Assembly: GCA_015060625.1 (NCBI GenBank) | Contig: SUYC01000004.1 | Span: 62,001-126,000, forward strand | Direction of reading: 5' to 3' | DNA length: 64,000 bases | DNA from: Xylanibacter ruminicola | GTDB lineage: Bacteria > Bacteroidota > Bacteroidia > Bacteroidales > Bacteroidaceae | Part shown: positions 1 through 64,000 of the stretch, in pieces | Layout of the letters: each line of letters opens with the position of its first letter | Position numbering within the stretch: position 1 is the stretch's first letter | Program-made: the position numbers and the translations under genes | Notes under the pieces: generated by a model | What the model saw: only the letters and a program-made list of their open reading frames with translations | Told to the model about the DNA's origin: nothing | The model's database searches: none

Positions 1-419
1 CGCTTCCACAGGTCGCCACCATACCACTCTGTCTGGAATCCGCCACCATGAATCCACACCATCACAGGCAATTTTTCAGTAACAGCCTTTGCAGGGGTGG
101 CAATACCCAAGTACAAGCAGTCTTCGTTCATCCTATCGGCCGTACGCCCTGGGCGTGTGGGCTGTGGAGGCATAGGTCCGAACGTATCGCACACACGCAC
201 CCCCTTCCATGCCTTGGCAGGCTGAGGGGCACGCCAGCGCAAATCGCCTACAGGCGGTGCTGCGTAAGGAATGGCCTTATAAACAGCCAGTCCGTCATCG
301 AGTACACCTTTCACTTTACCAGTTTCTACACGTGTTGCCAACAGCGGTTGAGCCTCAGCAACAAAGCTGGTTGCCATCAAAACAGCAACCAGCATCAGTC
401 TTCTAAGTAACACTTTCAT
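1..419 (-). CDS. carboxylesterase type B family protein, C-terminus truncated by window edge
   Basis: Hand translation from ATG at 419: signal peptide, then GLAVYKAIPYAAPPVGDLRWRAPQPAKAW...MNEDCLYL...LPVMVWIHGGGF, typical of COesterase; no stop within the window. Confidence 0.85.
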   Translation of the reverse strand, partial: MKVLLRRLMLVAVLMATSFVAEAQPLLATRVETGKVKGVLDDGLAVYKAIPYAAPPVGDLRWRAPQPAKAWKGVRVCDTFGPMPPQPTRPGRTADRMNEDCLYLGIATPAKAVTEKLPVMVWIHGGGFQTEWYGGDLWK

Positions 420-432
420 CACTTGTTTAATT

Positions 433-3400
433 TTATTTTTTAGTTGTTGTACATTCATTTACAAGATATACGATACTCATATACGGTATGCCTGAATTTG
501 ATTCGAGACCAATCTCACAGGTGCGACTGTTAGAGTAGCCCACCTCGATATGGTTGGCCTCAATCTGCGAACGCAGCTTGCGCAGGCCGTACTTATTTAG
601 TTCAGGGAACGTAAAGCCTCGGTCGCCTGCAAAACCACAACAGCCCACCCCCTCGGGCAGGAACACATTGTTCGAGCACAGCTTAGCCAGGGCTATCAAA
701 TCCTTATCTACACCCATCTGACGGGTAGAACACGTCAGATGCAGGGCTATATGGCGGTCGATAGGATGGAAATCCAGTCGTGGAACAAGGAACTTCATGA
801 TAAACTCGGCAGGCTCGTATAAATGCATCTTGTGCATGACCTTCTTCATGCGGTGCAGACAAGGACTCTGGGCGCACAGCACCGGATACTTGCCCTCATC
901 ACTAGCTTTCCAAAGGGCAGCCTCTAGTTCTGCACTCTTACGGTCGGCAATGTCAAGCATACCCTTACTCTCCCAAATCTGTCCACAACACATACGCTCC
1001 ATACCCTCAGGGAATATCACCTCATAACCTGCCTTGGCCATCAGTTGTATCACCTCATCTACCAGGTCATGAATCTTTCCGCCATGCCGCGACTGTCCCA
1101 TGGTTTGATTAATGCAACTGGGGAAATAGACCACCTTTAGCTGAGAGCTGGCAGTTGATTGTTGAGAGGCATCATTACTATTCGGTCGTACCGATTCGAT
1201 AATGAATTGGGTGAGGTCGCTCTTTTTGGGCTGGCGATGTTTTTTGGGCATAGCAGTGGTCCAAAGAGGCAGCCCCATCTTATTCATCGTACGGCACACA
1301 GTGGTCATCAGTTTCGGGCCAAGTGTTACGTGGGCTGCATGCGCCACGTCGAGAACCACACGCAGTCCACTCTTAATGCCAGCCATGTGGTTGGCAGCAA
1401 ACTCGCCCACGCCATAGCCAAACGGACGTGTATTCATGTCCAGTTGTCGTATCAGGTGCGTCAGCTCGCCTGTGTTTATCTTCATGGGGCATGACGTTGA
1501 ACACAGACCATCAGTAGCACAAGTTTGATCACCATAGTACTTATACTGATGCTCCAGGCGCTCCAAACGCTCGTAGTCCTCACCAGTATTAATCAATCGA
1601 CGGATCTCGCGCTGAATAGCGATGCGCATACGCGACGACAGCGTAAGTCCGCACGACATACAGTTAACCTCGCAAAAACCGCACTCTATACACTTGTTGG
1701 CACGCTTCACCTGTTCGATGGTTTCTTTAGCTGTACTCAGCTCAGGGGCCATCAGATAGTGACCGCCATCGGGCACCTCACTATATTCATAATCCAGCAC
1801 AGGCAGGGGTTTCAGACATTTGATAAAACAGTCAGGATCATCATTGAAGATGACACCACGGTTGAGCAGTCCATGGGGATCAAAGATGGCCTTGAGTTCC
1901 TTCATAGCCTCGTAGGCCTTATCACCCCACTCGTATTTCACAAACGGTGCCATGTTGCGACCGGTGCCGTGTTCGGCCTTCAGCGAACCGTCGTATGCCT
2001 CTACCACGAGCTTGGCCACAGCGCGCATCATCTCGGCATAACGAGCCACCTCGTGTTCTTCGGCAAAACTTTGATTCAATATAAAATGGTAGTTACCCTC
2101 AAAGGCATGTCCGTAGATGCAGGCATCGTTGTAGCCATGGTCGGCTATCAGCTGCTGTAGCTTCACTGTTGCCTCGGGCAGACTCTCGATAGGGAATGCC
2201 ACATCCTCAATCAGGCAACTGGTACCTATCGGACGCGTACCGCCCACCGAAGGGAAGATTCCACTACGAATAGCCCAATACTTATTATAAACAGCCGGAT
2301 CTTCGGTAAACTCCACCTCGCCATAAAGACGGAATGCGCTCAGACACGACTTGATGTGATTAATCTTCTCCAACAGTTGCTCGTGCGTAACGGCTTTGGT
2401 TTCGGTAAGAATGGCCGTCAGATTGTGGTAATCACCAGGCGATACTCCCACAATACTACCAGCATCAACGTCCTGTTTGTACTGTAAAAACACAGGGTCA
2501 TCAACCGACGAGAGCGATTTATAATCGAGCATTTCGGCACTCTTCACCATCAGGTTTTCGGCACTCATCTCCAAATCTTCGTCACCAGCCTTCAGTTTCT
2601 TCATGGCCACCACGGCCTCGCAACTCTCCTTCATGGTCATAAAGTAAACCATAGCCGATGCCTTATAGGGATAGTCCTTCAGCGTTTTCATCGTTACCTC
2701 CGACAGGAAGGCCAGTGTACCCTCACTGCCAACGATAGAATGAGCAATGATGTCGAACGGATCATCGTAAGCCACCAACGGGCGCAGATTCAGACCTGTA
2801 ACATTCTTGATGGTGTACTTCTTATAAATACGCTTAGACAGTTCCTTATCGGCACGCACTTTTTCACGAAGTGCTTCGATTTTAGCGATAAACTCAGGAT
2901 GTGTCTTTCTAAACATCTCACGACTCTCGGCATCTCCGGTATCCAGCACCGTGCCATCAGCCAGTATGATACGTACCGACTGCAGCATGCGATCGCTATT
3001 GGCATGCACGCCGCAGTTCATGCCCGAGGCATTGTTTACCACAATACCACCTACCATGGCTGCACCAATTGATGCCGGATCGGGTGGAAACACGCGGTCG
3101 TAAGGCTTCAATATTTGGTTAACCCTCGCCCCTACAATACCTGGCTGCAACTTGATACATTCTCCATGGTCAACTATCGAATACTTTTCCCAATGCTTGC
3201 CAGCTACGATGAGGACACTGTCAGTACAACTCTGACCTGAGAGCGATGTACCAGCAGCACGAAAGGTAAAGGGCAGTTTGTATTTATTGCACAACTGCAC
3301 AATTCTGGATATCTCCTCCTCACCATCACTGCGAAGAACGACCTTCGGAATCTGACGGTAAAAACTAGCATCGGTACCCCATCCTAAGGTACGTAGTTCA

Positions 3401-3462
3401 TCGGTATAAATACGCTCTGCAGGCATAAAACACCGCAATTCTGATAGGAATTTGTTCAGCAT
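433..3462 (-). CDS. FAD-linked oxidase / Fe-S oxidoreductase fusion (GlcD-like + GlpC/GlcF-like; D-lactate or 2-hydroxyacid dehydrogenase)
   Basis: 1009 aa; FAD_binding_4 motifs (PFTFRAAGTSLSGQS, GSEGTLAFLSEV), ferredoxin-type Cys clusters (CIECGFCEVNC, CSTSCPM), CCG domains (MCCGQIW, GCCGFAGDRGF). Confidence 0.9.
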   Translation of the reverse strand: MLNKFLSELRCFMPAERIYTDELRTLGWGTDASFYRQIPKVVLRSDGEEEISRIVQLCNKYKLPFTFRAAGTSLSGQSCTDSVLIVAGKHWEKYSIVDHGECIKLQPGIVGARVNQILKPYDRVFPPDPASIGAAMVGGIVVNNASGMNCGVHANSDRMLQSVRIILADGTVLDTGDAESREMFRKTHPEFIAKIEALREKVRADKELSKRIYKKYTIKNVTGLNLRPLVAYDDPFDIIAHSIVGSEGTLAFLSEVTMKTLKDYPYKASAMVYFMTMKESCEAVVAMKKLKAGDEDLEMSAENLMVKSAEMLDYKSLSSVDDPVFLQYKQDVDAGSIVGVSPGDYHNLTAILTETKAVTHEQLLEKINHIKSCLSAFRLYGEVEFTEDPAVYNKYWAIRSGIFPSVGGTRPIGTSCLIEDVAFPIESLPEATVKLQQLIADHGYNDACIYGHAFEGNYHFILNQSFAEEHEVARYAEMMRAVAKLVVEAYDGSLKAEHGTGRNMAPFVKYEWGDKAYEAMKELKAIFDPHGLLNRGVIFNDDPDCFIKCLKPLPVLDYEYSEVPDGGHYLMAPELSTAKETIEQVKRANKCIECGFCEVNCMSCGLTLSSRMRIAIQREIRRLINTGEDYERLERLEHQYKYYGDQTCATDGLCSTSCPMKINTGELTHLIRQLDMNTRPFGYGVGEFAANHMAGIKSGLRVVLDVAHAAHVTLGPKLMTTVCRTMNKMGLPLWTTAMPKKHRQPKKSDLTQFIIESVRPNSNDASQQSTASSQLKVVYFPSCINQTMGQSRHGGKIHDLVDEVIQLMAKAGYEVIFPEGMERMCCGQIWESKGMLDIADRKSAELEAALWKASDEGKYPVLCAQSPCLHRMKKVMHKMHLYEPAEFIMKFLVPRLDFHPIDRHIALHLTCSTRQMGVDKDLIALAKLCSNNVFLPEGVGCCGFAGDRGFTFPELNKYGLRKLRSQIEANHIEVGYSNSRTCEIGLESNSGIPYMSIVYLVNECTTTKK

Positions 3463-3653
3463 AGGGCTATCGGGTTTAGTTATACTTTAGATTTTTTGTG
3501 AGCAAATATACAAAAATTTTTGATACCCAAGCACATTTTCGGCATTTTTTTGCCTCTTTTGATTTTTTCACTAAAAAAAACATCTAACGTAACAAAAGTT
3601 TTTGTATATTTGTCGGCAGAACTTATATAAATATTCACTAACACTAAAATCCT

Positions 3654-5258
3654 ATGTCAGCATTAGTTTCTGCTATCCCTATTCTGTTACTCATTGTATT
3701 AATGATGGGTTTCAAGGTTTCTGGCTACAAGAGCGCTATCATCACGCTGATTGTAACCATTGTATTGGCACTGTTTGCAGCTCCAAGTTTAGGCATTGTA
3801 CCCGAGAAGTATGCCCAGGCTGGCATCGTGGGCATCACGTTATGGTCGGTAGTCGAAGGATTACTCAAGGCGTGCTTCCCTATTATACTTATCATTATAT
3901 GTGCGATTTTTAGTTATAATATCCTGTGCGAAACCAAGGAGATCGAAACCATCAAGACGCAGTTTATACAGATGACCAGCGATAAAGGACTACTGGTGCT
4001 GCTGCTTACGTGGGGCTTAGGTGGCGTACTAGAAGGTATGGCAGGCTTTGGCACCGCTGTGGCCATTCCTGCAGCCATTCTGATAGGTCTGGGATTCAAG
4101 CCCATGTTCTCGGCCGTGATCTGTTTGATAGCCAATACCGTAGCTGTAGGTTTTGGTGCTGTAGGCTTGCCAGCCACCACACTGGCCAACCAGGTAGCAG
4201 CCAGCGGCACTGCCACCCCCGAAGAGTTGTGTGAGGTGGCTACCTTCATTATCCTGCAACTCTCGCTGATGTTCTTTATCACACCTTTCCTCATCCTGAT
4301 GCTAACCGACAAGACAAAGGTGGTAAAAAACATCTGCATCGCCCTGTTTGTGGGCACTTTCTCCATTGTCGTACAGTTCTGCTGCGCCCACTTTATTGGT
4401 CCAGAAACGCCTGCTATTCTAGGATCGGTAGCTGCCATCATCGCCATGCTTATCTACAACAAGCTGTTCATACACGATGAGAGTCCAGCCGACGTACTGC
4501 AGGTTGAGAAACACCACTTCAGTCTGGTAAAAACCCTGAAGGCCTGGAGTGTTTACGGTTTGATTATATTCTTTATCCTCATCAGCAGTAAGATTGTGCC
4601 GCCAGTCAACGATTTGCTGGGCAGTACACTCGTAACAAAATTCGACCTACCCGTGATTGGCAACACTTTTAAGTTTGGCTGGCTATCCAATGCCGGACTG
4701 ATGATTTTCCTGGGTGCCATGATTGGCGGACTAATTCAGGGCATGAGCTTTGGCACACTGCTGAAGCTGCTAGCCAAAACCACACTGAACCTGCAGAAAA
4801 CGGTAGTTACCATCTGCTGTCTAGTAGCCATGGCCATGCTGATGAACAATGTAGGTATGACTAACGATATTGCAAAGGGGCTGGTGATGCTTACCGGCGC
4901 CGCCTTCCCATTCTTTGCACCACTCATCGGTTCTATCGGTACATTTGTGACAGGTAGCGCCACCAATGCCAACATTCTGTTTGGTAAGCTACAGGCCACC
5001 GCTGCCAGCGACCTAGGTTTAGTGAACCAAGGTAGTTTCTTTGGTGTAAGTGGCAACGAGACCAACTGGCTTGCAGCCGCCAACTGTGCCGGTTCTGAGG
5101 GTGGCAAGCTGCTATCACCACAAAGTATCGCCATCGCTACCGCAGCATGTGACATGGAGGGGCAGGATGGCGATATTATGCGTAAGACCATGCCGTTTGC
5201 TATCTTCTGGATACTCATGAACGGCCTGATGGTGTTCTTAGGCTTGCATGTTATTTAG
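3654..5258 (+). CDS. L-lactate permease family transporter
   Basis: 534 aa polytopic; GGVLEGMAGFGTAVAIPAAILIGLGF and GSEGGKLLSPQSIAIA match the LctP family. Confidence 0.9.
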   Translation: MSALVSAIPILLLIVLMMGFKVSGYKSAIITLIVTIVLALFAAPSLGIVPEKYAQAGIVGITLWSVVEGLLKACFPIILIIICAIFSYNILCETKEIETIKTQFIQMTSDKGLLVLLLTWGLGGVLEGMAGFGTAVAIPAAILIGLGFKPMFSAVICLIANTVAVGFGAVGLPATTLANQVAASGTATPEELCEVATFIILQLSLMFFITPFLILMLTDKTKVVKNICIALFVGTFSIVVQFCCAHFIGPETPAILGSVAAIIAMLIYNKLFIHDESPADVLQVEKHHFSLVKTLKAWSVYGLIIFFILISSKIVPPVNDLLGSTLVTKFDLPVIGNTFKFGWLSNAGLMIFLGAMIGGLIQGMSFGTLLKLLAKTTLNLQKTVVTICCLVAMAMLMNNVGMTNDIAKGLVMLTGAAFPFFAPLIGSIGTFVTGSATNANILFGKLQATAASDLGLVNQGSFFGVSGNETNWLAAANCAGSEGGKLLSPQSIAIATAACDMEGQDGDIMRKTMPFAIFWILMNGLMVFLGLHVI

Positions 5259-6051
5259 CTGGTTGCAGGTACCAACGTACCGTCCAACTTAGCTCTGCAC
5301 CGGGAGCCAGGGTCGTATAAGCACCTTGGCTCTCGAGTTCAATATAGGTTTTGCCACGGTTCACATATACCTGAATCTCGGCCTCGCCAGGTGCAGGCTC
5401 ATCGGCCTTCAGGTCAGCAAACTTCTTGGTCAGCACCAGTCCATTGTTCTCGTAGCTCAGCCAGCCCTTACCGTCGGCATTTATCTTACGGTTCTGTTGA
5501 GTCTCGTCGGCTTTGTAGCAAGTCACCCCACCCTGCTGCTCAAAGTTCATCAAGCCAGCGGGCCAAATGCTCTCAACAGGTGCCTCAAACTTAATCACAC
5601 CAGCGTTAGGTACACGTGTAATCTCCCATGGAGCCACCTTTCGTTCCTCGTTACTTTCGTTAATAATGCTGTAGGTAACAACGATGGCACCATCTTTTGC
5701 ATCGGTGCTGAAGTCTTTGCGCACACGATACTTCAGTTTCTCGGATACAGGACTGGTCATCACTAGGTGCCCATCCTTCTCGACAACCTCATACACGCCT
5801 TTGTCGAGTTCGAACACTGGAGGCCAGTTCCACTCCTTCTGCGGACTTGTCCAGAATGTGCTACCGAAGCTTTCGGGCCACCTGAGCTGCGAAATAACTT
5901 CTTGATTCTGATACTTGAGCGACGTAATTTTGGCGCCCTTTTCGGGGGTGATAGTCATGGTTACATCGCCAATCTTCACCTCTTTTGTCTGTGCCATGGC
6001 TGCCGACGACATGAGCAGCGCTACGGCCATAAGAATTACATTTCGTTTCAT
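5251..6051 (-). CDS. secreted DUF4380-like protein
   Basis: 266 aa, signal peptide MKRNVILMAVALLMSSAAMAQ; aldose-epimerase-like fold features; converges with the permease. Confidence 0.6.
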   Translation of the reverse strand: MKRNVILMAVALLMSSAAMAQTKEVKIGDVTMTITPEKGAKITSLKYQNQEVISQLRWPESFGSTFWTSPQKEWNWPPVFELDKGVYEVVEKDGHLVMTSPVSEKLKYRVRKDFSTDAKDGAIVVTYSIINESNEERKVAPWEITRVPNAGVIKFEAPVESIWPAGLMNFEQQGGVTCYKADETQQNRKINADGKGWLSYENNGLVLTKKFADLKADEPAPGEAEIQVYVNRGKTYIELESQGAYTTLAPGAELSWTVRWYLQPAK

Positions 6052-6200
6052 ACTTATAGTTGATAGTGATTTTTATAGATGTTAGACGCGCAGCAAGGTC
6101 AAAAGTTAAGTCGTATTATAGTTCGTTAACGTTAGTTCTGCCGATAACCGGCCAAAAAAGCGTACCTTTGCTGCCGATAAGTAGAAAGATTGGGAAATAG

Positions 6201-7445
6201 ATGGAGAGACTTTGGAATAGAAACTATTGCAAGGTGATGGCAGCCAACTTTACGCTGTTTTTTGCCTTTTACGTGCTGACACCATTATTGCCACTGTATC
6301 TGAGCGAGCACTTTGGTGCCACTAAAGATGTGATCGGGCTAGTGCTTTCAGGCTATACCATTACAGCCTTACTGGTTCGTCCGTTTAGCGGCTTTGTCGT
6401 TGATTCGTTTCCCCGTAAAACAGTACTCATGCTGTCGTTTGGCGTATTTGCCATCTTTTTTGCCGGATATCTGGCTGCCTCTACCCTTTTGCTGTTCACC
6501 ATTGTACGCACACTGCATGGCGGCCCCTTCGGCGCCCTCACCGTGTCGAACTCAACCGTAGCCATAGATGTGCTGCCCAGCAGTCGGCGTACCGAGGGTA
6601 TCGGCTATTACGGTTTGAGCAATAACCTAGCCATGGCCATTGCACCCACTATCGGCATTTTCATCTATCAATTCACGCATAGTTTCGAGTTCCTTTTCTG
6701 GCTAGCACTCATTGTGGCCACCATAGGTTGGCTAATAGATTCGACAGTCGTTCTTAAGCCTAGAGTGGCTAGCAAAGCAAGCCAATCTAGAACATCTAGA
6801 CCAACAAGGCTTTCATTAGATCGTTTCTTCCTCACCCGTGGTTGGCTGCTTGGCCTTAACATGATAGCTTTTGGTTTTAGCTTTGGTGTGCTTAGCAACT
6901 ATCTGGCCATTTATGGTAAGGAGGTGATGGGCATTACCGGTGGTACTGGCACCTATTTTATGTTGTGCTCAGTAGGTCTTATCCTTAGTCGGTTGCAGGG
7001 CAGTAAAGCCCTCCGTGCCGGTCGTGTAACCCATAACGCTGCCACAGGCATGGTCATCTCACTAGTAGGCTATACATTATTTATCTTGATGCCAACGCTG
7101 TCTCAATGGTCAATGTTCAAAGGAACATGGTCCATGATCATCGGCTACTACGGCTCGGCTCTATTAATTGGCTTGGGCAACGGCCACATGTGGCCAGCAT
7201 TCCAGAATATGACTATCAATGTGGCCAGCAACAACCAACGCGGCACAGCCAACAGCACCATTCTTATCTCGTGGGATATTGGTATGGGATTGGGCATTCT
7301 GATAGGCGGTATCGTAGCCGAGCTCATCAGCTACAGCGCAGCCTTTTGGACGGTAGTGGTTGTGAACGCCACTGGTGTAGCCACATATTTCTCAGCTACG
7401 CGCACCTTCTTCCTACGCCGCAATCTGAATGCTAGCGTACATTAA
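6201..7445 (+). CDS. MFS transporter
   Basis: 414 aa, 12-TM pattern, RPFSGFVVDSFPRK loop motif. Confidence 0.85.
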   Translation: MERLWNRNYCKVMAANFTLFFAFYVLTPLLPLYLSEHFGATKDVIGLVLSGYTITALLVRPFSGFVVDSFPRKTVLMLSFGVFAIFFAGYLAASTLLLFTIVRTLHGGPFGALTVSNSTVAIDVLPSSRRTEGIGYYGLSNNLAMAIAPTIGIFIYQFTHSFEFLFWLALIVATIGWLIDSTVVLKPRVASKASQSRTSRPTRLSLDRFFLTRGWLLGLNMIAFGFSFGVLSNYLAIYGKEVMGITGGTGTYFMLCSVGLILSRLQGSKALRAGRVTHNAATGMVISLVGYTLFILMPTLSQWSMFKGTWSMIIGYYGSALLIGLGNGHMWPAFQNMTINVASNNQRGTANSTILISWDIGMGLGILIGGIVAELISYSAAFWTVVVVNATGVATYFSATRTFFLRRNLNASVH

Positions 7446-7456
7446 ATAACTGTTAC

Positions 7457-8284
7457 TTATCTTAGCAGTCCTTTCTTCTGGTCACGCATCTTGCAAGGTA
7501 TCCAAACCGTAACAATGGTACCCTTGCCAAGTTCTGACTTGAGTTCGATAGTACCATGCAGCCCTTCAACAATCGACTTACAGATAGATAAGCCCAAGCC
7601 CGAACGCTGATTAAACAAGCTAAGCGAATCGCTATCTTGAATAAGTGTCGAGAAGTTGTTCTGCAAGTCCTGTGGTTCGCCATCGCCTGTATCTATCACT
7701 TCGATTTTCATACCATTATCAACATAATCATAGTCGATGGTAACATTACCTTCTTTGGTGTGCGCCAGAGCATTATGAAGCAGATGTGTCATCAGCTGAT
7801 ACATCAAGTTCGTATCCAATGTAGCCTTAGTGTGTGGCGACAATGGCGTACGAACCGAAACAATCACATTGGCACCGGCATCGCGCTGGGTTTCACGCCG
7901 ATATGATGCCATCAGTTCAGCCAAATTAACCTCTATCATTGTAAAAGTGGCCATGCTATTCTCAAAACTCGAAAGTTCGAGTAGTTGCGATATAAAGTAC
8001 AACAACTGCTTACCATTCTGATTAATATTCATCGCCGTGCTTTTCAGCGTTTTACGATCCATATCTTCGTTATCCAACATTCTTTGACTGGTATTAATAA
8101 TAGCATTCAGTGGTGTGCGCAAAGCATGGCTTACATTGGCCATAAACACCGTTTTAATACGCTCACTACGCTGAGCACGACCAATCTCACTTCGTAGTCG
8201 CACCTGGTAATAATGCTGAACTAGAAAAAGACACACCGTAAATAAAACAAAAATCAGAATAAAAACAATTGCTTGCCAACTCAT
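7457..8284 (-). CDS. sensor histidine kinase (single TM)
   Basis: HisKA (NVSHALRTPLNAIINTSQ), HATPase (DTGDGEPQ, GLGLSICKSIVEGLHG); start taken at MSWQAIVF rather than the longer ORF start. Confidence 0.85.
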   Translation of the reverse strand: MSWQAIVFILIFVLFTVCLFLVQHYYQVRLRSEIGRAQRSERIKTVFMANVSHALRTPLNAIINTSQRMLDNEDMDRKTLKSTAMNINQNGKQLLYFISQLLELSSFENSMATFTMIEVNLAELMASYRRETQRDAGANVIVSVRTPLSPHTKATLDTNLMYQLMTHLLHNALAHTKEGNVTIDYDYVDNGMKIEVIDTGDGEPQDLQNNFSTLIQDSDSLSLFNQRSGLGLSICKSIVEGLHGTIELKSELGKGTIVTVWIPCKMRDQKKGLLR

Positions 8285-8336
8285 AATACTGTATTTTTTA
8301 GGTTTGGACTGCAAAGATAAGAAATAATCCAAAAAG

Positions 8337-8368
8337 AAAGAAGCAGTTAACAATCGTTAACTACTTCT
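8337..8368 (-). terminator. rho-independent terminator of the Hsp20 gene
   Basis: Minus strand GAAGTAGTTAAC-GATT-GTTAACTGCTTC followed by TTTCTTTTT. Confidence 0.7.
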
Positions 8369-8379
8369 TCTATGTTTTA

Positions 8380-8811
8380 TTATGCAATGTCTATCTGTCG
8401 CGATAGCTTAACCTTCTCTTCAACTAGCTTAGGCAACTCTACGGTAAGCACACCGTTCTCTACGCGAGCCTTAATCTCCTCCTTCTTCACATCGTCGGGC
8501 AGTATCAGTGTCTGCTCAAACTTCGAGTACGAGAATTCTCGGCGCAGATAGCGTGTGTTTTTATCCTCATCCTTATGCTCCTGCTTCTGTTCCATCTTAA
8601 TAATCAGGTTACCCTCATCGTTGATGTGAACATTAAAATCCTCCTTTTTCATGCCCGGTGCAGCAAGCTCTACAGTGTAGGCTTTATCACTCTCTTTTAC
8701 GTTGATTGCAGGTGCTGTGCAATTAGCCTTTGGCAAATAGTCGGTATCGAACAAATCTGCAAATACACTTGGAATCCAACTGTTAGTTCTCATTACTGGC
8801 ATCATAATCAT
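8380..8811 (-). CDS. Hsp20/alpha-crystallin family small heat shock protein
   Basis: 143 aa; ELAAPGMKKEDFNVHI...RVENGVLTVELPK. Confidence 0.93.
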   Translation of the reverse strand: MIMMPVMRTNSWIPSVFADLFDTDYLPKANCTAPAINVKESDKAYTVELAAPGMKKEDFNVHINDEGNLIIKMEQKQEHKDEDKNTRYLRREFSYSKFEQTLILPDDVKKEEIKARVENGVLTVELPKLVEEKVKLSRQIDIA

Positions 8812-8915
8812 TACCTCCTAATTCTATTTTCTTAAATTGTTAAACCATGTTATTGAGCGCCCTGCGGCGTTCACAAGCCATGATTGCAAAACAGATACCA
8901 GAGGCAAAATAGATG

Positions 8916-11900
8916 TCAGATTGACAGAATCTCCTGACAAATTGACAGAGCAGAAGCTACAGTAGGTATATCCGAAATAACCACCGAGCGCTTGCCTTTA
9001 CCCTCGCGGAAGTTGCACTTACGGGGATAGCGCGACACGTATTGTAGTATCTTACCAAAGGCCTCGCTTTGGAAGTAAGGACTATCGTCGCGGCTCACAA
9101 AGTAGAAGTACATCTTCTGCTGTTTCAGCATGATTTTCTCGATACCCAGCTGCTTACCGGCCACACGTAGCGGTACCACCAGAATCAGTTCCTCACTCAC
9201 TGCTGGTATGGCACCGAAACGGTCAACCAAGCGTTTGCGATAGGCATCCAGCTGCAACTCCAGTTGCGTACTGTTAGCCAGGTTGTCCAGCTCACGATAC
9301 AGTAGCATGCGCTCCGAATCGCTCGGCACGTACTGATCGGGGAAATACATCTCGATATCGCTATCCAAGGCACAATCATCCACCCAGGCGATATTACTAG
9401 TCTCACTAGCCGGGCTAGTTTTTCCAGCGGCAGAGTCTGCCGCTGAAGCTGCCGAATCGGCGGCCGCAGCAAATTCGGGTTCTTCGTTCTTTAGTTCGCT
9501 CATCGCCTGGTTCAAAATTTTCTGATAGGTTTCGTAACCCAGATCAGCGATAAAGCCACTCTGCTCGGAACCCAACAGATTGCCGGCACCTCGGATATCC
9601 AAATCCTGCATGGCGATATTGATGCCCGAACCGAGATCGGAGAAATTCTCGAGTGCCTCCAGGCGGCGACGACTCTCCTGATTGAGAGCCGAAAGTGGCG
9701 GCGCCAGCAGATAGCAGAAAGCCTTGCGGTTGCCTCGCCCCACACGTCCACGCATCTGGTGCAAGTCACTCAGTCCGAAGTTGTGAGCACCATTGATGAT
9801 GATGGTGTTGGCATTAGGTATGTCGATACCATTCTCAACGATGGTGGTTGAGAGCAGCACATCATAATCGTAATTGGAGAAATCGAGGATAATCTTTTCG
9901 AGTTCCTCGGGCTTCATCTGTCCATGCCCAATACATATACGAGCATCAGGCACATACTTCTGAATAATCTCAGCGATATGCTGCAGATCGGCAATGCGAT
10001 TATTCACGAAATACACCTGTCCGTTGCGACTCATCTCGAAGTTTACGGCCTCAGAGATGATTTCAGGACTGAAAGTATGAATCTCAGTCTGTATGGGATA
10101 GCGGTTAGGAGGCGGTGTCTGTATCACACTAAGGTCGCGCGCCCCCACCAATGAAAACTGTAGCGTACGTGGTATAGGCGTAGCACTCATCGTGAGAGTG
10201 TCAACCGAGGTTTTCATCTGGCGCAATTTCTCTTTGGTAGAGACACCAAACTTCTGCTCCTCGTCGATAATTAGTAGGCCCAGGTCCTTAAACTTCACGG
10301 TTTTACTGACCAGACGCTGGGTGCCGATGATAATATCTATCTTGCCTTCGGCCAAATCCTTTTGTATGCGGTTGGTATCTTTTGTGGTACGGGCACGTGT
10401 CAAGTAATCCACCGTTACAGGCATATCTTTCAAACGACCAGAGAACGTACGGAAATGCTGATAGGCCAATACCGTAGTGGGCACCAGCACAGCCACCTGC
10501 TTGCCATCTACAGCCGCCTTGAAAGCGGCACGTACAGCCACCTCGGTCTTACCGAACCCCACGTCACCACACACCAATCGGTCCATGGGGCGTGCCTTCT
10601 CCATATCGGCCTTCACGTCCTGTGTAGCTTTTAGCTGATCGGGCGTATCCTCATACAGGAACGAGGCCTCCAATTCGTGCTGCATATAAGAGTCGCGACT
10701 GAAGGCAAAACCCTTTTCTCTTCGACGCTTGGCATACAGTTTTATCAGATCTCTGGCAATCTCCTTAATGTGCTGCTTGGTGCGCTCCTTCAGGCGTTCC
10801 CACTGCCCCGTGCCCAGAGTTGAGAGTCGTGGTGCCTCGCCATTATCTTGCGACTTGTATTTGGCCACCTTATACAGCGAGTGGATAGATACGTAGATGG
10901 CATCACCATGCTGATAGGTAAGCTTTATCATCTCCTGATAACCATCTCCCTGCGGCATGCGTACCAGACCGCCGAATCGCCCCACGCCATGATCTACATG
11001 CACCACGTAGTCACCAATCTCAAACTGCTGTATCTCTTTCAGCGTCAGAGCCATTTTTCCACTACGGGCCTTGTCGCTCTTCAGGTTGTACTTATGGAAA
11101 CGGTCAAATATCTGATGGTCGGTAAAGAAGCACACCTTCAGGTCGTCGTCGATAAATCCCTCATGCAGCGTTTTCTCTACAGGCGTAAATCGTATCGCCG
11201 CATGTTCACCCTGGGTCTCTACCCGCTGGGCAAAAATATCTTTCAGACGTTCGTTCTGCTTGGCACTGTCAGCTAGGATATACACTTGATACCCCTTGTG
11301 CAGATAGTTGTCGAATGCTTGAAACAATATCTCGAAGTTCTTATGGAACAGCGGCTGAATGGTGATATTAAATCGGATAACCGTGCAATCTGACACCGAG
11401 GCACGATGCCCGAACTCGATACGTCGGAACCCTTCGGCCTGATGCATGAACTGCGGTCCTGTCACCAATGGCATTTCCTCCTGGAAGGCAGCATCGATAG
11501 CATCTCGCACGTACAGATAATCCTTAGTGGCAATAATGGTTTCCTTGGGCAACAACGAGAGGAATGGCTCCTGGGTAGCCTCATCGGCCTGCAGCTCGGG
11601 CACGATCTCCACCCTGTCGCGGTCGTCGAGCGAAAGCTGGTCCTCAACCTGGAAGGTACGAACGCTCTCTACATCATCGCCAAAAAAGTCGATACGGTAG
11701 GGGTACTCGCAGCTGTAGCTATACACATCGAGGATAGATCCACGCAGTGCAAACTGTCCGGGCTCGTACACATAGTCCACCTCACTAAAGCCCAAATCAC
11801 GCAACTGCTTGGTGATATTGCCAACAGGCACCTCCTGCCCTTTATCAATCACCACAGTACGGGCATTCAGCGTCTGCTTAGGCACAACCATCTCGGCCAG

Positions 11901-12296
11901 GGCCTCGGGGTAGGTAACGATGTACAGGGTGGTGGGTGATGGGTGTTGGTTGGTAGTGATTTGTGTTAATACCTCGGTGCGGAGGATCTGTGAGGCCGAA
12001 TCAAGCTGACCGTACTTGATGGCACGACGGTAGCTGCTGGGAAAGAACAGCACCTGTCGGGTGCCCAACAGCTGTGTCAGGTCATGATAAAAATAACCAG
12101 CTTCCTCAGCATCCTGCAGTACAAACAGGATTGGTGCCTTACACTTGGCAGCCAGACTACCAAACAACATCGGTGCGCTCGAGGCCAACAATCCCTCTAG
12201 GAAAATACGTTTTGTATCCGCATTTTCTATCTCATGAGCCAGCGCTGCCACCTGTGGCAACTTGGCATATACCTTCTCTAGTTCTTCTATCTTCAT
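8916..12296 (-). CDS. mfd: transcription-repair coupling factor
   Basis: CarD-like RID, DEAD motifs (CGDVGFGKTEVAVRAAF, DEEQKFGV), TRCF C-terminus; start at MKIEELEKVY. Confidence 0.96.
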   Translation of the reverse strand: MKIEELEKVYAKLPQVAALAHEIENADTKRIFLEGLLASSAPMLFGSLAAKCKAPILFVLQDAEEAGYFYHDLTQLLGTRQVLFFPSSYRRAIKYGQLDSASQILRTEVLTQITTNQHPSPTTLYIVTYPEALAEMVVPKQTLNARTVVIDKGQEVPVGNITKQLRDLGFSEVDYVYEPGQFALRGSILDVYSYSCEYPYRIDFFGDDVESVRTFQVEDQLSLDDRDRVEIVPELQADEATQEPFLSLLPKETIIATKDYLYVRDAIDAAFQEEMPLVTGPQFMHQAEGFRRIEFGHRASVSDCTVIRFNITIQPLFHKNFEILFQAFDNYLHKGYQVYILADSAKQNERLKDIFAQRVETQGEHAAIRFTPVEKTLHEGFIDDDLKVCFFTDHQIFDRFHKYNLKSDKARSGKMALTLKEIQQFEIGDYVVHVDHGVGRFGGLVRMPQGDGYQEMIKLTYQHGDAIYVSIHSLYKVAKYKSQDNGEAPRLSTLGTGQWERLKERTKQHIKEIARDLIKLYAKRRREKGFAFSRDSYMQHELEASFLYEDTPDQLKATQDVKADMEKARPMDRLVCGDVGFGKTEVAVRAAFKAAVDGKQVAVLVPTTVLAYQHFRTFSGRLKDMPVTVDYLTRARTTKDTNRIQKDLAEGKIDIIIGTQRLVSKTVKFKDLGLLIIDEEQKFGVSTKEKLRQMKTSVDTLTMSATPIPRTLQFSLVGARDLSVIQTPPPNRYPIQTEIHTFSPEIISEAVNFEMSRNGQVYFVNNRIADLQHIAEIIQKYVPDARICIGHGQMKPEELEKIILDFSNYDYDVLLSTTIVENGIDIPNANTIIINGAHNFGLSDLHQMRGRVGRGNRKAFCYLLAPPLSALNQESRRRLEALENFSDLGSGINIAMQDLDIRGAGNLLGSEQSGFIADLGYETYQKILNQAMSELKNEEPEFAAAADSAASAADSAAGKTSPASETSNIAWVDDCALDSDIEMYFPDQYVPSDSERMLLYRELDNLANSTQLELQLDAYRKRLVDRFGAIPAVSEELILVVPLRVAGKQLGIEKIMLKQQKMYFYFVSRDDSPYFQSEAFGKILQYVSRYPRKCNFREGKGKRSVVISDIPTVASALSICQEILSI

Positions 12297-12324
12297 TGTG
12301 ATTCGCGGACAAAGATACAAAAAA

Positions 12325-12393
12325 AGGCACGAATAACGCGAATTTACACGAATTATTTTATTTTCTTCGCGTTAATTCGCGTATTTCGTGCCT
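12325..12393. repeat. long imperfect palindromic intergenic repeat
   Basis: AGGCACGAATAACGCGAATT...AATTCGCGTATTTCGTGCCT. Confidence 0.8.
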
Positions 12394-12437
12394 AAACACA
12401 CACAGGCGCTACCCGATTTCTTCGACGAGCGAAGCGT

Positions 12438-12539
12438 TTACACGATTTGTACGCCTGCGGCAGTTGCACCCACTGCACCTAACAATGCGGTAATCACTGC
12501 CACCACGATCTTCGCAATCGTCTTCCAATGTCTCAACAT
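12438..12539 (-). CDS. small 33-aa hydrophobic protein, smalltalk-like
   Basis: Hand translation MLRHWKTIAKIVVAVITALLGAVGATAAGVQIV*; downstream of the HU-like gene as expected for the smalltalk family; absent from the ORF track. Confidence 0.75.
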   Translation of the reverse strand: MLRHWKTIAKIVVAVITALLGAVGATAAGVQIV

Positions 12540-12616
12540 AATTCCTCCTTTCCTTTTTCAATTTTTTAATTTTTCAATTTTTTAATTTTTAAAGTTCAGG
12601 GCCGAAGCCCCAAACT

Positions 12617-13144
12617 TTAATCACCGTTCGGACCGTCGCTGGGCTCGTTACTGCCGTTGCCGCCAGTGTTGCCACCGTTGCTGGGCTGAGTGTTGCCACC
12701 GTTACCACCGTTGCTGGGCTTAGTGGTATCGACGTCGTTCTTAGGCGCCTCCAGCACACTGCAACCGGTAATAAAGGTCTTCTGCATCACACCGCTACCA
12801 TCCTTCTTCACCTCGGGCTGAAACAGCACGTGCAAGCCTTTGATGTTCTTGCCGATGCTGAAGTCGGCAGCGCTGTCAGCGCCCTCACCATGGATACCGA
12901 TCTTAAACGAGCCAAAGCCGTTCAGCTTCACGCGCTTGGAATCCTGCAACTGGTCGGCCATCGTCTCGATGAGCTCACTGATCACAGCCACGATATCTGC
13001 CTTTTTCAAGGTACAGTTACGCTGCATGATAGTGGCCAGCGCATCGGTATCGACAGTCTGGGTGATCACGGCTCGTGGATACCACTTACCATACCCCTTG
13101 GCTTTGGGCGACGTTACCTGCGATAATCTGTAAAGTACAGACAT
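12617..13144 (-). CDS. HU-like DNA-binding domain protein with Gly/Asn-rich tail
   Basis: 175 aa; N-terminal HU-like region (LNGFGSFKIGIHGEGAD...) and tail PSNGGNGGNTQPSNGGNTGGNGSNEPSDGPNGD. Confidence 0.85.
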   Translation of the reverse strand: MSVLYRLSQVTSPKAKGYGKWYPRAVITQTVDTDALATIMQRNCTLKKADIVAVISELIETMADQLQDSKRVKLNGFGSFKIGIHGEGADSAADFSIGKNIKGLHVLFQPEVKKDGSGVMQKTFITGCSVLEAPKNDVDTTKPSNGGNGGNTQPSNGGNTGGNGSNEPSDGPNGD

Positions 13145-13316
13145 ATTGCTCCTCCTTTCTTTACTCGGGATTCACATCCCTACTGCGTTAATTACTACTT
13201 AGGGCAGGAGTTTCCTGCTTGCAGCATCATTTTTCAAATGCACTGCAAAGATACAATATTTTTAACCCTTTTCCAAGAAAACTGCCATTTGGTAGTTAGC
13301 CAAAATAATTCTTTCA

Positions 13317-13342
13317 TTTTCTTTCTGTCACCAGAAAGAAAA
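13317..13342. repeat. perfect hairpin, 11-bp arms
   Basis: TTTTCTTTCTG-TCAC-CAGAAAGAAAA. Confidence 0.8.
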
Positions 13343-13395
13343 CCGAAACAAAAGAAAGAGTGCAAAAACGTCCTGAGCTCAGAGGCCGGAAACAA

Positions 13396-14196
13396 TTACT
13401 TAAAATCTGCGGATTGGTAGTAGCAGAGGTTTTCGCCTTTTTCGTGGTGTTTGGTGTTCTCGGCGGTGATGCGTATCTGGTGGATGTCGGTATCGTCGTT
13501 ACGCACCTTGTAGTCGAGCATCATCAGGAATGCACCCATCTTCTGATTGCCGTATTGCTCGGTCATATTCTGGATGCTCAGAATCTTTACCTCCTGACCA
13601 TCTACAAACGCCTGCACCTTGAAATCCTCCAGCTTCACCGAATAGTCGATCACACCATTGTTGTTGTCGCGATACAGCTTTTCGTCGTATTTCATCGCCT
13701 CGGTAGCACTCATCGGACGTGTGTAAACCATCAGCGCATTAGTGCCTGTGGGACAGAATGCCGTAGTGCCATACAGTTCAAGTCGGTGATAGCGAGGGTT
13801 GATAGTCAGATCCTTGTCGGCCATGATATTCCAAGCCCAGAACTCCAGTCTTCGCTCCTGCTCGGGCAGCTTACTGAATCTAACGTACTCATCCCACCTT
13901 ACAGCCGTAAGAGCCATATACCGACCAGGTTTAACGTTGGCGATACAGTAATAACCGGCACTATCGGTAGATGCACTATCCACAGCATGAAAATGCTTGT
14001 CCATCAGCATCACCGCACAGTGACTGACAGGCTTGCCATCAAAATCAGTAACATGGCCCGATATCTTAACCCGCTGCTGCGCCATGCCCGTCATACAGCC
14101 CGCAGTCAGCAGCATCCATAAAAACAGTTTTTTCAGATGTTTTGCTATCCCAAATCCAATGCCCTTGTTAGCACCTGTAACTAATACCGTTTTCAT
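13396..14196 (-). CDS. secreted carboxypeptidase-regulatory-like protein with SDR-like N-terminal extension (chimeric ORF)
   Basis: MKTVLVTGANKGIGFGIAKHLKK (SDR Rossmann start) runs in frame into LFLWMLLTAGCMTGMAQQ + VKISGHVTDFDGKPVSHC. Confidence 0.7.
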   Translation of the reverse strand: MKTVLVTGANKGIGFGIAKHLKKLFLWMLLTAGCMTGMAQQRVKISGHVTDFDGKPVSHCAVMLMDKHFHAVDSASTDSAGYYCIANVKPGRYMALTAVRWDEYVRFSKLPEQERRLEFWAWNIMADKDLTINPRYHRLELYGTTAFCPTGTNALMVYTRPMSATEAMKYDEKLYRDNNNGVIDYSVKLEDFKVQAFVDGQEVKILSIQNMTEQYGNQKMGAFLMMLDYKVRNDDTDIHQIRITAENTKHHEKGENLCYYQSADFK

Positions 14197-14213
14197 AATC
14201 CTATTTAAGTTTT

Positions 14214-15263
14214 CTACATCGTACCATCATTGGCAGAGCTATCGTCGCCTTCATACACACCCCAGCGGCGAGTAGCCCATACTATATTCTTAATCTCTAT
14301 GCTTTGCGATCCCATCAGGTTAGTGAGTTTCGACTGCGTCATATCGCAAGGCCACCCATTATAAAAGTAGTTATACTGCTCAGAATTGGTGACTTTAGCA
14401 TCGCTATAATCTATCGAATCGATGGTATGGTTCATCTCGTCAAGATGCTTGTCGCTTACTATTTTGTTGAAATACAACTTCAATAGATCCTTTACCTCAT
14501 TCTTTGGAATGGTGGTTTCAGATACGCTATGCACAAAATAATCGTCTTCAAATCCGTAGTCATCATCAGTCTTACCATAACTTGCAACTGTTACGGTATG
14601 CTGTGGATATCCATTGTCCGAAGGCTCGTCGTCTTCTACCTTACCTATCGGTAGCGACTTACCATGTAACAAGAACAACAACTGCAGGTCTTCGCAGTTG
14701 TTCAAAAATGCCTTTTCGTTAACAAAGATGCTTGATATTTGTGCTTCAAAGCGCTGACGAGGAAACACTTCGCTCATCGCAGGAATATTAGCATAGATGG
14801 AATCGAATACAACCTTGGTTGCGGTTTTCATGAATTGTCTTACCTCAGCCCAGTTCTTTATGTGCTCAATAGTGCCATATTCGTCTGTAGAGAACAGTAC
14901 CTTCACATCGCCCATCTTTTCCATTACCGACTGCATCGCGCGTGTCATCAGCGAGTCTTTAAAGTCAACGGTAGTGTTCAGTGTATTATACTCTATCAGA
15001 TATCCTTTCGCGGTAGAGTCGACTACTACCAACTGCACATCGCTCTTGATGTAGTGGTCAACGATGGTATCATTGTTTTCCACCTTAGCCTTGTAGTCCT
15101 GATACTGATAGCACATGGTGTCGTTCTTGCAGAAAAATGCAATAACATTAACTACCGAATCCTGACTGGCCTGTTGGGCAGTCATCACTTGGGCTGCAAT
15201 AGGCAGAGCGCACAATTGCAGTGCAAGTGCCATAACGGCACGTAAAATATTTTTCTTATTCAT
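14214..15263 (-). CDS. hypothetical secreted protein
   Basis: ORF with signal peptide MNKKNILRAVMALALQLCALPIAAQ. Confidence 0.65.
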   Translation of the reverse strand: MNKKNILRAVMALALQLCALPIAAQVMTAQQASQDSVVNVIAFFCKNDTMCYQYQDYKAKVENNDTIVDHYIKSDVQLVVVDSTAKGYLIEYNTLNTTVDFKDSLMTRAMQSVMEKMGDVKVLFSTDEYGTIEHIKNWAEVRQFMKTATKVVFDSIYANIPAMSEVFPRQRFEAQISSIFVNEKAFLNNCEDLQLLFLLHGKSLPIGKVEDDEPSDNGYPQHTVTVASYGKTDDDYGFEDDYFVHSVSETTIPKNEVKDLLKLYFNKIVSDKHLDEMNHTIDSIDYSDAKVTNSEQYNYFYNGWPCDMTQSKLTNLMGSQSIEIKNIVWATRRWGVYEGDDSSANDGTM

Positions 15264-15363
15264 AATACAATTTGCCAATTAATTATGGTAGGCTTATTAT
15301 TCCGCCCGCAAAGGTACACAAAATTCTTCATTCCGCCAAATGTTTTGCAAGAAATCATTTCAA

Positions 15364-15394
15364 AGAAAAAGGCTGATCCCCTAAGAATCAGCCC
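15364..15394 (-). terminator. rho-independent terminator downstream of the phage-like operon
   Basis: Minus strand GGCTGAT-TCTTAGGGG-ATCAGCC followed by TTTTTCTTT. Confidence 0.75.
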
Positions 15395-15410
15395 TTGCAG
15401 TGGCAAAAAT

Positions 15411-15491
15411 AAAAAGTAGCTTTTGGGCGCACGAAAAGCTACTTTTTGATGAGTGAAAAGTTACTTTTCGGAGGGCGAAAAGCTACTTTTT
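15411..15491. repeat. cluster of four AAAAGTAGCTTTT-type palindromic repeats
   Basis: Perfect 14-bp inverted pair AAAAAGTAGCTTTT-9nt-AAAAGCTACTTTTT plus two further copies AAAAGTTACTTTT and AAAAGCTACTTTTT. Confidence 0.85.
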
Positions 15492-15668
15492 GTTGGGATG
15501 GTGGTGGCGGGCCTCCAAGTCGCGCAGGATGCGCCGGTCGCGACTGGGCTTTACGTAGTACAGCCACTTGCAGTGGTTGCACACACGGCGGTAGGTGCCC
15601 GTCTTCATACGTTCTAATTTGCTGCGCGGCAGCGTTTGCCCGCAACGCGTACAAGTTATGTACTCCAT
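15483..15668 (-). CDS. small zinc-ribbon-like protein
   Basis: MEYITCTRCGQTLPRSKLERMKTGTYRRVCNHCKWLYYVKPSRDRRILRDLEARHHHPNKK; CxxC...CxxC; immediately downstream of primase-helicase. Confidence 0.6.
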   Translation of the reverse strand: MEYITCTRCGQTLPRSKLERMKTGTYRRVCNHCKWLYYVKPSRDRRILRDLEARHHHPNKK

Positions 15669-15669
15669 A

Positions 15670-17496
15670 TTAAAACGGATCGCCATCTTTCCAGTCGGCA
15701 GTGTCGTCGGCCGTAGGGGCGGCATCAAAGTTAATCTGCTGCTGTTCGGCTTCGCGATAACTCCAGTCGTTGCGATCGCGGTCGTGCAGGGTCATGTTAT
15801 CATCCTCGGTACCAACAAACCGACCGCATGTATTGTCAAACCCGAACGCCCGCTTACCTATCTGTCCCAGATGGCGAAAGCGTATCTTCAGCACGTGTAT
15901 CCACGTTAGCGGTGCGGCCTTTGTGTATTCGTCGCGGCGCTCGCGCTGCAGTATCAATCCATAGTCGCACTTGTTGTAGAAGTCGGCCGAACCAGCGATA
16001 TCATAGAGCGACGGCAACTGCGACTGCAAGCTGCCCTTACCCTCGGTCTGCGGTTTCTTGGGGTGCGCCACCAGTATAACCAGCACCTTCTCTTTATGTC
16101 CGAAGTCAACCATACGCTTCAGTACATACGATATCTTCTGCGTATCGTTGGCACCCGACAGCACAGGTAGTTCGATATAGTTAAATGGATCAATCAACAG
16201 CACGCGTATGCCCTTCTGCCGTACCAGTTGTGTGGCCGACGCCAGGATATCCTCGATAGAGTTGTTCTCCTCAGAGATGTGGAAGATGTTCTCGCGCAAA
16301 AAACGGAATCCACGATCGAGTGCCTGCGGCGTAAAGTTCTTGACCGACATCTCGCGTCCCATCAGTATCTGACCCAGTTCGTAATAGTGCAGACTCATCG
16401 GGTACTTCTCGGGCGAGTAAACGGCCGCCTTCCATCCCTGCTGCACAGCCAGCGACATCATCAGATAGTCGGCAAAACTCGACTTACCCGCACCAGGGAA
16501 ACCCGAGATAACCATCAGTCGTCCGGGCTCAAAACGTACCAGATGGGCAAAGCCGTGCAGCTTGATACCTGGGAATCGCGGCACACCATTGTCCACCAGT
16601 TCACGGAATGCCTCTACCTCATCGTCGATCGTCGCCACACCCACCGGCATCTGCTCGCACACGTTCTCCATACATCGGCGCACGGCGTCCTCGCCTTCAG
16701 CCAGCAGCACATCGTTGGCATCCTTGCCGCCCATCCAGTCAACATAATAGAATTCGTTTTCGGCAAAGTACTTGGCCACCTCCTTACGTTTCTCGTTACC
16801 CTTCTCGTCGGTATCGCCGGCGTAAACAATGCGCACACCACTGAAGTGTTCGCGATAGGGGTCGAAACAGGACATGCGCGTGCCGCAGCCATTGGGCAGC
16901 GATATCACACTCTCGTAGCCACACTGCACCAGCACCGCCGTATCCATCATGCCTTCAGTGATATACACCGTGTCGGCACCCAGCACCGCATCGATGTTGT
17001 AAGGAATGATGCGGCAGCCCTTCTCGAACCTGAACTCCTTGTCGGGCGACTTATACTGCACATTGTACACCACGCCCTGCTCCATGAACCGGAATGCCAT
17101 AAACGTTTTCTTGCCATCAGGCGTATCGGCAGGCAGCTCAGCCCACCCCACTCCCAACCGGTGCATCGTCTCGGGTTTGATACCACGCTGCTTCAGGTAG
17201 GCCATGATCGACGAGGGGTATGAACCCAACGATATTTCGGGCTTCTGTTTCATCTGCTCACTGCTGGGCTTATACTTCCATTTGGCAGCCATAAAGTTGG
17301 CGCCGCAACAAAAGCAGTGTCCCACGCCTTTCGCCTCGTCGAATGCGCCATCGGTGCGCTTGCTGTGATGCCCCTCGTCGCCGCACAGCGGACAGTGGAA
17401 ACGGTACTTCTGTTTGCCGCGGTCGCTACTCTTGGCCCGCGAGCGCAGTTCGTCTATGCTGTCAAGCAGCCATGTATTGCTATTCGTTTGTTTCAT
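15670..17496 (-). CDS. phage-type primase-helicase (zinc finger + TOPRIM + DnaB/Twinkle-like RecA core)
   Basis: 608 aa; HCPLCGDEGH...GHCFCCGA, TOPRIM YITEGMMDTAVL...YAGDTDEKGN, Walker A SGFPGAGKSSFADYLM, LLIDPFNYIE. Confidence 0.88.
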   Translation of the reverse strand: MKQTNSNTWLLDSIDELRSRAKSSDRGKQKYRFHCPLCGDEGHHSKRTDGAFDEAKGVGHCFCCGANFMAAKWKYKPSSEQMKQKPEISLGSYPSSIMAYLKQRGIKPETMHRLGVGWAELPADTPDGKKTFMAFRFMEQGVVYNVQYKSPDKEFRFEKGCRIIPYNIDAVLGADTVYITEGMMDTAVLVQCGYESVISLPNGCGTRMSCFDPYREHFSGVRIVYAGDTDEKGNEKRKEVAKYFAENEFYYVDWMGGKDANDVLLAEGEDAVRRCMENVCEQMPVGVATIDDEVEAFRELVDNGVPRFPGIKLHGFAHLVRFEPGRLMVISGFPGAGKSSFADYLMMSLAVQQGWKAAVYSPEKYPMSLHYYELGQILMGREMSVKNFTPQALDRGFRFLRENIFHISEENNSIEDILASATQLVRQKGIRVLLIDPFNYIELPVLSGANDTQKISYVLKRMVDFGHKEKVLVILVAHPKKPQTEGKGSLQSQLPSLYDIAGSADFYNKCDYGLILQRERRDEYTKAAPLTWIHVLKIRFRHLGQIGKRAFGFDNTCGRFVGTEDDNMTLHDRDRNDWSYREAEQQQINFDAAPTADDTADWKDGDPF

Positions 17497-17993
17497 CTCT
17501 TCAGATAATTATCGTAATTGCGGTAGTCGGTTTGCTCGCGCGCGCCACCCTCATCAGGCTGCTGTGTGTCGTCGACACACACGCAAGCAGACTGTTTTTC
17601 TTTTTTTTCTTTTTCTATTTTTATTTCTATTTCTTCCGCGTGCGAATGATAAGTACGCGCGGGAGTGCCGCAACTTTGCCGCATCTTACTGGCAACCTTG
17701 CCGAACTGTTGTTGCATCCAATAGCTGGTAAAACGCTTCTTTTCGTCATCCACCACAAACAGACCATAACTGGTAATCAGGCGCTTCACATCCGAGCGAT
17801 GACGATGGCCCTCAACAGCCAGCACACTCATTTGCGTACCGGTATAGGCACCCCACCCGCCCTCGCAATGAGAGAGGTAAAGATTAATGGAAACATACAA
17901 GCCCAGACCTGTAGCTCCTTCAGCCGCATACATATCGATTATATCAGGCTGCGACAGCAAGTTACGCTGTAATTTCAAATAGCCACTGTTCAT
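17493..17993 (-). CDS. Lin1244/Lin1753-like (DUF4373) phage-associated protein
   Basis: GATGLGLYVSINLYLSHCEGG...RSDVKRLITSYGLFVVDDEKKRFTSYWMQQQF; charged K/E tract. Confidence 0.6.
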   Translation of the reverse strand: MNSGYLKLQRNLLSQPDIIDMYAAEGATGLGLYVSINLYLSHCEGGWGAYTGTQMSVLAVEGHRHRSDVKRLITSYGLFVVDDEKKRFTSYWMQQQFGKVASKMRQSCGTPARTYHSHAEEIEIKIEKEKKEKQSACVCVDDTQQPDEGGAREQTDYRNYDNYLKR

Positions 17994-18457
17994 CGTATCA
18001 CTTGGTGTCGGTTAAGTCGGTAGTTGATTCGGCAGCTGATGTGCACCCACCAGCTGTTGCCACGGTGCTCCAGGATGAGCTGATCAAAGTCGGCAAACTG
18101 CTCGGCATACTTCAGTATCAGCCGTGCCGTCTGCTCATCTGTAGGGTGCCCGAACGGACGGTGACTGCGGGGGATGGTGATGTCTGCAGCCTCACCCTTC
18201 AGGTGCTGCGACGTGGGCACACCGCCCACCATCTGGTTGAGCAGCTGGCAGCGGTAACCGCTGTTCACCTTGATGGGCAGTCCCAGCTGGCAGCACAGGG
18301 GCTCCAGACCGCGCTCGCAAAGGTTCTGCATCGCCGTGATGTGCTGCTTCAGGGGGATGTTAGGAATCTTTTTAGCTTCGGCTGTTGCTGAGTAAATCAT
18401 CTCGCCCAGCGTAAAGTGTTCTGTTAGACGCATGGTCGTATCAATAATAGTTTTCAT
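17990..18457 (-). CDS. peptidase M15 family (D-Ala-D-Ala carboxypeptidase-like / endolysin-like), no signal peptide
   Basis: NSGYRCQLLNQMVGGVPTSQHLKGEAADI...WWVHIS. Confidence 0.85.
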   Translation of the reverse strand: MKTIIDTTMRLTEHFTLGEMIYSATAEAKKIPNIPLKQHITAMQNLCERGLEPLCCQLGLPIKVNSGYRCQLLNQMVGGVPTSQHLKGEAADITIPRSHRPFGHPTDEQTARLILKYAEQFADFDQLILEHRGNSWWVHISCRINYRLNRHQVIR

Positions 18458-18465
18458 CGTTTTGT

Positions 18466-18576
18466 TTATATTTTAAATTTATAATAACTCAAGAAAAAAG
18501 AAACCCCAAGAAGGGCGCCACCCCTGAAGGTGACGCCCAACCATAATAATCTGATTGCTTTACTTTGTTGATCCAT
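18466..18576 (-). CDS. putative 36-aa small protein upstream of M15 peptidase
   Basis: Hand translation MDQQSKAIRLLWLGVTFRGGALLGVSFFLSYYKFKI*; ends 8 nt before the M15 ATG; promoter-like motif upstream; an internal hairpin (GGGCGTCACC...GGTGGCGCCC) offers another explanation. Confidence 0.4.
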   Translation of the reverse strand: MDQQSKAIRLLWLGVTFRGGALLGVSFFLSYYKFKI

Positions 18577-18620
18577 TTTTGTTGTTTTAAGTTTGTACTA
18601 TTGGCTCCCAGAACCATGTG

Positions 18621-18628
18621 CAAAGGTA
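18621..18628 (-). promoter_or_regulatory. Bacteroidetes-type -7 element (TACCTTTG) for the phage-like operon
   Basis: Matches TAnnTTTG, located upstream of the 36-aa ORF and M15 gene. Confidence 0.5.
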
Positions 18629-18812
18629 ATACATAAAACAAGCAAATACAAACTTATTTACAGGTATTTTACGCATGATAACAAGAAAGAAACCTCTGGG
18701 GTTTCTCTGTTTTCATCGAGGTAACAAATTGACGCTAGATTACGAATTTTTTGTTGTAACTTTGCAAACCATTTGCAGACAACGGTGTCTGAAAGTAGAA
18801 ATATCATACAAC

Positions 18813-19028
18813 ATGAGAACTACGAATATCAAGGCCATTCTTCAGAAAAAGAACATGACCGACAGCGATTTAGCAAGTCAGTTACATGTAACTCGCCAGT
18901 ATGTTAACGCCATCAGCTGTGGACGCAAAAATCCGAGCATAGATGTTATGGAACGCATTGCTACAGCACTCGATGTTCCACTAAGCGCTCTATTCGACGG
19001 TTACCCACTCGACAAGCTAAAACTTTAG
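18813..19028 (+). CDS. XRE-family helix-turn-helix regulator, divergent from the phage-like operon
   Basis: MRTTNIKAILQKKNMTDSDLASQLHVTRQYVNAISCGRKNPSIDVMERIATALDVPLSALF. Confidence 0.88.
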   Translation: MRTTNIKAILQKKNMTDSDLASQLHVTRQYVNAISCGRKNPSIDVMERIATALDVPLSALFDGYPLDKLKL

Positions 19029-19033
19029 CACAT

Positions 19034-19072
19034 AAGTGCCCACCGTTGTGATAACGCCGGGCACTTTTTTTG
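19034..19072 (+). terminator. rho-independent terminator after XRE gene
   Basis: AAGTGCCC...GGGCACTT followed by T-run. Confidence 0.85.
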
Positions 19073-19133
19073 CTATTTATTTGGTATTTTGCTCGCTTAT
19101 TCGTATATTTGCACCCGATTTAAATGAGAATAT

Positions 19134-19883
19134 ATGAAGCAAAGCGATAGTATAGTTATCATACCAACCTATAATGAGAAGGAGAATATCGAGAAGATTA
19201 TACGCGCGATATTCGGGTTGGAGAAGAGTTTCCATATACTGGTGATCGACGATGGATCGCCTGATGGCACAGCCGCCATTGTGCGCAGCCTGATGGCCAA
19301 CGAGTTTGGCGGACAGTTGCACTTGGTGGAGCGTAGCGGCAAACTGGGACTGGGAACAGCTTACATTGCCGGATTTAAGTGGGCACTGGAGCGCGACTAC
19401 GAATACATATTTGAGATGGACGCCGACTTTAGTCACGATCCACACGACTTGCCACGCCTGTATGCAGCTTGTCACGACGAGGGGTACGACGTAGCTATCG
19501 GCAGCAGATACGTAAGTGGCGTAAACGTGGTGAACTGGCCTATCGGGCGTGTGCTGATGAGCTACTTCGCTTCGAAATACGTACGATTGGTAACTGGCTT
19601 TAACGTACACGACACCACTGCCGGATTTAAGTGTTACAAGCGCCGCGTGCTGCAGACTATCGAGCTGGATAAGATTCGCTTTAAGGGCTATGCCTTCCAG
19701 ATAGAAATGAAGTACACAGCCTACAAAATTGGCTTTAAAATCAAGGAGGTGAGCGTGATATTCGTGAACCGACAAGAGGGTGTGAGCAAAATGAGCGGTG
19801 GTATATTCGGCGAAGCGTTCTTTGGCGTGATGAAACTGCGCTGGGACGGATGGACGCGCAAGTATCCGAAGATTAAAGATTAA
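19134..19883 (+). CDS. polyprenol monophosphomannose synthase-like glycosyltransferase family 2
   Basis: IIPTYNEKENIEKIIRAIF, VIDDGSPDGTAAIV, EMDADFSHDPHDLPRL, GSRYVSG. Confidence 0.9.
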   Translation: MKQSDSIVIIPTYNEKENIEKIIRAIFGLEKSFHILVIDDGSPDGTAAIVRSLMANEFGGQLHLVERSGKLGLGTAYIAGFKWALERDYEYIFEMDADFSHDPHDLPRLYAACHDEGYDVAIGSRYVSGVNVVNWPIGRVLMSYFASKYVRLVTGFNVHDTTAGFKCYKRRVLQTIELDKIRFKGYAFQIEMKYTAYKIGFKIKEVSVIFVNRQEGVSKMSGGIFGEAFFGVMKLRWDGWTRKYPKIKD

Positions 19884-19891
19884 ACATTATT

Positions 19892-20653
19892 ATGCTTAAG
19901 ATACTATATAGAATCTACCAGTTTATTGTTTGTCTGCCGGGAATAGTGCTGATGACGATGATTACAGCACTCGAGGTGGGCATTGGCACTACCATAGGCA
20001 ACGGTCACTTCTGGGGCTACATGCCTGGTCATATCTGGGGAAAGATTATCCTCAAGATGTTTCTGATACCGGTAAAGGTGGAGGGACGCGAACATCTGGA
20101 AAAAAACCAAAGTTACGTGTTTGTGGCCAACCATCAGGGTTCGTTCGACATTTTCCTGATTTACGGACATCTGAACCGTAACTTTAAATGGATGATGAAA
20201 CAGGCGCTACGCAAGGTGCCATTCTTAGGATATGCGTGCGCAAAAAGTCACCAGATATTTGTGGACAAGCGCGGTCCCAGCAAGATACGTAAGACCTACG
20301 ACGATGCACGCGAGATACTGAAAGAAGGCTACAGCGTAACGATATTCCCAGAGGGTGCACGATCGTTTACAGGCCACATGGGTGTGTTCAGAAAGGGCGC
20401 CTTTGCATTGGCCGACGAACTGCAGTTGCCTGTAGTACCACTTACCATCAACGGATCGTTCGACATTCTGCCACGCATGAAGGGCTTTAACTTTGTGAAC
20501 TGGCACCCGATGAAGCTGACCATACATGAGCCTATCTACCCTGTAGGACAGGGTCCCGAGAACGTAGAAGCCACTCTGCGACAAGCTTACGATTCGGTGA
20601 TGTCGGCACTCGACCCAAAATATCAGGGCTTTGTAGAGAATCCTGATCAATGA
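19892..20653 (+). CDS. 1-acyl-sn-glycerol-3-phosphate acyltransferase
   Basis: VANHQGSFDIFLIYG (HxxxxD variant) and FPEGARSFTG motifs. Confidence 0.88.
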   Translation: MLKILYRIYQFIVCLPGIVLMTMITALEVGIGTTIGNGHFWGYMPGHIWGKIILKMFLIPVKVEGREHLEKNQSYVFVANHQGSFDIFLIYGHLNRNFKWMMKQALRKVPFLGYACAKSHQIFVDKRGPSKIRKTYDDAREILKEGYSVTIFPEGARSFTGHMGVFRKGAFALADELQLPVVPLTINGSFDILPRMKGFNFVNWHPMKLTIHEPIYPVGQGPENVEATLRQAYDSVMSALDPKYQGFVENPDQ

Positions 20654-21594
20654 TTATCATCCGTTTTATCATCATCACGGTGCTATTTGTGATAGCACTT
20701 ACTGCCGTCAGCATCTGGGCCTATAAGCGCCGACAGAAGCTGGTGATGGCTGGCGCTGCCGTGGTGTGGTATATTGCGCTATACGGCACGTTTATCGGCT
20801 TCCAGAAGCTGGAAGTGAACCATCAGACATATACATCGGCCGAACTACCGAAGGCTTTCGACGGCTACAAGATAGTACTCTTTTCGGATGCACATGTAGG
20901 CAGCTATACGGGGCGTAACGAATGGTTGCTGCAACGTGCGGTTGACTCGATCAACGCACAGCATCCCGACATGATTGTGTTTACTGGCGACCTGCAGAAC
21001 GTGGATCCGCAGGAGATAGCCGAACACCTGCACACGCTAAGTCAGTTAAAGGCTAAGGACGGCGTATATAGCGTGCTGGGCAATCACGACTACGATAAGT
21101 ATCTGCTACAAAAGAATGGGCTTGACACGCAGCCTTGCAAAGAAACCATAGCTCTGGAGAAGCGCATGGGCTGGCACGTGCTACAGAACGAGCACTGCAT
21201 CATCTTACGTGGCCAAGACGCGCTAACGATAGCGGGACTGGACAATGATGGCGACGGCAAGCAATTCCCCCAACGAGGCGACGTAAAAAAGGCACTGCAT
21301 GACGCTACACCGTTTGTGATTATGCTGGAGCATGACCCGAGTGGATGGCGACGCAAGATACTGCCCGATGGGCGTGCACAACTGACCTTGAGCGGACATA
21401 CACACAACATGCAGTTTGCGCTGTTTGGTTGGGCACCGATGAAGCTCACAGGCGGAGAGATTAACGGCTGGTACAAGGAAGGTCGTCAATCACTGTTTGT
21501 GACTGCAGGCTTAGGAGGATTGATTCCTTTCCGCTTTGGTGCCACAGGTGAAATCGTGGTGCTGGAATTGAAAAATGCAAAATGTAAAAATTAA
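20650..21594 (+). CDS. metallophosphoesterase
   Basis: FSDAHVG, FTGDLQN, GNHDYDKY, LSGHTHNMQ. Confidence 0.92.
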   Translation: MIIIRFIIITVLFVIALTAVSIWAYKRRQKLVMAGAAVVWYIALYGTFIGFQKLEVNHQTYTSAELPKAFDGYKIVLFSDAHVGSYTGRNEWLLQRAVDSINAQHPDMIVFTGDLQNVDPQEIAEHLHTLSQLKAKDGVYSVLGNHDYDKYLLQKNGLDTQPCKETIALEKRMGWHVLQNEHCIILRGQDALTIAGLDNDGDGKQFPQRGDVKKALHDATPFVIMLEHDPSGWRRKILPDGRAQLTLSGHTHNMQFALFGWAPMKLTGGEINGWYKEGRQSLFVTAGLGGLIPFRFGATGEIVVLELKNAKCKN

Positions 21595-22406
21595 ACATTT
21601 AACCACTTTCTTAATACTTCGGCAGGGACGGCGCGGCGGCGGGCGTAATCCTGCAACTGATCTTCGCCGATTTTACCAATGGCAAAATAATGGGCTTTAG
21701 GATTGGATATCATCATGCCACTCACACTGGCATGGGGCTTCATGGCTCCACTCTCGGTAAGGCGGATGCCAATCTGTTTCATATCTATTATCTCATCTAA
21801 CAGGAAATTCAAGCTGGTATCGGGTAACGAGGGATATCCCACAGCAGGACGAATGCCCTGGAACTTCTCAATGAGCATATCCTCTATGCTCAGGTCCTCA
21901 TCTTTGGCATAGCCCCAATACTCTTTACGAACCTGCTCGTGCAGGCGTTCAGCAGCGGCCTCGGCCAAACGATCGGCCAGCAGCTGAGTGAGCATCTTCT
22001 GATACACATCGTTATCAAAATCGGTCTCTAAACCAATATCAACGGTAGTAGCGAATAGTCCTATTTTAGAGGCTTTGGGCGAAATAAAATCGGCTAAACA
22101 CATAAACGGGGGATTACCTTGCTGCTGACGCAAACAGGGAATGGCAGCTACACGCACGAGGTGCTTAACACCACAATCGAGGCACAACTGGGTGCGGTAA
22201 ATCTCGATATCATCATCCTGACTACGGGCATCGAACAGTTCGAAAACGGCATGCACCTGATACTGGGCATCTAACTCCTGTAGCTTGGCAAGGGCCTCGG
22301 TCTGCATGCGCTGCTTCTCGACCTCTTCCTTTACCTGCCAGGCAAAGAAATAGTACACCCAGTTGATATAGGGCACAAGTTCGGATATGCGGTAGGTAAT
22401 CTTCAT
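21591..22406 (-). CDS. stand-alone MetH AdoMet-activation domain protein
   Basis: EKFQGIRPAVGYPSLPDTSLNFLLDEII...LTESGAMKPHASVSGMMISNPKAHYFAIGKI. Confidence 0.85.
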   Translation of the reverse strand: MKITYRISELVPYINWVYYFFAWQVKEEVEKQRMQTEALAKLQELDAQYQVHAVFELFDARSQDDDIEIYRTQLCLDCGVKHLVRVAAIPCLRQQQGNPPFMCLADFISPKASKIGLFATTVDIGLETDFDNDVYQKMLTQLLADRLAEAAAERLHEQVRKEYWGYAKDEDLSIEDMLIEKFQGIRPAVGYPSLPDTSLNFLLDEIIDMKQIGIRLTESGAMKPHASVSGMMISNPKAHYFAIGKIGEDQLQDYARRRAVPAEVLRKWLNV

Positions 22407-23731
22407 CTAAATGCTACGGGTTGGCCTATATAGTTGGTATCCACAATACCATCCTTGTAAACGGTATGACCATTACAGAGGGTTCGCTCAACACGCCACA
22501 GGAAAGTATGATTCTCCATAGGGCTCCAACCACACCTGCTCTGTATCACGTCCTTAGTAACGGTCCAGCCTGTGTTTGGACGCACAATCACAATATCTGC
22601 CTGATAGCCTTCGCGCAGATAGCCACGGTTACGCACCTGGAACAGATCGGCAGGGCGATGGCACATCAACTCAACCAAACGCTCGAGGGTGAGCACCCCC
22701 TTATCAACCAACTCCAGCATGGTTACCAACGAGAACTGCAGCATGGGCATGCCACTAGCAGCCGTGCAGCAACCACCCTCCTTCTGTTTTAACAGATGGG
22801 GGGCATGGTCGGTTCCAACCACAGCAATACGACCATCAGCCACAGCCTGGCGCAAAGCATCGCGATCTGCTACCGACTTGATGGCGGGATTGCACTTAAT
22901 GCGGGTGCCTAGCGATACGTAATCACGATCACAGAAGTAGAGATGACTAGGCGTCACCTCACAGGTGATAAATGACGAGTGAGTGTTAGTGATTAATTCG
23001 AGCTCCTTGGCCGTAGTGAGGTGGGCGATGTGCAGACGGGCATGGTGCTTCTGAGCCAGCTCAACAGCAAGTTTAGTGCTCTGATAGCAGGCCTCAACGT
23101 TACGAATCTCGGGGTGATGGATTACCTTAGGGTCGTCGCCATACAGACGCTTAGCCTCGGCCATATTGCGATTAATAATATCAGTATCTTCGCAATGCAC
23201 CATGATAGGCATGGTGGCAGTAGAGAAAATCTTCTCTAAAGCCTCACGACGATCTACGAGCATGTTACCCGTTGAACTGCCCATGAAGAGTTTGATGCCA
23301 GGAATACGATGCATATCGAGCTGCGAAAACAGGTCGCCATTATCGTTGGTGGCACCAAAAAAGAAACTATAGTTGACGTGACTTTTCTGAGCAGCAAGCT
23401 CAAACTTCTCGTCGAGGGCTTCGAGCGTGGTAGTCTGCGGTACGCAGTTAGGCATATCAAAGTAGGTGGTAACGCCACCTGCAGCGGCAGCCCTACTCTC
23501 GCTGTCGATATCGGCCTTGTCTGTTAGACCCGGCTCACGAAAGTGCACATGATCATCAATCACACCAGGTAGTACGAAACATCCCGAAGCATCAATCACT
23601 TCGTCGAATGATGCGTTCGGGACGGTGTTTCCTTCTACAATCTTAGTTATCTTAGAATCTTCGACGATGACAGAACCGTCGAATTTGTTAGCTTCGTTAA
23701 CGAGCGTTCCGTGTAGAATCAGGCGTTTCAT
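22403..23731 (-). CDS. dihydroorotase
   Basis: PGVIDDHVHFREPGLTDKADIDSESRAAAAGGVTTYFDMPN; GTDHAPHLL; start at MKRLILHGTL. Confidence 0.92.
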   Translation of the reverse strand: MKRLILHGTLVNEANKFDGSVIVEDSKITKIVEGNTVPNASFDEVIDASGCFVLPGVIDDHVHFREPGLTDKADIDSESRAAAAGGVTTYFDMPNCVPQTTTLEALDEKFELAAQKSHVNYSFFFGATNDNGDLFSQLDMHRIPGIKLFMGSSTGNMLVDRREALEKIFSTATMPIMVHCEDTDIINRNMAEAKRLYGDDPKVIHHPEIRNVEACYQSTKLAVELAQKHHARLHIAHLTTAKELELITNTHSSFITCEVTPSHLYFCDRDYVSLGTRIKCNPAIKSVADRDALRQAVADGRIAVVGTDHAPHLLKQKEGGCCTAASGMPMLQFSLVTMLELVDKGVLTLERLVELMCHRPADLFQVRNRGYLREGYQADIVIVRPNTGWTVTKDVIQSRCGWSPMENHTFLWRVERTLCNGHTVYKDGIVDTNYIGQPVAFR

Positions 23732-24470
23732 TGTTTTCTTGAGCTTGAGCAGGAGTTGGTTGTACATCTTCAACAAGTCCGTTCTGACGAGCCTGAATCT
23801 CATTAGCTACCTGGTAGTACTGCTTCACGTAAGGATCGGCTTTAAACTTCTTGGTAGCCTTACTCATAATATCCTCGATCTGGGGAGTAAGGATAGGATA
23901 CTGGTAGCTGCCAGTGACCATCATAAAAACACCAGGACCAAGCACATTATCAAAGTTCTCGACAATAAAGTTAGTTACGAGCGAATCTTCCTGCATGGCA
24001 ATACGACTGGCCTCGGCAGAAAGCTGTCGATTAATCACATTCTCGTCAATTCCCTCAAGAAGCATCTGACTCTGCTTATGCGAGAGCTCGTTCAACTCGT
24101 TACCTAACTGATCGTGGCGCTTCATAAACTCATAAAGTTTTTCGTTAAGTGGTGAACCACTAACAGTACGGTTGGTATTGTCGATATGTATCTCGATATC
24201 ACCCTGTTCGATCACCACAGGCATCATCAATGGCTCATCGTCCATATACAGACTAGCCATTTTGATAGTATCGAGCAAACCGGCGAATTTAAATTTTCCA
24301 TGTACAACATCACACGAGTCGAGATTCTTCAACTCGTCGTTAACCATTGTTTTGAGGTAAAGCTTACTGCCATCGAGTGCCGACACAGAGGTTGCCCCCT
24401 GTATGTTGTACGATTCAGCACACGAAGCAAAAGCTACTGCTGATAGTAATGCGTAGAATATCTTGTTCAT
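23697..24470 (-). CDS. DUF4369-like lipoprotein/thioredoxin-like family N-domain protein
   Basis: Signal peptide with SCAESY; G(K)FKFAGLLD pattern; overlaps the dihydroorotase start. Confidence 0.65.
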   Translation of the reverse strand: MNKIFYALLSAVAFASCAESYNIQGATSVSALDGSKLYLKTMVNDELKNLDSCDVVHGKFKFAGLLDTIKMASLYMDDEPLMMPVVIEQGDIEIHIDNTNRTVSGSPLNEKLYEFMKRHDQLGNELNELSHKQSQMLLEGIDENVINRQLSAEASRIAMQEDSLVTNFIVENFDNVLGPGVFMMVTGSYQYPILTPQIEDIMSKATKKFKADPYVKQYYQVANEIQARQNGLVEDVQPTPAQAQENNETPDSTRNAR

Positions 24471-24555
24471 AACATATTATTTTCGGCGCGAAATTACAAC
24501 TATATATTGAGGTATGAAAATAATTTTGCGCATTTTAAAACAAATGCGCAATCTT

Positions 24556-24957
24556 TTAATTATTTTTTGCCTCTTTCTCGAGTTCGCTACCAATTCGATG
24601 CATAGAATAAAGTTGCAGCAGGGCGGCTATCAGGAGCACGACAACCCACTTGTTATATACATATTCTATATACGTTATATAACTTAAGCCTAAGAAATTT
24701 CCCTTGCTAGCAAACATAAGCAAGGCAGCTACCAAAAAAAGCACATCGCTGATCAGCATCATACGCCGCAGGCGACGAATCGTGAAGTTCTGCCCCTCGT
24801 AGCGCTGCAGCATCTGCATAGAGCTGAAGCCCACAGCACCAATGGCAAAAATATAAGGAGCACTGCCCCATCCTAATAATGTAGTACCGGCTCCGACAGC
24901 CATTAAAAAGCCACCCAAAAGAAAGATGGCAGTTTGCAGTTTATTCAATTCTCTCAT
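24556..24957 (-). CDS. hypothetical membrane protein
   Basis: Intact ORF with about four hydrophobic segments. Confidence 0.65.
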   Translation of the reverse strand: MRELNKLQTAIFLLGGFLMAVGAGTTLLGWGSAPYIFAIGAVGFSSMQMLQRYEGQNFTIRRLRRMMLISDVLFLVAALLMFASKGNFLGLSYITYIEYVYNKWVVVLLIAALLQLYSMHRIGSELEKEAKNN

Positions 24958-25300
24958 TGGTCTCTAAAGGTTTAGCTTCGCGATCATCATCGCTCAATAC
25001 AAAAATATCTTCATCGTCGGCCTTCATAAAATAACGTTCTCGTGCTATTTTCATAATAGCCTTTGGATTACGGTCCAGTTCCTTAATCTGAGCCTGATCG
25101 CGATAAAAATCAGCCTCAAACTGTTCTTTCTCTTCTGTGAGTTCAGCTATACGCTGACGGTATTTAAAATGGCTCCACAAACTATTATCGTCGAGAAAGC
25201 CAACCAGCAGCACGCCAACAACACATACCACGGCATACTTAAAGTAAACCGATCGCCACACCATCAGTGCGTATGCCTTGATACTCAATAAAACTTTCAT
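24941..25300 (-). CDS. septum formation initiator (FtsB/DivIC-like)
   Basis: Single TM plus coiled coil; KIARERYFMKADDEDIFVL. Confidence 0.8.
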   Translation of the reverse strand: MKVLLSIKAYALMVWRSVYFKYAVVCVVGVLLVGFLDDNSLWSHFKYRQRIAELTEEKEQFEADFYRDQAQIKELDRNPKAIMKIARERYFMKADDEDIFVLSDDDREAKPLETNERIE

Positions 25301-25337
25301 ACGTTCATCAATTTGCCTGCAAAGTTATAGTTTTTTT

Positions 25338-25413
25338 GGCACTGATTACACGGATTAACACAGATTAATAATAATTTTCTAAAAAAATCCGTATAATCCG
25401 CGCAATCCGTGCC
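25338..25413. repeat. long imperfect palindromic intergenic repeat
   Basis: GGCACTGATTACACGGATTAACACAGATTA...ATCCGTATAATCCGCGCAATCCGTGCC. Confidence 0.8.
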
Positions 25414-25423
25414 TAATTTTCTG

Positions 25424-25431
25424 TATCTTTG
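25424..25431 (+). promoter_or_regulatory. Bacteroidetes -7 element (TATCTTTG) for dnaX
   Basis: TAnnTTTG 25 nt upstream of the dnaX ATG. Confidence 0.6.
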
Positions 25432-25455
25432 CACCACGAAATTAAATTTAGCTTT

Positions 25456-27279
25456 ATGGAATATATCGTTTCGGCCAGAAAATACCGTCCGCTGAGCTTT
25501 GATACAGTGGTAGGACAAACTGCCCTCACTACAACACTGAAGAACGCAGTGAAGAGTGGAAAATTGGCTCATGCCTATCTGTTCTGCGGACCGCGTGGTG
25601 TGGGTAAAACCACCTGCGCACGCATCTTTGCAAAGGCTATCAACTGCCAACACCCTACAGCAGAGGGCGAGGCTTGTAATGAGTGTGAATCGTGCCAAAG
25701 TTTTAACGAGCAGCGCTCACTGAACATCTTTGAGCTCGACGCTGCTTCGAACAACTCGGTTGAACACATCAAAACGCTGATGGAGCAAACTCGCATTCCA
25801 CCTCAGTTGGGCAAGTATAAGGTATTTATTATCGACGAGGTACACATGCTTTCGACAGCCGCTTTCAACGCATTTCTGAAGACGCTTGAGGAGCCACCCG
25901 CACACGTCATCTTTATCCTAGCTACAACAGAGAAGCATAAGATCTTGCCTACCATCCTGAGCCGCTGCCAGATATACGACTTTGAGCGTATGTCCATTCG
26001 CAATACCATCGACCACCTGAAGCATGTGGCCAACCAAGAAGGTATTACTTATGAGGAGCAGGCACTGGCCGTAATAGCCGAAAAAGCCGACGGCGGTATG
26101 CGCGATGCACTCTCTATTTTTGACCAGGTAGCATCGTTCTGTCAGGGCAACATCACCTATGAAAAGGTGATTGAGGACCTGAACGTGCTAGACAGCGAAA
26201 ACTACTTTAAGATTATCGACCTGGCTATTAATAATAAGGTGAGCGAAATCATGGTGCTGCTGAACGGTGTGATTAACAAAGGCTTTGATGGTGGACTGAT
26301 GATTCAGGGATTGGCCAAGCACGTGCGCAACGTATTAATGGCACGTGACCCTCAGACACTTCCACTGCTGGAGGTGAGTGACCAAATGCGCACACGCTAC
26401 GAAGAACAGGCAAAGACATGCCAGATATCATTCCTGTACGACGCCCTGAAACTGATGAACCAGTGCGACATCAATTATAGGCAATCGAGCAACAAGCGAC
26501 TGCTAGTAGAGTTGACACTGATTGAGATCGCTCAGATAACACAACCTGCAGAAGATGGAGCGAGCGCGGGGCGCAAGCCCCGACAACTAAAATCCCTGTT
26601 TAAGAATATGATTCAGCAACAGAAGCCCAAGAACGCAGCCAAACAGGTAGCTGCGGCTAATGTTGCTGCTTCAACCCAAAAGTTGGCCGAATCGGCCAAA
26701 GAAGTAAGTTCTTTGAATTCTTCTAGCCAAGCAAACCAAGCCAATTCATCCAGTCAGGCTAATTCTGCTAACCAGGCTAACCCCAAACTATCGCTTGGTG
26801 GCATAGGATTCTCGTGGAAAAAGCTACGCCAGCAGGATAATGGCACACAGAAGAGCAACATGCAGATTATACCAGGATCGACAAACATGCCAACTGGGCA
26901 GGAAAGTACGAACAGCGCCCAGTTTACCCAAACCGACCTGGAGTATCAATGGATGGCCATGTGTAACCGTATGCCACAAAAACTGAGTGGTATTGCTACC
27001 CGTATGAAGAACATGAACCCTGAGATAACGGACTTCCCTATAATTGAAGTGTTGGTGGATAACGACCTCATCAAACAAGAGATTGAAGATATCCAAAAGA
27101 GCATAACCAAAACACTTCAGATATATCTGCGCAACAACCAGATAAAAATAACTGTTCGTGTAGCTGAACAAAAGGAACACATAAAGATACTATCGCGACG
27201 CGAACAGTTTGAGCAGATGGCAGAAAAAAATGCTGCAGTAGCAAAGCTACAGGAGGTATTTGATTTAGAACTGGCTTGA
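25456..27279 (+). CDS. dnaX: DNA polymerase III subunit gamma/tau
   Basis: MEYIVSARKYRPLSFDTVVGQ, GPRGVGKTTCARIFAKAINC, IDEVHMLS; start at MEYIV. Confidence 0.96.
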   Translation: MEYIVSARKYRPLSFDTVVGQTALTTTLKNAVKSGKLAHAYLFCGPRGVGKTTCARIFAKAINCQHPTAEGEACNECESCQSFNEQRSLNIFELDAASNNSVEHIKTLMEQTRIPPQLGKYKVFIIDEVHMLSTAAFNAFLKTLEEPPAHVIFILATTEKHKILPTILSRCQIYDFERMSIRNTIDHLKHVANQEGITYEEQALAVIAEKADGGMRDALSIFDQVASFCQGNITYEKVIEDLNVLDSENYFKIIDLAINNKVSEIMVLLNGVINKGFDGGLMIQGLAKHVRNVLMARDPQTLPLLEVSDQMRTRYEEQAKTCQISFLYDALKLMNQCDINYRQSSNKRLLVELTLIEIAQITQPAEDGASAGRKPRQLKSLFKNMIQQQKPKNAAKQVAAANVAASTQKLAESAKEVSSLNSSSQANQANSSSQANSANQANPKLSLGGIGFSWKKLRQQDNGTQKSNMQIIPGSTNMPTGQESTNSAQFTQTDLEYQWMAMCNRMPQKLSGIATRMKNMNPEITDFPIIEVLVDNDLIKQEIEDIQKSITKTLQIYLRNNQIKITVRVAEQKEHIKILSRREQFEQMAEKNAAVAKLQEVFDLELA

Positions 27280-27306
27280 GTTTCAATAACTCAAGCCAGT
27301 TTCTTT
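27270..27306. terminator. bidirectional terminator between dnaX and response regulator
   Basis: ACTGGCTTGAGTT-TCAAT-AACTCAAGCCAGT perfect 13-bp arms. Confidence 0.85.
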
Positions 27307-27310
27307 TCTA

Positions 27311-27667
27311 TTACTCTCCGAGCAGTTTCTTAAGCAGTGCCATGCACTCGTCGCGATTAACTGGCTTTGAGAGGAATCCACAACAACCAGCCTGTTCGGC
27401 AGCAGTACGGTCACTATCAAAAGCATTGGCCGTAAGGGCAACAACTGGCAGATCAGGATGTTTTTCCTTGATCAGGCGCGTGGCCTGCAATCCATCCATG
27501 ACAGGCATCTTAATGTCCATCAGCACCAAATCGTAAGCATTGGCATCTACCATATCCACTGCTATCTGACCATTCTTGGCGCGTTCATACTCAAAATCTT
27601 TCTTGAGCAAATACGTCATTAATACGTAATTGCTGTCATTGTCTTCAGCTACTAAAATTTTTTTCAT
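27311..27667 (-). CDS. single-domain response regulator
   Basis: VAEDNDSN, LVLMDIKMPVMDG, ALTANAF, SKPVN. Confidence 0.92.
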   Translation of the reverse strand: MKKILVAEDNDSNYVLMTYLLKKDFEYERAKNGQIAVDMVDANAYDLVLMDIKMPVMDGLQATRLIKEKHPDLPVVALTANAFDSDRTAAEQAGCCGFLSKPVNRDECMALLKKLLGE

Positions 27668-27677
27668 GTGTCAAAAG

Positions 27678-29159
27678 TTATTTGTTAGTAAGTTTATCTT
27701 TCCACATCTTACTCATATCTTCGAGTGTCTTACCCTTTGTCTCTGGTACCAGACGCCATACAAACAGAGCAGCCACTACACAGATAATACCATATAGTCC
27801 GTAGGTGAACCAGTGACCAAAGTCGTCACCCTCAGTCAGATGCATGTTGAACATGGGGACAAACGATGAGCTGACGATGAAGTTTGAAATCCACTGGAAT
27901 GCCACAGCAATAGCGACAGCGCCACCACGAATAGTATTGGGGAATATTTCGGCAATAAGTACCCAGGTAATGGGGCCCCACGAGAACATAAAAGAAGCCG
28001 AATATACTAACAGCGATGCAGCTGTAAGCATTTCGAAACCGGCATGTCCGAAGGTAACTGCTACACCAAAAGCACCAAGTGCCATTCCCAACGAACCGCT
28101 AATCAACAAAGGCTTACGTCCCCACTTCTCGACGGTGAACACAGCCACCAAGGTGAACGTAATATTAATAACACCCATAAATACAGTAAGAATCATGGGG
28201 TTATCCATACCCATATCACCAAAGATACGTGGTGCATAGTAAAGCACAGCATTGATACCTACAGCCTGCTGGAATACAGAGAGCATGATACCCACAAAGA
28301 TGCAAAGTGCGCCATAGGTAAGTAGTTTCTCAGTCTTAACCACCATGGTGTCCTTGATATCCTGTAGAATCTGCTGAGCCTTCACTGATCCGTTAATCTT
28401 AGCCAGAATACCCTCGGCTTTCTTATCCTCGCCAATAGAAACAAGGTAACGTGGAGTTTCGGGTACAAAGCATATGAGCAGTGCAAACAAGCCCGCAGGT
28501 ACAGCCTCGCTACCAAACATATAGCGCCAACCTGTGGTAACAGTCCACTGAGCAGCGGGGGTAATGTCAGCAATCTGCTTACCAATATCCTCAACCAACG
28601 GCTGCAGATGGTCGCCCAAAATAAAGAAGTTAACAAAGTAAACCACCAGCTGACCGAAGATGATAGCAAATTGGTTCCAACTTACAAGCATACCACGAAT
28701 ATTTGAGGGAGCCACCTCGCCAATGTACATAGGACAGATGGCAGAGGCCAGACCTACACCAACACCACCGATAACTCGGTAGAAGTTGAACATCAGAGCC
28801 AGTGTGTAAGTAGGTTGTCCATACTCGAAGAACAGAAATTCGGGGTCCATAGAACCTAATGCTGAGATAAAGAACAGCAAGCCAGCTACAATTAGTGACC
28901 TTTTACGTCCCAGGTTAGTGGCCAGGAATCCAGAAATTGCCGATCCAATGATACAGCCAATCAGGGCTGAGGCAGAGGTAAAACCATGCCATCCATCGGT
29001 GTAATCAAAGTCTTGTGCCGTTTTAAAGAACGCCTGTAAACCCTTTTCAGCACCAGAGATAACAGCGGTGTCGTAACCGAACAACAGGCCACCCAATACG
29101 GCGACCATAACAATTGAAATGAGGTAGGCTTTGCTACCTTGTTCTGCTTTTTGATTCAT
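27678..29159 (-). CDS. sugar porter family MFS transporter (XylE-like)
   Basis: GGLLFGYDTAVISGAEKGL, GRKRSLIV, QQAVGINAVLYYAPRIF, WRLVPETKGKTLE. Confidence 0.92.
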   Translation of the reverse strand: MNQKAEQGSKAYLISIVMVAVLGGLLFGYDTAVISGAEKGLQAFFKTAQDFDYTDGWHGFTSASALIGCIIGSAISGFLATNLGRKRSLIVAGLLFFISALGSMDPEFLFFEYGQPTYTLALMFNFYRVIGGVGVGLASAICPMYIGEVAPSNIRGMLVSWNQFAIIFGQLVVYFVNFFILGDHLQPLVEDIGKQIADITPAAQWTVTTGWRYMFGSEAVPAGLFALLICFVPETPRYLVSIGEDKKAEGILAKINGSVKAQQILQDIKDTMVVKTEKLLTYGALCIFVGIMLSVFQQAVGINAVLYYAPRIFGDMGMDNPMILTVFMGVINITFTLVAVFTVEKWGRKPLLISGSLGMALGAFGVAVTFGHAGFEMLTAASLLVYSASFMFSWGPITWVLIAEIFPNTIRGGAVAIAVAFQWISNFIVSSSFVPMFNMHLTEGDDFGHWFTYGLYGIICVVAALFVWRLVPETKGKTLEDMSKMWKDKLTNK

Positions 29160-30997
29160 AACTCATTATTTGTTTTAAGTTTAATTGGCAAACTAAGTGT
29201 AAAGGTGGTACCGGCAGCAGATGTTTCATCGAGCACAAGGGTGCCACCTAACTTTACCACTGTTTCGTGACAGTAGGCCAGTCCCAGCCCTAATCCCTCC
29301 TTAAATTCATCAACCTTGGTAAAACGGTTGAAGATAGTATCAATCTTATCGGAAGGAATACCACAGCCCGTATCTTGGATGGTGAAGTGGAAATAGTTTT
29401 TATCTTTACTCAAGGTAAGACGGATATAGCCATCATCGGTGAATTTAGCAGAATTCTCTAAAATATTACCCAACATCTGCAACAGGCTATCACTGTTGGT
29501 GGTGAGTGTCTTACTTTGCCCTTCAGCCATATCAACCAGCTCCAGTCTCACACGATTAGGATCTACAGGCGGCATGGCGCTCATCGCTTTATGACAGATG
29601 TCAAGAGCATCGGTCTCTTCTACATCCTTCAACAAATCCTTGGTATGTTCATTGGCCATCGCCAGCATTTTGTTGACCAACGATGTTATCTGACGGGTAT
29701 TCTTTCCAATGGTATCAGCCAGACTCTCACGCTCCTCGGGCTCAAACTCGGCATTAGGTTCCATCAACACTTGAGTAAATCCATTAATAATGTTAAGAGG
29801 AGTACGTATCTCATGACTTACACTACGGATAAACTCTGTTTTCATTTCATCAGCTGCAGCCACCTGCTTATAGGCGCGCTTCAATTCTTTATTCTTATTT
29901 AGCAGCATTTCCTGGTAACGGCGTTTGCCATAGATCGACAATGCCAGCCCCACTATCAGCATCAGCGCCAAGACCATGGCAATCACCAACACGATATTCA
30001 TGATATGGGCAGCTTTCTGCTTCTGGTTTAGCAAGAACATCTCTTCCTCCTGATTCTGAATATTCTCTGCAATAATCACACCTGTTATTGAATCACGTGT
30101 ATGCATCAGTTCACGCTGCATCAAGAAAGCCTTTTCAGTTTCACCTAAATAGGTATAGATATCACAACTAACCAGATAACGTTCTTTCAGGTTTGGCAGA
30201 TCATCAACTTCGGCCAGAGCCTTTTGTTTACCGTCATTAAGTAGTGTTTTATAGATACGGGCATAGGGCAAGAAAATGTCACCCTGAGGATTGGCATTCA
30301 TCGCATCTGCTTGTTCGGCAAGAGCTATATTTTTTCGGAACTCGTCGTATTTATGCTGTTTAAACATCACAATTGATTTCATGGCATAGGCATCTGCCAA
30401 TCCGCGCCAGTAGTCCTTTTGCCCTTTGTTGCGCGCCAGTTCCTCTAAGTCTTTCTCAAGCCATTTCAGTGTTTCTTCACTGTTATTATTAAGCTGTATA
30501 TGCGCCATTCCCAAGTACAGGAAGCTCAGACCTTCCTGCTCATACTTGGTGCCTTTTATAAGTTCGATAGCCTTTTCAAATTCCTTCAGAGCACCAGGAA
30601 TATTACCACAAGCATTATACACATGTCCAAGCATCTTAGGCGCCAAGAACTGCTCATCCTTAGCCTCAGCACGACGACGAACCAGATCGTCCTTCATCGT
30701 GTTAGCAATATGATAAGCATCATGAATATTCATACGGTCGAGATTGTACATCACACCACAAACCCACGAGTCGTAATAGCCAGCATTATCCTTACACTCT
30801 ATACAATGTGCCTGATAAGCCCAGCAAGCAGCATATAATTTATGAGAGTCATCCTGCAAACAGGCTGCCCACATTGCATCACGCAACTTATTGTGCTTGG
30901 CGGTATCTTTGCAGGCTGCAGTCTGAGCCACCGCAGGTATTGTTACCAGCAGCGTTGCAGTACATAATATATATTTTATCCAATGGTTCAAAGTCAT
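29156..30997 (-). CDS. TPR-containing sensor histidine kinase
   Basis: TPR-like helical N-domain, TM, HisKA SVSHEIRTPLNIINGF, HATPase DTGCGIPSDKIDTIFNRF, GLGLAYCHETVVKLGG. Confidence 0.9.
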   Translation of the reverse strand: MTLNHWIKYILCTATLLVTIPAVAQTAACKDTAKHNKLRDAMWAACLQDDSHKLYAACWAYQAHCIECKDNAGYYDSWVCGVMYNLDRMNIHDAYHIANTMKDDLVRRRAEAKDEQFLAPKMLGHVYNACGNIPGALKEFEKAIELIKGTKYEQEGLSFLYLGMAHIQLNNNSEETLKWLEKDLEELARNKGQKDYWRGLADAYAMKSIVMFKQHKYDEFRKNIALAEQADAMNANPQGDIFLPYARIYKTLLNDGKQKALAEVDDLPNLKERYLVSCDIYTYLGETEKAFLMQRELMHTRDSITGVIIAENIQNQEEEMFLLNQKQKAAHIMNIVLVIAMVLALMLIVGLALSIYGKRRYQEMLLNKNKELKRAYKQVAAADEMKTEFIRSVSHEIRTPLNIINGFTQVLMEPNAEFEPEERESLADTIGKNTRQITSLVNKMLAMANEHTKDLLKDVEETDALDICHKAMSAMPPVDPNRVRLELVDMAEGQSKTLTTNSDSLLQMLGNILENSAKFTDDGYIRLTLSKDKNYFHFTIQDTGCGIPSDKIDTIFNRFTKVDEFKEGLGLGLAYCHETVVKLGGTLVLDETSAAGTTFTLSLPIKLKTNNEL

Positions 30998-31160
30998 TCT
31001 ATAAATAGGTTATTTAGAAAAATTCTCCGCAAAAGTAACGTTTTTCTGCGAAATCGCCAAACTTTTTTAAGCAATAAATGTTATTTTTCGTATAAACTAT
31101 ATTTTTCTCGGGATTTTTATGTATTTTTGTACCCGCTGACAACTAATTACAAAACGCTAT

Positions 31161-33170
31161 ATGAAACATTTATCAACAATCCTGTTGCTTGCAGCCAGTA
31201 TGAGCACTGGAGCACAGACTCACGTTTTTGACGTGAACACCAAGAAATTAGGGGCACCCGTACAGCCTACGATGTACGGTATCTTTTTCGAGGATATCAA
31301 TTATGCAGCTGATGGCGGTCTTTATGCCGAGCTTGTGATGAACCGCTCGTTTGAGTATCCTAACCACTTTGCAGGATGGGATGTATCGGGCAACGTAACG
31401 ATTAAGGAAGATGGTCCGTTTGAGCGTAATCCTCACTACGTACGTATGTCACCTACCGGTCATAGCGATAAGCACTCGATGATTGAGAATCGCGGATTCT
31501 TCGGCATGGGCGTTAAGGGTGGACAGGAATACCGTTTCTCGGTTTGGGCACGTGTTCCTGATGGCGGCAAGGCTACGCTGTGGATCGATTTGGTTGACAA
31601 CGCCACAATGGGCGAGGACCAGAAGCTGTGCAATGCTGGCATAGAAGTGAGCGGCAGCGAGTGGAAAAAGTACACAACCACACTAAAACCCAAGACCACC
31701 TTTGCAAAAGCGCATCTGCGCGTATGGGCAGACAGCAATGTTACCACCGACGTAGAGCACGTAAGTTTGTTCCCAACCGACACTTGGAAAGGTCGCGAGA
31801 ACGGTATGCGTAAAGATTTAGCCCAGGCTTTGTTCGACATGCACCCAGGTGTATTCCGTTTCCCTGGAGGTTGTATCGTTGAGGGTACCGACCTGGCTAC
31901 ACGTTATCAATGGAAGAACACCGTTGGTCCTGTTGAGAACCGTCCACTGAACGAGAACCGCTGGCACTATACATTCACCAATCGCTATTTTCCAGATTAC
32001 TATCAGAGTTACGGATTAGGATTCTTTGAGTTCTTCCAACTGTGTGAGGACTTTGGCTCAGAGGCCCTGCCTGTTATCTCATGCGGACTCTCATGTCAGT
32101 TCCAGAACCCTGATCCAACTAAGCCTGGTGTACACGTAGCACTGGAGGATCTGGAGCCATACATCCAGGATGCGCTCGATCTGATTGAATTCGCTAATGG
32201 TCCAATTGAGAGCAAATGGGGCAAGGTGCGTGCCGAGATGGGGCATGCAGAACCATTCAATCTGAAGTACCTTGGTGTGGGCAACGAACAGTGGGACTAC
32301 GACGAGCAGCACGGTGGCTTCGGTCCTGTATTCACAGCACGCCTGAAGAAATTCAGCGATGCCATCCGCAAGAAGTATCCTAATATCAAACTGATTGGCA
32401 CCACCGGTCCAAACTCAGAGGGTTGGGATTTCGATCTACTACAGCCCCGTATGAAGGAACTGAAGGTGGATTTGTACGACGAGCACTACTATCGCAACGA
32501 GAAGTGGTTCCTAAGCCACGGTTTACGTTACGACTCATACGACCGCAAGGGACCGAAAGTGTTTGCTGGTGAGTATGCTTGTCATGGCAGCAACAACCAC
32601 AAGTGGAACCACTACTACACCTCTCTATTAGAAGCAGCCCACATGACTGGTATCGAGCGTAATGCCGACATCGTTCACATGGCTACTTATGCCCCACTCT
32701 TTGCACATGTTGAAGGTTGGCAGTGGCGCCCGGATGCCATCTGGTACGACAACCTGCGCATGTTCAAGTCGGTTAGCTACTACGTCCAGCAGCTCTATGC
32801 CATGAACAAGGGTACCAATGTACTCCAGCTCACCATGAACAAGAAACCTGTAGCAGGTCAACCTGGTCAGGATGGACTGTTTGCGTCGAGCGTATGGGAT
32901 GCAGCAACAGGCGAAGTGATTGTAAAGGTAGTAAACACTGGCGACCAGACTCAGCCCGTTAGTATTCAGTTAAATGGTATCAAGGGCACTCGCACAGCTA
33001 ATACCATCACACTTTGCCACGACGGTATGGACGACGAGAACACCCTCGACCAGCCAGAAAAGATCATCCCTCAGTCAGGCACATGTCAGGTTGAAGCAGG
33101 TAAACAAGCATCGGTTATCAACGACAATCTTCCTGCCAAGAGCTTCCGCATTTACAAGATAAAAAAATAA
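31161..33170 (+). CDS. GH51 alpha-L-arabinofuranosidase
   Basis: Signal peptide; MYGIFFEDINYAADGGLYAEL, RFPGGCIVEGTD, YLGVGNEQWDYDEQ. Confidence 0.92.
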   Translation: MKHLSTILLLAASMSTGAQTHVFDVNTKKLGAPVQPTMYGIFFEDINYAADGGLYAELVMNRSFEYPNHFAGWDVSGNVTIKEDGPFERNPHYVRMSPTGHSDKHSMIENRGFFGMGVKGGQEYRFSVWARVPDGGKATLWIDLVDNATMGEDQKLCNAGIEVSGSEWKKYTTTLKPKTTFAKAHLRVWADSNVTTDVEHVSLFPTDTWKGRENGMRKDLAQALFDMHPGVFRFPGGCIVEGTDLATRYQWKNTVGPVENRPLNENRWHYTFTNRYFPDYYQSYGLGFFEFFQLCEDFGSEALPVISCGLSCQFQNPDPTKPGVHVALEDLEPYIQDALDLIEFANGPIESKWGKVRAEMGHAEPFNLKYLGVGNEQWDYDEQHGGFGPVFTARLKKFSDAIRKKYPNIKLIGTTGPNSEGWDFDLLQPRMKELKVDLYDEHYYRNEKWFLSHGLRYDSYDRKGPKVFAGEYACHGSNNHKWNHYYTSLLEAAHMTGIERNADIVHMATYAPLFAHVEGWQWRPDAIWYDNLRMFKSVSYYVQQLYAMNKGTNVLQLTMNKKPVAGQPGQDGLFASSVWDAATGEVIVKVVNTGDQTQPVSIQLNGIKGTRTANTITLCHDGMDDENTLDQPEKIIPQSGTCQVEAGKQASVINDNLPAKSFRIYKIKK

Positions 33171-33193
33171 TCAAAGATATCGCAACAAACTGG

Positions 33194-33223
33194 AGTCCCG
33201 CTATATAGCGGGATTCTTTTTTA
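33194..33223 (+). terminator. terminator after GH51 gene
   Basis: TCCCGCTATATAGCGGGA palindrome plus TTCTTTTTT. Confidence 0.85.
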
Positions 33224-33345
33224 TAACCCTATATAAATGATACAGGCGCGCGTACAGTTAAATATTCTAAAATAGTAATGATGCATATCGATAATTATTA
33301 ATAAAATATGTACTTTTGCAGGTCAAAAAATTGTAATATCACTAT

Positions 33346-34314
33346 ATGGAAAAGAAAGAAATTATTAGCATTTGTACAAAAGTTGTAGCCGGAATCGTAG
33401 TTACAATCAGTCTTTTTGCTGTTGTACCCATGATTATGCTGGCCATGGACATTATCGGCGTACGAGTAGCTCCCGAGGGAATGGAGCTGCCATTCACATT
33501 CAAAAAATTGGGACTTGACGAAATGGAAGCCAACACTCCTGGCGTACTGACAAGCTATGTTATAAGCTTAGGCACCGCACTGCTGGCTGCTATCTATGCA
33601 CTGCTGCACGCTATCGGCAGAGCAACCTTTAACATTGCACCTATGAAGCGTATGGAACAGATAGCTGTAGGCATCATCTTCCTGGCATCACTCTGTGTAC
33701 TGCTCCCCAATACAAAAAGCATTCTCGATGCTACTGAAAAGGCTCTGATTCCCGAGGACGAGAATCGCAACACCTACATGGGCACACAGATGGATGAGTT
33801 TAGCAAGAACTACCTGATTAAAAATAGCTGGACATTGGTGAAGCACGAGCATTGCAATGACAACTACGTACGTAAAGGCGAGTACTACACTGGCGATACC
33901 GAGCATCCTTACCTTGACGCATGGAACCCTGCAGGACAGCAGGTTTACCACGCAGAGAAGCGCATGCCCGTTGAACCAGGCACATACCGTGTGATTTGTA
34001 GCGCACGCGCCGAGGGTAACGGATGTTATATATTTGCCACAACAAGCAGCAAGAAGAGCGGTCTGAAACTTGTTGAGGTTCCTCACTATGGCAACACTGG
34101 TGGTGAGCTGTGGGAGAATGCTCCTGAAGGTTCTGACATCAAGGAAGCCAACAACGGTGAAGGTTTCGGCTGGAGCAAGGTGGTTGTTACCATCGAGATA
34201 ACCGACAACGACACACTTGTATTCGGTGTAACTACCGATAAGAGTTTCACAGGTAAGCCTTACAATTCAAAGTGGTTCTCAGCAGCCGACTTTGAAGTTG
34301 AACGCCTGAACTAA
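33346..34314 (+). CDS. hypothetical membrane protein with extracytoplasmic beta-rich domain
   Basis: About three TM segments then soluble domain; intact ORF. Confidence 0.6.
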   Translation: MEKKEIISICTKVVAGIVVTISLFAVVPMIMLAMDIIGVRVAPEGMELPFTFKKLGLDEMEANTPGVLTSYVISLGTALLAAIYALLHAIGRATFNIAPMKRMEQIAVGIIFLASLCVLLPNTKSILDATEKALIPEDENRNTYMGTQMDEFSKNYLIKNSWTLVKHEHCNDNYVRKGEYYTGDTEHPYLDAWNPAGQQVYHAEKRMPVEPGTYRVICSARAEGNGCYIFATTSSKKSGLKLVEVPHYGNTGGELWENAPEGSDIKEANNGEGFGWSKVVVTIEITDNDTLVFGVTTDKSFTGKPYNSKWFSAADFEVERLN

Positions 34315-34323
34315 GATAAATGA

Positions 34324-35169
34324 TTAGGAGTCCTGATGATAGGTTATCAAACCTTCTAAGGGACTCTTTAATATAGTTCCCATATGATAGCCTAGTGTTT
34401 GCAGCACTAGGCTTAATTGTGTCTGATAATACCATGCAATACTACCAACAAACGATACAGGAAGCTCAGGACGACCATAACGTGACAGATGTAGATTGAC
34501 AAAATCACTAAAAGCACTGTAAACCATTTCGCGAATACCGTCATCGTTTAGATGGCGATGAATAAATTCTGAGAAAGAAGCCAGAAAACGATTGGGTTGT
34601 GGCTGACGGTAAACCCTATCAATAATATCCGACAATTTAAGTTTCGTTTCCTGTTCAAACATGATACGCATATGATGTGACAAGACACCGGTATAGAGAT
34701 CATGTATCAGATGTTTACCTAACACAGCGCCGCTCCCTTCATCGCCAATAATATAACCCAAAGCCGGGGTATTATGCACAATCTTATGTCCGTCAAAAAC
34801 ACACGAATTAGCACCAGTTCCAAGAATACAGGCAATGCCCGAAGTGCGACCACACAAGGCACGCGCGGCACCTAACATATCGCTATGTGCCTCGATGGTA
34901 CTGGCAGCAGGAAAAGCCTCACGCAACAAATCAACCACGCGGGCCTCGACCTCGGGGCGCACACCACTACCATAAAAATATACATCATTAATTTCTACAT
35001 CGTCCAATTGGGGAAGTAGATCATGAACAAGCACACGACGGAACTCGTCGTCTGACACATGGAACGGATTAAGTCCCACAGTGTGGGCCTCAACAGGTTG
35101 AATCGAATTATCAGCATTAATACAAACCCAATCAGTCTTTGTACTACCACTATCGGCGATAAGTTTCAT
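34324..35169 (-). CDS. BadF/BadG/BcrA-type ATPase (GlcNAc kinase-like)
   Basis: MKLIADSGSTKTDWV, GIACILGTGANSCVFDG, GYIIGDEGSGAVLGK. Confidence 0.9.
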   Translation of the reverse strand: MKLIADSGSTKTDWVCINADNSIQPVEAHTVGLNPFHVSDDEFRRVLVHDLLPQLDDVEINDVYFYGSGVRPEVEARVVDLLREAFPAASTIEAHSDMLGAARALCGRTSGIACILGTGANSCVFDGHKIVHNTPALGYIIGDEGSGAVLGKHLIHDLYTGVLSHHMRIMFEQETKLKLSDIIDRVYRQPQPNRFLASFSEFIHRHLNDDGIREMVYSAFSDFVNLHLSRYGRPELPVSFVGSIAWYYQTQLSLVLQTLGYHMGTILKSPLEGLITYHQDS

Positions 35170-35292
35170 AACTATAATAATGTTAAAGCGTTCATTTTGG
35201 TGCAAAAGTAACAAAAAAAATGGAGAACTTACAGAAAATAAAGAAAAAAAAGAGTAATTTTGCAAACAGAATATAAGAACTTTACCCTGATT

Positions 35293-37623
35293 ATGAAAAG
35301 AATATTGGTATTTTGCATTTTCGCATTGGCTATCGTAACGGAGGCTGGAGCGGTACTGAAGGAGAAGGATTTGGAACAGACGTTAGGCATACTGCGGACC
35401 GAACTGAAGCAGTATAACAACGAACTGGACCGACGTTCGTCAGTTCGCAAAGACCGCACCAGGCGCCTGATACAACAATTGATGGGCACTATGAAACGTG
35501 CTGATCAGAATGCGCTCATGCTGTACTCGCAACAACAAGACAATGTGTTCGACCTGACATATGCCTGTCATGAGGCAACACAACAGTATCGTGATTTCCA
35601 CAGACAGCAACTACCTTTCACAAGTTTTTTAGAGAAAACCGAGGGCGAAATTGCCAGATACGACAGTCTGATTAACCATCTGCAAGGCATTCCTTCACGC
35701 ATGATGACCAAATATGGTGCCACTAATCGCGACTCATGTCTGGTATTGGCACAGAGCATTCGCGAAAAACTGGAGGTGAATGCCAACACACTGCGCCGCA
35801 ACATCTATTTATACACGAAAGCAGAAAACCGTTTAAGCGAGCTGAACGAGTACGCCCAAAAACGTTATTCGGATATACAGCAGAATATTTTCATTAATGG
35901 TGGCGACAGCTATCCTACCCTACTGAAGAACCTGGGCCGCAGATGGCAACAGATGACCGACAACATCCGAAAAAAATACAGTTTTAATGCCAATGCCAAC
36001 TCACAATGGAGTCCGCAATGGATATTCGGTATGTTCCTGGGCATACTGTTCTACGTGATTGTTGCCATCATACTGAATGCGCTTTTCTTTAAGTTTGTAC
36101 TGCCCAAGAAGTTTAAGACCGAGGAATTCCGCAAGAAGCGTGTGTGCATTATCATGGCCACTACCACCGTTACCTTTGCCATCATACAGGGATTGGTAAT
36201 CAGCAATTCGAGTCAGAACTTCCTCATCATGGCATCAAGTCTGCTGGTAGAGTATTCGTGGCTGCTGGCAGTGATCCTGATATCGCTGTTACTACGTGTA
36301 AAAGGCGACCAGATAAAAAGCGCTTTTCGCATCTATGCTCCTTTGGTAGCGGTGGGATTCGTGGTCATCGGCTGTCGCATCATCCTGATTCCTAACGAGT
36401 TGGTGAATCTGGCCCTGCCCCCTATTCTGCTACTGTGTGCATTATGGCAGTGGCTGGTGATACGCCGCCACAACCAGAATATCCCGCGTAGCGACATTTT
36501 CTTTACCTACGTGTCGCTCATTGTATTTGTAGCATCTGTTGTTTGCTCGTTCATTGGCTACACGCTATTTGCCGTGCAACTCATCATCTGGTGGATTATG
36601 CAGCTGACATGTATTCTGACCATCACCTGCCTCAGCAGATATCTGGAGATATACGCCAAGCGCAAACGACTGACCGCCAAACCAATAACCCAGACATGGT
36701 GGTACTATCTGATTGAAAAGGTGGCTATGCCTGTACTGGGTGTACACTCAATCATGCTGAGTATCTACTGGGCTGCCAAGGTGTTCAATCTCACGGATAT
36801 GTGTATCAAAATATTCATGTATCCCGTTATTGATACGCCTAACCTGCAGATATCGCTTGTAAAACTGATTATGGTCATCAATTCGTGGTTCCTATTCCGC
36901 TACATATCCAAAACGGTTCTGGCTTTTCTCAAGATGCACTACGAGATAAGTGACCCATCGACAGCAGCCAGCAAAGAGGTGATGGGACGCAACGTGATAC
37001 AGGTGTTGGTTTGGGGCGTATGGCTGATGTTCTCGCTATCGCTTCTTAACATCAGTATCTACTGGATGCTTGCTCTTGGAGGCGGCTTATCCACAGGTAT
37101 CGGTTTTGCCTCGAAAGACATCATCGAAAACATCTACTATGGCGCCTCGCTGATGGCAGGGCGCATCAAAGTGGGCGACTGGATTGACGTAGATGGAACC
37201 ATGGGTAAGGTGGTATCTATCAGTTATACTTCAACGATCATAGAATCGATACAAGGCGAGGTAATAACATTCCAGAACGCACAATTGTTCACCAAGAACT
37301 ACAAGAACCTGACACGCAATCATGGTTATGTGCTTACGACCATCCCATTCGGTGTGGCTTATGGTTCGAACCTGAAAGAGGTGACCAATCTGGTTGAAGA
37401 CGCTGTAAATGCGATGCATAACCAATATATCGACCCAGAGAAACATGCCAAATGCGTAGCTACCGAGATGGGAGATTCGAGCGTGAACTTCAAACTGGCT
37501 GTTTGGGCCGAAGCACCTAAACGCACATTCGTTATCAGCGAGGTATTGAAGTGCGTTTACGACACGCTGAATGCCAACAATATCTCCATCCCATTCCCAC
37601 AAAGAGATGTGCACATGGTATAA
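35293..37623 (+). CDS. mechanosensitive ion channel (MscS family), large
   Basis: Multi-TM; LALGGGLSTGIGFASKDIIENIYYGASLMAGRIKVGDWIDVDGTMGKVVSI. Confidence 0.9.
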   Translation: MKRILVFCIFALAIVTEAGAVLKEKDLEQTLGILRTELKQYNNELDRRSSVRKDRTRRLIQQLMGTMKRADQNALMLYSQQQDNVFDLTYACHEATQQYRDFHRQQLPFTSFLEKTEGEIARYDSLINHLQGIPSRMMTKYGATNRDSCLVLAQSIREKLEVNANTLRRNIYLYTKAENRLSELNEYAQKRYSDIQQNIFINGGDSYPTLLKNLGRRWQQMTDNIRKKYSFNANANSQWSPQWIFGMFLGILFYVIVAIILNALFFKFVLPKKFKTEEFRKKRVCIIMATTTVTFAIIQGLVISNSSQNFLIMASSLLVEYSWLLAVILISLLLRVKGDQIKSAFRIYAPLVAVGFVVIGCRIILIPNELVNLALPPILLLCALWQWLVIRRHNQNIPRSDIFFTYVSLIVFVASVVCSFIGYTLFAVQLIIWWIMQLTCILTITCLSRYLEIYAKRKRLTAKPITQTWWYYLIEKVAMPVLGVHSIMLSIYWAAKVFNLTDMCIKIFMYPVIDTPNLQISLVKLIMVINSWFLFRYISKTVLAFLKMHYEISDPSTAASKEVMGRNVIQVLVWGVWLMFSLSLLNISIYWMLALGGGLSTGIGFASKDIIENIYYGASLMAGRIKVGDWIDVDGTMGKVVSISYTSTIIESIQGEVITFQNAQLFTKNYKNLTRNHGYVLTTIPFGVAYGSNLKEVTNLVEDAVNAMHNQYIDPEKHAKCVATEMGDSSVNFKLAVWAEAPKRTFVISEVLKCVYDTLNANNISIPFPQRDVHMV

Positions 37624-37701
37624 AAACCGCAAGAAACTGAAATTATTACATAAATAATTTGGCTGATTTAGAGAAAATGCGTATTTTTGCAGCATAAAAA
37701 T

Positions 37702-38466
37702 ATGAACACAATGACAACTATCATAGCAGGACCTTGCGTCATCGAGTCGGAAGAACTACTTGACACGGTGGCGCAGAAATTGGTGAGTATCAACAAGACC
37801 CATGGTACCGACATCATCTTTAAAGCCTCGTTCGACAAGGCTAACCGCACATCGATCACATCCTTTCGTGGTCCAGGTATCGACCGTGGGCTGCAAATGC
37901 TGGCAGATATCAAATCGAAGTACGGATTGCGAATACTGACAGATATTCACGAGAGTTGGCAAGCCAAGCCTGTTGGCGAGGTGTGCGACGTCATTCAGAT
38001 ACCGGCATTTCTGTGCCGACAGACCGACCTGATTGTAGCTGCAGCCAAGACAGGCGCTGTGGTCAACATCAAGAAAGCTCAGTTCCTGAGTGGCAAGGAT
38101 ATGGTTTACCCCGTAGGCAAGGCAAAAGATGCAGGTGCTAAGGAGGTGTGGCTTACAGAGCGTGGCAACATGATGGGCTACAATAACCTGGTGGTGGATT
38201 TTCGTAACATTCCAGACATGTTGGAGATTGTGCCAACGGTTATCATGGACTGTACACATAGTGTTCAGCGCCCAGGCGGAAGCAATGGTAAGACAGGCGG
38301 CGACCGTCGTTTTGTGCCCCAGATGGCATTAGCTGCCAAAGCCTTTGGAGCTACAGGCTACTTCTTCGAAGTACACCCTACTCCCGATCAAGGTCTTAGC
38401 GATGCCGCCAACATGTTAGAACTCGACAAGCTCGAGCCTCTGGTAAAGAAGCTCATTGAAGATTAA
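37702..38466 (+). CDS. kdsA: 3-deoxy-8-phosphooctulonate synthase
   Basis: AGPCVIESEELL, FKASFDKANRTS, SFRGPGIDRGLQML, DCTHSVQRPGG. Confidence 0.95.
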   Translation: MNTMTTIIAGPCVIESEELLDTVAQKLVSINKTHGTDIIFKASFDKANRTSITSFRGPGIDRGLQMLADIKSKYGLRILTDIHESWQAKPVGEVCDVIQIPAFLCRQTDLIVAAAKTGAVVNIKKAQFLSGKDMVYPVGKAKDAGAKEVWLTERGNMMGYNNLVVDFRNIPDMLEIVPTVIMDCTHSVQRPGGSNGKTGGDRRFVPQMALAAKAFGATGYFFEVHPTPDQGLSDAANMLELDKLEPLVKKLIED

Positions 38467-38475
38467 AAGGTAAAA

Positions 38476-39426
38476 ATGAAGACTACAAAAGATATTGCAA
38501 TACAATGTATCAAGGACGAGGCGGAAGCAGTGCTGAGTTTGATTCCGCAACTGGACGAGAACTTCGACCAGGCTGTTGAACTCATTCTGAACTGCAAAGG
38601 CAAGGTAATCGTAACAGGCGTGGGCAAAAGCGGCCATATCGGCGCTAAAATTGCAGCCACCTTATCGAGTACAGGCACCCCTTCGTTTTTCACGAACCCC
38701 CTAGATGTGTTCCACGGTGACTTAGGTGTGATGACCCAGGACGACGTAGTGCTGGCAATATCAAACTCTGGTCAGACCGATGAACTGCTGCGTTTCATCC
38801 CAATGGTGTTGCACATGCAGATACCTATCATCGGCATGAGCGGCAACCCCCAATCATTGTTAGCTAAATACTCTACCTATCACCTGAACGTGCAAGTTGA
38901 GAAAGAGGCCTGTCCGCTGAATTTGGCACCAACCAGCAGCACCACAGCACAGTTGACGATGGGCGATGCACTGGCAATTGCCTTGATGGAGAAGCGCAAT
39001 TTCCAACCACGCGACTTTGCTCAGTTCCACCCAGGTGGTGAGCTTGGCAAGCGTTTGCTGACAACAGCTCAGGACGTGATGCGTACGGAAGACATGCCTG
39101 TGCTGCCACCAGAGATGCATCTGGGCGAGGCTATCATCTTAGTGAGCAAGGCCAAGTTAGGTCTTGGTATCGCGATGGTGAACAACGAAATCGTAGGACT
39201 GATTACCGATGGCGACATTCGTCGTGCCATGGAGAAATGGCAAGCTCAATTCTTCGACCGTACCGTGAGCGACATCATGACACGTACTCCCAAGATGGTA
39301 AAACCAGAGACAAAGATAACAGAGATTCAACGAATCATGAACCAATATAAGGTACACTCTGTATTGGTTACCGACGGCGAGAATCATTTGTTAGGAGTGG
39401 TTGACCACTACTCGTGTATGATTTAG
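38476..39426 (+). CDS. kdsD: arabinose-5-phosphate isomerase (KpsF/GutQ family)
   Basis: SIS domain VTGVGKSGHIGAKIAATLSSTGTPSFF plus two CBS domains; next to kdsA. Confidence 0.93.
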   Translation: MKTTKDIAIQCIKDEAEAVLSLIPQLDENFDQAVELILNCKGKVIVTGVGKSGHIGAKIAATLSSTGTPSFFTNPLDVFHGDLGVMTQDDVVLAISNSGQTDELLRFIPMVLHMQIPIIGMSGNPQSLLAKYSTYHLNVQVEKEACPLNLAPTSSTTAQLTMGDALAIALMEKRNFQPRDFAQFHPGGELGKRLLTTAQDVMRTEDMPVLPPEMHLGEAIILVSKAKLGLGIAMVNNEIVGLITDGDIRRAMEKWQAQFFDRTVSDIMTRTPKMVKPETKITEIQRIMNQYKVHSVLVTDGENHLLGVVDHYSCMI

Positions 39427-39439
39427 TGAAGAGTGAACA

Positions 39440-42400
39440 GTGAACGTTATGAAGACTATAAAGAAAATACTAATCGCCTTAATGCTCATCATTCCGCTTG
39501 GAGTGGTGGCAGCCTACCTTTTTAAAACGCTGGAAGCTCGAGATGGACTGACATCCAGTCAGGTTAACTGCATTCTAAAGGACTCTCGCGGTTACATGTG
39601 GTTTGGAACTCCAGCAGGTTTGTACCGCTATGACGGCTACACCTTCCGTAACTTCCAGAGCGACTCACAGAACGGCAGCTCGCTCAGCGATAGCTATATC
39701 AACTCTATCCAGGAAACACTCGATGGCAACTTGCTCATCGAAACAGCCTCGGGCTACTGCATCTACCACCCACAGACAGAGAGCTTTGAGCGCGACATGA
39801 AGCAAGCCTTTGCACGTATGGGAATCGAAACCATCCCATCGGTGGTATATGTCGATAAACACAAGAATCTTTGGGGAGCTATCCCCAACAAAGGCGTTGT
39901 ATGCTATAACCAGCAACAGCAAACGCTGATCGAGTTTGGTTATACCGACGACTCGAAAGGAGTCCCCCAAGGCGTTGTATGCTCTATCAGCGAATGTAAG
40001 GAAGGAGCGCTCATTGTTTACGACGATGGTAAGATTGCCTGCTGCGATGTGATGCATCAGCAAAGCACGCTTTGGGTAAAGGAGGGCATCCCAGCCCTGA
40101 AGGACCATCGTACCAAATCGCTACGTGCCTATGCCGATGTTAATGACAATATCTGGCTGTACGGACAGGGCACATTGGTGATGTTCAACAAGCAGAAAGG
40201 CACTTGGGATTACACCATGGGCGAGAAGTTGGGTGTAACAGGTTTGGGCGTGGATCGCAATATCAATGGCATGGCAGGTAATGCTGGTAGCATCTGGGTA
40301 GGTAGCGACCAGTTAGGACTGCTGCGATTTGACCCGAACACCTTTGAGTATCAAGAGGTACAGCCCAAGAACATCAACGAGCAGCAATGGGTAAAAGACC
40401 ACACCAGTATTCAGAGCTTGTACATGGACAATACAGGTGTGCTGTGGGTAGGTACAGAGAAATCGGGTGTAGCCTACACAGGAAAATACATCTATCGTTT
40501 CGGATCTGATTTGATAGGCGATGTTACCGCGATGACGCAACATCCCAATGGCACCATTTGGTACGGAACTAGCGACAGAGGTGTTATCGGTTTCGATGGA
40601 AAATTGGCCAGTCTGAAGGTGTCATGCATGAGCAACACTCCCGATGGTAGTATCTGGATAGGTTCGAAGCGCAACGGACTAACCCGCATCAAAGATGGCA
40701 TATCAACCATCTACTCGGTATCGAAGGACAGTGTTCGTACTATCATCGACGACCATATCAACGCGCTTACATGCGATAAGATTGGTAACCTGTGGATAGC
40801 CACCAATGGTGGACTGCAGGTATATAACCCACGCATGAATACGTTCTCAAGTTATACTCGCGAGAACGGAAAATTGAGCACCAACAGTATTACCAGTTTG
40901 TTCTACAAGCAGGATGCTAATGCCAACAACCTGTTGGTAGGTACCAGCGAGGGGCTGATTATCCTGAACCTCTCGACAACAGAGAAAAAGGTTTTAACAG
41001 GAAACAGCACCAACCTGAAGAGTTTTACCAACAACTACATCACACAGATATTCCAAGATTCACGCGGACTGATTTGGGTTGGTACTCGCGAAGGTTTGAA
41101 CATTCTGAACTTAGAGACAGACGAACTGGACTATCTGACAGAGAAGCAGGGTTTATGTAATAACAACATTTGCGGTATTGCCGAGGACAAGAACCACTGC
41201 ATCTGGGTAACCACAAGTCGTGGTGTGAGCCGTATCGTTATACAGCGTAATCACGAGGATGGTGTTAACAATTATGGTTTGTACAACTACAGCACAGCTG
41301 ATGGTTTGCAGAGTAACGAGTTTAATACAGGTGCCATCCTTACCAAGCAGGATGGCGAAGTGCTGCTGGGCGGATTATATGGCGTGAACTGGGTACTACA
41401 TCAGACTGGTGCCAAGAAGGAGGAGCTGCCCCGCGTGATGCTTACCCAGTTGTTCATAGGCGAAGAAGAGATTGTCACTGGTCACGAGTATCATGGCAAG
41501 GTAATCCTTACCCAGGCACTGAACGAAACCAGTCGTATCGATCTGTCTCACAATCAGAACACTTTCAGCATTAAGTTTGCCGCAGGAAACTACAACCAGA
41601 GCGAGCGACTGCAGTTTATGTACTGGATGGAAGGCCGCGACGAGGACTGGCACCATGGTGATGCCCTATCGCATGGTGTAAGTTTCAACAACTTGTCGGC
41701 AGGCAAATACTATCTTCACGTTAAAGCCATCAATGCCGAGGGAGCAGTAAGCGATCAGGAACGTGTACTCGAAATCAACGTAGAACGCCACTTCCTGCTT
41801 TCTTGGTGGATGATAACAGCCTATCTGATAGTGCTGGCAGTAATTATCTACTTCTGGCGCATAGGCATCAATCAGCTTAAAGCCATCAAGCACCGTAAAG
41901 AGGCTGTGATCAAGGAACTACGCATGCAGCGCGAGGAAATCAAGGCAGCAAGCGACGATTTGCGACAGCCAATGGCCCGTATGACCTCTATCATAGGTAA
42001 CCTGTCGGAGAAAGAGAAAACGCTTGAGGAGAAAGAGCAGTTGAATGCCCTGCACTCACAGATGCTGCAGATTATCACCCGTGTAGCTGATATGCAGATG
42101 AATCTGGAGCACCCTGAGGAGCGAGCCAAGAATATGGTTCAGGACCGCCTGACCATCAACAGTAAGGGCGAGATAGAACTACCGGAGATTGCGAGCGACG
42201 TACTGACATCAGAAGCCACCCATTCACGTGCAGCTATCGACTCGCCTACATCGAAGTTCACTGTCATTATGATTGATGACAATGAGGAGTTCCTGGAATT
42301 TGCAGCTGCCCGACTGAGATTTGTGTACAACTTCCATGTTTATAACGACATAGAGAAGGCAGCCGAGGATCTGGAACAGATCAAGTGTGACCTGGTGGTT

Positions 42401-43228
42401 TGTAAGCAGGACATGTTTGGCATGACTGGTAGCGACCTGTGCAACCAGTTGAAGACCAACTACACCACACAGAACATGAAGTTTATCCTGATGACAGATA
42501 CCGTACTAACGCCACAGGATATGCGCTCAAAGAACATCACTTTGAGTGCCGATGACTATCTGGCCAAGCCATTCAACATGCAGGAGGCCACGATGCGATT
42601 CAACAAGGTGCTGGGATTGGGTGTTGTACAGATGGATAGCAACCTGATTGAGGGTGCAGAGACTCGACGTCTGGAAGGTCAGAGCAGCAGTATGACAACA
42701 GCAACAGAGACGATGGATGCAGGCGAGATTGAGACCACCGCTCTGACCGAGGTGAGCGCCGACGACCCCATGAACAAGGTTGACACGGTGGTTAAGAACC
42801 CACGCAGTCAGGTAGCAGCCAACAATCTGCCAGAGGGTATCAAGGGTATCGACGACGAAGAGGAAGGTGGCGGTAACGATTTCTCGATGGTAGATGCGAT
42901 GGACCGCCAGTTGCTTAAGAATATTGAACAATACGTATTACAGAATATGAGCCGCGGACAGATTAGTTTGGAAGAGATGGCCAATGCCATGGGAATGGGA
43001 CGTGTACCTTTCTTCCACCGTGTACGCAGCCTTACAAGCAAAACACCAGCAGAACTCGTGAGAGATATGCGACTGAAACACGCCTGCATTCTGCTGAAAC
43101 GTACTAATATTAACATGAGCGAGTTGGCTTCAAATATCGGATTTATGACTGCCGAGAACTTCATCAACATCTTCAAAGAAAAGTTCGGCATGACGCCACT
43201 CGAATACAGATTGAAACATCGTAAATGA
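39440..43228 (+). CDS. hybrid two-component-like regulator: reg_prop/Y_Y_Y sensor + degenerate HisKA-like helix + degenerate REC + AraC HTH; no HATPase
   Basis: Propeller repeats (DSRGYMWFGTPAGLYRYDG, DSRGLIWVGTREGLN), Y_Y_Y, TM, SDDLRQPMARM, REC-like VIMIDDNEEF...CDLVVCKQDMFGMTG...LAKPF, AraC-type ASNIGFMTAENFINIFKEKFGMTPLEYR. Confidence 0.9.
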   Translation: MNVMKTIKKILIALMLIIPLGVVAAYLFKTLEARDGLTSSQVNCILKDSRGYMWFGTPAGLYRYDGYTFRNFQSDSQNGSSLSDSYINSIQETLDGNLLIETASGYCIYHPQTESFERDMKQAFARMGIETIPSVVYVDKHKNLWGAIPNKGVVCYNQQQQTLIEFGYTDDSKGVPQGVVCSISECKEGALIVYDDGKIACCDVMHQQSTLWVKEGIPALKDHRTKSLRAYADVNDNIWLYGQGTLVMFNKQKGTWDYTMGEKLGVTGLGVDRNINGMAGNAGSIWVGSDQLGLLRFDPNTFEYQEVQPKNINEQQWVKDHTSIQSLYMDNTGVLWVGTEKSGVAYTGKYIYRFGSDLIGDVTAMTQHPNGTIWYGTSDRGVIGFDGKLASLKVSCMSNTPDGSIWIGSKRNGLTRIKDGISTIYSVSKDSVRTIIDDHINALTCDKIGNLWIATNGGLQVYNPRMNTFSSYTRENGKLSTNSITSLFYKQDANANNLLVGTSEGLIILNLSTTEKKVLTGNSTNLKSFTNNYITQIFQDSRGLIWVGTREGLNILNLETDELDYLTEKQGLCNNNICGIAEDKNHCIWVTTSRGVSRIVIQRNHEDGVNNYGLYNYSTADGLQSNEFNTGAILTKQDGEVLLGGLYGVNWVLHQTGAKKEELPRVMLTQLFIGEEEIVTGHEYHGKVILTQALNETSRIDLSHNQNTFSIKFAAGNYNQSERLQFMYWMEGRDEDWHHGDALSHGVSFNNLSAGKYYLHVKAINAEGAVSDQERVLEINVERHFLLSWWMITAYLIVLAVIIYFWRIGINQLKAIKHRKEAVIKELRMQREEIKAASDDLRQPMARMTSIIGNLSEKEKTLEEKEQLNALHSQMLQIITRVADMQMNLEHPEERAKNMVQDRLTINSKGEIELPEIASDVLTSEATHSRAAIDSPTSKFTVIMIDDNEEFLEFAAARLRFVYNFHVYNDIEKAAEDLEQIKCDLVVCKQDMFGMTGSDLCNQLKTNYTTQNMKFILMTDTVLTPQDMRSKNITLSADDYLAKPFNMQEATMRFNKVLGLGVVQMDSNLIEGAETRRLEGQSSSMTTATETMDAGEIETTALTEVSADDPMNKVDTVVKNPRSQVAANNLPEGIKGIDDEEEGGGNDFSMVDAMDRQLLKNIEQYVLQNMSRGQISLEEMANAMGMGRVPFFHRVRSLTSKTPAELVRDMRLKHACILLKRTNINMSELASNIGFMTAENFINIFKEKFGMTPLEYRLKHRK

Positions 43229-44460
43229 TATTAAGTAAGCAACATCAGACAGGAATAGCCACCATGCTATTCCTGCTGATTTCTCTGATTGGAAAAGCTC
43301 AGACAAGCGACTCGCTGATAGTGAGTCAGATGAAGACTGTTGGTATTAACTTCTACCCACATAATGAAGTACAACTGATTATGTCGGGCAAGGATAAGTT
43401 CGACCTGTTGTTCGAGGATATCCGACAAGCCAAAAGCAACGTACATCTTGAGTACTTTAACTTTCGCAACGACTCGATAGCCTCGTTGTTATTCGACCTA
43501 CTGCGCGAGAAGCGCAAGCAGGGTGTCGAGGTGCGTGCACTGTTCGACGGGTTTGGCAACGACTCAAACAACCAGCCACTGAAAAAGCACCACATAAAAA
43601 GTCTGCGTGCCGACAGCATCGACATCCACGAGTTCGACCCAGTGCGTTTTCCCTGGGTAAATCATATCTGGCCTCGCGACCACCGCAAGATAGTAGTCAT
43701 AGACGGACACATCGCCTATACTGGCGGCATGAACGTTGCCGACTACTATATCGTCGGCACAAAACAGGTGGGTGAATGGCGCGATATGCATTGCAGAATT
43801 GAAGGTCCTGTGGTAAACGAGTTACAGACCATCTTTGCCCGTATCTGGCAGAAGGTCACCAAGGAGCAGCTGAACGACGAGAAATACTACCAAGCAAAGG
43901 ACAAAGGCGATAAGATGGTGGGCATAGCTAACCGCGAACCTAACAGAACCAACAAGATTATGCGCCAGTTCTACATCTCAGCCCTCGACGATGCTCAGGA
44001 TTCTATCAAGATTATCAATCCCTATTTTACGCTGACGCCATCGGTTAAAAAGGCTATTCACCGAGCTATCAAGCGTGGTGTGAAGGTTGATATCCTAGTA
44101 TCGGCCAAGAGCGATATTCCTTTAACCCCCGATGCTGTATTCTATAACGTGCACAAGCTGATGAAGAAAGGTGCCAATATCTGGCTGTATCAGCCCGGTT
44201 TCCACCACTCTAAGATTATGATGGTGGACGGACGGTTCTGCACCGTGGGTAGCACCAACCTTGATGCGCGCAGCCTGCGATACGACTACGAGGTGAATGC
44301 GCTGATTATTAACAAGCAGGTGACTCAGGAGTTGCAGGATATGTTTATGCGCGACACCAGAAAAAGCGTGCTGCTAACACCTGAGGAGTGGAACAAGTTC
44401 CGTACAGGCTGGCAGAAGTTCCGTGGCTGGTTTGCCCAATTATTTACCCCATTTATGTAA
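43225..44460 (+). CDS. cardiolipin synthase (phospholipase D family)
   Basis: Two HKD motifs: DHRKIVVIDGHIAYTGGMN and HHSKIMMVDGRFCTVGSTN. Confidence 0.93.
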   Translation: MILSKQHQTGIATMLFLLISLIGKAQTSDSLIVSQMKTVGINFYPHNEVQLIMSGKDKFDLLFEDIRQAKSNVHLEYFNFRNDSIASLLFDLLREKRKQGVEVRALFDGFGNDSNNQPLKKHHIKSLRADSIDIHEFDPVRFPWVNHIWPRDHRKIVVIDGHIAYTGGMNVADYYIVGTKQVGEWRDMHCRIEGPVVNELQTIFARIWQKVTKEQLNDEKYYQAKDKGDKMVGIANREPNRTNKIMRQFYISALDDAQDSIKIINPYFTLTPSVKKAIHRAIKRGVKVDILVSAKSDIPLTPDAVFYNVHKLMKKGANIWLYQPGFHHSKIMMVDGRFCTVGSTNLDARSLRYDYEVNALIINKQVTQELQDMFMRDTRKSVLLTPEEWNKFRTGWQKFRGWFAQLFTPFM

Positions 44461-44466
44461 ATCCTC

Positions 44467-45621
44467 ATGAACAGAAACACCGTAATATCCATAGCCAAGG
44501 GTTTGGCCATTATCCTGATGGTGATAGCCCATGCCGAAGCTCCAGGCTGGTTGTGCCGATTCATCTTCGAGTTCCACATGCCACTGTTCTTTATTACAGC
44601 AGGCTACTTTTTCTCGTTGAAGTATCTGAACGATGAAGCCACGTTTATAAAGAAGCGCATCAAGGGTCTTTATATCCCGTTTGTGAAATGGAGTGTGTTC
44701 TTTCTGCTTATCCACAACCTGATGTTCAAGATAGGCATTCTGAACGAGATGTATGGCAACGAGATGGGTGGTGTGACCCACCCTTATAGCTGGCACCAGA
44801 TGCAACAGAACCTTTGGACCATCTTTACCTCGATGGCAGGCTACGATGCATTTCTTTGTGGTGCGTTCTGGTTCTTCCGTGGACTGTTTGTGGCCAGCAT
44901 CTTATACCTTATTATATATAAGGTGCTGGATAGCACTATATCATTAGTACGTTACAAAAAAGCTATCCCCTATCTCATCTGCATCATCATGCTGTTGCTG
45001 TGCGGATGGAAAACTTACGAGGGACTGCGCGTTCTGACGCTGATACAGGGTGGCTATCGCGATATGATGGGCTGTTTTTTCTTTGGTTGCGGTTTTATTT
45101 TCCGACAGTATGCCGAGAGCTACCAGGCGGCTATCAAGCGTTACTACGCTATCTTCTGGACCACCATTGTGTTTGGCATCATCGTATATCTATTCTCACA
45201 CTACCTTACAGCCAACATGAACTGGCGCTCTACCTACACCCAGTTTCTGTCGCTGCCTATACCAGCCATTTTGGGATTCCTGATGATGTACAATATCAGT
45301 ATGCTGCTGGATAAGAACGATAACGGGCTGAAACGGTTCCTGGTATATACAGGCGACCACACACTCAACATCTTTATCTTCCACATTGTTGCCTACAAGG
45401 TGGTTAGTTTGATAAAGATATGGTACTACAGCTTGGACATACGTCAGATAGGCTGCCACATGGTGATACACCACAACTCGCAACAGGATGCGTTTTGGGT
45501 GCTCTACACCATTGCTGGTGTAGGCCTACCATTACTGGGAACATGGTTATCGGAAAAATGGCAGACTAGACGTTGTAAACGTCAATCAAATCTATCATCA
45601 TCGTCATATCATACTCATTAA
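44467..45621 (+). CDS. acyltransferase family 3 membrane protein
   Basis: ISIAKGLAIILMVIAHAEAPGWLCRFIFEFHMPLFFITAGYFF. Confidence 0.9.
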   Translation: MNRNTVISIAKGLAIILMVIAHAEAPGWLCRFIFEFHMPLFFITAGYFFSLKYLNDEATFIKKRIKGLYIPFVKWSVFFLLIHNLMFKIGILNEMYGNEMGGVTHPYSWHQMQQNLWTIFTSMAGYDAFLCGAFWFFRGLFVASILYLIIYKVLDSTISLVRYKKAIPYLICIIMLLLCGWKTYEGLRVLTLIQGGYRDMMGCFFFGCGFIFRQYAESYQAAIKRYYAIFWTTIVFGIIVYLFSHYLTANMNWRSTYTQFLSLPIPAILGFLMMYNISMLLDKNDNGLKRFLVYTGDHTLNIFIFHIVAYKVVSLIKIWYYSLDIRQIGCHMVIHHNSQQDAFWVLYTIAGVGLPLLGTWLSEKWQTRRCKRQSNLSSSSYHTH

Positions 45622-47755
45622 TGCCCTTTGTCATTAATAGTAAACGCTCTTTGAAAAAAATGTCGCAAATGGCATCCCTACGTTTCTCTTTGGGCGTGGT
45701 AGCTATTAAATAGGTACGGAAACAGATGGCAGCATCGTCGATCTGCCCCGTAAGCCACAGATAGAAAGCAAAGTTTATGCTGTCGTTGTCATTTATTTCC
45801 TCTTGTTCCATCAACTGCTTGTACAAGCGGTCGGCCTGTTCGTACTTGCCATCGCCAGTAAGTGCCCAAGCTAACACACGTGCCACATTCATGTCATCGG
45901 GATCCTCAAAGTTCAAGCGGAACAGTATCTGTTCGGCCTCTTCATATCTCCAGAGATTGGTAAGACAAACGGCCTTGTTAAGCTGATATGATTTCTTATC
46001 GGCATTCAACTCCAGCAAACGGTTGTAGGTATTGAGCGCATCCTCGTAATCATGATTTTTAAACTTGATACGGGCCAAGGCAAATAAGGCACGTTCGCTC
46101 TTTGGGTCAAGTTCGAGAGCCTTTTGATAGCTATTCACCGGATCGTCGCCCAGATAGCCTTTCAACATATAGTAATCAAAGTCGTAATACTTCCGGTCGT
46201 GCAAACTTTGCATCACTTCTAAGGCATAACTCTTCTGGTTACGCTTAATCAAGAAAGTAACTACATCCTTGAAATAGGCCTGAATCTCGGAAAAGAAGAA
46301 TGTTATTTTTGTAAGAAACAAGGCCTGATTTGAGTCTTTATCGAATACGTTCTTAAACTCGTTGCGAAGCGGATTAAGGCGGAAGAAACGGAACATATCC
46401 TGCAGATAGATACGCCGGATATAGGCCGGCGTACTAATCTCATCCTGCCCTAATTTCTGATACATCACGGCCTCGCCATTATCCAGCATGTGGCGAGCTT
46501 GTTCGGGTAGGCCATTCAGCACAGTATCGAAGGCCAGCAAGAACGAGTATTTGTCGCTGTTGCAGAATGGACCATACTTCAGAATAGCCGACAGGAATTT
46601 GATATTTTCGAACTTTTCCCAAGTCTGAACAATTCCAGGATGATCGGTATAGAAAGGCGTAAACCAATAAGATATCTCATCGAAGAAAGGGTATCGTTTC
46701 ATCTGCGAGAAGCCGCCAAAATACACGTCGCTACCCTGCTTCTGCATATCCATCATGCGACGGAAGCTGTTTTCGAGTTTTTCCACTTCCTGCTCTTCGG
46801 CTTCAGGGTGCAGAATATCATTCATGATACTATCTTCGTCCTGGTCCTGCTCGTCTCTTTGCCGCATTTTCTGCTGGTTCTTAAGCAGGTCGGGCATTAT
46901 CTCCTTTTCAATGGTGTGCCTATCCTCATCGGCGCTCATGCAGTAGAACATCTGCTTCTGCAGCTCTATCAACTCAGCCACGCAGTTGGGGTTCTGCAGG
47001 GTTTGTTCTATCAGTTCTTGCATCTCATGGAAAAGTAACAACCCTAATTCGCTATCGATTGAAAACACCCAACCGAAAAGAGCTCTCTGTCGCACATACT
47101 CATCGGTGGCCTGCTGGTACACATGGATAAGGGTACGAAACTTAACGATATCGTAGCAGTTCATGGCTGCCAGCGTAATGGCAGTGACAATGAGCTGCTG
47201 GTCGACCGAGTCGATGGTTGGCGACAGCAACAACTGCTCGAAATCCTCACCCTCACCATCATTCCATAATTCGGCAGTCAAGATATGGGCAAACAGTTCG
47301 CACATAAACTGCGTATGATTCTTATACAGAGTTTTGCGATGTTCCTTAGCGGTGTGCTGAGGTTCCAGCTCGAGCAAGGCCACATCCGACACGAACTTCT
47401 CTAACTGCTCGCGCACCACTTGTACCGACCAGTCGCGCGGACTCAGATTAGCCTTCATATAGAGCGATGCCATCAGAGGCGATTTCAGCACTCTCACTTT
47501 AGTAAGAATATTGGCATAAAGCCTATACATACGGGTAAGCAGCTTTTCGTAGAGCTGTGGCAACTCAGGGTCCTTATAACCTTTACGCCAATAATCAATC
47601 ATCATCTGATAATCCGATTTAATTGCAAACAATCGGTCGGAATTAATCTGGTGCGGATGTACAGCCAGATAATTCTCCATATTCTTAACAGCGTTCATCA
47701 GGTTTCTATCCTCGATAGCCTCCCGCACGCTTTCTAATGCATTGTCTTTAATCAT
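45566..47755 (-). CDS. tetratricopeptide repeat protein
   Basis: 729 aa; TPR pattern (ALDPKSERALFALARIKFKNHDYEDALNTYNRLLELN). Confidence 0.8.
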   Translation of the reverse strand: MIKDNALESVREAIEDRNLMNAVKNMENYLAVHPHQINSDRLFAIKSDYQMMIDYWRKGYKDPELPQLYEKLLTRMYRLYANILTKVRVLKSPLMASLYMKANLSPRDWSVQVVREQLEKFVSDVALLELEPQHTAKEHRKTLYKNHTQFMCELFAHILTAELWNDGEGEDFEQLLLSPTIDSVDQQLIVTAITLAAMNCYDIVKFRTLIHVYQQATDEYVRQRALFGWVFSIDSELGLLLFHEMQELIEQTLQNPNCVAELIELQKQMFYCMSADEDRHTIEKEIMPDLLKNQQKMRQRDEQDQDEDSIMNDILHPEAEEQEVEKLENSFRRMMDMQKQGSDVYFGGFSQMKRYPFFDEISYWFTPFYTDHPGIVQTWEKFENIKFLSAILKYGPFCNSDKYSFLLAFDTVLNGLPEQARHMLDNGEAVMYQKLGQDEISTPAYIRRIYLQDMFRFFRLNPLRNEFKNVFDKDSNQALFLTKITFFFSEIQAYFKDVVTFLIKRNQKSYALEVMQSLHDRKYYDFDYYMLKGYLGDDPVNSYQKALELDPKSERALFALARIKFKNHDYEDALNTYNRLLELNADKKSYQLNKAVCLTNLWRYEEAEQILFRLNFEDPDDMNVARVLAWALTGDGKYEQADRLYKQLMEQEEINDNDSINFAFYLWLTGQIDDAAICFRTYLIATTPKEKRRDAICDIFFKERLLLMTKGINEYDMTMMIDLIDVYNV

Positions 47756-47758
47756 GAA

Positions 47759-48676
47759 TTACTTTTTCTTTTCAAGCCATTTTCTGGCATGATCGATATC
47801 TTTCTGACGTGTTGCCTGATAAGTGAATTTCAGCGAATCGGGCAGAGCCTGAATGGCCTGTGGAGAAAGCCGATAGTACTTTTTCAGGATTTCGGCGTAG
47901 TGGGTAACGCCAAAGCGGTTGATCGAGTCGCAAGCCTGCTTGTAACCTTTCATAAAGACCTCTATCTGGTGCTTGCGCGCCTTATCATCCATATTCTTGG
48001 TGCGGAACACGAGTGCGCCCATCTGTATATCCTCCTTACGGGTGTCGAGCAGCACGTGGTGCTTTTTCAGCAAGGCCTGACTGGCCTGTGGCTCCGTAAG
48101 CAGCATGGCATCCATCTCGTTGTTCTCAAGCATCTTCAAGCGTATGTTCACATCGTTAATCTGAATACGGAACACACGCTCGGGGGCCAACTTGGCACTA
48201 TCGACAGCCAAATCGCCCAACAGGTCGGTAACCGAATAGCGAGTCATGGCCAGCATCTTATCGTCGAGATGCTTAAAGTTGGTGATACGCAGCTGTCGCT
48301 GACTCAGCAGCAGCCAGTAGGCATTGGTGGCTGCGGCATATCGCAGGGGGGTGCCCTCCTTTATCATCTTCTCGGCACGTACCACATCAGTAATAGCACC
48401 TTCGGCACGGCCCCGAATCAGGGCGGTGTCGATATCCATCTGGGCGTTATAACGTTTCAGTCGGATATCAACGGCCGAATCAAACATCTGTCGCTCTTTG
48501 GCCACGAATACAGGCAGACAGTCCAATGTGGGCATGACGGCAATTTTGAGTGCAGCCGAATCTTCACGCCATAATTTCAAACGCTGCTCACGCGAGATGC
48601 GTTTGGTTTCCTCGTACGACTGCCCACAAGCTGCAAGCATGACGAGAGTTATGAATGCTAAAACTAATTTCTTCAT
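47759..48676 (-). CDS. periplasmic substrate-binding lipoprotein (NMT1/ABC SBP-like)
   Basis: Lipobox VMLAACG; LKIAVMPTLDCLPVFVAKERQMF... Confidence 0.7.
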   Translation of the reverse strand: MKKLVLAFITLVMLAACGQSYEETKRISREQRLKLWREDSAALKIAVMPTLDCLPVFVAKERQMFDSAVDIRLKRYNAQMDIDTALIRGRAEGAITDVVRAEKMIKEGTPLRYAAATNAYWLLLSQRQLRITNFKHLDDKMLAMTRYSVTDLLGDLAVDSAKLAPERVFRIQINDVNIRLKMLENNEMDAMLLTEPQASQALLKKHHVLLDTRKEDIQMGALVFRTKNMDDKARKHQIEVFMKGYKQACDSINRFGVTHYAEILKKYYRLSPQAIQALPDSLKFTYQATRQKDIDHARKWLEKKK

Positions 48677-48762
48677 AATCGACTGCAAAGGTACAATTTT
48701 TTTTTTAATTTTCAATTTTCAATTATCAATTTTCAATTATTATTATTACCTTTGCACACATT

Positions 48763-50163
48763 ATGGCAAAAGACAAGATAGCATACGTATGTTCCAACTG
48801 CGGACAGGAATCGCCCAAATGGATTGGCAAATGCCCTGCCTGCGGACAATGGAACACGTTTAAGGAGATTAAGGTTGCCCCCAGTTCCACCCCCAAAACA
48901 GCTGCAGTAAGGGGTGGTTTGCATGCTGGAGCATCAGCACAGTCGTCGGCTTTGCATGTAGGTAAGGTGCTGCGCTTGCGCGACATCAGTTCGAAGGACG
49001 ATCCTCGTATCGACATGCACGATGCCGAACTGAACCGCGTGCTGGGTGGCGGATTGGTTCCTGGCAGTATCGTGCTGCTGGGTGGCGAGCCTGGTATCGG
49101 CAAATCAACTCTTTCGTTGCAGACGATGCTGAACATGCCTGAGAAGAGAATTCTGTATGTGAGCGGTGAGGAAAGTGCCCACCAGTTAAAGATGCGCGCC
49201 GAGCGTCTTGGGGGTGAGAATGAGAACTTCCTGCTCCTCACAGAGAACTCGCTCGAAACCATCTTCGACCACATCAAGGAGGTTCAGCCCGAACTGATTG
49301 TGATCGACTCGATACAAACCATATCGACCGAGGATGTTGAGTCGAGTGCAGGTTCTATCGCACAGGTTCGCGAGTGTGCCTCTGCCCTACTCCGTTTTGC
49401 CAAAACCAGCGGTGTGCCAGTCATCCTGATTGGCCACATCACCAAGGAAGGCACACTGGCTGGCCCTAAGATTCTGGAGCATATTGTGGATACGGTCATC
49501 CAGTTCGAAGGCGATCAGCATTATATGTACCGCATTCTGCGCAGCATCAAGAACCGTTTCGGTTCTACAGCTGAACTGGGCATCTACGAGATGCTGCAGA
49601 ACGGTTTGCGACAGGTATCCAACCCATCAGAACTGCTGCTCACCCAGGATCGCGACGGGCTTTCGGGCATCGCCATCACCTCGGCCATCGAGGGCATCCG
49701 ACCTTTTCTGGTCGAGACGCAGGCTCTGGTATCAACAGCAGCCTACGGCACGCCTCAGCGCTCAGCCACAGGTTTCGACCAGCGCCGACTGAACATGCTA
49801 CTGGCTGTGCTCGAAAAGCGCGTGGGCTTCAAGTTGGCCCAGAAGGATGTGTTTGTGAACATCGCTGGCGGACTGCGAGTTACCGATTTGGCTATGGACC
49901 TGTCCGTGATAGCTGCCGTATTGTCGTCGAATGTCGATACCCCTATCGAGTCGGGCTGGTGTATGGCAGGCGAGGTAGGACTGAGTGGCGAAGTGCGCCC
50001 CATCAACCGTATAGAGCAGCGCATCGCCGAGGCCGAGAAGTTAGGATTCACTGATATGATTATCCCCAAATACAACCTTCAGGGCTTCGATAAGAATAAA
50101 TATTCAATCCATTTGCACCCTGTCAGAAAGGTCGAGGAAGCCCTTCGTGCAATCTTTGGTTAA
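48763..50163 (+). CDS. radA: DNA repair protein RadA
   Basis: CSNCGQESPKWIGKCPACGQWNTF, GGEPGIGKSTLSLQ, C-terminal Lon-like domain. Confidence 0.96.
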   Translation: MAKDKIAYVCSNCGQESPKWIGKCPACGQWNTFKEIKVAPSSTPKTAAVRGGLHAGASAQSSALHVGKVLRLRDISSKDDPRIDMHDAELNRVLGGGLVPGSIVLLGGEPGIGKSTLSLQTMLNMPEKRILYVSGEESAHQLKMRAERLGGENENFLLLTENSLETIFDHIKEVQPELIVIDSIQTISTEDVESSAGSIAQVRECASALLRFAKTSGVPVILIGHITKEGTLAGPKILEHIVDTVIQFEGDQHYMYRILRSIKNRFGSTAELGIYEMLQNGLRQVSNPSELLLTQDRDGLSGIAITSAIEGIRPFLVETQALVSTAAYGTPQRSATGFDQRRLNMLLAVLEKRVGFKLAQKDVFVNIAGGLRVTDLAMDLSVIAAVLSSNVDTPIESGWCMAGEVGLSGEVRPINRIEQRIAEAEKLGFTDMIIPKYNLQGFDKNKYSIHLHPVRKVEEALRAIFG

Positions 50164-50171
50164 CAAATTGT

Positions 50172-50255
50172 AAACACAGAGATACAGAGACGCAGAGAAA
50201 TATATTAAAAAAGTAAAAAATCGAAAAATCTCTGTATCTCTGTATCTTTGTGTTG
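50172..50255. repeat. long imperfect palindromic intergenic repeat
   Basis: AACACAGAGATACAGAGACGCAGAGA...TCTCTGTATCTCTGTATCTTTGTGTT. Confidence 0.8.
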
Positions 50256-50321
50256 AATTTTATTTGTAACTTTGCAGGCGTTTAAAAAGAAGTATTTCAC
50301 ATTATTAATAATATTAAGATT

Positions 50322-51593
50322 ATGACTATCAACGAATTCAACTTTGCCGGTAAGAAGGCAATCGTACGTGTAGATTTCAACGTACCCCTCGATGAGAATG
50401 GTAAGATCACAGACGACACCCGTATCCGCGGTGCCCTGCCTACCCTGAAGAAGATTCTGGCCGACGGTGGTGCTACCATCATCATGAGCCACATGGGTAA
50501 GCCCAAAGGTAAGGTAGATATGAAGAAGTCTCTGGGTCAGATCCGCGAGGCTGTAGAGAAGGCTCTGGGTGTTCCCGTTGCTTTCGCTCCCGACTGCGCT
50601 AAGGCCGCCGACGCTGCCAAGGCTCTGAAAATGGGTGAGGCTCTGCTGCTTGAGAACCTGCGCTTCTATCCTGAGGAAGAGGGTAAGCCCGTAGGTGTTG
50701 AGAAGGGTACTCCTGAGTACGACGAGGCTAAGAAGGCTATGAAGGCCAGCCAGAAGGAGTTTGCTAAGACTCTGGCTAGCTATGCCGACTGCTACGTAAT
50801 GGATGCCTTCGGTACAGCTCACCGCAAGCACGCTTCTACCGCTGTTATCGCCGACTACTTCGACGCCGACAACAAGATGCTGGGCTTGCTGATGGAGAAG
50901 GAGGTTCAGGCTGTTGACAACGTACTGTCGAACATCAAGCGTCCTTTCGTTGCCATCATGGGTGGTTCTAAGGTATCTTCTAAGATCGGTATCATCGAGA
51001 ACCTGCTCGGTAAGGTTGATAAGCTCATCCTCTGCGGTGGTATGACCTACACCTTCGCAAAGGCTCACAATGGTGAGATTGGCGATTCAATCGTTGAGCT
51101 CGATAAGCTGGATGTAGCTCTGGGTGTTGAGGAGCTGGCCAAGAAGAACGGTGTAGAGCTCGTGCTGGGTTCTGACTGCACAGCTACCAACGGTCTCGAC
51201 TTCGACACCATGACTGTAAAGGAGGGCGCTGAGATCATCAACTGCCCCGCTAACAAGGTACCTGCCGGTTTCGAGGGTGTTGACGCTGGTCCTGAGAGCC
51301 AGAAGGCATTTGCCGAGGCTATCAAGGGTGCCAAGACCATCCTGTGGAACGGTCCTGCCGGCGTATTCGAGTGCGACGCATTCACCGCTGGTTCACGTGC
51401 CATCGGCGACGCTATCGCTGAGGCTACCAAGAACGGTGCCTTCTCTCTGATTGGTGGTGGCGACTCTGTAGCTTGTGTCAACAAGTTCGGACTGGCCGAC
51501 CAGGTATCTTACATCTCAACTGGTGGTGGTGCTCTGCTTGAGGCCATCGAGGGTAAGGTTCTCCCAGGCGTAGCAGCTATCAAGGGTGAGTAA
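50322..51593 (+). CDS. pgk: phosphoglycerate kinase
   Basis: [55 protein letters not shown]. Confidence 0.97.
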
Positions 51594-51617
51594 TCTTTCG
51601 TAGATACATACAATAGT

Positions 51618-51652
51618 AAATGTGCCGGGCAAATTGCTCGGCACATTTTTTC
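51618..51652 (+). terminator. terminator after pgk
   Basis: AATGTGCCGGGCAAATTGCTCGGCACATTTTTT. Confidence 0.85.
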
Positions 51653-51774
51653 TGTTTTTCTTAGCGACTACCCTCCCAGAGAGTAACAGAAACATCCAGC
51701 AAAAAAAATCTTCACTAAACTTGCGAATTTCGATTATTCTTTTTATCTTTGTATCCAAGAAAGATTTAAAGCCT

Positions 51775-52332
51775 ATGCTCAGATTTAAAGAAAGAAGCAG
51801 AATTATAGATGTGGCCATTACTGCCGTGGCAGGTATCGTGTCTGTGGGAGTGATGCTGTATGGTGTCGGACATTTCGGACTGCAAGAGGCGTGGCCCGAA
51901 CTGGTGCTCAATCTGTTTTACATCGCCTGTCTGGTGATGATCGGGATGTACTTCTTCAATCGGCTCAAGCCTCAGCAGTTCAACTACTGGTGCTCCATCT
52001 GCGTGGGCATCACGGTACTGCTGCGCGATATTCTCTTCCCACCGCCATTGGCATTCTATTGGCTGCACTTGGCGTGCCTGACACTCGCGGTGCTGTTGCT
52101 CCTCATGCTCACCTTCTTCTATGCTCGTAAGGAATGGAAGAGCTACACCAAGCGCAACCTGTGGATGATATGCATCATAGATATGCTCATTGCCGCCCTC
52201 TACAACTACGACATCTATATCGAACCTATCAACGAATATACCGACTATCTGCTCACGGAAATCTGGATTCGTCCCACAATCACCTATGGTCTGGTGGCCT
52301 GCTTTGTGTCGGAAAGAAAAAGTGCTGGGTAA
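51775..52332 (+). CDS. hypothetical membrane protein
   Basis: MLRFKERSRIIDVAITAVAGIVSVG...; several TM segments. Confidence 0.65.
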   Translation: MLRFKERSRIIDVAITAVAGIVSVGVMLYGVGHFGLQEAWPELVLNLFYIACLVMIGMYFFNRLKPQQFNYWCSICVGITVLLRDILFPPPLAFYWLHLACLTLAVLLLLMLTFFYARKEWKSYTKRNLWMICIIDMLIAALYNYDIYIEPINEYTDYLLTEIWIRPTITYGLVACFVSERKSAG

Positions 52333-52427
52333 TTCTATCGTTGAGAACAAATTTGGCAACAGACAAAACTGTTTGTTGGAGATTTATTTGTACCTTTGCC
52401 ACCAGAATAAACCCAAATATAACTCAT

Positions 52428-54359
52428 ATGACTAAACGATTTCTATTCACGACTCTCCTGATAGCTGGACTTGCAAACAGCGCCCTGGCCGACAGGATGG
52501 AGAAACTCACTTCGCCTAACGGCAAGATTGTGGCTAATATCAATATTGGCAAAGACTTAACCTACAGCGCCTCGCTCGATGGGGAGCAGATCCTGAAGGA
52601 CTGTCCGCTGAGTCTGCAAGTGGGCAAGGAGCTATTAGGCACTAACCTTAAGCTGAAGAGCACAAAGCGCACTCGGATAGACGAGCAGATTCGCCCCGTA
52701 GTGCCTCTGAAACAAGCCATCGTGCCCAACAAGGCCAACGCCTTGACACTCCATTTCAAAGGCTACAGCGTAGAGTTCAGAGCCTACGACAACGGCGTGG
52801 CTTATCGCTTTATTATTAATAAGAAAGGTGTAGTGGATATCGTGAGCGAGGGTATCAGTTACCAGCTGCCCACGGCCTTCGAGGCGCATATCTCGAAGAC
52901 ACGCAGTTTCAACACCTCGTACGAGCAGCCCTACACCCACATCAGCACAGCCCAATACCAGGCTGACGACGAGATGACTTATCTGCCCGTGCTACTGGAA
53001 AGTCCTAAGGGCACCAAGGTGCTCATCTCTGAGAGCGACGTGCGCGACTATCCTCATACCTTCCTCAAGAGCACAGGCGAGAATGGGCTGACAGCCGTTC
53101 ACCCCAAGTCGCCTGAGACCTGGGAGCCTCGCGGCGACCGCAGTTGGACCATCACCAAAGAGCGTGACTGCATTGCCCGTACCAGCGGGCAGCGCACCCT
53201 GCCCTGGCGCTTTGCCGTGATAGGCGATGATGCCACGATAGCAGCCAACCAGATGGAACTGGTGCTGGGCGGCAAGTGCGAACTGAAGGACACGTCGTGG
53301 ATCAAGCCAGGAAAGGTGAACTGGGACTGGTGGAACCACTGGACGGTATGGGATGTGGACTTCGAGTCGGGCATCAACAACGACACCTATAAGTATATCA
53401 TCGACACAGCCTCGAAGTTTGGCGTGGAATATGTGTTGCTCGACGAAGGCTGGAACAAGCGTGTGGAGGATCCCTTCACCTACAGCGACGGTATCGACGT
53501 GAAGGAGCTGGTGGAGTATGGCGCCAAGAAGCATGTGGGCATCATCCTCTGGCTGTCGTGGCTCACCGTAGAGCAGCATACCGACCTGATTAAGCACTAT
53601 GCCGACATGGGCGTGAAAGGCTTGAAGATCGACTTTATGGACCACAGCGACCAGTGGATGGTGAACTTCTACGAGCGCACGGCCCGTGAGTGTGCCAAGC
53701 ACAAGTTGCTGGTGGATTTCCACGGTTCGTTCAAGCCATCTGGTCTGGAGCAGCGCCTGCCCAACCTCATCTCATACGAAGGTGTGCGTGGTTTGGAACA
53801 AGGTGGAGGTTGCCGACCAGAGAACAGCATCTGGCTGCCCTATATGCGCAATGCCGTTGGTGCGATGGACTTTACGCCAGGCTCTATGCAGAATGCTCAG
53901 CCCGAGGACAATCACGGCACAGGTTCGCTGCCGATGGGAGGTGGCACTCGTGCCTATCAGATGGCACTCTACGTATGTTTTGAGAGTGGCTTGCAGATGC
54001 TGGCTGATAGCCCAACCCGCTATCTGCGCGAAGAGGCATGCACACGCTTCATAGCCTCGGTACCCACCACTTGGGACGAAACTCGCGTATTGGCTGCCAA
54101 AGCAGGCGATTACTACGTAGTGGCCAAGCGCAAAGGTGCGAAATGGTTTGTAGGTGCCATCACAGGCAGCAAGCCTCAGGATATCACCATCAGTCTCGAC
54201 TTCCTCAATCAGCCAGCCACACTCACCAGCTTCAGCGACGGCCGCAATGCCCATCGTATTGCCGTAGATTACAAAAAGCAGGTGCAGCAAGTAACCCCAT
54301 CCACCCAACTCACGCTCCATCTGGCACGCAACGGCGGCTGGTGCGGCTCGATAGACTAA
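52428..54359 (+). CDS. GH97 family glycoside hydrolase (SusB-like)
   Basis: Signal peptide; WNWWNHW-like core ([18 protein letters not shown]), [11 protein letters not shown]-terminal [17 protein letters not shown]; start at MTKRFLF. Confidence 0.92.
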
Positions 54360-55291
54360 CCTACTTTTTGACGGAAATACGCAATGATATGATCCAGTCC
54401 CTCGTCGAGCGACACCTTGGGCTCCCATCCTAATTCACGCTTGGCAAGTGTGATGTCGGGACGGCGCATCTTAGGATCGTCGCTTGGCAGCGGACGGAAC
54501 ACGATCTTACTCTTGCCGCCTATCTTCTGGATGACCTTCTCTGCCAGTTCAAGCATGGTGAACTCGCCTGGATTTCCAAGGTTTACCGGTCCCGTGAAAT
54601 CATCACCTGTTGCCATCGTGCGAATCATACCCTCTATCAGGTCGCTCACATACTGGAAAGAGCGTGTCTGCTGACCGTCGCCATAGATGGTGAGATCTTC
54701 GCCACGCAGCGCCTGCACCACGAAATTGCTCACCACACGTCCGTCGCTGATAGCCATACGCGGACCATAGGTATTAAAGATACGGATGACCTTGACACGC
54801 ACCTTGTGCAGTCGGTGGTAGTCGAAAAACAGTGTCTCGGCACAGCGCTTACCCTCGTCATAACATGAGCGCAAGCCTATGGGGTTAACATTTCCCCAAT
54901 AACTCTCGGGCTGTGGGTGGATATTCGGGTCGCCATACACCTCGCTGGTGCTGCTCTGCAGTATCTTTGCCTTGGTGCGACGGGCCAAGCCCAACATGTG
55001 GTAGGCACCAAACACGCTGGTCTTGGTGGTCTGTATAGGATCATTCTGATAATAAATAGGTGAGGCGGGACAAGCCAGATTATAAATCTCATCCACCTCG
55101 GCCCAGTAAGGATTGATCACATCGTGGCGCACCAACTCAAAATTCGGCTTACCAATCAAGTGCCACACATTCTCCTTCGAGCCACTATAGAAATTGTCAA
55201 GACAGATTACGTCATACCCGTCGTTCACGAGTCTTTCACAGAGGTGAGAGCCTATAAACCCAGCTCCACCCGTCACCAGAATTCTTTTCAT
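54356..55291 (-). CDS. UDP-glucuronic acid decarboxylase (extended SDR)
   Basis: [21 protein letters not shown]...[21 protein letters not shown]...TEVYGDP...NTYGPRM. Confidence 0.93.
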
Positions 55292-55403
55292 AAAATTGTT
55301 TTATTATAATAGCGACTGCAAAGATACAAAGAAATCCCGACATTCTAAATGAATTGCCGGGATTATATTCTTTTTCTCAAAAACCTTGGAATAAATCAAT
55401 CCA

Positions 55404-55490
55404 ATGGTATCTCAGGATGCTGGTAACCCATCCACCCAACTCAAGCTCCACTTAGTTCGCAACGGTGGCTGGTGCGGCTCGTTCGAATAA
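55404..55490 (+). pseudogene. residual 3' end of a second GH97 gene
   Basis: [28 protein letters not shown] versus GH97 C-terminus [22 protein letters not shown]. Confidence 0.8.
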
Positions 55491-55509
55491 CTGGGATACT
55501 GGGATTTGG
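55485..55509. repeat. 25-bp direct repeat, left copy
   Basis: GAATAACTGGGATACTGGGATTTGG, identical to 60757-60781. Confidence 0.9.
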
Positions 55510-55532
55510 GAAATATTGCTTAATTGATGGCA

Positions 55533-56486
55533 TCAGAGATTATAAACTGATGCCATTTCTTTTATCCACCGGATTACTTCCTTTCGTACATGTTCTGGCG
55601 ATATCACTTCAACCTCGCTACTCATCGACAGAATATGCTGAATAAAATCGTAGGTGGGCATTACTGTCACTTCAAAGATTGAGTAGTCGCTATGCTTTTC
55701 CACCTCACGTTGCGACCAGTGTATCGGCAGTTTTCGCAGATAGTCGCGCCTGTGGTTAATGTCGGTAGCCTTTATTCGAATACGCTCTGCTTTATGCACT
55801 TCGGGTTCAACTATGATGCCATAGGCGTCAGCAAAGTAGGAGTCTACCGAAAGCCCACGTGGCATCTTGAATGTGTCCTCTGTGGCAAAAATCCGATGTA
55901 CCCTGTCAAGCGCATAGCGTCGGATACGCCCTTGCTTAGCACGTTCCTCAGGCTCTTCACCCTCAGGCGCATTAAGCATCACACCAACGACATACCATCT
56001 TTGCTGGAATACTCGTACAAAGTATGGCTCCAGCAATATCTCGCAAGGCTCATCATCAAAGAAATCCTGATAAAGGAGGTTTACTACCTGGTTTTTCTTC
56101 ATGCATTCCAATATCTTCAACAAATGCCCATTTCCATATTGAATCGTTTCGTACATCACCCTATCGCGCAGTCCTTTACTATCCTGCAATAGTCCGTTAA
56201 CGGCAAAAGCAGACAAAAGCCAATCCTTAACATTGTCTTTCTCTAACCACTCACGATTAACAATGCGATACCTGTACCCATTACGAGCATCAGACGATAT
56301 TTCGATATCAAAGGCATCCTCTATAGCACGTAGGCAATCAGCAAACGTTCGCTTAGGCAAGGTGGTCTTCAGCGTATTCAGTTCCGTACTCTCCCACTCA
56401 TAAGCAAACTCCTTATACGTCAATCCCTTGGGATTTTCGTATAGTTTTGATAATATCCAGATATGTCTGCGCAGGTAGTCCTTCAT
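55533..56486 (-). CDS. WYL-domain transcriptional regulator
   Basis: HTH-like N-domain, WYL core EPYFVRVFQQRWYVVGVM, WCX C-terminal domain. Confidence 0.88.
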   Translation of the reverse strand: MKDYLRRHIWILSKLYENPKGLTYKEFAYEWESTELNTLKTTLPKRTFADCLRAIEDAFDIEISSDARNGYRYRIVNREWLEKDNVKDWLLSAFAVNGLLQDSKGLRDRVMYETIQYGNGHLLKILECMKKNQVVNLLYQDFFDDEPCEILLEPYFVRVFQQRWYVVGVMLNAPEGEEPEERAKQGRIRRYALDRVHRIFATEDTFKMPRGLSVDSYFADAYGIIVEPEVHKAERIRIKATDINHRRDYLRKLPIHWSQREVEKHSDYSIFEVTVMPTYDFIQHILSMSSEVEVISPEHVRKEVIRWIKEMASVYNL

Positions 56487-56505
56487 ACAACGTCAAAATC
56501 CTTTT

Positions 56506-57081
56506 TTATTCATCCTCGTCGGCAACTTCCTTGCCGTTAATCAGCTTCAGCATCTTCGACACATACCCCTTGTGGGCATACAGTTGCTTAAAGCGATGCA
56601 CATTATTTGGCACGATTTCTATACGCCCATCGTCTGTTTCGTGGATAACAAGATCCAGCAGTCCGATAATATGCCCAGCCTTAGCGATGGTAATACCATA
56701 TTTAACAGCCAACGCCTTACGACCTATATAATAAGTAATGTCGCGAATACTCCTTGGGTTAATATCATCAAGACTAATGCCTGGATAGTTCTGACGAATA
56801 GCTGCAATCAGCCCATCCTTTTCTGGTAATCTTGCACTCACCCCTGGCCATGCAATAGCACTAAAATCCACATGCCCATTCTGCGCAGGCTGAGGCACTC
56901 GGCTCGAACCCATCCGAGCCAAGTCTGCCTTCATTCTGCTTACTACCTCAGGAGCCAATCGCTCCTCATCCAATTTCTTAATCAGATGTTCAGGCACTGG
57001 GTGCTCACATATCTCTTTCAGTGTCCTGCCCTCACCATTTATCCCTCCATTGCCAGAGGGAATATAATCATCAATACTCAT
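56506..57081 (-). CDS. uncharacterised protein, possible degenerate HNH/EndoVII-type motif
   Basis: 191 aa; LDLVIHETDDGRIEIVPNNVHRFKQLYAHKGYV resembles WHH-type HNH nuclease signatures. Confidence 0.4.
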   Translation of the reverse strand: MSIDDYIPSGNGGINGEGRTLKEICEHPVPEHLIKKLDEERLAPEVVSRMKADLARMGSSRVPQPAQNGHVDFSAIAWPGVSARLPEKDGLIAAIRQNYPGISLDDINPRSIRDITYYIGRKALAVKYGITIAKAGHIIGLLDLVIHETDDGRIEIVPNNVHRFKQLYAHKGYVSKMLKLINGKEVADEDE

Positions 57082-57105
57082 GTTCTTATCTTCACAATAT
57101 AATAA

Positions 57106-57513
57106 TCATGCTAGATACTCAGAAATATCAATATCATCATCTAGACCTAACCTTTGCTTCCACTCCATGTAATATTTTGTTTCATTTGGATGAATTACTC
57201 CGTCTGCTTCTATGACACCATTTATAAAATACGACAACGTTTTTAATAGAGGTTTTTTCTCTTCATATTCTACGGCTTCAAGCATTTTTTTAGTCTCATC
57301 AACAAGATAATCTATATCGATAGAGGTGCATAAAGATCTCTTAATCTGTAAAAGATCATCTAGTGGTATTTCTTGTTTCGACATTTCATTTATATATTTG
57401 TCAATAAACTCAGATTCGCGAACATCATATTCTCCATCGCAATTAGCGATGAAGCTTCCAAGCTCCATAACTAATTTAATAAGTTTTCTTTTTCTGGCCT
57501 CCATACTACTCAA
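57106..57513 (-). CDS. TerB-like domain protein
   Basis: SFIANCDGEYDVRESEFIDKYI and FINGVIEADGVIHPNETKYY, TerB-type DGxxxxxE repeats. Confidence 0.6.
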   Translation of the reverse strand: MSSMEARKRKLIKLVMELGSFIANCDGEYDVRESEFIDKYINEMSKQEIPLDDLLQIKRSLCTSIDIDYLVDETKKMLEAVEYEEKKPLLKTLSYFINGVIEADGVIHPNETKYYMEWKQRLGLDDDIDISEYLA

Positions 57514-58252
57514 ATATTAATTTGGTTTCAATCAAGATATCTTGCTTTTTAGATACTATTTGGTTATAGTTAGCACTCAATTTAAAAATGCTTGAAACTT
57601 TTAAAGAAAAGGCAATATCTAATTGACTATTTAGTTCCTTTGTTAAATTGAATCTTACATGTTGACTTGTTAACTGGTTCCCAAATTTCGGGTTCCTTGT
57701 CTTCAATAAATAATTAATATCGTCATCATCATATAATCCATTTTGTTTTGCTTCCAAGACAGCCTGATTATAAGAAGCCATGGAAAATTCGCCTCTGAAA
57801 GTTTCGTGTCTATAATACTTTCCTGTCATTGAGTCGTTCTCTTTAATTCGTACTGAACTTGCGGCATTTATTAGTTTATAATCCAGTTCTCCATTTGCAT
57901 TAATAATCCGTTCTTTGCTCTCTGTTATTGCAAAGGTAGTCTCATACTCTTTTGCTCCAAGATAATGAGCAATAATACCTAAACTTTTAAATTTGGCTTT
58001 AGTAAGGACATCTTCTGTTGTTTCTAGAGGGATATATTTATTTGGTTTAAATGGATGTTTTATCAAAATAGTATCTAATACAGGTACTTTTTTCCCATCA
58101 AATATATCGACGCCCATCTCATAAATATCGTCAAGTGAAACTATTTGCACATTAGGGTTCAACTTGTTTGCAGTTTTCTCCCACATGTAATTTGTAGCAC
58201 GTTCTTCACTAGTAACATAAATGATGTCTCTTGTCAATTTGCAATTTTCCAT
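57506..58252 (-). CDS. hypothetical protein
   Basis: Intact 248-aa ORF overlapping its neighbours in operon arrangement; no recognised domain. Confidence 0.6.
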   Translation of the reverse strand: MENCKLTRDIIYVTSEERATNYMWEKTANKLNPNVQIVSLDDIYEMGVDIFDGKKVPVLDTILIKHPFKPNKYIPLETTEDVLTKAKFKSLGIIAHYLGAKEYETTFAITESKERIINANGELDYKLINAASSVRIKENDSMTGKYYRHETFRGEFSMASYNQAVLEAKQNGLYDDDDINYLLKTRNPKFGNQLTSQHVRFNLTKELNSQLDIAFSLKVSSIFKLSANYNQIVSKKQDILIETKLIFE

Positions 58253-58710
58253 ATAATCAATATTAATAGGGTTATACTTGATAAAATCCCACCATATATA
58301 AACTTATCCGAAAGATAAGGAAGTATTTTAAGCTCATTTTCAAAGCAATCACGCTTAATATTTGCTGCATAATTATTTAGAATCTGGCACGCTTCGTTAA
58401 TATCTGTCGATTTAGTATAAAAAAGGAATGGCATGTTCCTTCCAAGTTCGTCTTTCTCTTGAAAACAGGCTTTAATTAAAATTCCAGAAGAGTCTTTGGC
58501 AAATTTAAAGTTTTTAGATTTAATTATTCCATAATCTTTTAATTGTTCAATTAACCATACCCATTTGCCTTTTTCACCTGATTTCTTATTGATTAATCTT
58601 AATGCATCAGATGCAATTCCTGTGGACATCTCAGAATAAAATTCTCCATCGACAATAATAGAATTTTTCTGATTGGCAGATTCGTTTTGTGTATAAAGAA
58701 TATTTTCCAT
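58234..58710 (-). CDS. hypothetical protein with C-terminal TM helix
   Basis: 158 aa; FIYGGILSSITLLILIIWKIAN tail anchor. Confidence 0.6.
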   Translation of the reverse strand: MENILYTQNESANQKNSIIVDGEFYSEMSTGIASDALRLINKKSGEKGKWVWLIEQLKDYGIIKSKNFKFAKDSSGILIKACFQEKDELGRNMPFLFYTKSTDINEACQILNNYAANIKRDCFENELKILPYLSDKFIYGGILSSITLLILIIWKIAN

Positions 58711-58715
58711 ATTTT

Positions 58716-59423
58716 CTAACTAAATATTTTTCCCAACTTTTCCATTAGAACTTTTTTGTTTCTCATATCCTGCATAAAAAACCTACTAGGGATAAACAGG
58801 CGACTATAATCCTTTCCCATTACAGAATTCTTTATTGACGAATATGCTTTATTCCTTTCATCATCATTAGAGAACATATCTGCAAAAGTTGCGAAAACGT
58901 TTACAGTGCATTTACTTTCTAGCGAATGCCTATTAACAAACTCTAAACGAGATTGTGTTTGCTTCCTATAATTATCTTTGTTTAGGTAGTCATGTGCGTT
59001 GAAAAGAAAAAACACAATTTCATTACTATTTATCATGTCCTCATAATAGTCAAGAATTAGTTCTTCGCCTCCGCCAATATCTTTACCTCCTTCTATAGAA
59101 ACAACTCGGTTTCCAAGTACAATGTTAAATTTCTCATAATCTTCTTCGCCTATTGTTGCTGCGTAGTCCTTATAATCTTTGTTTCGAATATTTGCTAGGA
59201 ACTGCGTCTTTCCAGCACCTTTCATTCCAAGAACCGCTATGGTCTTACCTTTTTCTGGTTCTGGCTCACCACAAAACCAGCCTATAAGTGCACCTACCAC
59301 AAGAGCAGCACCGCCACCAGCAAGTGCTGCATATGCAATAATTGGAATAAACCACCATACAGCTTCTTGCTGTTGATAAACTGGAATAGTAATAGATTGT
59401 AATAATAAAATTGAATGATACAT
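58716..59423 (-). CDS. membrane-anchored P-loop GTPase-like protein
   Basis: N-terminal TM (IPIIAYAALAGGGAALVVGALIGWF); G1 AVLGMKGAGKTQFL; DxxG-like KDIGGG; G4 NKxD not evident. Confidence 0.75.
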   Translation of the reverse strand: MYHSILLLQSITIPVYQQQEAVWWFIPIIAYAALAGGGAALVVGALIGWFCGEPEPEKGKTIAVLGMKGAGKTQFLANIRNKDYKDYAATIGEEDYEKFNIVLGNRVVSIEGGKDIGGGEELILDYYEDMINSNEIVFFLFNAHDYLNKDNYRKQTQSRLEFVNRHSLESKCTVNVFATFADMFSNDDERNKAYSSIKNSVMGKDYSRLFIPSRFFMQDMRNKKVLMEKLGKIFS

Positions 59424-59432
59424 AATTATTAG

Positions 59433-59654
59433 TTATTTAATTTTTATTGCTTCCAAATACGCAGAGTTCAAGGCTCCTGCTTTCTTTAAATCGATACCAT
59501 ATACTCGCATAAAGGCATCGGCTACAGCCTGACCTCCATTGGCGGTAATAGGGTTGACAGCGGATACCGTCGCCACCTCAACACTCATGCCTGGTTCTAT
59601 CAGGATGCCATTGGTGAGTTTTCGAGCTCTTGTAGTTACTTTGAATAGTGCCAT
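59433..59654 (-). CDS. small conserved Bacteroidales protein (tentatively DUF6140-like)
   Basis: MALFKVTTRARKLTNGILIEPGMSVEVATVSAVNPITANGGQAVADAFMRVYGIDLKKAGALNSAYLEAIKIK; start M49 of the listed ORF. Confidence 0.6.
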   Translation of the reverse strand: MALFKVTTRARKLTNGILIEPGMSVEVATVSAVNPITANGGQAVADAFMRVYGIDLKKAGALNSAYLEAIKIK

Positions 59655-59696
59655 AAGCATTTTAACGTTTTTAGTTCCTTTGTAATTGAAAGCGCA

Positions 59697-59848
59697 GACC
59701 TCGTGTCGATATCCTACAACGGAGGTCCTGAGAAAACCTTGAAGGTGGAATATGACAGAAGTCCGCGCTATGGTAACGCGGAAACAACTGTACGACATTC
59801 CCCACCTTCACTTTCATGTCCCGCTTAAGCAGACAGGGAGTTCTCAGG
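59697..59848 (-). ncRNA. putative structured 5' leader RNA
   Basis: Nested complementary arms: CCTGAGAA/TTCTCAGG, GAAGGTGG/CCACCTTC, TCCGCG/CGCGGA, GACCTC/GAGGTC, between a promoter motif and the ATG at 59654. Confidence 0.55.
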
Positions 59849-59892
59849 TTCCCGTTTGGTGAGAATGAAGCACTTTGCTTCGCTTTATGTGG

Positions 59893-59900
59893 CAAAGGTA
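59893..59900 (-). promoter_or_regulatory. Bacteroidetes -7 element (TACCTTTG)
   Basis: TAnnTTTG upstream of the structured leader. Confidence 0.5.
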
Positions 59901-59969
59901 CAAAAACTTTCCAATTAAAAAGCATTAAAAGCAAAAAAGTTGTTATCTTCTGTCAAAATTCCATCTATT

Positions 59970-60215
59970 TCAGTCAATTCCTAACATGTCGCAGATGTAG
60001 TTTGATGTTACTCGACTCATCTTAACAAGTAGCTTAAGTAGTATTATTGGTAATACGATAATAGTGACCCAGGTGTACCAGTGAAGATCGGTGAAACCTT
60101 TTGCGTCCTGTTCGCCAAGTAACAGGGGTACTAATATAAAGATTGCAGCTAACGCAGTACCACCAAAGGCAAAAAGTATAATCAATGTGATTATGGTTGT
60201 AAGACATCCTCTCAT
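59970..60215 (-). CDS. small membrane protein
   Basis: 81 aa, two hydrophobic segments. Confidence 0.55.
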   Translation of the reverse strand: MRGCLTTIITLIILFAFGGTALAAIFILVPLLLGEQDAKGFTDLHWYTWVTIIVLPIILLKLLVKMSRVTSNYICDMLGID

Positions 60216-60231
60216 AACATTTACTCCTTTC

Positions 60232-60468
60232 TTATTTTATAATTAGGTATATCAACCAACTAAGCACCTTGCAAGTTATCAGAAAGGCTACAGCGCCAAT
60301 AACCAAACATAGCAATGCTGGCCAAAGTGCTATACACTCCCAACGCTCGGTCATTACTTTAGTGGCCGACATAAGGGTGATACATGGCACGGGTGCAGCG
60401 GCAATACATAAAAACACAGCAATCCACTCGGCAATACTCTTTCTTTTATTCTTCTTAATCTCTTCCAT
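60232..60468 (-). CDS. small membrane protein
   Basis: 78 aa, two hydrophobic segments. Confidence 0.55.
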   Translation of the reverse strand: MEEIKKNKRKSIAEWIAVFLCIAAAPVPCITLMSATKVMTERWECIALWPALLCLVIGAVAFLITCKVLSWLIYLIIK

Positions 60469-60477
60469 ATTTATTAC

Positions 60478-60624
60478 TTATATTAAATTTTGCTTTTTAC
60501 TTCTCCTGATTTCACAATACTGATGCCTGAGCAACGCTGCATAGTAAATTCCAGCTATACTCCATCCAATGGGCCCCAAAAAGATTGTGAGCCACCTAAA
60601 TACCTTATTTGTATCCATACTCAT
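60478..60624 (-). CDS. small membrane protein
   Basis: MSMDTNKVFRWLTIFLGPIGWSIAGIYYAALLRHQYCEIRRSKKQNLI. Confidence 0.5.
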   Translation of the reverse strand: MSMDTNKVFRWLTIFLGPIGWSIAGIYYAALLRHQYCEIRRSKKQNLI

Positions 60625-60756
60625 TTTTTTTAATTCAACAATATTTAATATCGGCAGCGAAATTAGGTGGTAGGTATGCGAAAAACCCGCATACCTGGAA
60701 AAAAAATTGCAATGCGATGCAGATTTTAACAAAAACACCTAGAAAACCCTGCACCA

Positions 60757-60781
60757 GAATAACTGGGATACTGGGATTTGG
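60757..60781. repeat. 25-bp direct repeat, right copy
   Basis: GAATAACTGGGATACTGGGATTTGG, identical to 55485-55509. Confidence 0.9.
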
Positions 60782-61326
60782 AATGGCACAATTTGTGAAT
60801 ATATGTTAATTTTTAAACCTATAAATAATGCGGTTTTAGTAAGAAAGTGATGATTTGGGGCGAGATATTTGAAATATCAGTGCGAAAAGTAGCTGATTTG
60901 GAGACGATTTTGGAGGTGCAGATTTTTGGCAGGCGATGGCTGTGACTGGCGGAAATGCCATATTTTGTAAAGAAAAGAGAGCCGTAACTTCCTCGTGGGA
61001 AAGATTATTTTTCCTCACCTGAAAGTTTACGGGTATCTACCTGATAGTGACGTACTAAATATTTCATCATTTCTTCGTTCAAAACGTCACACATCCCAAT
61101 ATCCCAGTTTTTATTGCGCACCTTACCTCATAAAAATATACACATCTTTAAATAATTATATATATTTTAACATTTATAAAAGGATTTATAAAGGGGTTAG
61201 GCGGGCTTAAAAAAAAAACTGGGATACTGAGATATTGGGACAGTACCCCCAGAAAAGCCACCAATAAATTTGGTTATTCGCACAAATAACATTATCTTTG
61301 CAGGCAGAAAAAAAGAGCTTAAAAAA

Positions 61327-61983
61327 ATGATACAGACTCATCTGATGAAACTGGATCAACCGTATCCAGTACTTAATATGAAAGGTGTGTTGGCGCGCCA
61401 CGTGGCAACGCTGATAGAAATACACACCACCGTAGACCCCAAAACGGGCGAGGAAACCATCAAGACCATAAGTCATCCTGTGGTGGATTATGGCGAAAAC
61501 AACTATGCTGGTGTGGTATATGAGAAAATAGAGCTTGAGGACTGCGAGATATTAACCTCGCCCCTGCGAATGCCCGATCTGCATTCAATCATCCACAGTA
61601 ATCTGAGTATGTTTAACCACAAGTTAATTAACGAGCGCCCTGAATTTATTATATGGCGTTTGCACCATCTTGGGATTACCATCGACTGGCCAAAAAAGAC
61701 GGATGCCGACGGCTTTGAGACCGACGAAGACGAAGACCATATAGTAGTTCCAATATCGATGGGAAAGGTTGAAAGTGGCTGGTGGGCAGAGAGTAGCATG
61801 CTGTCGTTTTGTTTCGATGCCAAAGAAATGGAGAGCGACAAAGCACTGCTAAAATATATCCGCCAGATGCGTGGTGAATATTACCACGCTTTCAAAGATC
61901 GCACGTTTGATATCACATTCCACTGCAATCAGCCCGAAGTTCAGTATCTGATAGAGGAACTTAACAGAAATCCTCATCTGTAA
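61327..61983 (+). CDS. hypothetical protein of VirE/primase locus
   Basis: Intact ORF from MIQTHLMKLDQPYPVLNMKG; TATCTTTGCA promoter-like motif upstream. Confidence 0.6.
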   Translation: MIQTHLMKLDQPYPVLNMKGVLARHVATLIEIHTTVDPKTGEETIKTISHPVVDYGENNYAGVVYEKIELEDCEILTSPLRMPDLHSIIHSNLSMFNHKLINERPEFIIWRLHHLGITIDWPKKTDADGFETDEDEDHIVVPISMGKVESGWWAESSMLSFCFDAKEMESDKALLKYIRQMRGEYYHAFKDRTFDITFHCNQPEVQYLIEELNRNPHL

Positions 61984-62015
61984 TTATTATAAGGTACGAG
62001 CGCGCGAGGATAAAG

Positions 62016-62705
62016 ATGAATGGCCAGATAGAATTACAATATCTGGTGGAATACTGTAAGCAGTTGCCCACGTTTAAAGATGCACTCCCAATCATGATGT
62101 GTATAAAGGATTGGGGGATAGAAAATTGTGCGCTCGATGCAGCGAAGCAAGCCGAATGGGAGGTTAGAGAACATTTTAAATTAATGAGCCCAAAGCATGA
62201 TAACGACTTGCAGCAACCTAAAAAGCTACCACTAACTATTATTGAAACACCTGAGATACCCGAACTGAAGTTTTTTCTTGATGTGGATGATAAAGACGCA
62301 GCAGAGTTTAAGGAGGTACTGCGCGAATGCATTGCAAAGATTAACACCAAAGGCAAGAAAGAGTGGTTTTGCCTTTATGCTGCCTGGCGATACTATAAGA
62401 AGGAACGCGAAACGGATGGTGGCTACGTTGACTTTTTTACGGATATCGACACTTTATTCCCTGGTTTGCTTAAGGATTTGCGCAACGATTTATCAGGCAA
62501 TCGCAAGTACAAACCATACTGCGATATGTTACGTTACGAGTACAATAACTGGGCTGTGGTCGATGGAAAACTGCCACCAATACAAGTTTGGGCACACGAA
62601 GAGTGGACCCGACAATACAAAAACTCATGGAAAACCATCCAGCACATGCAGGCCTTGGTGAGGGATTTTTACAAGGCTTTTGCAGCACTTTTAGGCAACA
62701 ATTAA
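62016..62705 (+). CDS. hypothetical protein
   Basis: Intact 229-aa ORF. Confidence 0.6.
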   Translation: MNGQIELQYLVEYCKQLPTFKDALPIMMCIKDWGIENCALDAAKQAEWEVREHFKLMSPKHDNDLQQPKKLPLTIIETPEIPELKFFLDVDDKDAAEFKEVLRECIAKINTKGKKEWFCLYAAWRYYKKERETDGGYVDFFTDIDTLFPGLLKDLRNDLSGNRKYKPYCDMLRYEYNNWAVVDGKLPPIQVWAHEEWTRQYKNSWKTIQHMQALVRDFYKAFAALLGNN

Positions 62706-62713
62706 TCTATTTT

Positions 62714-62775
62714 ATTCGGCTAGAAATTTATATCCATTCGGCTCATTCGGCCAGATGCAGGCTATCCATTCGGCT
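62714..62775. repeat. four ATTCGGCT/C motifs in intergenic region
   Basis: ATTCGGCT at 62714, 62736, 62768 and ATTCGGCC at 62745. Confidence 0.8.
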
Positions 62776-62870
62776 GGCTCAGGAAAGGCCTGTTTAGGTC
62801 GAAAAAAAGGATTCAAGGTACACATTTTATATATAACTTTGTGCTCAGAAACATTAAAATTTTTGAGCAT

Positions 62871-64000
62871 ATGAGTAAGATTGGATTTTCAAAGAACAAC
62901 TTCAGCAAGGTAGTGCCTTGCACAGTTGAACTGCTGAACTCAGCCATTGATTCAGCAGAGGTAATGAACGTGTGCGGACAGATTGCCCGCAAGCTTGAGG
63001 CAGTTAAGGCTGGCCAGGCAACCCGCACCGAGTTTGACGACTACAAGACGGCGATGAAGAAGCAACTGCCTGTGCTTACCCCTCACGCCATCTTTAAGAA
63101 TGGTGAACGCAAGAATGCCGAAGCCATTCCCTCTGGACTCTCGATGTATGATATCGACCACATTGAGAATCCCCGTGGTTACTATCACTCGATGATAGAG
63201 GACCGAATAAGCGAACTGGGCATCGTGACAGCCCACGTAACGCCCTCGACCGAAGGGCTGCGACTGATTTTCGAGATGCCAGCCGGCATGACACTGGCCC
63301 AGGCACAGAAGTGGATGTCGGAGCAGCTTGGCGACAAGAACTACGACGGCTCGGTAAAGGACTATGCTCGTTGTTCGTATCTTGTTCCTCGCGCGTACAT
63401 CTTATATCTGGACGAAGAGGAGCTGCTGAAGGAGCGCGAGGTGAAAGCCGAACCTGTCAAGCCCGAGAGGGCGCCCCAAAACGGGGCCCCCTCAACAGAA
63501 AGCACCACACAGGAGATGGCGTCACAAATCATTACCCCCTCGCCCACTATCGCACAGGATTCGCCTGAGCACCAGCGCAACCTGCGCATCTTCGACCTGG
63601 CGATGACCGAGGCAGGACTTACCCCCGATGCCATCGACGTGGTAGGCATTCACAACTGGCACACATCGCTGGTAGCCATTCTCTCCGTAGGCGTCTGCCG
63701 ACTGATGAGCCAACAGGCCATGATGGATGTACTGGCCACCCGCATGCCTAACTACTCGAAAGAGGCAGATTGCCAGCGATTGGTGGCCGACTTCTACGAC
63801 AAGTACACCAAGGTAAATGCACCCATGCCTATGGGCCTGCGCAACCTGTACAAGCAGAGTATGGTAGAGCAGCCTACAGCTAAGAAAGCAGCCAGCCAAT
63901 TGCTGGGCAACGTACCCCCTGTGATGCCCGAAAAGCTGCCTAAACTGATTAAACTGCTGTGCAGCAAGGAGCCCGAGCACCTGCACCCTGCCATCGCTCT
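62871..64000 (+). CDS. VirE N-terminal/BT4734-like primase-type protein, 3' end beyond window
   Basis: Hand translation MSKIGFSKNNFSKVVPCTVELL...SGLSMYDIDHIENP...VTAHVTPSTEGLRLIFEMP...YDGSVKDYARCSYLVP; not in the ORF track because it has no stop. Confidence 0.8.
   Translation, partial: MSKIGFSKNNFSKVVPCTVELLNSAIDSAEVMNVCGQIARKLEAVKAGQATRTEFDDYKTAMKKQLPVLTPHAIFKNGERKNAEAIPSGLSMYDIDHIENPRGYYHSMIEDRISELGIVTAHVTPSTEGLRLIFEMPAGMTLAQAQKWMSEQLGDKNYDGSVKDYARCSYLVPRAYILYLDEEELLKEREVKAEPVKPERAPQNGAPSTESTTQEMASQIITPSPTIAQDSPEHQRNLRIFDLAMTEAGLTPDAIDVVGIHNWHTSLVAILSVGVCRLMSQQAMMDVLATRMPNYSKEADCQRLVADFYDKYTKVNAPMPMGLRNLYKQSMVEQPTAKKAASQLLGNVPPVMPEKLPKLIKLLCSKEPEHLHPAIA

What the first reader, a model, noticed from the sequence alone, without database searches (positions are those of the whole stretch)
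39440..43228. HTCS-shaped regulator with its whole phosphorelay apparently missing
The sensor, Y_Y_Y, TM, coiled helix, REC and AraC architecture is kept. However, the HisKA box reads SDDLRQPMARM (H replaced by D), only ~45 aa separate helix and REC so no HATPase fits, and the REC acceptor site reads DLVVCKQDMFGMTG where SDxMMPxMDG is expected (D to K). It may signal across the membrane by conformation alone, as a one-component relative of HTCS.
Basis: partly seen in the sequence, partly recalled or inferred. Interest (0 to 1): 0.75.

Follow-up and report, generated by a model that had tools for sequence, protein, structure and literature searches.

The report
HTCS-derived sensor regulator without phosphorelay
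A large membrane sensor fused to a DNA-binding domain, kept by over a hundred rumen and gut Prevotella species inside their Kdo/cardiolipin envelope operon, has permanently lost the kinase and phosphorylation sites of its two-component ancestors, so it most likely switches genes by shape change alone.

Summary
ORF 39440-43228 (1262 aa) has Reg_prop propellers, Y_Y_Y, a TM helix, a degenerate HisKA hairpin, a receiver and AraC, with no HATPase. The phospho-His is Asp839 and the receiver acceptor is Lys989. In 81 full-length orthologs position 839 is always D/E and 989 always K; 17 more divergent orthologs give 16 acidic + 1 G and 16 K + 1 M. None has H or D there. The rest of the receiver (DD, T, Y, K) is kept, dN/dS in hairpin and receiver is about 0.01-0.04 for close pairs, and the 108-residue TM-helix-hairpin has no indel in 81 sequences. 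All 80 loci carry kdsD-REG-cls; Prevotella lacking the gene have kdsA-kdsD-cls closed up. Related genera show other erosion stages at the same cls locus. Best reading: a phosphorylation-independent, one-component descendant of an HTCS, signalling through a rigid helical hairpin and a pseudo-receiver. It is not an HTCS. Precedents exist (pseudo-receivers, BT4236, six kinase-less propeller-AraC regulators in this same genome), so it is a new variant of a known kind. Signal, regulon and mechanism are untested.

The parts
39440..43228 (+). The regulator gene (1262 aa; GTG as listed, an ATG lies at codon 4, 39449)
39521..41539 (+). Periplasmic beta-propeller sensor (Reg_prop repeats), aa 28-700
   Evidence: Pfam PF07494 2.8e-30; PDB 4a2l 3.2e-64 by sequence
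41588..41782 (+). Y_Y_Y domain, aa 717-781
41804..41857 (+). Transmembrane helix, aa ~789-806, running without a break into the cytoplasmic helix
   Evidence: hydrophobic stretch; AF2 helix residues 4-72 of the model = aa 789-857
41897..42103 (+). Pseudo-HisKA (DHp-like) helical hairpin, aa 820-888
   Evidence: sub-threshold HisKA match; alignment to intact HTCSs; AF2 hairpin; no indel in 81 orthologs
41954..41956 (+). Codon for D839 in place of the phospho-His (D/E in 81 of 81)
42104..42250 (+). 49-aa variable linker where the HATPase would lie, aa 889-937
42251..42613 (+). Pseudo-receiver, aa 938-1058; keeps DD, T, Y, K
   Evidence: REC fold by Foldseek, TM-score up to 0.88
42404..42406 (+). 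Codon for K989 at the phospho-acceptor Asp position (K in 81 of 81)
42641..42709 (+). Conserved peptide NLIEGAETRRLEGQSSSMTTATE between receiver and DNA-binding domain, aa 1068-1090
42890..43225 (+). AraC-type DNA-binding domain, aa 1151-1262, the most conserved part
37658..37689 (+). Bacteroidetes-type promoter TTTG-N20-TATTTTTG upstream of kdsA; probably transcribes the operon
   Evidence: TA..TTTG box present upstream of kdsA in 78 of 79 REG+ loci
37702..38466 (+). kdsA (Kdo-8-P synthase); likely ATG start, the listed TTG start overlaps the promoter
   Evidence: NCBIfam
38476..39426 (+). kdsD (arabinose-5-P isomerase family, SIS+CBS)
43225..44460 (+). cls (cardiolipin synthase, PLD family), overlapping the regulator's stop codon by 4 bp
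   Evidence: TIGR04265 292.8 bits, cut-off 290
44467..45621 (+). Acyltransferase 3 family gene, 6 bp after cls; present in part of the orthologous loci
   Evidence: PF01757

Best explanation
This is a phosphorylation-independent transmembrane one-component transcription regulator that descended from an HTCS. Shown: the HATPase is absent, neither phospho-residue exists in any member examined in Prevotella, and all other modules are under strong constraint. Inferred: the periplasmic propeller/Y_Y_Y dimer senses an envelope or glycan signal; the change passes through a continuous TM-to-cytoplasm helix into a kinase-dead helical hairpin that keeps the protein dimeric; the hairpin repositions a pseudo-receiver fixed by K989, which with its linker peptide holds or releases the AraC domain on DNA. 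Its most likely targets include its own kdsA-kdsD-REG-cls envelope operon or other envelope genes; this last step is the weakest.
For: No HATPase and only a sub-threshold HisKA. D/E at the His in 81/81 and K at the Asp in 81/81; 17 more divergent members never show H or D. Near-invariant hairpin (49% of columns) and AraC domain (55%). dN/dS ~0.01-0.04 in hairpin and receiver for close pairs. No indel in 108 residues of TM-helix-hairpin while both linkers vary. Uninterrupted helix and REC fold in the AF2 model. Fixed gene order kdsD-REG-cls in 80/80 loci. The HTCS inhibitory motif S/CHIP is lost (reads QNMK here), and PMC11253607 links loss of that motif to phosphorylation-independent DNA binding and names BT4236 (Q for the phospho-His) as a case. 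The same genome has six Reg_prop-Y_Y_Y-AraC proteins with no kinase or receiver at all, so a propeller-to-AraC design without phosphate exists by architecture.
Against: No functional data. AF2 model confidence is moderate (mean pLDDT 70.8, pTM 0.32) and monomeric, so dimer geometry and the receiver-DNA-binding-domain contact are not seen. The kdsA promoter region shows only a housekeeping-type promoter and no conserved operator, so regulation of its own operon is unsupported.
Confidence: 0.7

Rival explanations
1. Constitutively DNA-bound regulator: the receiver is locked by K989, and activity is set by amount, proteolysis or membrane release rather than by signalling through the hairpin.
For: Atypical receivers such as HP1043 are phosphorylation-independent dimers (PMC12632262; that HP1043's acceptor residue is Lys is recalled from general knowledge). 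The S/CHIP inhibitory motif is lost. The sister genus has Glu at the acceptor, which can mimic phosphate.
Against: The sensor and the TM-hairpin are under strong constraint without indels, which a constitutive factor would not need.
Confidence: 0.17
2. A kinase-dead partner that forms mixed dimers with an intact HTCS and modulates or is modulated by it.
For: In G090 an intact HTCS, its nearest intact relative, lies in the same cluster. The hairpin is kept.
Against: No intact HTCS adjoins the gene in the window, and the 80 loci share no such neighbour among the genes tested. Pairing with an unlinked HTCS is untested.
Confidence: 0.08
3. Phosphorylated in trans or at another residue, so still part of a phosphorelay.
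For: The metal-binding Asp, T and K of the receiver are kept.
Against: Acceptor is Lys in 97 of 98 examined Prevotella orthologs and Met in one.
Confidence: 0.04
4. A decaying pseudogene or assembly artefact.
For: Several catalytic lesions at once.
Against: 80 intact full-length orthologs down to 60% identity, dN/dS near 0.02, same lesions in independent assemblies.
Confidence: 0.01

Closest known systems
Hybrid two-component systems (HTCS) of Bacteroides, e.g. BT4124, BT4663
   Same: Propeller/Y_Y_Y sensor, TM, HisKA-derived hairpin, receiver, AraC domain in one chain; best PDB sensor match is 4a2l.
   Different: No HATPase, no phospho-His, no acceptor Asp, no S/CHIP motif; sits in a Kdo/cardiolipin operon rather than a PUL.
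BT4236, a B. thetaiotaomicron HTCS with Gln at the phospho-His (PMC11253607)
   Same: HTCS architecture with the His lost; proposed to act without phosphorylation.
   Different: PMC11253607 reports only the His change and a partial motif change for BT4236; whether its HATPase and Asp are intact was not checked here. The family here has also lost HATPase and Asp and is fixed across about 120 Prevotella genomes.
Pseudo-receiver / aspartate-less receiver proteins (HP1043, CosR, ChxR, RitR)
   Same: Receiver fold with the acceptor replaced; first acidic residue, T/Y switch pair and Lys kept, the usual pattern (PMC4395418).
   Different: Those named are soluble orphan regulators. Here the pseudo-receiver is tethered to a membrane sensor. 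Arg, Lys and His together make up 4% of acceptor substitutions (PMC4395418).
Reg_prop-Y_Y_Y-AraC (and Y_Y_Y-LuxR) one-component proteins, e.g. six and one in this genome
   Same: Membrane propeller sensor joined to a DNA-binding domain without kinase.
   Different: They have no hairpin-receiver remnant.
DivL-type pseudo-histidine kinases
   Same: HK-derived protein lacking the phospho-His.
   Different: DivL keeps its catalytic domain, repurposed as an input sensor of a response regulator (PMC4211667, abstract); here that domain is deleted.

Membership tests
HTCS | Periplasmic Reg_prop/Y_Y_Y sensor, TM and AraC-type output in one chain | tested here: met
HTCS | HisKA domain with phospho-accepting His | tested here: not met
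   D/E in 81/81 orthologs; Pfam below cut-off
HTCS | HATPase_c catalytic domain | tested here: not met
   no Pfam match at E<=1; 49-aa gap; no such fold in the model
HTCS | Receiver with acceptor Asp | tested here: not met
   K989
HTCS | S/CHIP-DK inhibitory receiver-DNA-binding-domain motif (PMC11253607) | tested here: not met
   reads Q-N-M-K; the P position is Lys in 81/81; the K of helix alpha8 appears as K or R
HTCS | Located in a polysaccharide utilization locus | tested here: not met
   kdsD-REG-cls in 80/80; the related gene in G090 does sit near a sugar transporter and a beta-galactosidase-like gene
Pseudo-receiver (PsR/ALR) | Receiver fold lacking at least one of the five active-site residues | tested here: met
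   Foldseek REC matches with target TM-score up to 0.88; acceptor missing
Transmembrane one-component regulator | Sensor and DNA-binding domain in one chain with no phosphotransfer chemistry | tested here: met
   sequence only
Transmembrane one-component regulator | Signal-dependent DNA binding without phosphorylation | not testable with these tools
   needs biochemistry
DivL-type pseudokinase | Retained catalytic (HATPase) domain used as a sensor | tested here: not met

The most novel reading that the evidence does not exclude
A whole HTCS phosphorelay has been converted stepwise into a purely mechanical signal path, with the kinase hairpin and receiver reused as conserved allosteric parts rather than discarded, and the resulting regulator was captured into the Kdo/cardiolipin operon as an envelope-integrity sensor controlling lipopolysaccharide core supply in Prevotella.
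Probability: 0.3. Interest if true: 0.78.

Novelty: new variant of a known kind. Interest (0 to 1): 0.6.

Why it matters
How pseudo-receivers are switched on and off is described as unsolved (PMC12632262). This family offers a natural series at one locus: intact HTCS, kinase-less form with Asp kept, Glu form, Lys form. It makes 'how much of two-component signalling needs phosphate' testable. It also suggests dedicated sensing tied to Kdo and cardiolipin synthesis in rumen Prevotella, where I found no described regulator in the papers searched.

Tried and rejected
(1) Hidden HATPase: no Pfam match at E<=1, too little room, no such fold. (2) Assembly error: same form in independent genomes. (3) Pseudogene: purifying selection. 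(4) A wide Bacteroidales family: order-level searches with the hairpin-receiver profile (247 and 393 genomes) found the degenerate form only in the own genus (the three weak hits are ordinary HTCSs); the sister-genus members came from the family searches. (5) A conserved operator upstream of kdsA: only the -33/-7 promoter is conserved. (7) Literature: no paper on a kdsA-linked HTCS-like regulator in the library. (8) A two-gene (kdsA+kdsD) tree gives three presence changes with modest support, so gain versus loss is not settled. (9) A notebook entry of mine gives 18/19 for K among the divergent members; the recount is 16 of 17, used here.

Full report
OBSERVATION. The ORF at 39440-43228 (+) encodes 1262 aa. 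Pfam gives Reg_prop, Y_Y_Y (717-781), Response_reg (942-1050) and HTH_18 (1180-1257). HisKA is below its cut-off (14.9 against 26.9 bits) and no HATPase appears at E<=1. Aligned with intact HTCSs of the same genome and order, the box SHELRTPL reads SDDLRQPM and the acceptor site of the receiver reads VVCKQDM; where those proteins carry a whole HATPase this one has 49 residues. One refinement: the receiver keeps D946, mostly D947, T1019, Y1040 and K1043.

NOT CHANCE OR ARTEFACT. A scan of genome contigs gave 202 relatives; the 80 best match the query from residue 1-28 through about 1262 at 60-97% identity. The His position is D (67) or E (14) and the acceptor is K in all 81 sequences. Seventeen further, more divergent members give 16 acidic and one G at the first site and 16 K and one M at the second; across the two sets K is found in 97 of 98. 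Close pairs show dN/dS of about 0.01-0.04 in hairpin and receiver, although dS is near saturation, so the ratios are rough; the most distant pair (78% identical) gives 0.12 in the receiver. The TM-signal helix-hairpin (785-892) has no indel in any of 81 sequences, whereas the linker before the receiver varies in 47 and the linker after it in 78.

DISTRIBUTION. In the own genus 120 of 299 sampled genomes, the own one included, carry a clear ortholog (E from 1e-132 to 1e-86; the next matches, ordinary HTCS receivers, start at 1e-27). Outside the genus, two members of a sister genus (g2) match clearly and one of a third genus more weakly. No degenerate member turned up outside the family in order-wide searches.

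LOCUS. In all 80 loci kdsD, the regulator and cls are consecutive on one strand, with kdsA in front wherever the contig reaches. The regulator's stop overlaps the cls start (ATGA, 43225-43228). Fifteen near-complete Prevotella genomes without the gene have kdsA-kdsD-cls with nothing between. A kdsA+kdsD tree needs three changes of presence. A Bacteroidetes-type promoter, TTTG-N20-TATTTTTG, precedes kdsA at 37658-37689; its TA..TTTG box is present in 78 of 79 loci, and no further conserved operator was seen. The operon is therefore probably transcribed from a housekeeping promoter, and autoregulation is unsupported.

EVOLUTIONARY SERIES. In the sister genus the related genes lie at the same locus (mutS2 on one side; cls and, in G073, the two genes that follow cls in the window on the other). 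They lack HATPase, have E or Q for the His, and have Glu instead of the acceptor Asp. In G090 an intact HTCS (HisKA, HATPase, receiver with Asp) lies in the same cluster with sugar-transport and glycosidase-like genes, and it is the nearest intact relative in the trees (99/97; 87/91 on the sensor alone). In a third genus (G109, L206) the cls-adjacent homolog has lost hairpin and HATPase altogether but still has an acceptor Asp; the sensor tree puts it beside the degenerate clade (94/91), while the receiver+HTH tree does not resolve it. The simplest history (inference): an HTCS next to cls lost its kinase, then its phospho-sites drifted to Glu in one line and became fixed as Lys in Prevotella. 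The G073, G090 and G109 cases each rest on one incomplete draft genome, so they are less secure than the Prevotella data.

STRUCTURE. AlphaFold2 of residues 786-1262 (45 sequences) gives one unbroken helix from the TM into the first hairpin helix (aa 789-857), a second hairpin helix, a receiver fold and an AraC domain, with disordered linkers and no ATPase fold (mean pLDDT 70.8). Foldseek matches the middle part to solved receivers (target TM-score up to 0.88). The helix shows a heptad-like hydrophobic periodicity. A conserved peptide, NLIEGAETRxLEGxxxSMTTATE, follows the receiver and could be a docking element (inference).

MECHANISM. Shown: no kinase, no phospho-residues, conserved modules. 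From the literature: in HTCSs an inhibitory contact between receiver and DNA-binding domain depends on S/CHIP-DK; its loss allows phosphate-independent DNA binding, and BT4236 lacks the phospho-His (PMC11253607). Here S/CHIP is replaced by QNMK, with the Pro position an invariant Lys. Pseudo-receivers generally keep the first acidic residue and the Lys, and basic residues at the acceptor are rare, 4% (PMC4395418). Inferred: ligand-driven change in the sensor dimer is passed mechanically through the helix to a kinase-dead hairpin, which shifts the pseudo-receiver and frees or holds the AraC domain. Confidence 0.7 for phosphate-independent signalling through this path; the regulon (own operon or envelope genes) is a guess from position.

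KNOWN OR NEW. It fails three defining tests of an HTCS (His, HATPase, Asp), so it is an HTCS descendant, not a member. It works, by architecture, like a transmembrane one-component regulator. Such proteins are ordinary here: six Reg_prop-Y_Y_Y-AraC and one Y_Y_Y-LuxR in the same genome lack kinase and receiver. New is a wide, syntenic, strongly constrained family that keeps both the dead hairpin and the dead receiver. Hence 'new variant of a known kind'.

Noticed in passing
L206:4512-7982 (G109, another genus of the family): A cls-adjacent propeller-receiver-AraC protein (1157 aa) that has lost HisKA and HATPase entirely but keeps an acceptor Asp (LCDMVMPEMDG); possibly phosphorylated by small-molecule donors or in trans.
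   Followed up: partly
L086:3825-13638 (G090): Degenerate regulator and an intact HTCS in one cluster with an aquaporin-like, a sugar-transporter-like and a beta-galactosidase-like gene before cls; looks like an HTCS-type sugar locus next to the envelope genes.
   Followed up: partly
window 42641-42709: Highly conserved peptide NLIEGAETRxLEGxxxSMTTATE directly after the receiver, followed by a variable acidic linker.
   Followed up: partly
L091, L094, L095, L100, L103, L104, L097 (own genome): Seven of the 19 Y_Y_Y proteins of this genome have no kinase or receiver at all (six AraC, one LuxR output).
   Followed up: yes
L112 and L107: Rare exceptions in the family: Met instead of Lys at the acceptor (L112), Gly instead of Asp/Glu at the His position (L107).
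   Followed up: no
window 45566-48715: TPR protein and SsuA-like substrate-binding protein, transcribed towards the operon, are neighbours of cls in most loci, also in the sister genus; relation unknown.
   Followed up: no
window 37687-37702: The listed TTG start of kdsA overlaps the conserved -7 promoter box; the true start is probably ATG at 37702.
   Followed up: partly

What the first reader, a model, noticed from the sequence alone, without database searches (positions are those of the whole stretch)
55533..59654. Candidate undescribed conflict/defence operon: GTPase-TM-unknown-TerB-like-HNH-like-WYL
Seven co-directional, overlapping or closely spaced genes encode a DUF6140-like small protein, a TM-anchored P-loop GTPase with degenerate G4, a tail-anchored protein, an unknown protein, a TerB-like domain, a possible HNH-motif protein and a WYL regulator. 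WYL regulators and TerB domains recur in prokaryotic immune loci, and a membrane GTPase could be a sensor or switch. I do not recognise this combination as a named system.
Basis: inference. Interest (0 to 1): 0.8.

Follow-up and report, generated by a model that had tools for sequence, protein, structure and literature searches.

The report
Swappable defence cassette behind structured RNA
In a Prevotella-like bacterium, a fixed genetic frame (a newly recognised structured RNA, a small protein, a possible nuclease and a regulator) holds a membrane-GTPase gene set that, in related bacteria, is exchanged for other gene sets, including known anti-phage systems, so the GTPase set is probably a new defence module.

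Summary
Seven co-directional, tightly packed genes lie at 59654-55533 (-), but they are not one fixed system. About 50 related loci show a constant frame around exchangeable cargo. The 5' arm is small membrane ORFs, a structured leader RNA and DUF6140; the 3' arm is P2 plus the WYL regulator. Two relatives keep both arms (82-90% identical DNA) around unrelated cargo: LeoBC+LeoA in one (PADLOC E 2e-82, 6e-80), an AHH nuclease plus a P4-domain protein in the other. A second locus pair at one chromosomal site shows the same exchange between DUF6140 and LHH-nuclease+WYL. The window's cargo is a membrane-anchored Arf/SR-beta-like GTPase, a tail-anchored protein, an unnamed protein (P4) and a TerB-like protein. 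The first three recur together in nine loci and match no named system. The leader RNA is absent from Rfam 15, shows strong covariation (20 of 36 pairs compensated), occurs in 74 of 399 family genomes, and has a promoter box upstream in 28 of 28 distant members. Anti-phage function is inferred from this company, not shown; P2 as a nuclease is unproven.

The parts
60478..60624 (-). small membrane ORF sTM1 (48 aa), 5' arm
   Evidence: conserved at the same place in L030 (E 4e-35)
60232..60468 (-). small membrane ORF sTM2 (78 aa), 5' arm
   Evidence: conserved in L030, L036, L118, L122
59970..60215 (-). small membrane ORF sTM3 (81 aa), 5' arm
   Evidence: conserved in L030, L036, L118, L122; weak in L031
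59893..59900 (-). Bacteroidetes -7 promoter box TACCTTTG
   Evidence: TAnnTTTG lies upstream of the RNA core in 28 of 28 distant members against 5% of control windows
59717..59883 (-). structured leader RNA (core, 167 nt), new family
   Evidence: fold z -4.3; 20 of 36 pairs with compensatory changes, covariation score 0.48 against 0.22 shuffled; no Rfam family; 74 of 399 family genomes
59433..59654 (-). DUF6140 small protein (PF19637), head of the cassette
   Evidence: Pfam E 8.7e-33; homology between loci stops at its stop codon
58716..59423 (-). TM-anchored Arf/SR-beta-like GTPase (cargo)
   Evidence: Pfam Arf E 0.004, below cut-off; profile against PDB: Arl3 4e-7, SR-beta 3e-6
58234..58710 (-). 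tail-anchored partner protein (cargo)
   Evidence: C-terminal TM in the sequence; between GTPase and P4 in nine loci
57506..58252 (-). P4, unnamed domain (cargo)
   Evidence: no Pfam family above cut-off; same domain as the C-terminal half of the P4-long proteins of other DUF6140 cassettes (hhalign 98.2%)
57106..57504 (-). TerB-like protein (cargo)
   Evidence: Pfam E 7e-4, below cut-off; TerB is fused to the LeoBC dynamin in the swapped cassette L030 (E 8e-6)
56506..57081 (-). P2, possible HNH/EndoVII-like nuclease, 3' arm
   Evidence: invariant IHE..G..VP.N.H....H.G; AF2 model has strand-strand-helix at 144-169; no significant profile or fold match
55533..56486 (-). WYL-WCX transcriptional regulator, 3' arm
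   Evidence: Pfam WYL 2e-8, WCX 1e-9; PADLOC WYL 2e-25
55485..55509 (+). 25-bp direct repeat, WYL-side end of the operon
   Evidence: 19-nt core found only 3 times in the genome; also directly after WYL in L030
60757..60781 (+). 25-bp direct repeat, upstream end of the operon
   Evidence: perfect copy

Best explanation
This is a cassette-exchange defence locus. A constant frame supplies expression control: promoter, structured leader RNA and DUF6140 in front, P2 and a WYL regulator behind. The frame's near-identical arms let cargo be replaced, probably by homologous recombination (arms and replacement shown; route inferred). The present cargo is a membrane-bound GTPase switch. An Arf/SR-beta-like GTPase is held in the inner membrane by an N-terminal helix and works with a tail-anchored protein, P4 and a TerB-like protein (co-occurrence shown, complex inferred). 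By analogy with the TerB-dynamin LeoBC/LeoA set that fills the same slot in a relative, it probably assembles at the membrane when a phage is detected and blocks infection there (inferred). WYL keeps the operon off until an infection or DNA-damage signal, and the leader RNA sets or senses expression (inferred).
For: Arms 82-90% identical in DNA and cargo unrelated between window, L030 and L036, with breakpoints at the DUF6140 stop and about P2 codons 4-7. L030 cargo is LeoBC plus LeoA over nearly full length. Same-site exchange L107/L108: DUF6140 side 93.8%, LHH+WYL side 90.7%, chromosomal flanks 79-80%, cargo 4.2 kb against 3.1 kb without homology. DUF6140 3'-end scars in L108, L129, L131, L035 and before the GTPase in L004. 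Other DUF6140 or RNA cargo: GmrSD, HEC-06, PDC-S26, McrBC, dynamins. GTPase-TA-P4 triad in nine loci including another bacterial family. WYL-DUF6140 linkage 13 of 25 against 0.5 expected, P about 1e-14. Cargo 32-37% GC against 45% for P2+WYL and 52% for nearby chromosome. RNA covariation and promoter box.
Against: No experiment. Window cargo has only weak partial PADLOC matches, so the defence role rests on company. GTPase G4 is degenerate here. In L024/L201 the triad sits in a larger cluster with a PP2C-type phosphatase and peptidase-like genes that need not be defence. P2 nuclease not supported by profile or fold search. Several distant RNA members precede genes with no obvious defence role.
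Confidence: 0.66

Rival explanations
1. Envelope-stress module: GTPase, TA, P4 and TerB respond to membrane or metal stress like Ter-type systems, and their nearness to defence cassettes reflects a shared regulatory leader and insertion hotspot only.
For: TerB-like protein; triad within a PP2C/peptidase-like cluster in L024 and L201; TM2 and zinc-ribbon proteins with P4-long in L032/L034; many distant RNA members precede lipoprotein-like genes.
Against: Slot shared with LeoABC in L030; sporadic distribution (GTPase in 3 of 200 genus genomes); low-GC exchanged cargo.
Confidence: 0.2
2. Polymorphic-toxin locus: P2, AHH, LHH and WHH nucleases are inter-bacterial toxins and the rest are immunity or delivery parts.
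For: AHH in L036, LHH in L107/L108, WHH in L031; nuclease-like gene and regulator as a constant 3' unit.
Against: No secretion, VgrG/Hcp or CDI parts recognised in the families searched; an RNase_T exonuclease accompanies WYL in L110; cargo includes intracellular anti-phage systems.
Confidence: 0.1
3. The leader RNA is a general regulatory leader (for example a riboswitch or attenuator) with no special tie to defence, and DUF6140 a translated leader; the apparent frame is a common promoter cassette.
For: RNA in 17 genera with diverse downstream genes; some DUF6140 loci have other leaders; L119, L120 and L028 have the RNA without DUF6140.
Against: RNA, DUF6140, P2 and WYL are retained together in L030 and L036 around unrelated cargo.
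Confidence: 0.25

Closest known systems
LeoABC / bacterial dynamin defence sets (PADLOC LeoA, LeoBC)
   Same: Fills the same slot between the same arms in L030; membrane-acting GTPases; a TerB or TerB-like domain is part of both cargos
   Different: Window GTPase is a small Arf/SR-beta-like protein with no dynamin domain; partners TA and P4 are not in LeoABC
DO-GTPase/GAP1 GTPase-centric conflict systems (eLife 2020, PMC7159879)
   Same: GTPase switch with membrane-linked components and variable effectors
   Different: No DO-GTPase or GAP1 match in the window; different GTPase family and partners
BrxR/CapW-type WYL regulators of defence islands (PMC9122601, PMC9122588)
   Same: WYL-WCX regulator tied to variable defence genes
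   Different: No sequence match to any solved structure at E up to 0.1; paired with a nuclease-like gene and a structured leader RNA
Defence hotspots with exchangeable cargo (general knowledge)
   Same: Constant flanks, variable defence content
   Different: Here the constant part is itself an expression unit (promoter, RNA, DUF6140, nuclease-like gene, WYL) and is found at different chromosomal sites

Membership tests
LeoABC / dynamin defence | Dynamin-type GTPase (Dynamin_N, LeoA/LeoBC match) | tested here: not met
   P0006 has no Dynamin_N or Leo match; L030 cargo does
LeoABC / dynamin defence | TerB-linked GTPase set in the same genomic frame | tested here: met
   TerB-like P0003 (weak), TerB fused to LeoBC in L030, matching arms
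DO-GTPase/GAP1 system | DO-GTPase (PF19993/PF19975) and GAP1 proteins | tested here: not met
   no match at E up to 1 among window proteins
Arf/SR-beta-like small GTPases | P-loop, DxGG switch II, N/TKxD G4 | tested here: inconclusive
   profile matches Arl3 4e-7 and SR-beta 3e-6 over the first part of the G domain; G4 degenerate in the window, TxxDK or SxxDK in relatives
BrxR/CapW-type WYL regulator | winged HTH - WYL - WCX architecture | tested here: met
   WYL 2e-8, WCX 1e-9; HTH_43 0.012 (below cut-off) at 40-75
BrxR/CapW-type WYL regulator | binds and represses its own operon promoter | not testable with these tools
   needs EMSA or a reporter
HNH/EndoVII nuclease (P2) | Pfam match to an HNH/EndoVII family | tested here: not met
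   none for P0002; WHH 0.056 for the L031 homologue, below cut-off
HNH/EndoVII nuclease (P2) | beta-beta-alpha core with catalytic His | tested here: inconclusive
   invariant H147, H162, H170; local strand-strand-helix in a medium-confidence model; Foldseek found nothing significant
TerB domain | Pfam TerB over the curated cut-off | tested here: inconclusive
   20.3 bits against 24.4
Known RNA families (Rfam 15) | match of the leader RNA to a family | tested here: not met
   no match for the window copy or in 20 loci at their distant RNA members
Named anti-phage system (PADLOC) | cargo proteins match a system model | tested here: not met
   only weak partial matches for P0006 (SspE 1e-4, mad8 0.006), none for P0003-P0005

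The most novel reading that the evidence does not exclude
Bacteroidales carry a dedicated plug-in immune platform: a widespread, undescribed structured leader RNA, with DUF6140 and a nuclease/WYL unit, forms a common infection-responsive expression frame into which different defence cassettes are swapped, and the GTPase-TA-P4(-TerB) triad is a new class of membrane GTPase immunity.
Probability: 0.35. Interest if true: 0.92.

Novelty: new variant of a known kind. Interest (0 to 1): 0.78.

Why it matters
If true, it gives a handle to find defence genes in Bacteroidales by their frame rather than their sequence: search downstream of DUF6140 or the leader RNA. It adds a small-GTPase membrane module to bacterial immunity, resembling the SRP-receptor/Arf type of switch, and it puts a structured RNA into the control of exchangeable immune genes. 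The RNA family alone, strongly covarying and present in about a fifth of the family genomes searched, is new to Rfam and directly testable.

Tried and rejected
P4 fold from a single sequence failed (pLDDT 35). The P2 model (pLDDT 66) gave no significant Foldseek match in PDB or BFVD. Profile comparison of P2 with WHH and LHH nucleases was not significant. No relatives of the GTPase, P4, P2, DUF6140 or P4-long proteins in IMG/VR, and no GTPase relative in PLSDB plasmids, so phage or plasmid carriage of the cassette is not supported. The only 'phage' record with DUF6140 (MT836227) looks like a bacterial contig with an integrase and conjugation genes. The Pfam hits GT88 for P4 (E 0.006) and UxuA for TerB were below cut-off and dropped. 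The structure jobs were given only sequences on the tool's stated list, which left the P4 input shallow. Literature searches found no paper naming DUF6140 or this arrangement. No tRNA attachment site in the window. An Rfam hit in the window region (ncr1175, E 0.88) is chance.
Full report
WHAT IS THERE. All seven ORFs of the finding are real and packed as one transcription unit on the minus strand (gaps 9, 5, -19, 1, 24, 19 nt). Pfam confirms DUF6140 (8.7e-33) and WYL+WCX (2e-8, 1e-9), supports TerB weakly (7e-4, below cut-off) and finds only sub-threshold Arf/Ras for the GTPase. A profile of seven GTPases matches Arl3 (4e-7) and SRP-receptor beta (3e-6) best among solved structures. SRP-receptor beta, like P0006, is a small GTPase with an N-terminal membrane helix (general knowledge). 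P0004 (here P4) and P0005 (here TA, one C-terminal membrane helix) have no Pfam family above cut-off.

MISSED PARTS. Upstream lie three small membrane ORFs (60624-59970) and a 167-nt structured RNA (59883-59717). The RNA region folds with z -4.3. A 25-bp perfect direct repeat bounds the whole block (55485-55509 and 60757-60781). Its 19-nt core occurs three times in the whole genome: these two, and one inverted copy 4.4 kb further on, next to a BT4734-like primase/helicase gene. The repeat's 15-nt core also follows WYL in L030.

CONSTANT FRAME, EXCHANGED CARGO. Two relatives, G007 (L030) and G055 (L036), keep the same 5' arm (small ORFs, RNA, DUF6140; 82-86% DNA identity) and the same 3' arm (P2, WYL; 88-90%), while everything between differs. 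In L030 the WYL frame is broken into two ORFs. The breakpoints are the DUF6140 stop codon and about P2 codons 4-7. L030's cargo is a coiled-coil TM protein, a TerB-fused LeoBC dynamin (PADLOC 2e-82) and LeoA (6e-80). L036's cargo is an AHH nuclease (3e-11) and a 708-aa protein with a P4 domain. L004 carries the window's cargo (85% identical GTPase) with P2 but without DUF6140 or WYL; the 3' end of DUF6140 (TATTTGGAAGCAA) remains just before the GTPase start, as a scar. A second pair, L107 and L108, sits at one chromosomal site: flanks 79-80%, DUF6140 side 93.8%, LHH-nuclease+WYL side 90.7%, and between them 4.2 kb against 3.1 kb with no similarity. The right breakpoint again falls inside the first codons of the nuclease gene. 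L108 also keeps a 94-nt second copy of the DUF6140 3' end; L131, L129 and L035 have further partial ones, and L113 a full second DUF6140. GC content fits a mosaic: window cargo 32%, L030 and L036 cargos 37% and 34%, P2+WYL 45%, nearby chromosome 52%. Arms more alike than flanks suggest homologous recombination in the arms as the route of exchange; this is inference.

COMPANY. DUF6140 is found in 30 of 200 genus genomes and in none of 14 well-known control genomes. Among 67 cargo proteins from DUF6140 or RNA loci, PADLOC's commonest matches are LeoBC (8), LeoA (6), HEC-06 (4) and IetA (4); Pfam's are Dynamin_N (8), AAA (5) and GmrSD (4), with PDDEXK_4 and McrBC also present. These are family matches, not proof of function, and the IetA hits rest on the shared AAA domain. 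Per locus: L117 LeoBC 1e-92 and LeoA 1e-86, L113 HEC-06 4e-52, L114 GmrSD 5e-23, L131 PDC-S26 7e-22, L119 IetA 8e-30. WYL genes lie within 8 kb of 13 of 25 DUF6140 genes in 20 genomes chosen only for DUF6140; 0.48 are expected from 75 WYL genes in 62 Mb (Poisson about 1e-14; two of these loci, L107 and L108, are one site in two genomes). In the loci read, a nuclease-like gene often stands beside WYL: P2 (window, L030, L036), LHH (L107, L108), or an RNase_T exonuclease (L110 tested; similar ORFs in L114, L129-L131).

THE CARGO HERE. GTPase, TA and P4 occur side by side in this order in nine loci: the window, L004, L024, L025, L026, L027, L028, L029 and, from another family of the order, L201; L025's GTPase and TA are distant (5e-14, 7e-20). 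Two of the nine sit behind the leader RNA (window, L028) and two behind DUF6140 (window, L026). TerB follows only in the window and L004. P4 is the same domain as the C-terminal half of long proteins with zinc-ribbon or other N-termini (hhalign 98.2%), which lie first or second behind DUF6140 in many other cassettes (L032, L034, L035, L036, L100, L101, L108, L117). P4 was the most frequent DUF6140-linked domain that I met, and it has no name. The set was partly gathered by searching for P4, so its frequency is biased upwards.

THE RNA. Nine close copies gave a covariance model. A family-wide search found it in 74 of 399 genomes and 17 of 30 genera, full length. An independent MAFFT alignment of 33 members has 20 of 36 pairs with compensatory change, 95.6% of cells paired, covariation 0.481 against 0.223 for shuffles and at most 0.103 when slid. 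All 28 distant members tested have the Bacteroidetes -7 box TAnnTTTG 46-83 nt upstream of the core, against 5% of control windows; the close copies have similar boxes, by eye. No Rfam 15 family matches. One-base indels in conserved stretches argue against coding. Downstream genes are diverse: GTPase and dynamin sets in the close copies, and TerB-like, HTH, radical-SAM and lipoprotein-like genes in the distant ones (by eye). It is therefore most likely a transcribed leader; what it senses is unknown.

MECHANISM, SHOWN AND INFERRED. Shown: frame, replacement of cargo, RNA structure, promoter-box position, linkage of WYL with DUF6140, recurrence of the triad. Inferred: that the cassette protects against phage; that the GTPase switches at the inner membrane with TA, P4 and TerB, comparable in place to LeoABC; that WYL, like BrxR and CapW in the literature (PMC9122601, PMC9122588), controls the operon until infection; that P2 acts as a nuclease. 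For P2 the case is mixed: invariant H147-E148, H162 and H170, a strand-strand-helix at the right place in a medium-confidence model, and an LHH nuclease at the equivalent place in sister loci, but no significant Pfam, profile, PDB or fold match.

NOVELTY. Variable defence content between constant flanks is a known kind. New here are the frame (RNA, DUF6140, nuclease-like gene, WYL), the RNA family, and the GTPase-TA-P4 triad. No paper in the searched library mentions DUF6140; subscription papers and preprints are mostly not held there. The DO-GTPase/GAP1 systems (PMC7159879) are the nearest described GTPase conflict systems, and membership was tested and not met.

Noticed in passing
61270-65192 (end beyond the window; L037:1-2226): Two unknown ORFs and a BT4734-like primase/helicase gene follow the operon, closed by an inverted copy of the 19-nt repeat; the block from 55485 to about 65219 may be one mobile element.
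   Followed up: partly
54300-54360 and 55431-55491: The 3' end of the glycosidase gene (52134-54359) is duplicated (84%) on the far side of the epimerase/decarboxylase gene, ending where the 25-bp repeat begins.
   Followed up: no
L129:2577-3130, L131:2760-3823: A stretch of about 52 nt at the 3' end of the RNase_T exonuclease gene is repeated after the next gene, as if small cargo had been inserted at that gene's end too.
   Followed up: no
L119:3623-4255, L120:5879-6511, L121:7191-7817, L129:4752-5399: A roughly 210-aa protein with motif GESHYC recurs near the leader RNA or WYL; no Pfam family for the L119 copy.
   Followed up: no
L098, L099, L102, L035 (about 300 nt upstream of DUF6140): A second conserved leader, not matched by the RNA model, precedes DUF6140 in another group of loci.
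   Followed up: partly
L024:975-9732, L201:578-7846: The triad lies in a shared larger cluster with a PP2C-type phosphatase and peptidase-like genes in two bacterial families.
   Followed up: no
L139, L157 (downstream of the RNA): The leader RNA precedes genes resembling the His-Xaa-Ser system (HxsD, HxsB radical SAM), by eye only.
   Followed up: no
L167, L170, L173, L175, L178, L179: Members of the leader RNA family occur in IMG/VR contigs, some next to integrase or mobilisation genes.
   Followed up: partly
L180 (MT836227.1): A record named 'Bacteriophage sp.' holds the DUF6140 3' end, TM2/zinc-ribbon and P4-long genes beside an integrase and conjugation gene; probably bacterial DNA.
   Followed up: partly

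Follow-up and report, generated by a model that had tools for sequence, protein, structure and literature searches.

The window, the whole 64,000-nt stretch of the Xylanibacter ruminicola genome analysed here, contains on its minus strand an operon led by the gene for a DUF6140 protein. Its genes are as follows.

59433..59654, minus strand: DUF6140 protein, 73 aa, the first gene, with its ATG at 59654, 33 nt after the leader RNA described below (PF19637, E 1.7e-33)
58716..59423, minus strand: cargo, GTPase-like P-loop protein of 235 aa with a GMKGAGKTQF motif, 47% identical to a homologue at locus L012, no match in Pfam
57106..58710, minus strand: cargo, proteins of 158 aa and 248 aa and a TerB-like protein of 135 aa (TerB E 7e-4, below the curated cut-off)
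55533..57081, minus strand: constant downstream flank, a 191-aa protein and a WYL regulator (WYL/WCX match)

The island (55533-59886, minus strand) resembles an exchangeable cargo slot, with the leader and DUF6140 at its 5' end and the 191-aa protein and WYL regulator at its 3' end. The 191-aa protein is kept behind differing cargo at loci L010, L011, and L012 (81-91% identical), the first of which also retains the WYL gene. The GTPase/TerB set is shared by the window and L012, while the slot holds a 732-aa protein in L010, proteins of 212 and 708 aa in L011, and TerB/GTPase proteins of 191 and 790 aa in L009. DUF6140 is approximately 60% identical across Bacteroidales, and its operons carry dynamin-like and MMR_HSR1 GTPases, TerB, Sel1, and zinc-ribbon proteins (L013-L061); they form an uncharacterised GTPase/TerB island family, possibly with a role in defence. 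PADLOC recognised only the WYL protein of the island. DUF6140 had one partial match among phages and none among plasmids or in IMG/VR, and no mention of it was found in the literature searched. Matches in MAGs labelled Lachnospiraceae or Erysipelotrichaceae (L012, L048, L049, L055) closely resemble Bacteroidales loci and probably reflect binning contamination. At one locus (L035 51-448, minus strand) DUF6140 and its leader lie approximately 2.5 kb from a tmRNA gene, a common integration site.

Between the promoter box TACCTTTG and the DUF6140-led operon lies a leader RNA of approximately 199 nt, running on the minus strand from 59886 to 59688. The minus strand of this leader folds with a free energy of -74.9 kcal/mol (z = -3.76), a value equalled by 0/200 shuffles. 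Its parts are given in 5' to 3' order.

59893..59900, minus strand: promoter box TACCTTTG (Bacteroidales -7), reading 59900->59893, 6 nt upstream of the RNA
59688..59886, minus strand: the leader RNA (199 nt), a window-type member of the family (model R2 self match, E 3.6e-68)
59867..59881, minus strand: 5' hairpin hp0, GAAGCA-AAG-TGCTTC; 91.6% of cells paired in alignment A8 and 94.7%, with two-sided changes, in A6
59851..59857, minus strand: helix A 5' strand, AAACGGG, partner 59717-59723; two-sided compensatory change in 7/7 pairs, among the top mutual-information pairs
59849..59850, minus strand: AA of the internal loop, without variation among the 18 aligned core sequences
59841..59848, minus strand: helix B 5' strand, CCTGAGAA, partner 59727-59734; 100% paired
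59802..59809, minus strand: helix C 5' strand, GAAGGTGG, partner 59741-59748; two-sided change in 8/8 pairs in A8
59777..59782, minus strand: D5, the TCCGCG arm of an alternative local hairpin with F5; z<-2 in 14/17 members of the window subtype
59754..59768, minus strand: F5/G5, 5' strand of the pseudoknot stem, GCGCGGACTTCTGTC, partner 59692-59707; duplex -26.9 kcal/mol
59741..59748, minus strand: helix C 3' strand, CCACCTTC; A8 covariation as for its 5' strand
59727..59734, minus strand: helix B 3' strand, TTCTCAGG; covariation as for its 5' strand
59724..59726, minus strand: conserved RCC of the internal loop (ACC in the window); R-C-Y in 18/18 core sequences
59717..59723, minus strand: helix A 3' strand, TCCGTTG; covariation as for its 5' strand
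59692..59707, minus strand: G3/F3, 3' strand of the pseudoknot stem, GACACGAGGTCTGCGC, then a weak U-tract (TTT); supported by the F/G swap test

The original prediction had described four pairs of nested or adjoining perfect arms, and all eight arms lie on the forward strand where it had placed them (CCTGAGAA at 59727 with TTCTCAGG at 59841, GAAGGTGG at 59741 with CCACCTTC at 59802, TCCGCG at 59762 with CGCGGA at 59777, and GACCTC at 59697 with GAGGTC at 59722). Among homologues, the first two pairs proved to be the conserved helices B and C. The third is conserved too, although as an alternative D hairpin whose 3' arm doubles as a pseudoknot strand, and the fourth, proposed as a side stem, falls outside the conserved model, as it would pair the invariant loop and the 3' strand of helix A with the 3' pseudoknot strand. 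Three elements had gone unremarked: helix A, the AA/ACC internal loop, which is invariant, and the pseudoknot of approximately 15 bp (GCGCGGACTTCTGTC/GACACGAGGTCTGCGC).

The leader is present upstream of approximately 24 DUF6140 relatives fetched from genomes. Outside the closest relatives, sequence identity to the window leader is almost nil, yet the architecture of these DUF6140-locus leaders is the same: from 5' to 3', a hairpin, helix A, the AA/RCC internal loop, helices B and C, and a long F/G stem. The 5' strand of that stem is enclosed by the A-B-C loop, and the 3' strand comes after that of helix A, so that the stem forms a pseudoknot with A-B-C; it makes up the 3' end of the RNA and is usually followed by a U-tract. 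Helix B alone occurs as CCTAGG, CGTAGG, CTTCGC, TCTGGA, and ATCGCC across the family. Given that a MAFFT alignment of all leaders produced wrong helix registers, helices were placed sequence by sequence and then verified by swap tests whose windows had been set beforehand; since placement relied on complementarity, tests independent of complementarity (swap tests and mutual information) were added.

The original prediction had named a lack of covariation among homologues as its refutation; covariation was tested for and is present. In the concatenated core of 18 loci, 98.4% of cells were paired, compared with 53% after shuffling (0/500) and at most approximately 42% with slid partners, and two-sided compensatory changes occurred in 30/30 pairs, pseudoknot included. 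A 58-member alignment (model R1) displayed two-sided changes in 27/28 modelled pairs (0/500 shuffles); here the top 11 column pairs by mutual information all belonged to helices A and B, and one G-stem pair was recovered. Within the window subtype (22 distinct sequences, model R2), 95.8% of cells were paired, with two-sided change in 20/28 pairs (0/500). In the fixed-window tests, own partners were matched by swapped ones in 0/10000 trials each for A+B, C, and F/G, and again in 0/10000 for F/G within the window subtype. G-U cells outnumbered A-C cells (150 vs 32), which fits the strand assigned to the RNA.

The stretch of hairpins is a genuine RNA fold, conserved in evolution. That the hairpins arose by chance or serve at the DNA level, as a mobile palindrome or part of a protein-coding frame, is hardly credible: such an origin is contradicted by the three covariation alignments and by the bias of G-U over A-C, and no second DNA-level copy (direct repeat) of the leader was found in the window's genome. 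What speaks for it is a frame that stays open through the RNA in the window and its closest relatives. In most divergent members of the subtype this frame is closed, and one-base indels interrupt it between close relatives, so that a coding role is unlikely.

Searches of Rfam 15 with the whole window, 20 DUF6140 loci, and 8 further loci returned no match to the leader RNA at either gathering or relaxed thresholds, and the copy at L099 matched nothing even at E<=1. The literature on structured RNAs, including surveys, yielded no description of the leader RNA; unnamed candidates from large microbiome screens could include fragments of it (PMC8040213). With E-values that are rough and a sampling centred on one genus, model R1 detected 149 copies in 45/60 genomes of the window's genus, with a maximum of 11 per genome, and had matches in 24/197 genomes across the order, spanning at least 20 genera; in 196 Bacteroidota genomes drawn from elsewhere in the phylum it had none (0/196). 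Model R2, which represents the window type, retrieved divergent copies with the A-AA-B...B'-ACC-A' core from 27/100 genus genomes (E<=1e-3). The window leader is one member of a large Bacteroidales RNA family that had not been catalogued before and appears to be absent from Rfam.

The setting of these copies is that of a leader. In 49/58 family members the 110 nt upstream contain a TAnnTTTG box, compared with 8% of random windows. Based on gene calls that are simple ORFs, the downstream gene is on the same strand in 56/57 copies, at a median gap of 71 nt and mostly lacking its own promoter box; a promoter-like box between RNA and gene was found in 6/56, and by eye in L035 and L042. These properties bear on whether the RNA could instead be a small RNA in its own right, equipped with a promoter and a terminator and situated 5' of operons by happenstance, as a 5'-derived sRNA would be. 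The promoter and U-tract that flank the RNA, together with the second promoter boxes before DUF6140 in L035 and L042, would suit such an RNA, but same-strand genes at approximately 71 nt, mostly without a box of their own, point to control in cis, and we regard the independent RNA as distinctly improbable. The original proposal of a folded regulatory RNA for the operon is strongly supported in the form of a conserved cis leader, given the covariation, the promoter box upstream, and the same-strand gene downstream. Its suggestion of an antitoxin-type RNA found no such backing: there is one leader per operon, the RNA is not repeated in tandem, no ToxN-like nuclease typical of type III toxin-antitoxin loci was found among the genes scanned, and the same RNA heads capsule, restriction-modification (R-M), and surface-protein operons. 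Reverse transcriptases, as would accompany a retron or DRT ncRNA, were likewise not found among the operon genes scanned.

The copies stand ahead of many unrelated accessory operons. These include capsule operons, BREX (BrxC/DUF6079), and type III and other R-M genes, in addition to SNF2/HKD helicases, FHA/kinase genes, caspase-like proteases, BspA-type LRR proteins, Sel1 proteins, and CsgG-like and ketoacyl-synthase (fatty-acid synthesis) operons. At loci whose first gene is not DUF6140 (L004, L025, L032, L033, L039), the RNA precedes that other gene; the RNA therefore marks the operon, not DUF6140. This is relevant to the idea that a protein partner, DUF6140 or another factor, binds the pseudoknot and either controls readthrough or forms a stable RNP with it. 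DUF6140 is small, its gene lies directly behind the RNA in approximately 20 loci, and its AF2 model (pLDDT 85, a confident but orphan fold) weakly resembles archaeal ribosomal protein LX (eL20), which accounts for several of the top Foldseek matches in the PDB. However, the best of these is non-significant (E 1.7, TM 0.53), and an RNA-binding role for DUF6140 would be a guess from the model. DUF6140 occurs in 5/60 relatives (36 of the same genus), compared with the RNA in 45/60 genus genomes, and the window's genome has one DUF6140 gene but three further RNA copies. We consider control through such a partner improbable. As most RNA copies lack a DUF6140 gene, the protein was rejected as a universal factor and can be at most a locus-specific partner.

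NusG paralogues were considered in the same capacity. Of the three further copies in the window's genome, two stand before capsule/exopolysaccharide operons that begin with a NusG/UpxY-like gene, identified in one case by Pfam and in the other by eye. Overall, a NusG paralogue directly follows an R1 copy in 5/149 cases, and in L068 by eye, while 40/45 NusG-paralogue matches are not directly behind an R1 copy and NusG paralogues also occur in genomes without the RNA. They were dropped as a universal factor, and no common trans-acting factor for the RNA copies was found.

In the window subtype, strand F5 has two conserved partners, the local D5 and the distal F3, and since both require F5, the two folds are mutually exclusive. 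The D5:F5 hairpin is supported in this subtype by its stability (z -2.85) and by the swap test (3/10000); in the larger subtype the competition is weak (z<-2 in 10/58), and as a family-wide trait it was rejected. Strand exchange is therefore best supported for the window subtype. F3 pairs with F5 over a long range (mean z -2.7, with 47/58 below -2), compared with a mean z of -0.75 for local pairing, so that a local terminator hairpin built on F3 was rejected and the long-range stem preferred. The RNA is followed by a run of four or more U in 54/58 members of the larger subtype and 3/17 of the window subtype. Judged from sequence, termination is well supported as a prediction for the larger subtype; for the window copy it is doubtful, since neither this copy nor most others of its subtype have a strong U-tract.

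Taken with the genomic setting, these features make it on balance probable that the leader is a cis-acting, bistable 5' attenuator or antitermination RNA. As RNA polymerase advances, the local D5:F5 hairpin would form first; closure of A-B-C and emergence of F3/G3 would then allow F3 to oust D5 and complete the pseudoknot stem at the 3' end. The completed stem, which a U-tract adjoins in most members, may act as a terminator, and a factor or signal favouring one of the two folds would decide whether the polymerase enters the operon, that is, between termination or pausing and readthrough. The mutual exclusion of D5, F5, and F3 renders this mechanism directly testable by mutants.

A bistable design with a pseudoknotted platform ending in a U-tract is also what would be expected of a metabolite or second-messenger riboswitch, in which a small ligand would be bound by the A-B-C/pseudoknot core, with the F/G stem as expression platform. 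The invariant unpaired AA/RCC, a conserved GCAA-type motif in the larger subtype, and the ability of a global signal to account for diverse targets are in keeping with this, and known riboswitch platforms share with the leader the two mutually exclusive helices, the pseudoknot, and the 3' U-tract. Family-wide, however, few unpaired nucleotides are invariant (AA and RCC only in the 18-sequence core), no Rfam riboswitch matched, and the leader RNA differs from riboswitches in having neither a known ligand nor a pathway-coherent regulon. Coherence with one metabolite was not observed, as capsule, BREX, R-M, LRR surface proteins, kinases, and fatty-acid synthesis share no common pathway. We judge a riboswitch unlikely, although the "riboswitch-like" label originally applied fits the two mutually exclusive folds. 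Targets this diverse speak against a riboswitch tied to one pathway and for elongation control of long accessory operons; a further point for the latter is that 5/45 NusG-paralogue matches lie directly behind an R1 copy. The attenuator/antitermination reading is thus preferred in the form of regulated readthrough of long, horizontally acquired operons, which would resemble control by ops/RfaH, UpxY leaders, or EAR. It is possible, and we propose it tentatively, that Bacteroidales possess a dedicated RNA elongation-control element, a pseudoknotted leader that would license or switch unrelated, horizontally acquired operons for defence, capsule, and surface proteins via one common signal or machinery, as an order-wide counterpart of RfaH/ops or EAR.

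The JUMPstart/ops element acts with RfaH and marks long operons, many of them acquired. JUMPstart (RF01707)/ops-RfaH differs from the leader RNA in phylum, sequence, and structure, and Rfam returned no match to it. The JUMPstart motif is listed in the same source as the epsC motif, a structured RNA in exopolysaccharide operon leaders (PMC2864571). The epsC/EAR RNA (RF01735, processive antitermination, Bacillales, again another phylum) is likewise a structured RNA in an operon leader, but the leader RNA does not match it in Rfam, has at its 3' end a pseudoknotted stem with, in most cases, a U-tract behind it, and serves targets that reach well past exopolysaccharide. LoaP relies on a small hairpin together with an intrinsic terminator (PMC12691694); the LoaP-dfn leaders of Bacillus resemble the leader RNA in that a structured RNA with an intrinsic terminator heads long, costly operons, although the LoaP element is a small UNCG hairpin and the leader RNA a pseudoknotted structure of approximately 200 nt. 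UpxY proteins are reported to keep transcription of B. fragilis capsule operons from terminating prematurely within the 5' leader (PMC7819879). Those leaders share with the leader RNA the order Bacteroidales and a position between promoter and first gene, and two of the copies carried by the window's genome stand before NusG-like genes and capsule/EPS operons; the difference is that most copies head operons without a NusG paralogue. No structured-RNA description of UpxY leaders was found in the literature searched. The leader RNA is none of the UpxY leaders, LoaP-dfn, epsC/EAR, or JUMPstart.

The leader RNA heads defence, capsule, and surface operons in many gut and rumen genera of Bacteroidales. 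If elongation control holds, it would offer one testable handle on the expression or silencing of many costly accessory operons, and would account for highly folded leaders that annotators skip or misread as small ORFs.

Some loci (L116, L125) carry two RNA copies on one strand, separated by approximately 1.6-2.5 kb, which would suit a separate leader for each successive gene set. The leader RNA is also present on two IMG/VR contigs labelled viral (L160 11427-11698 and L173 1653-1926), and may therefore travel with prophages or mobile elements.
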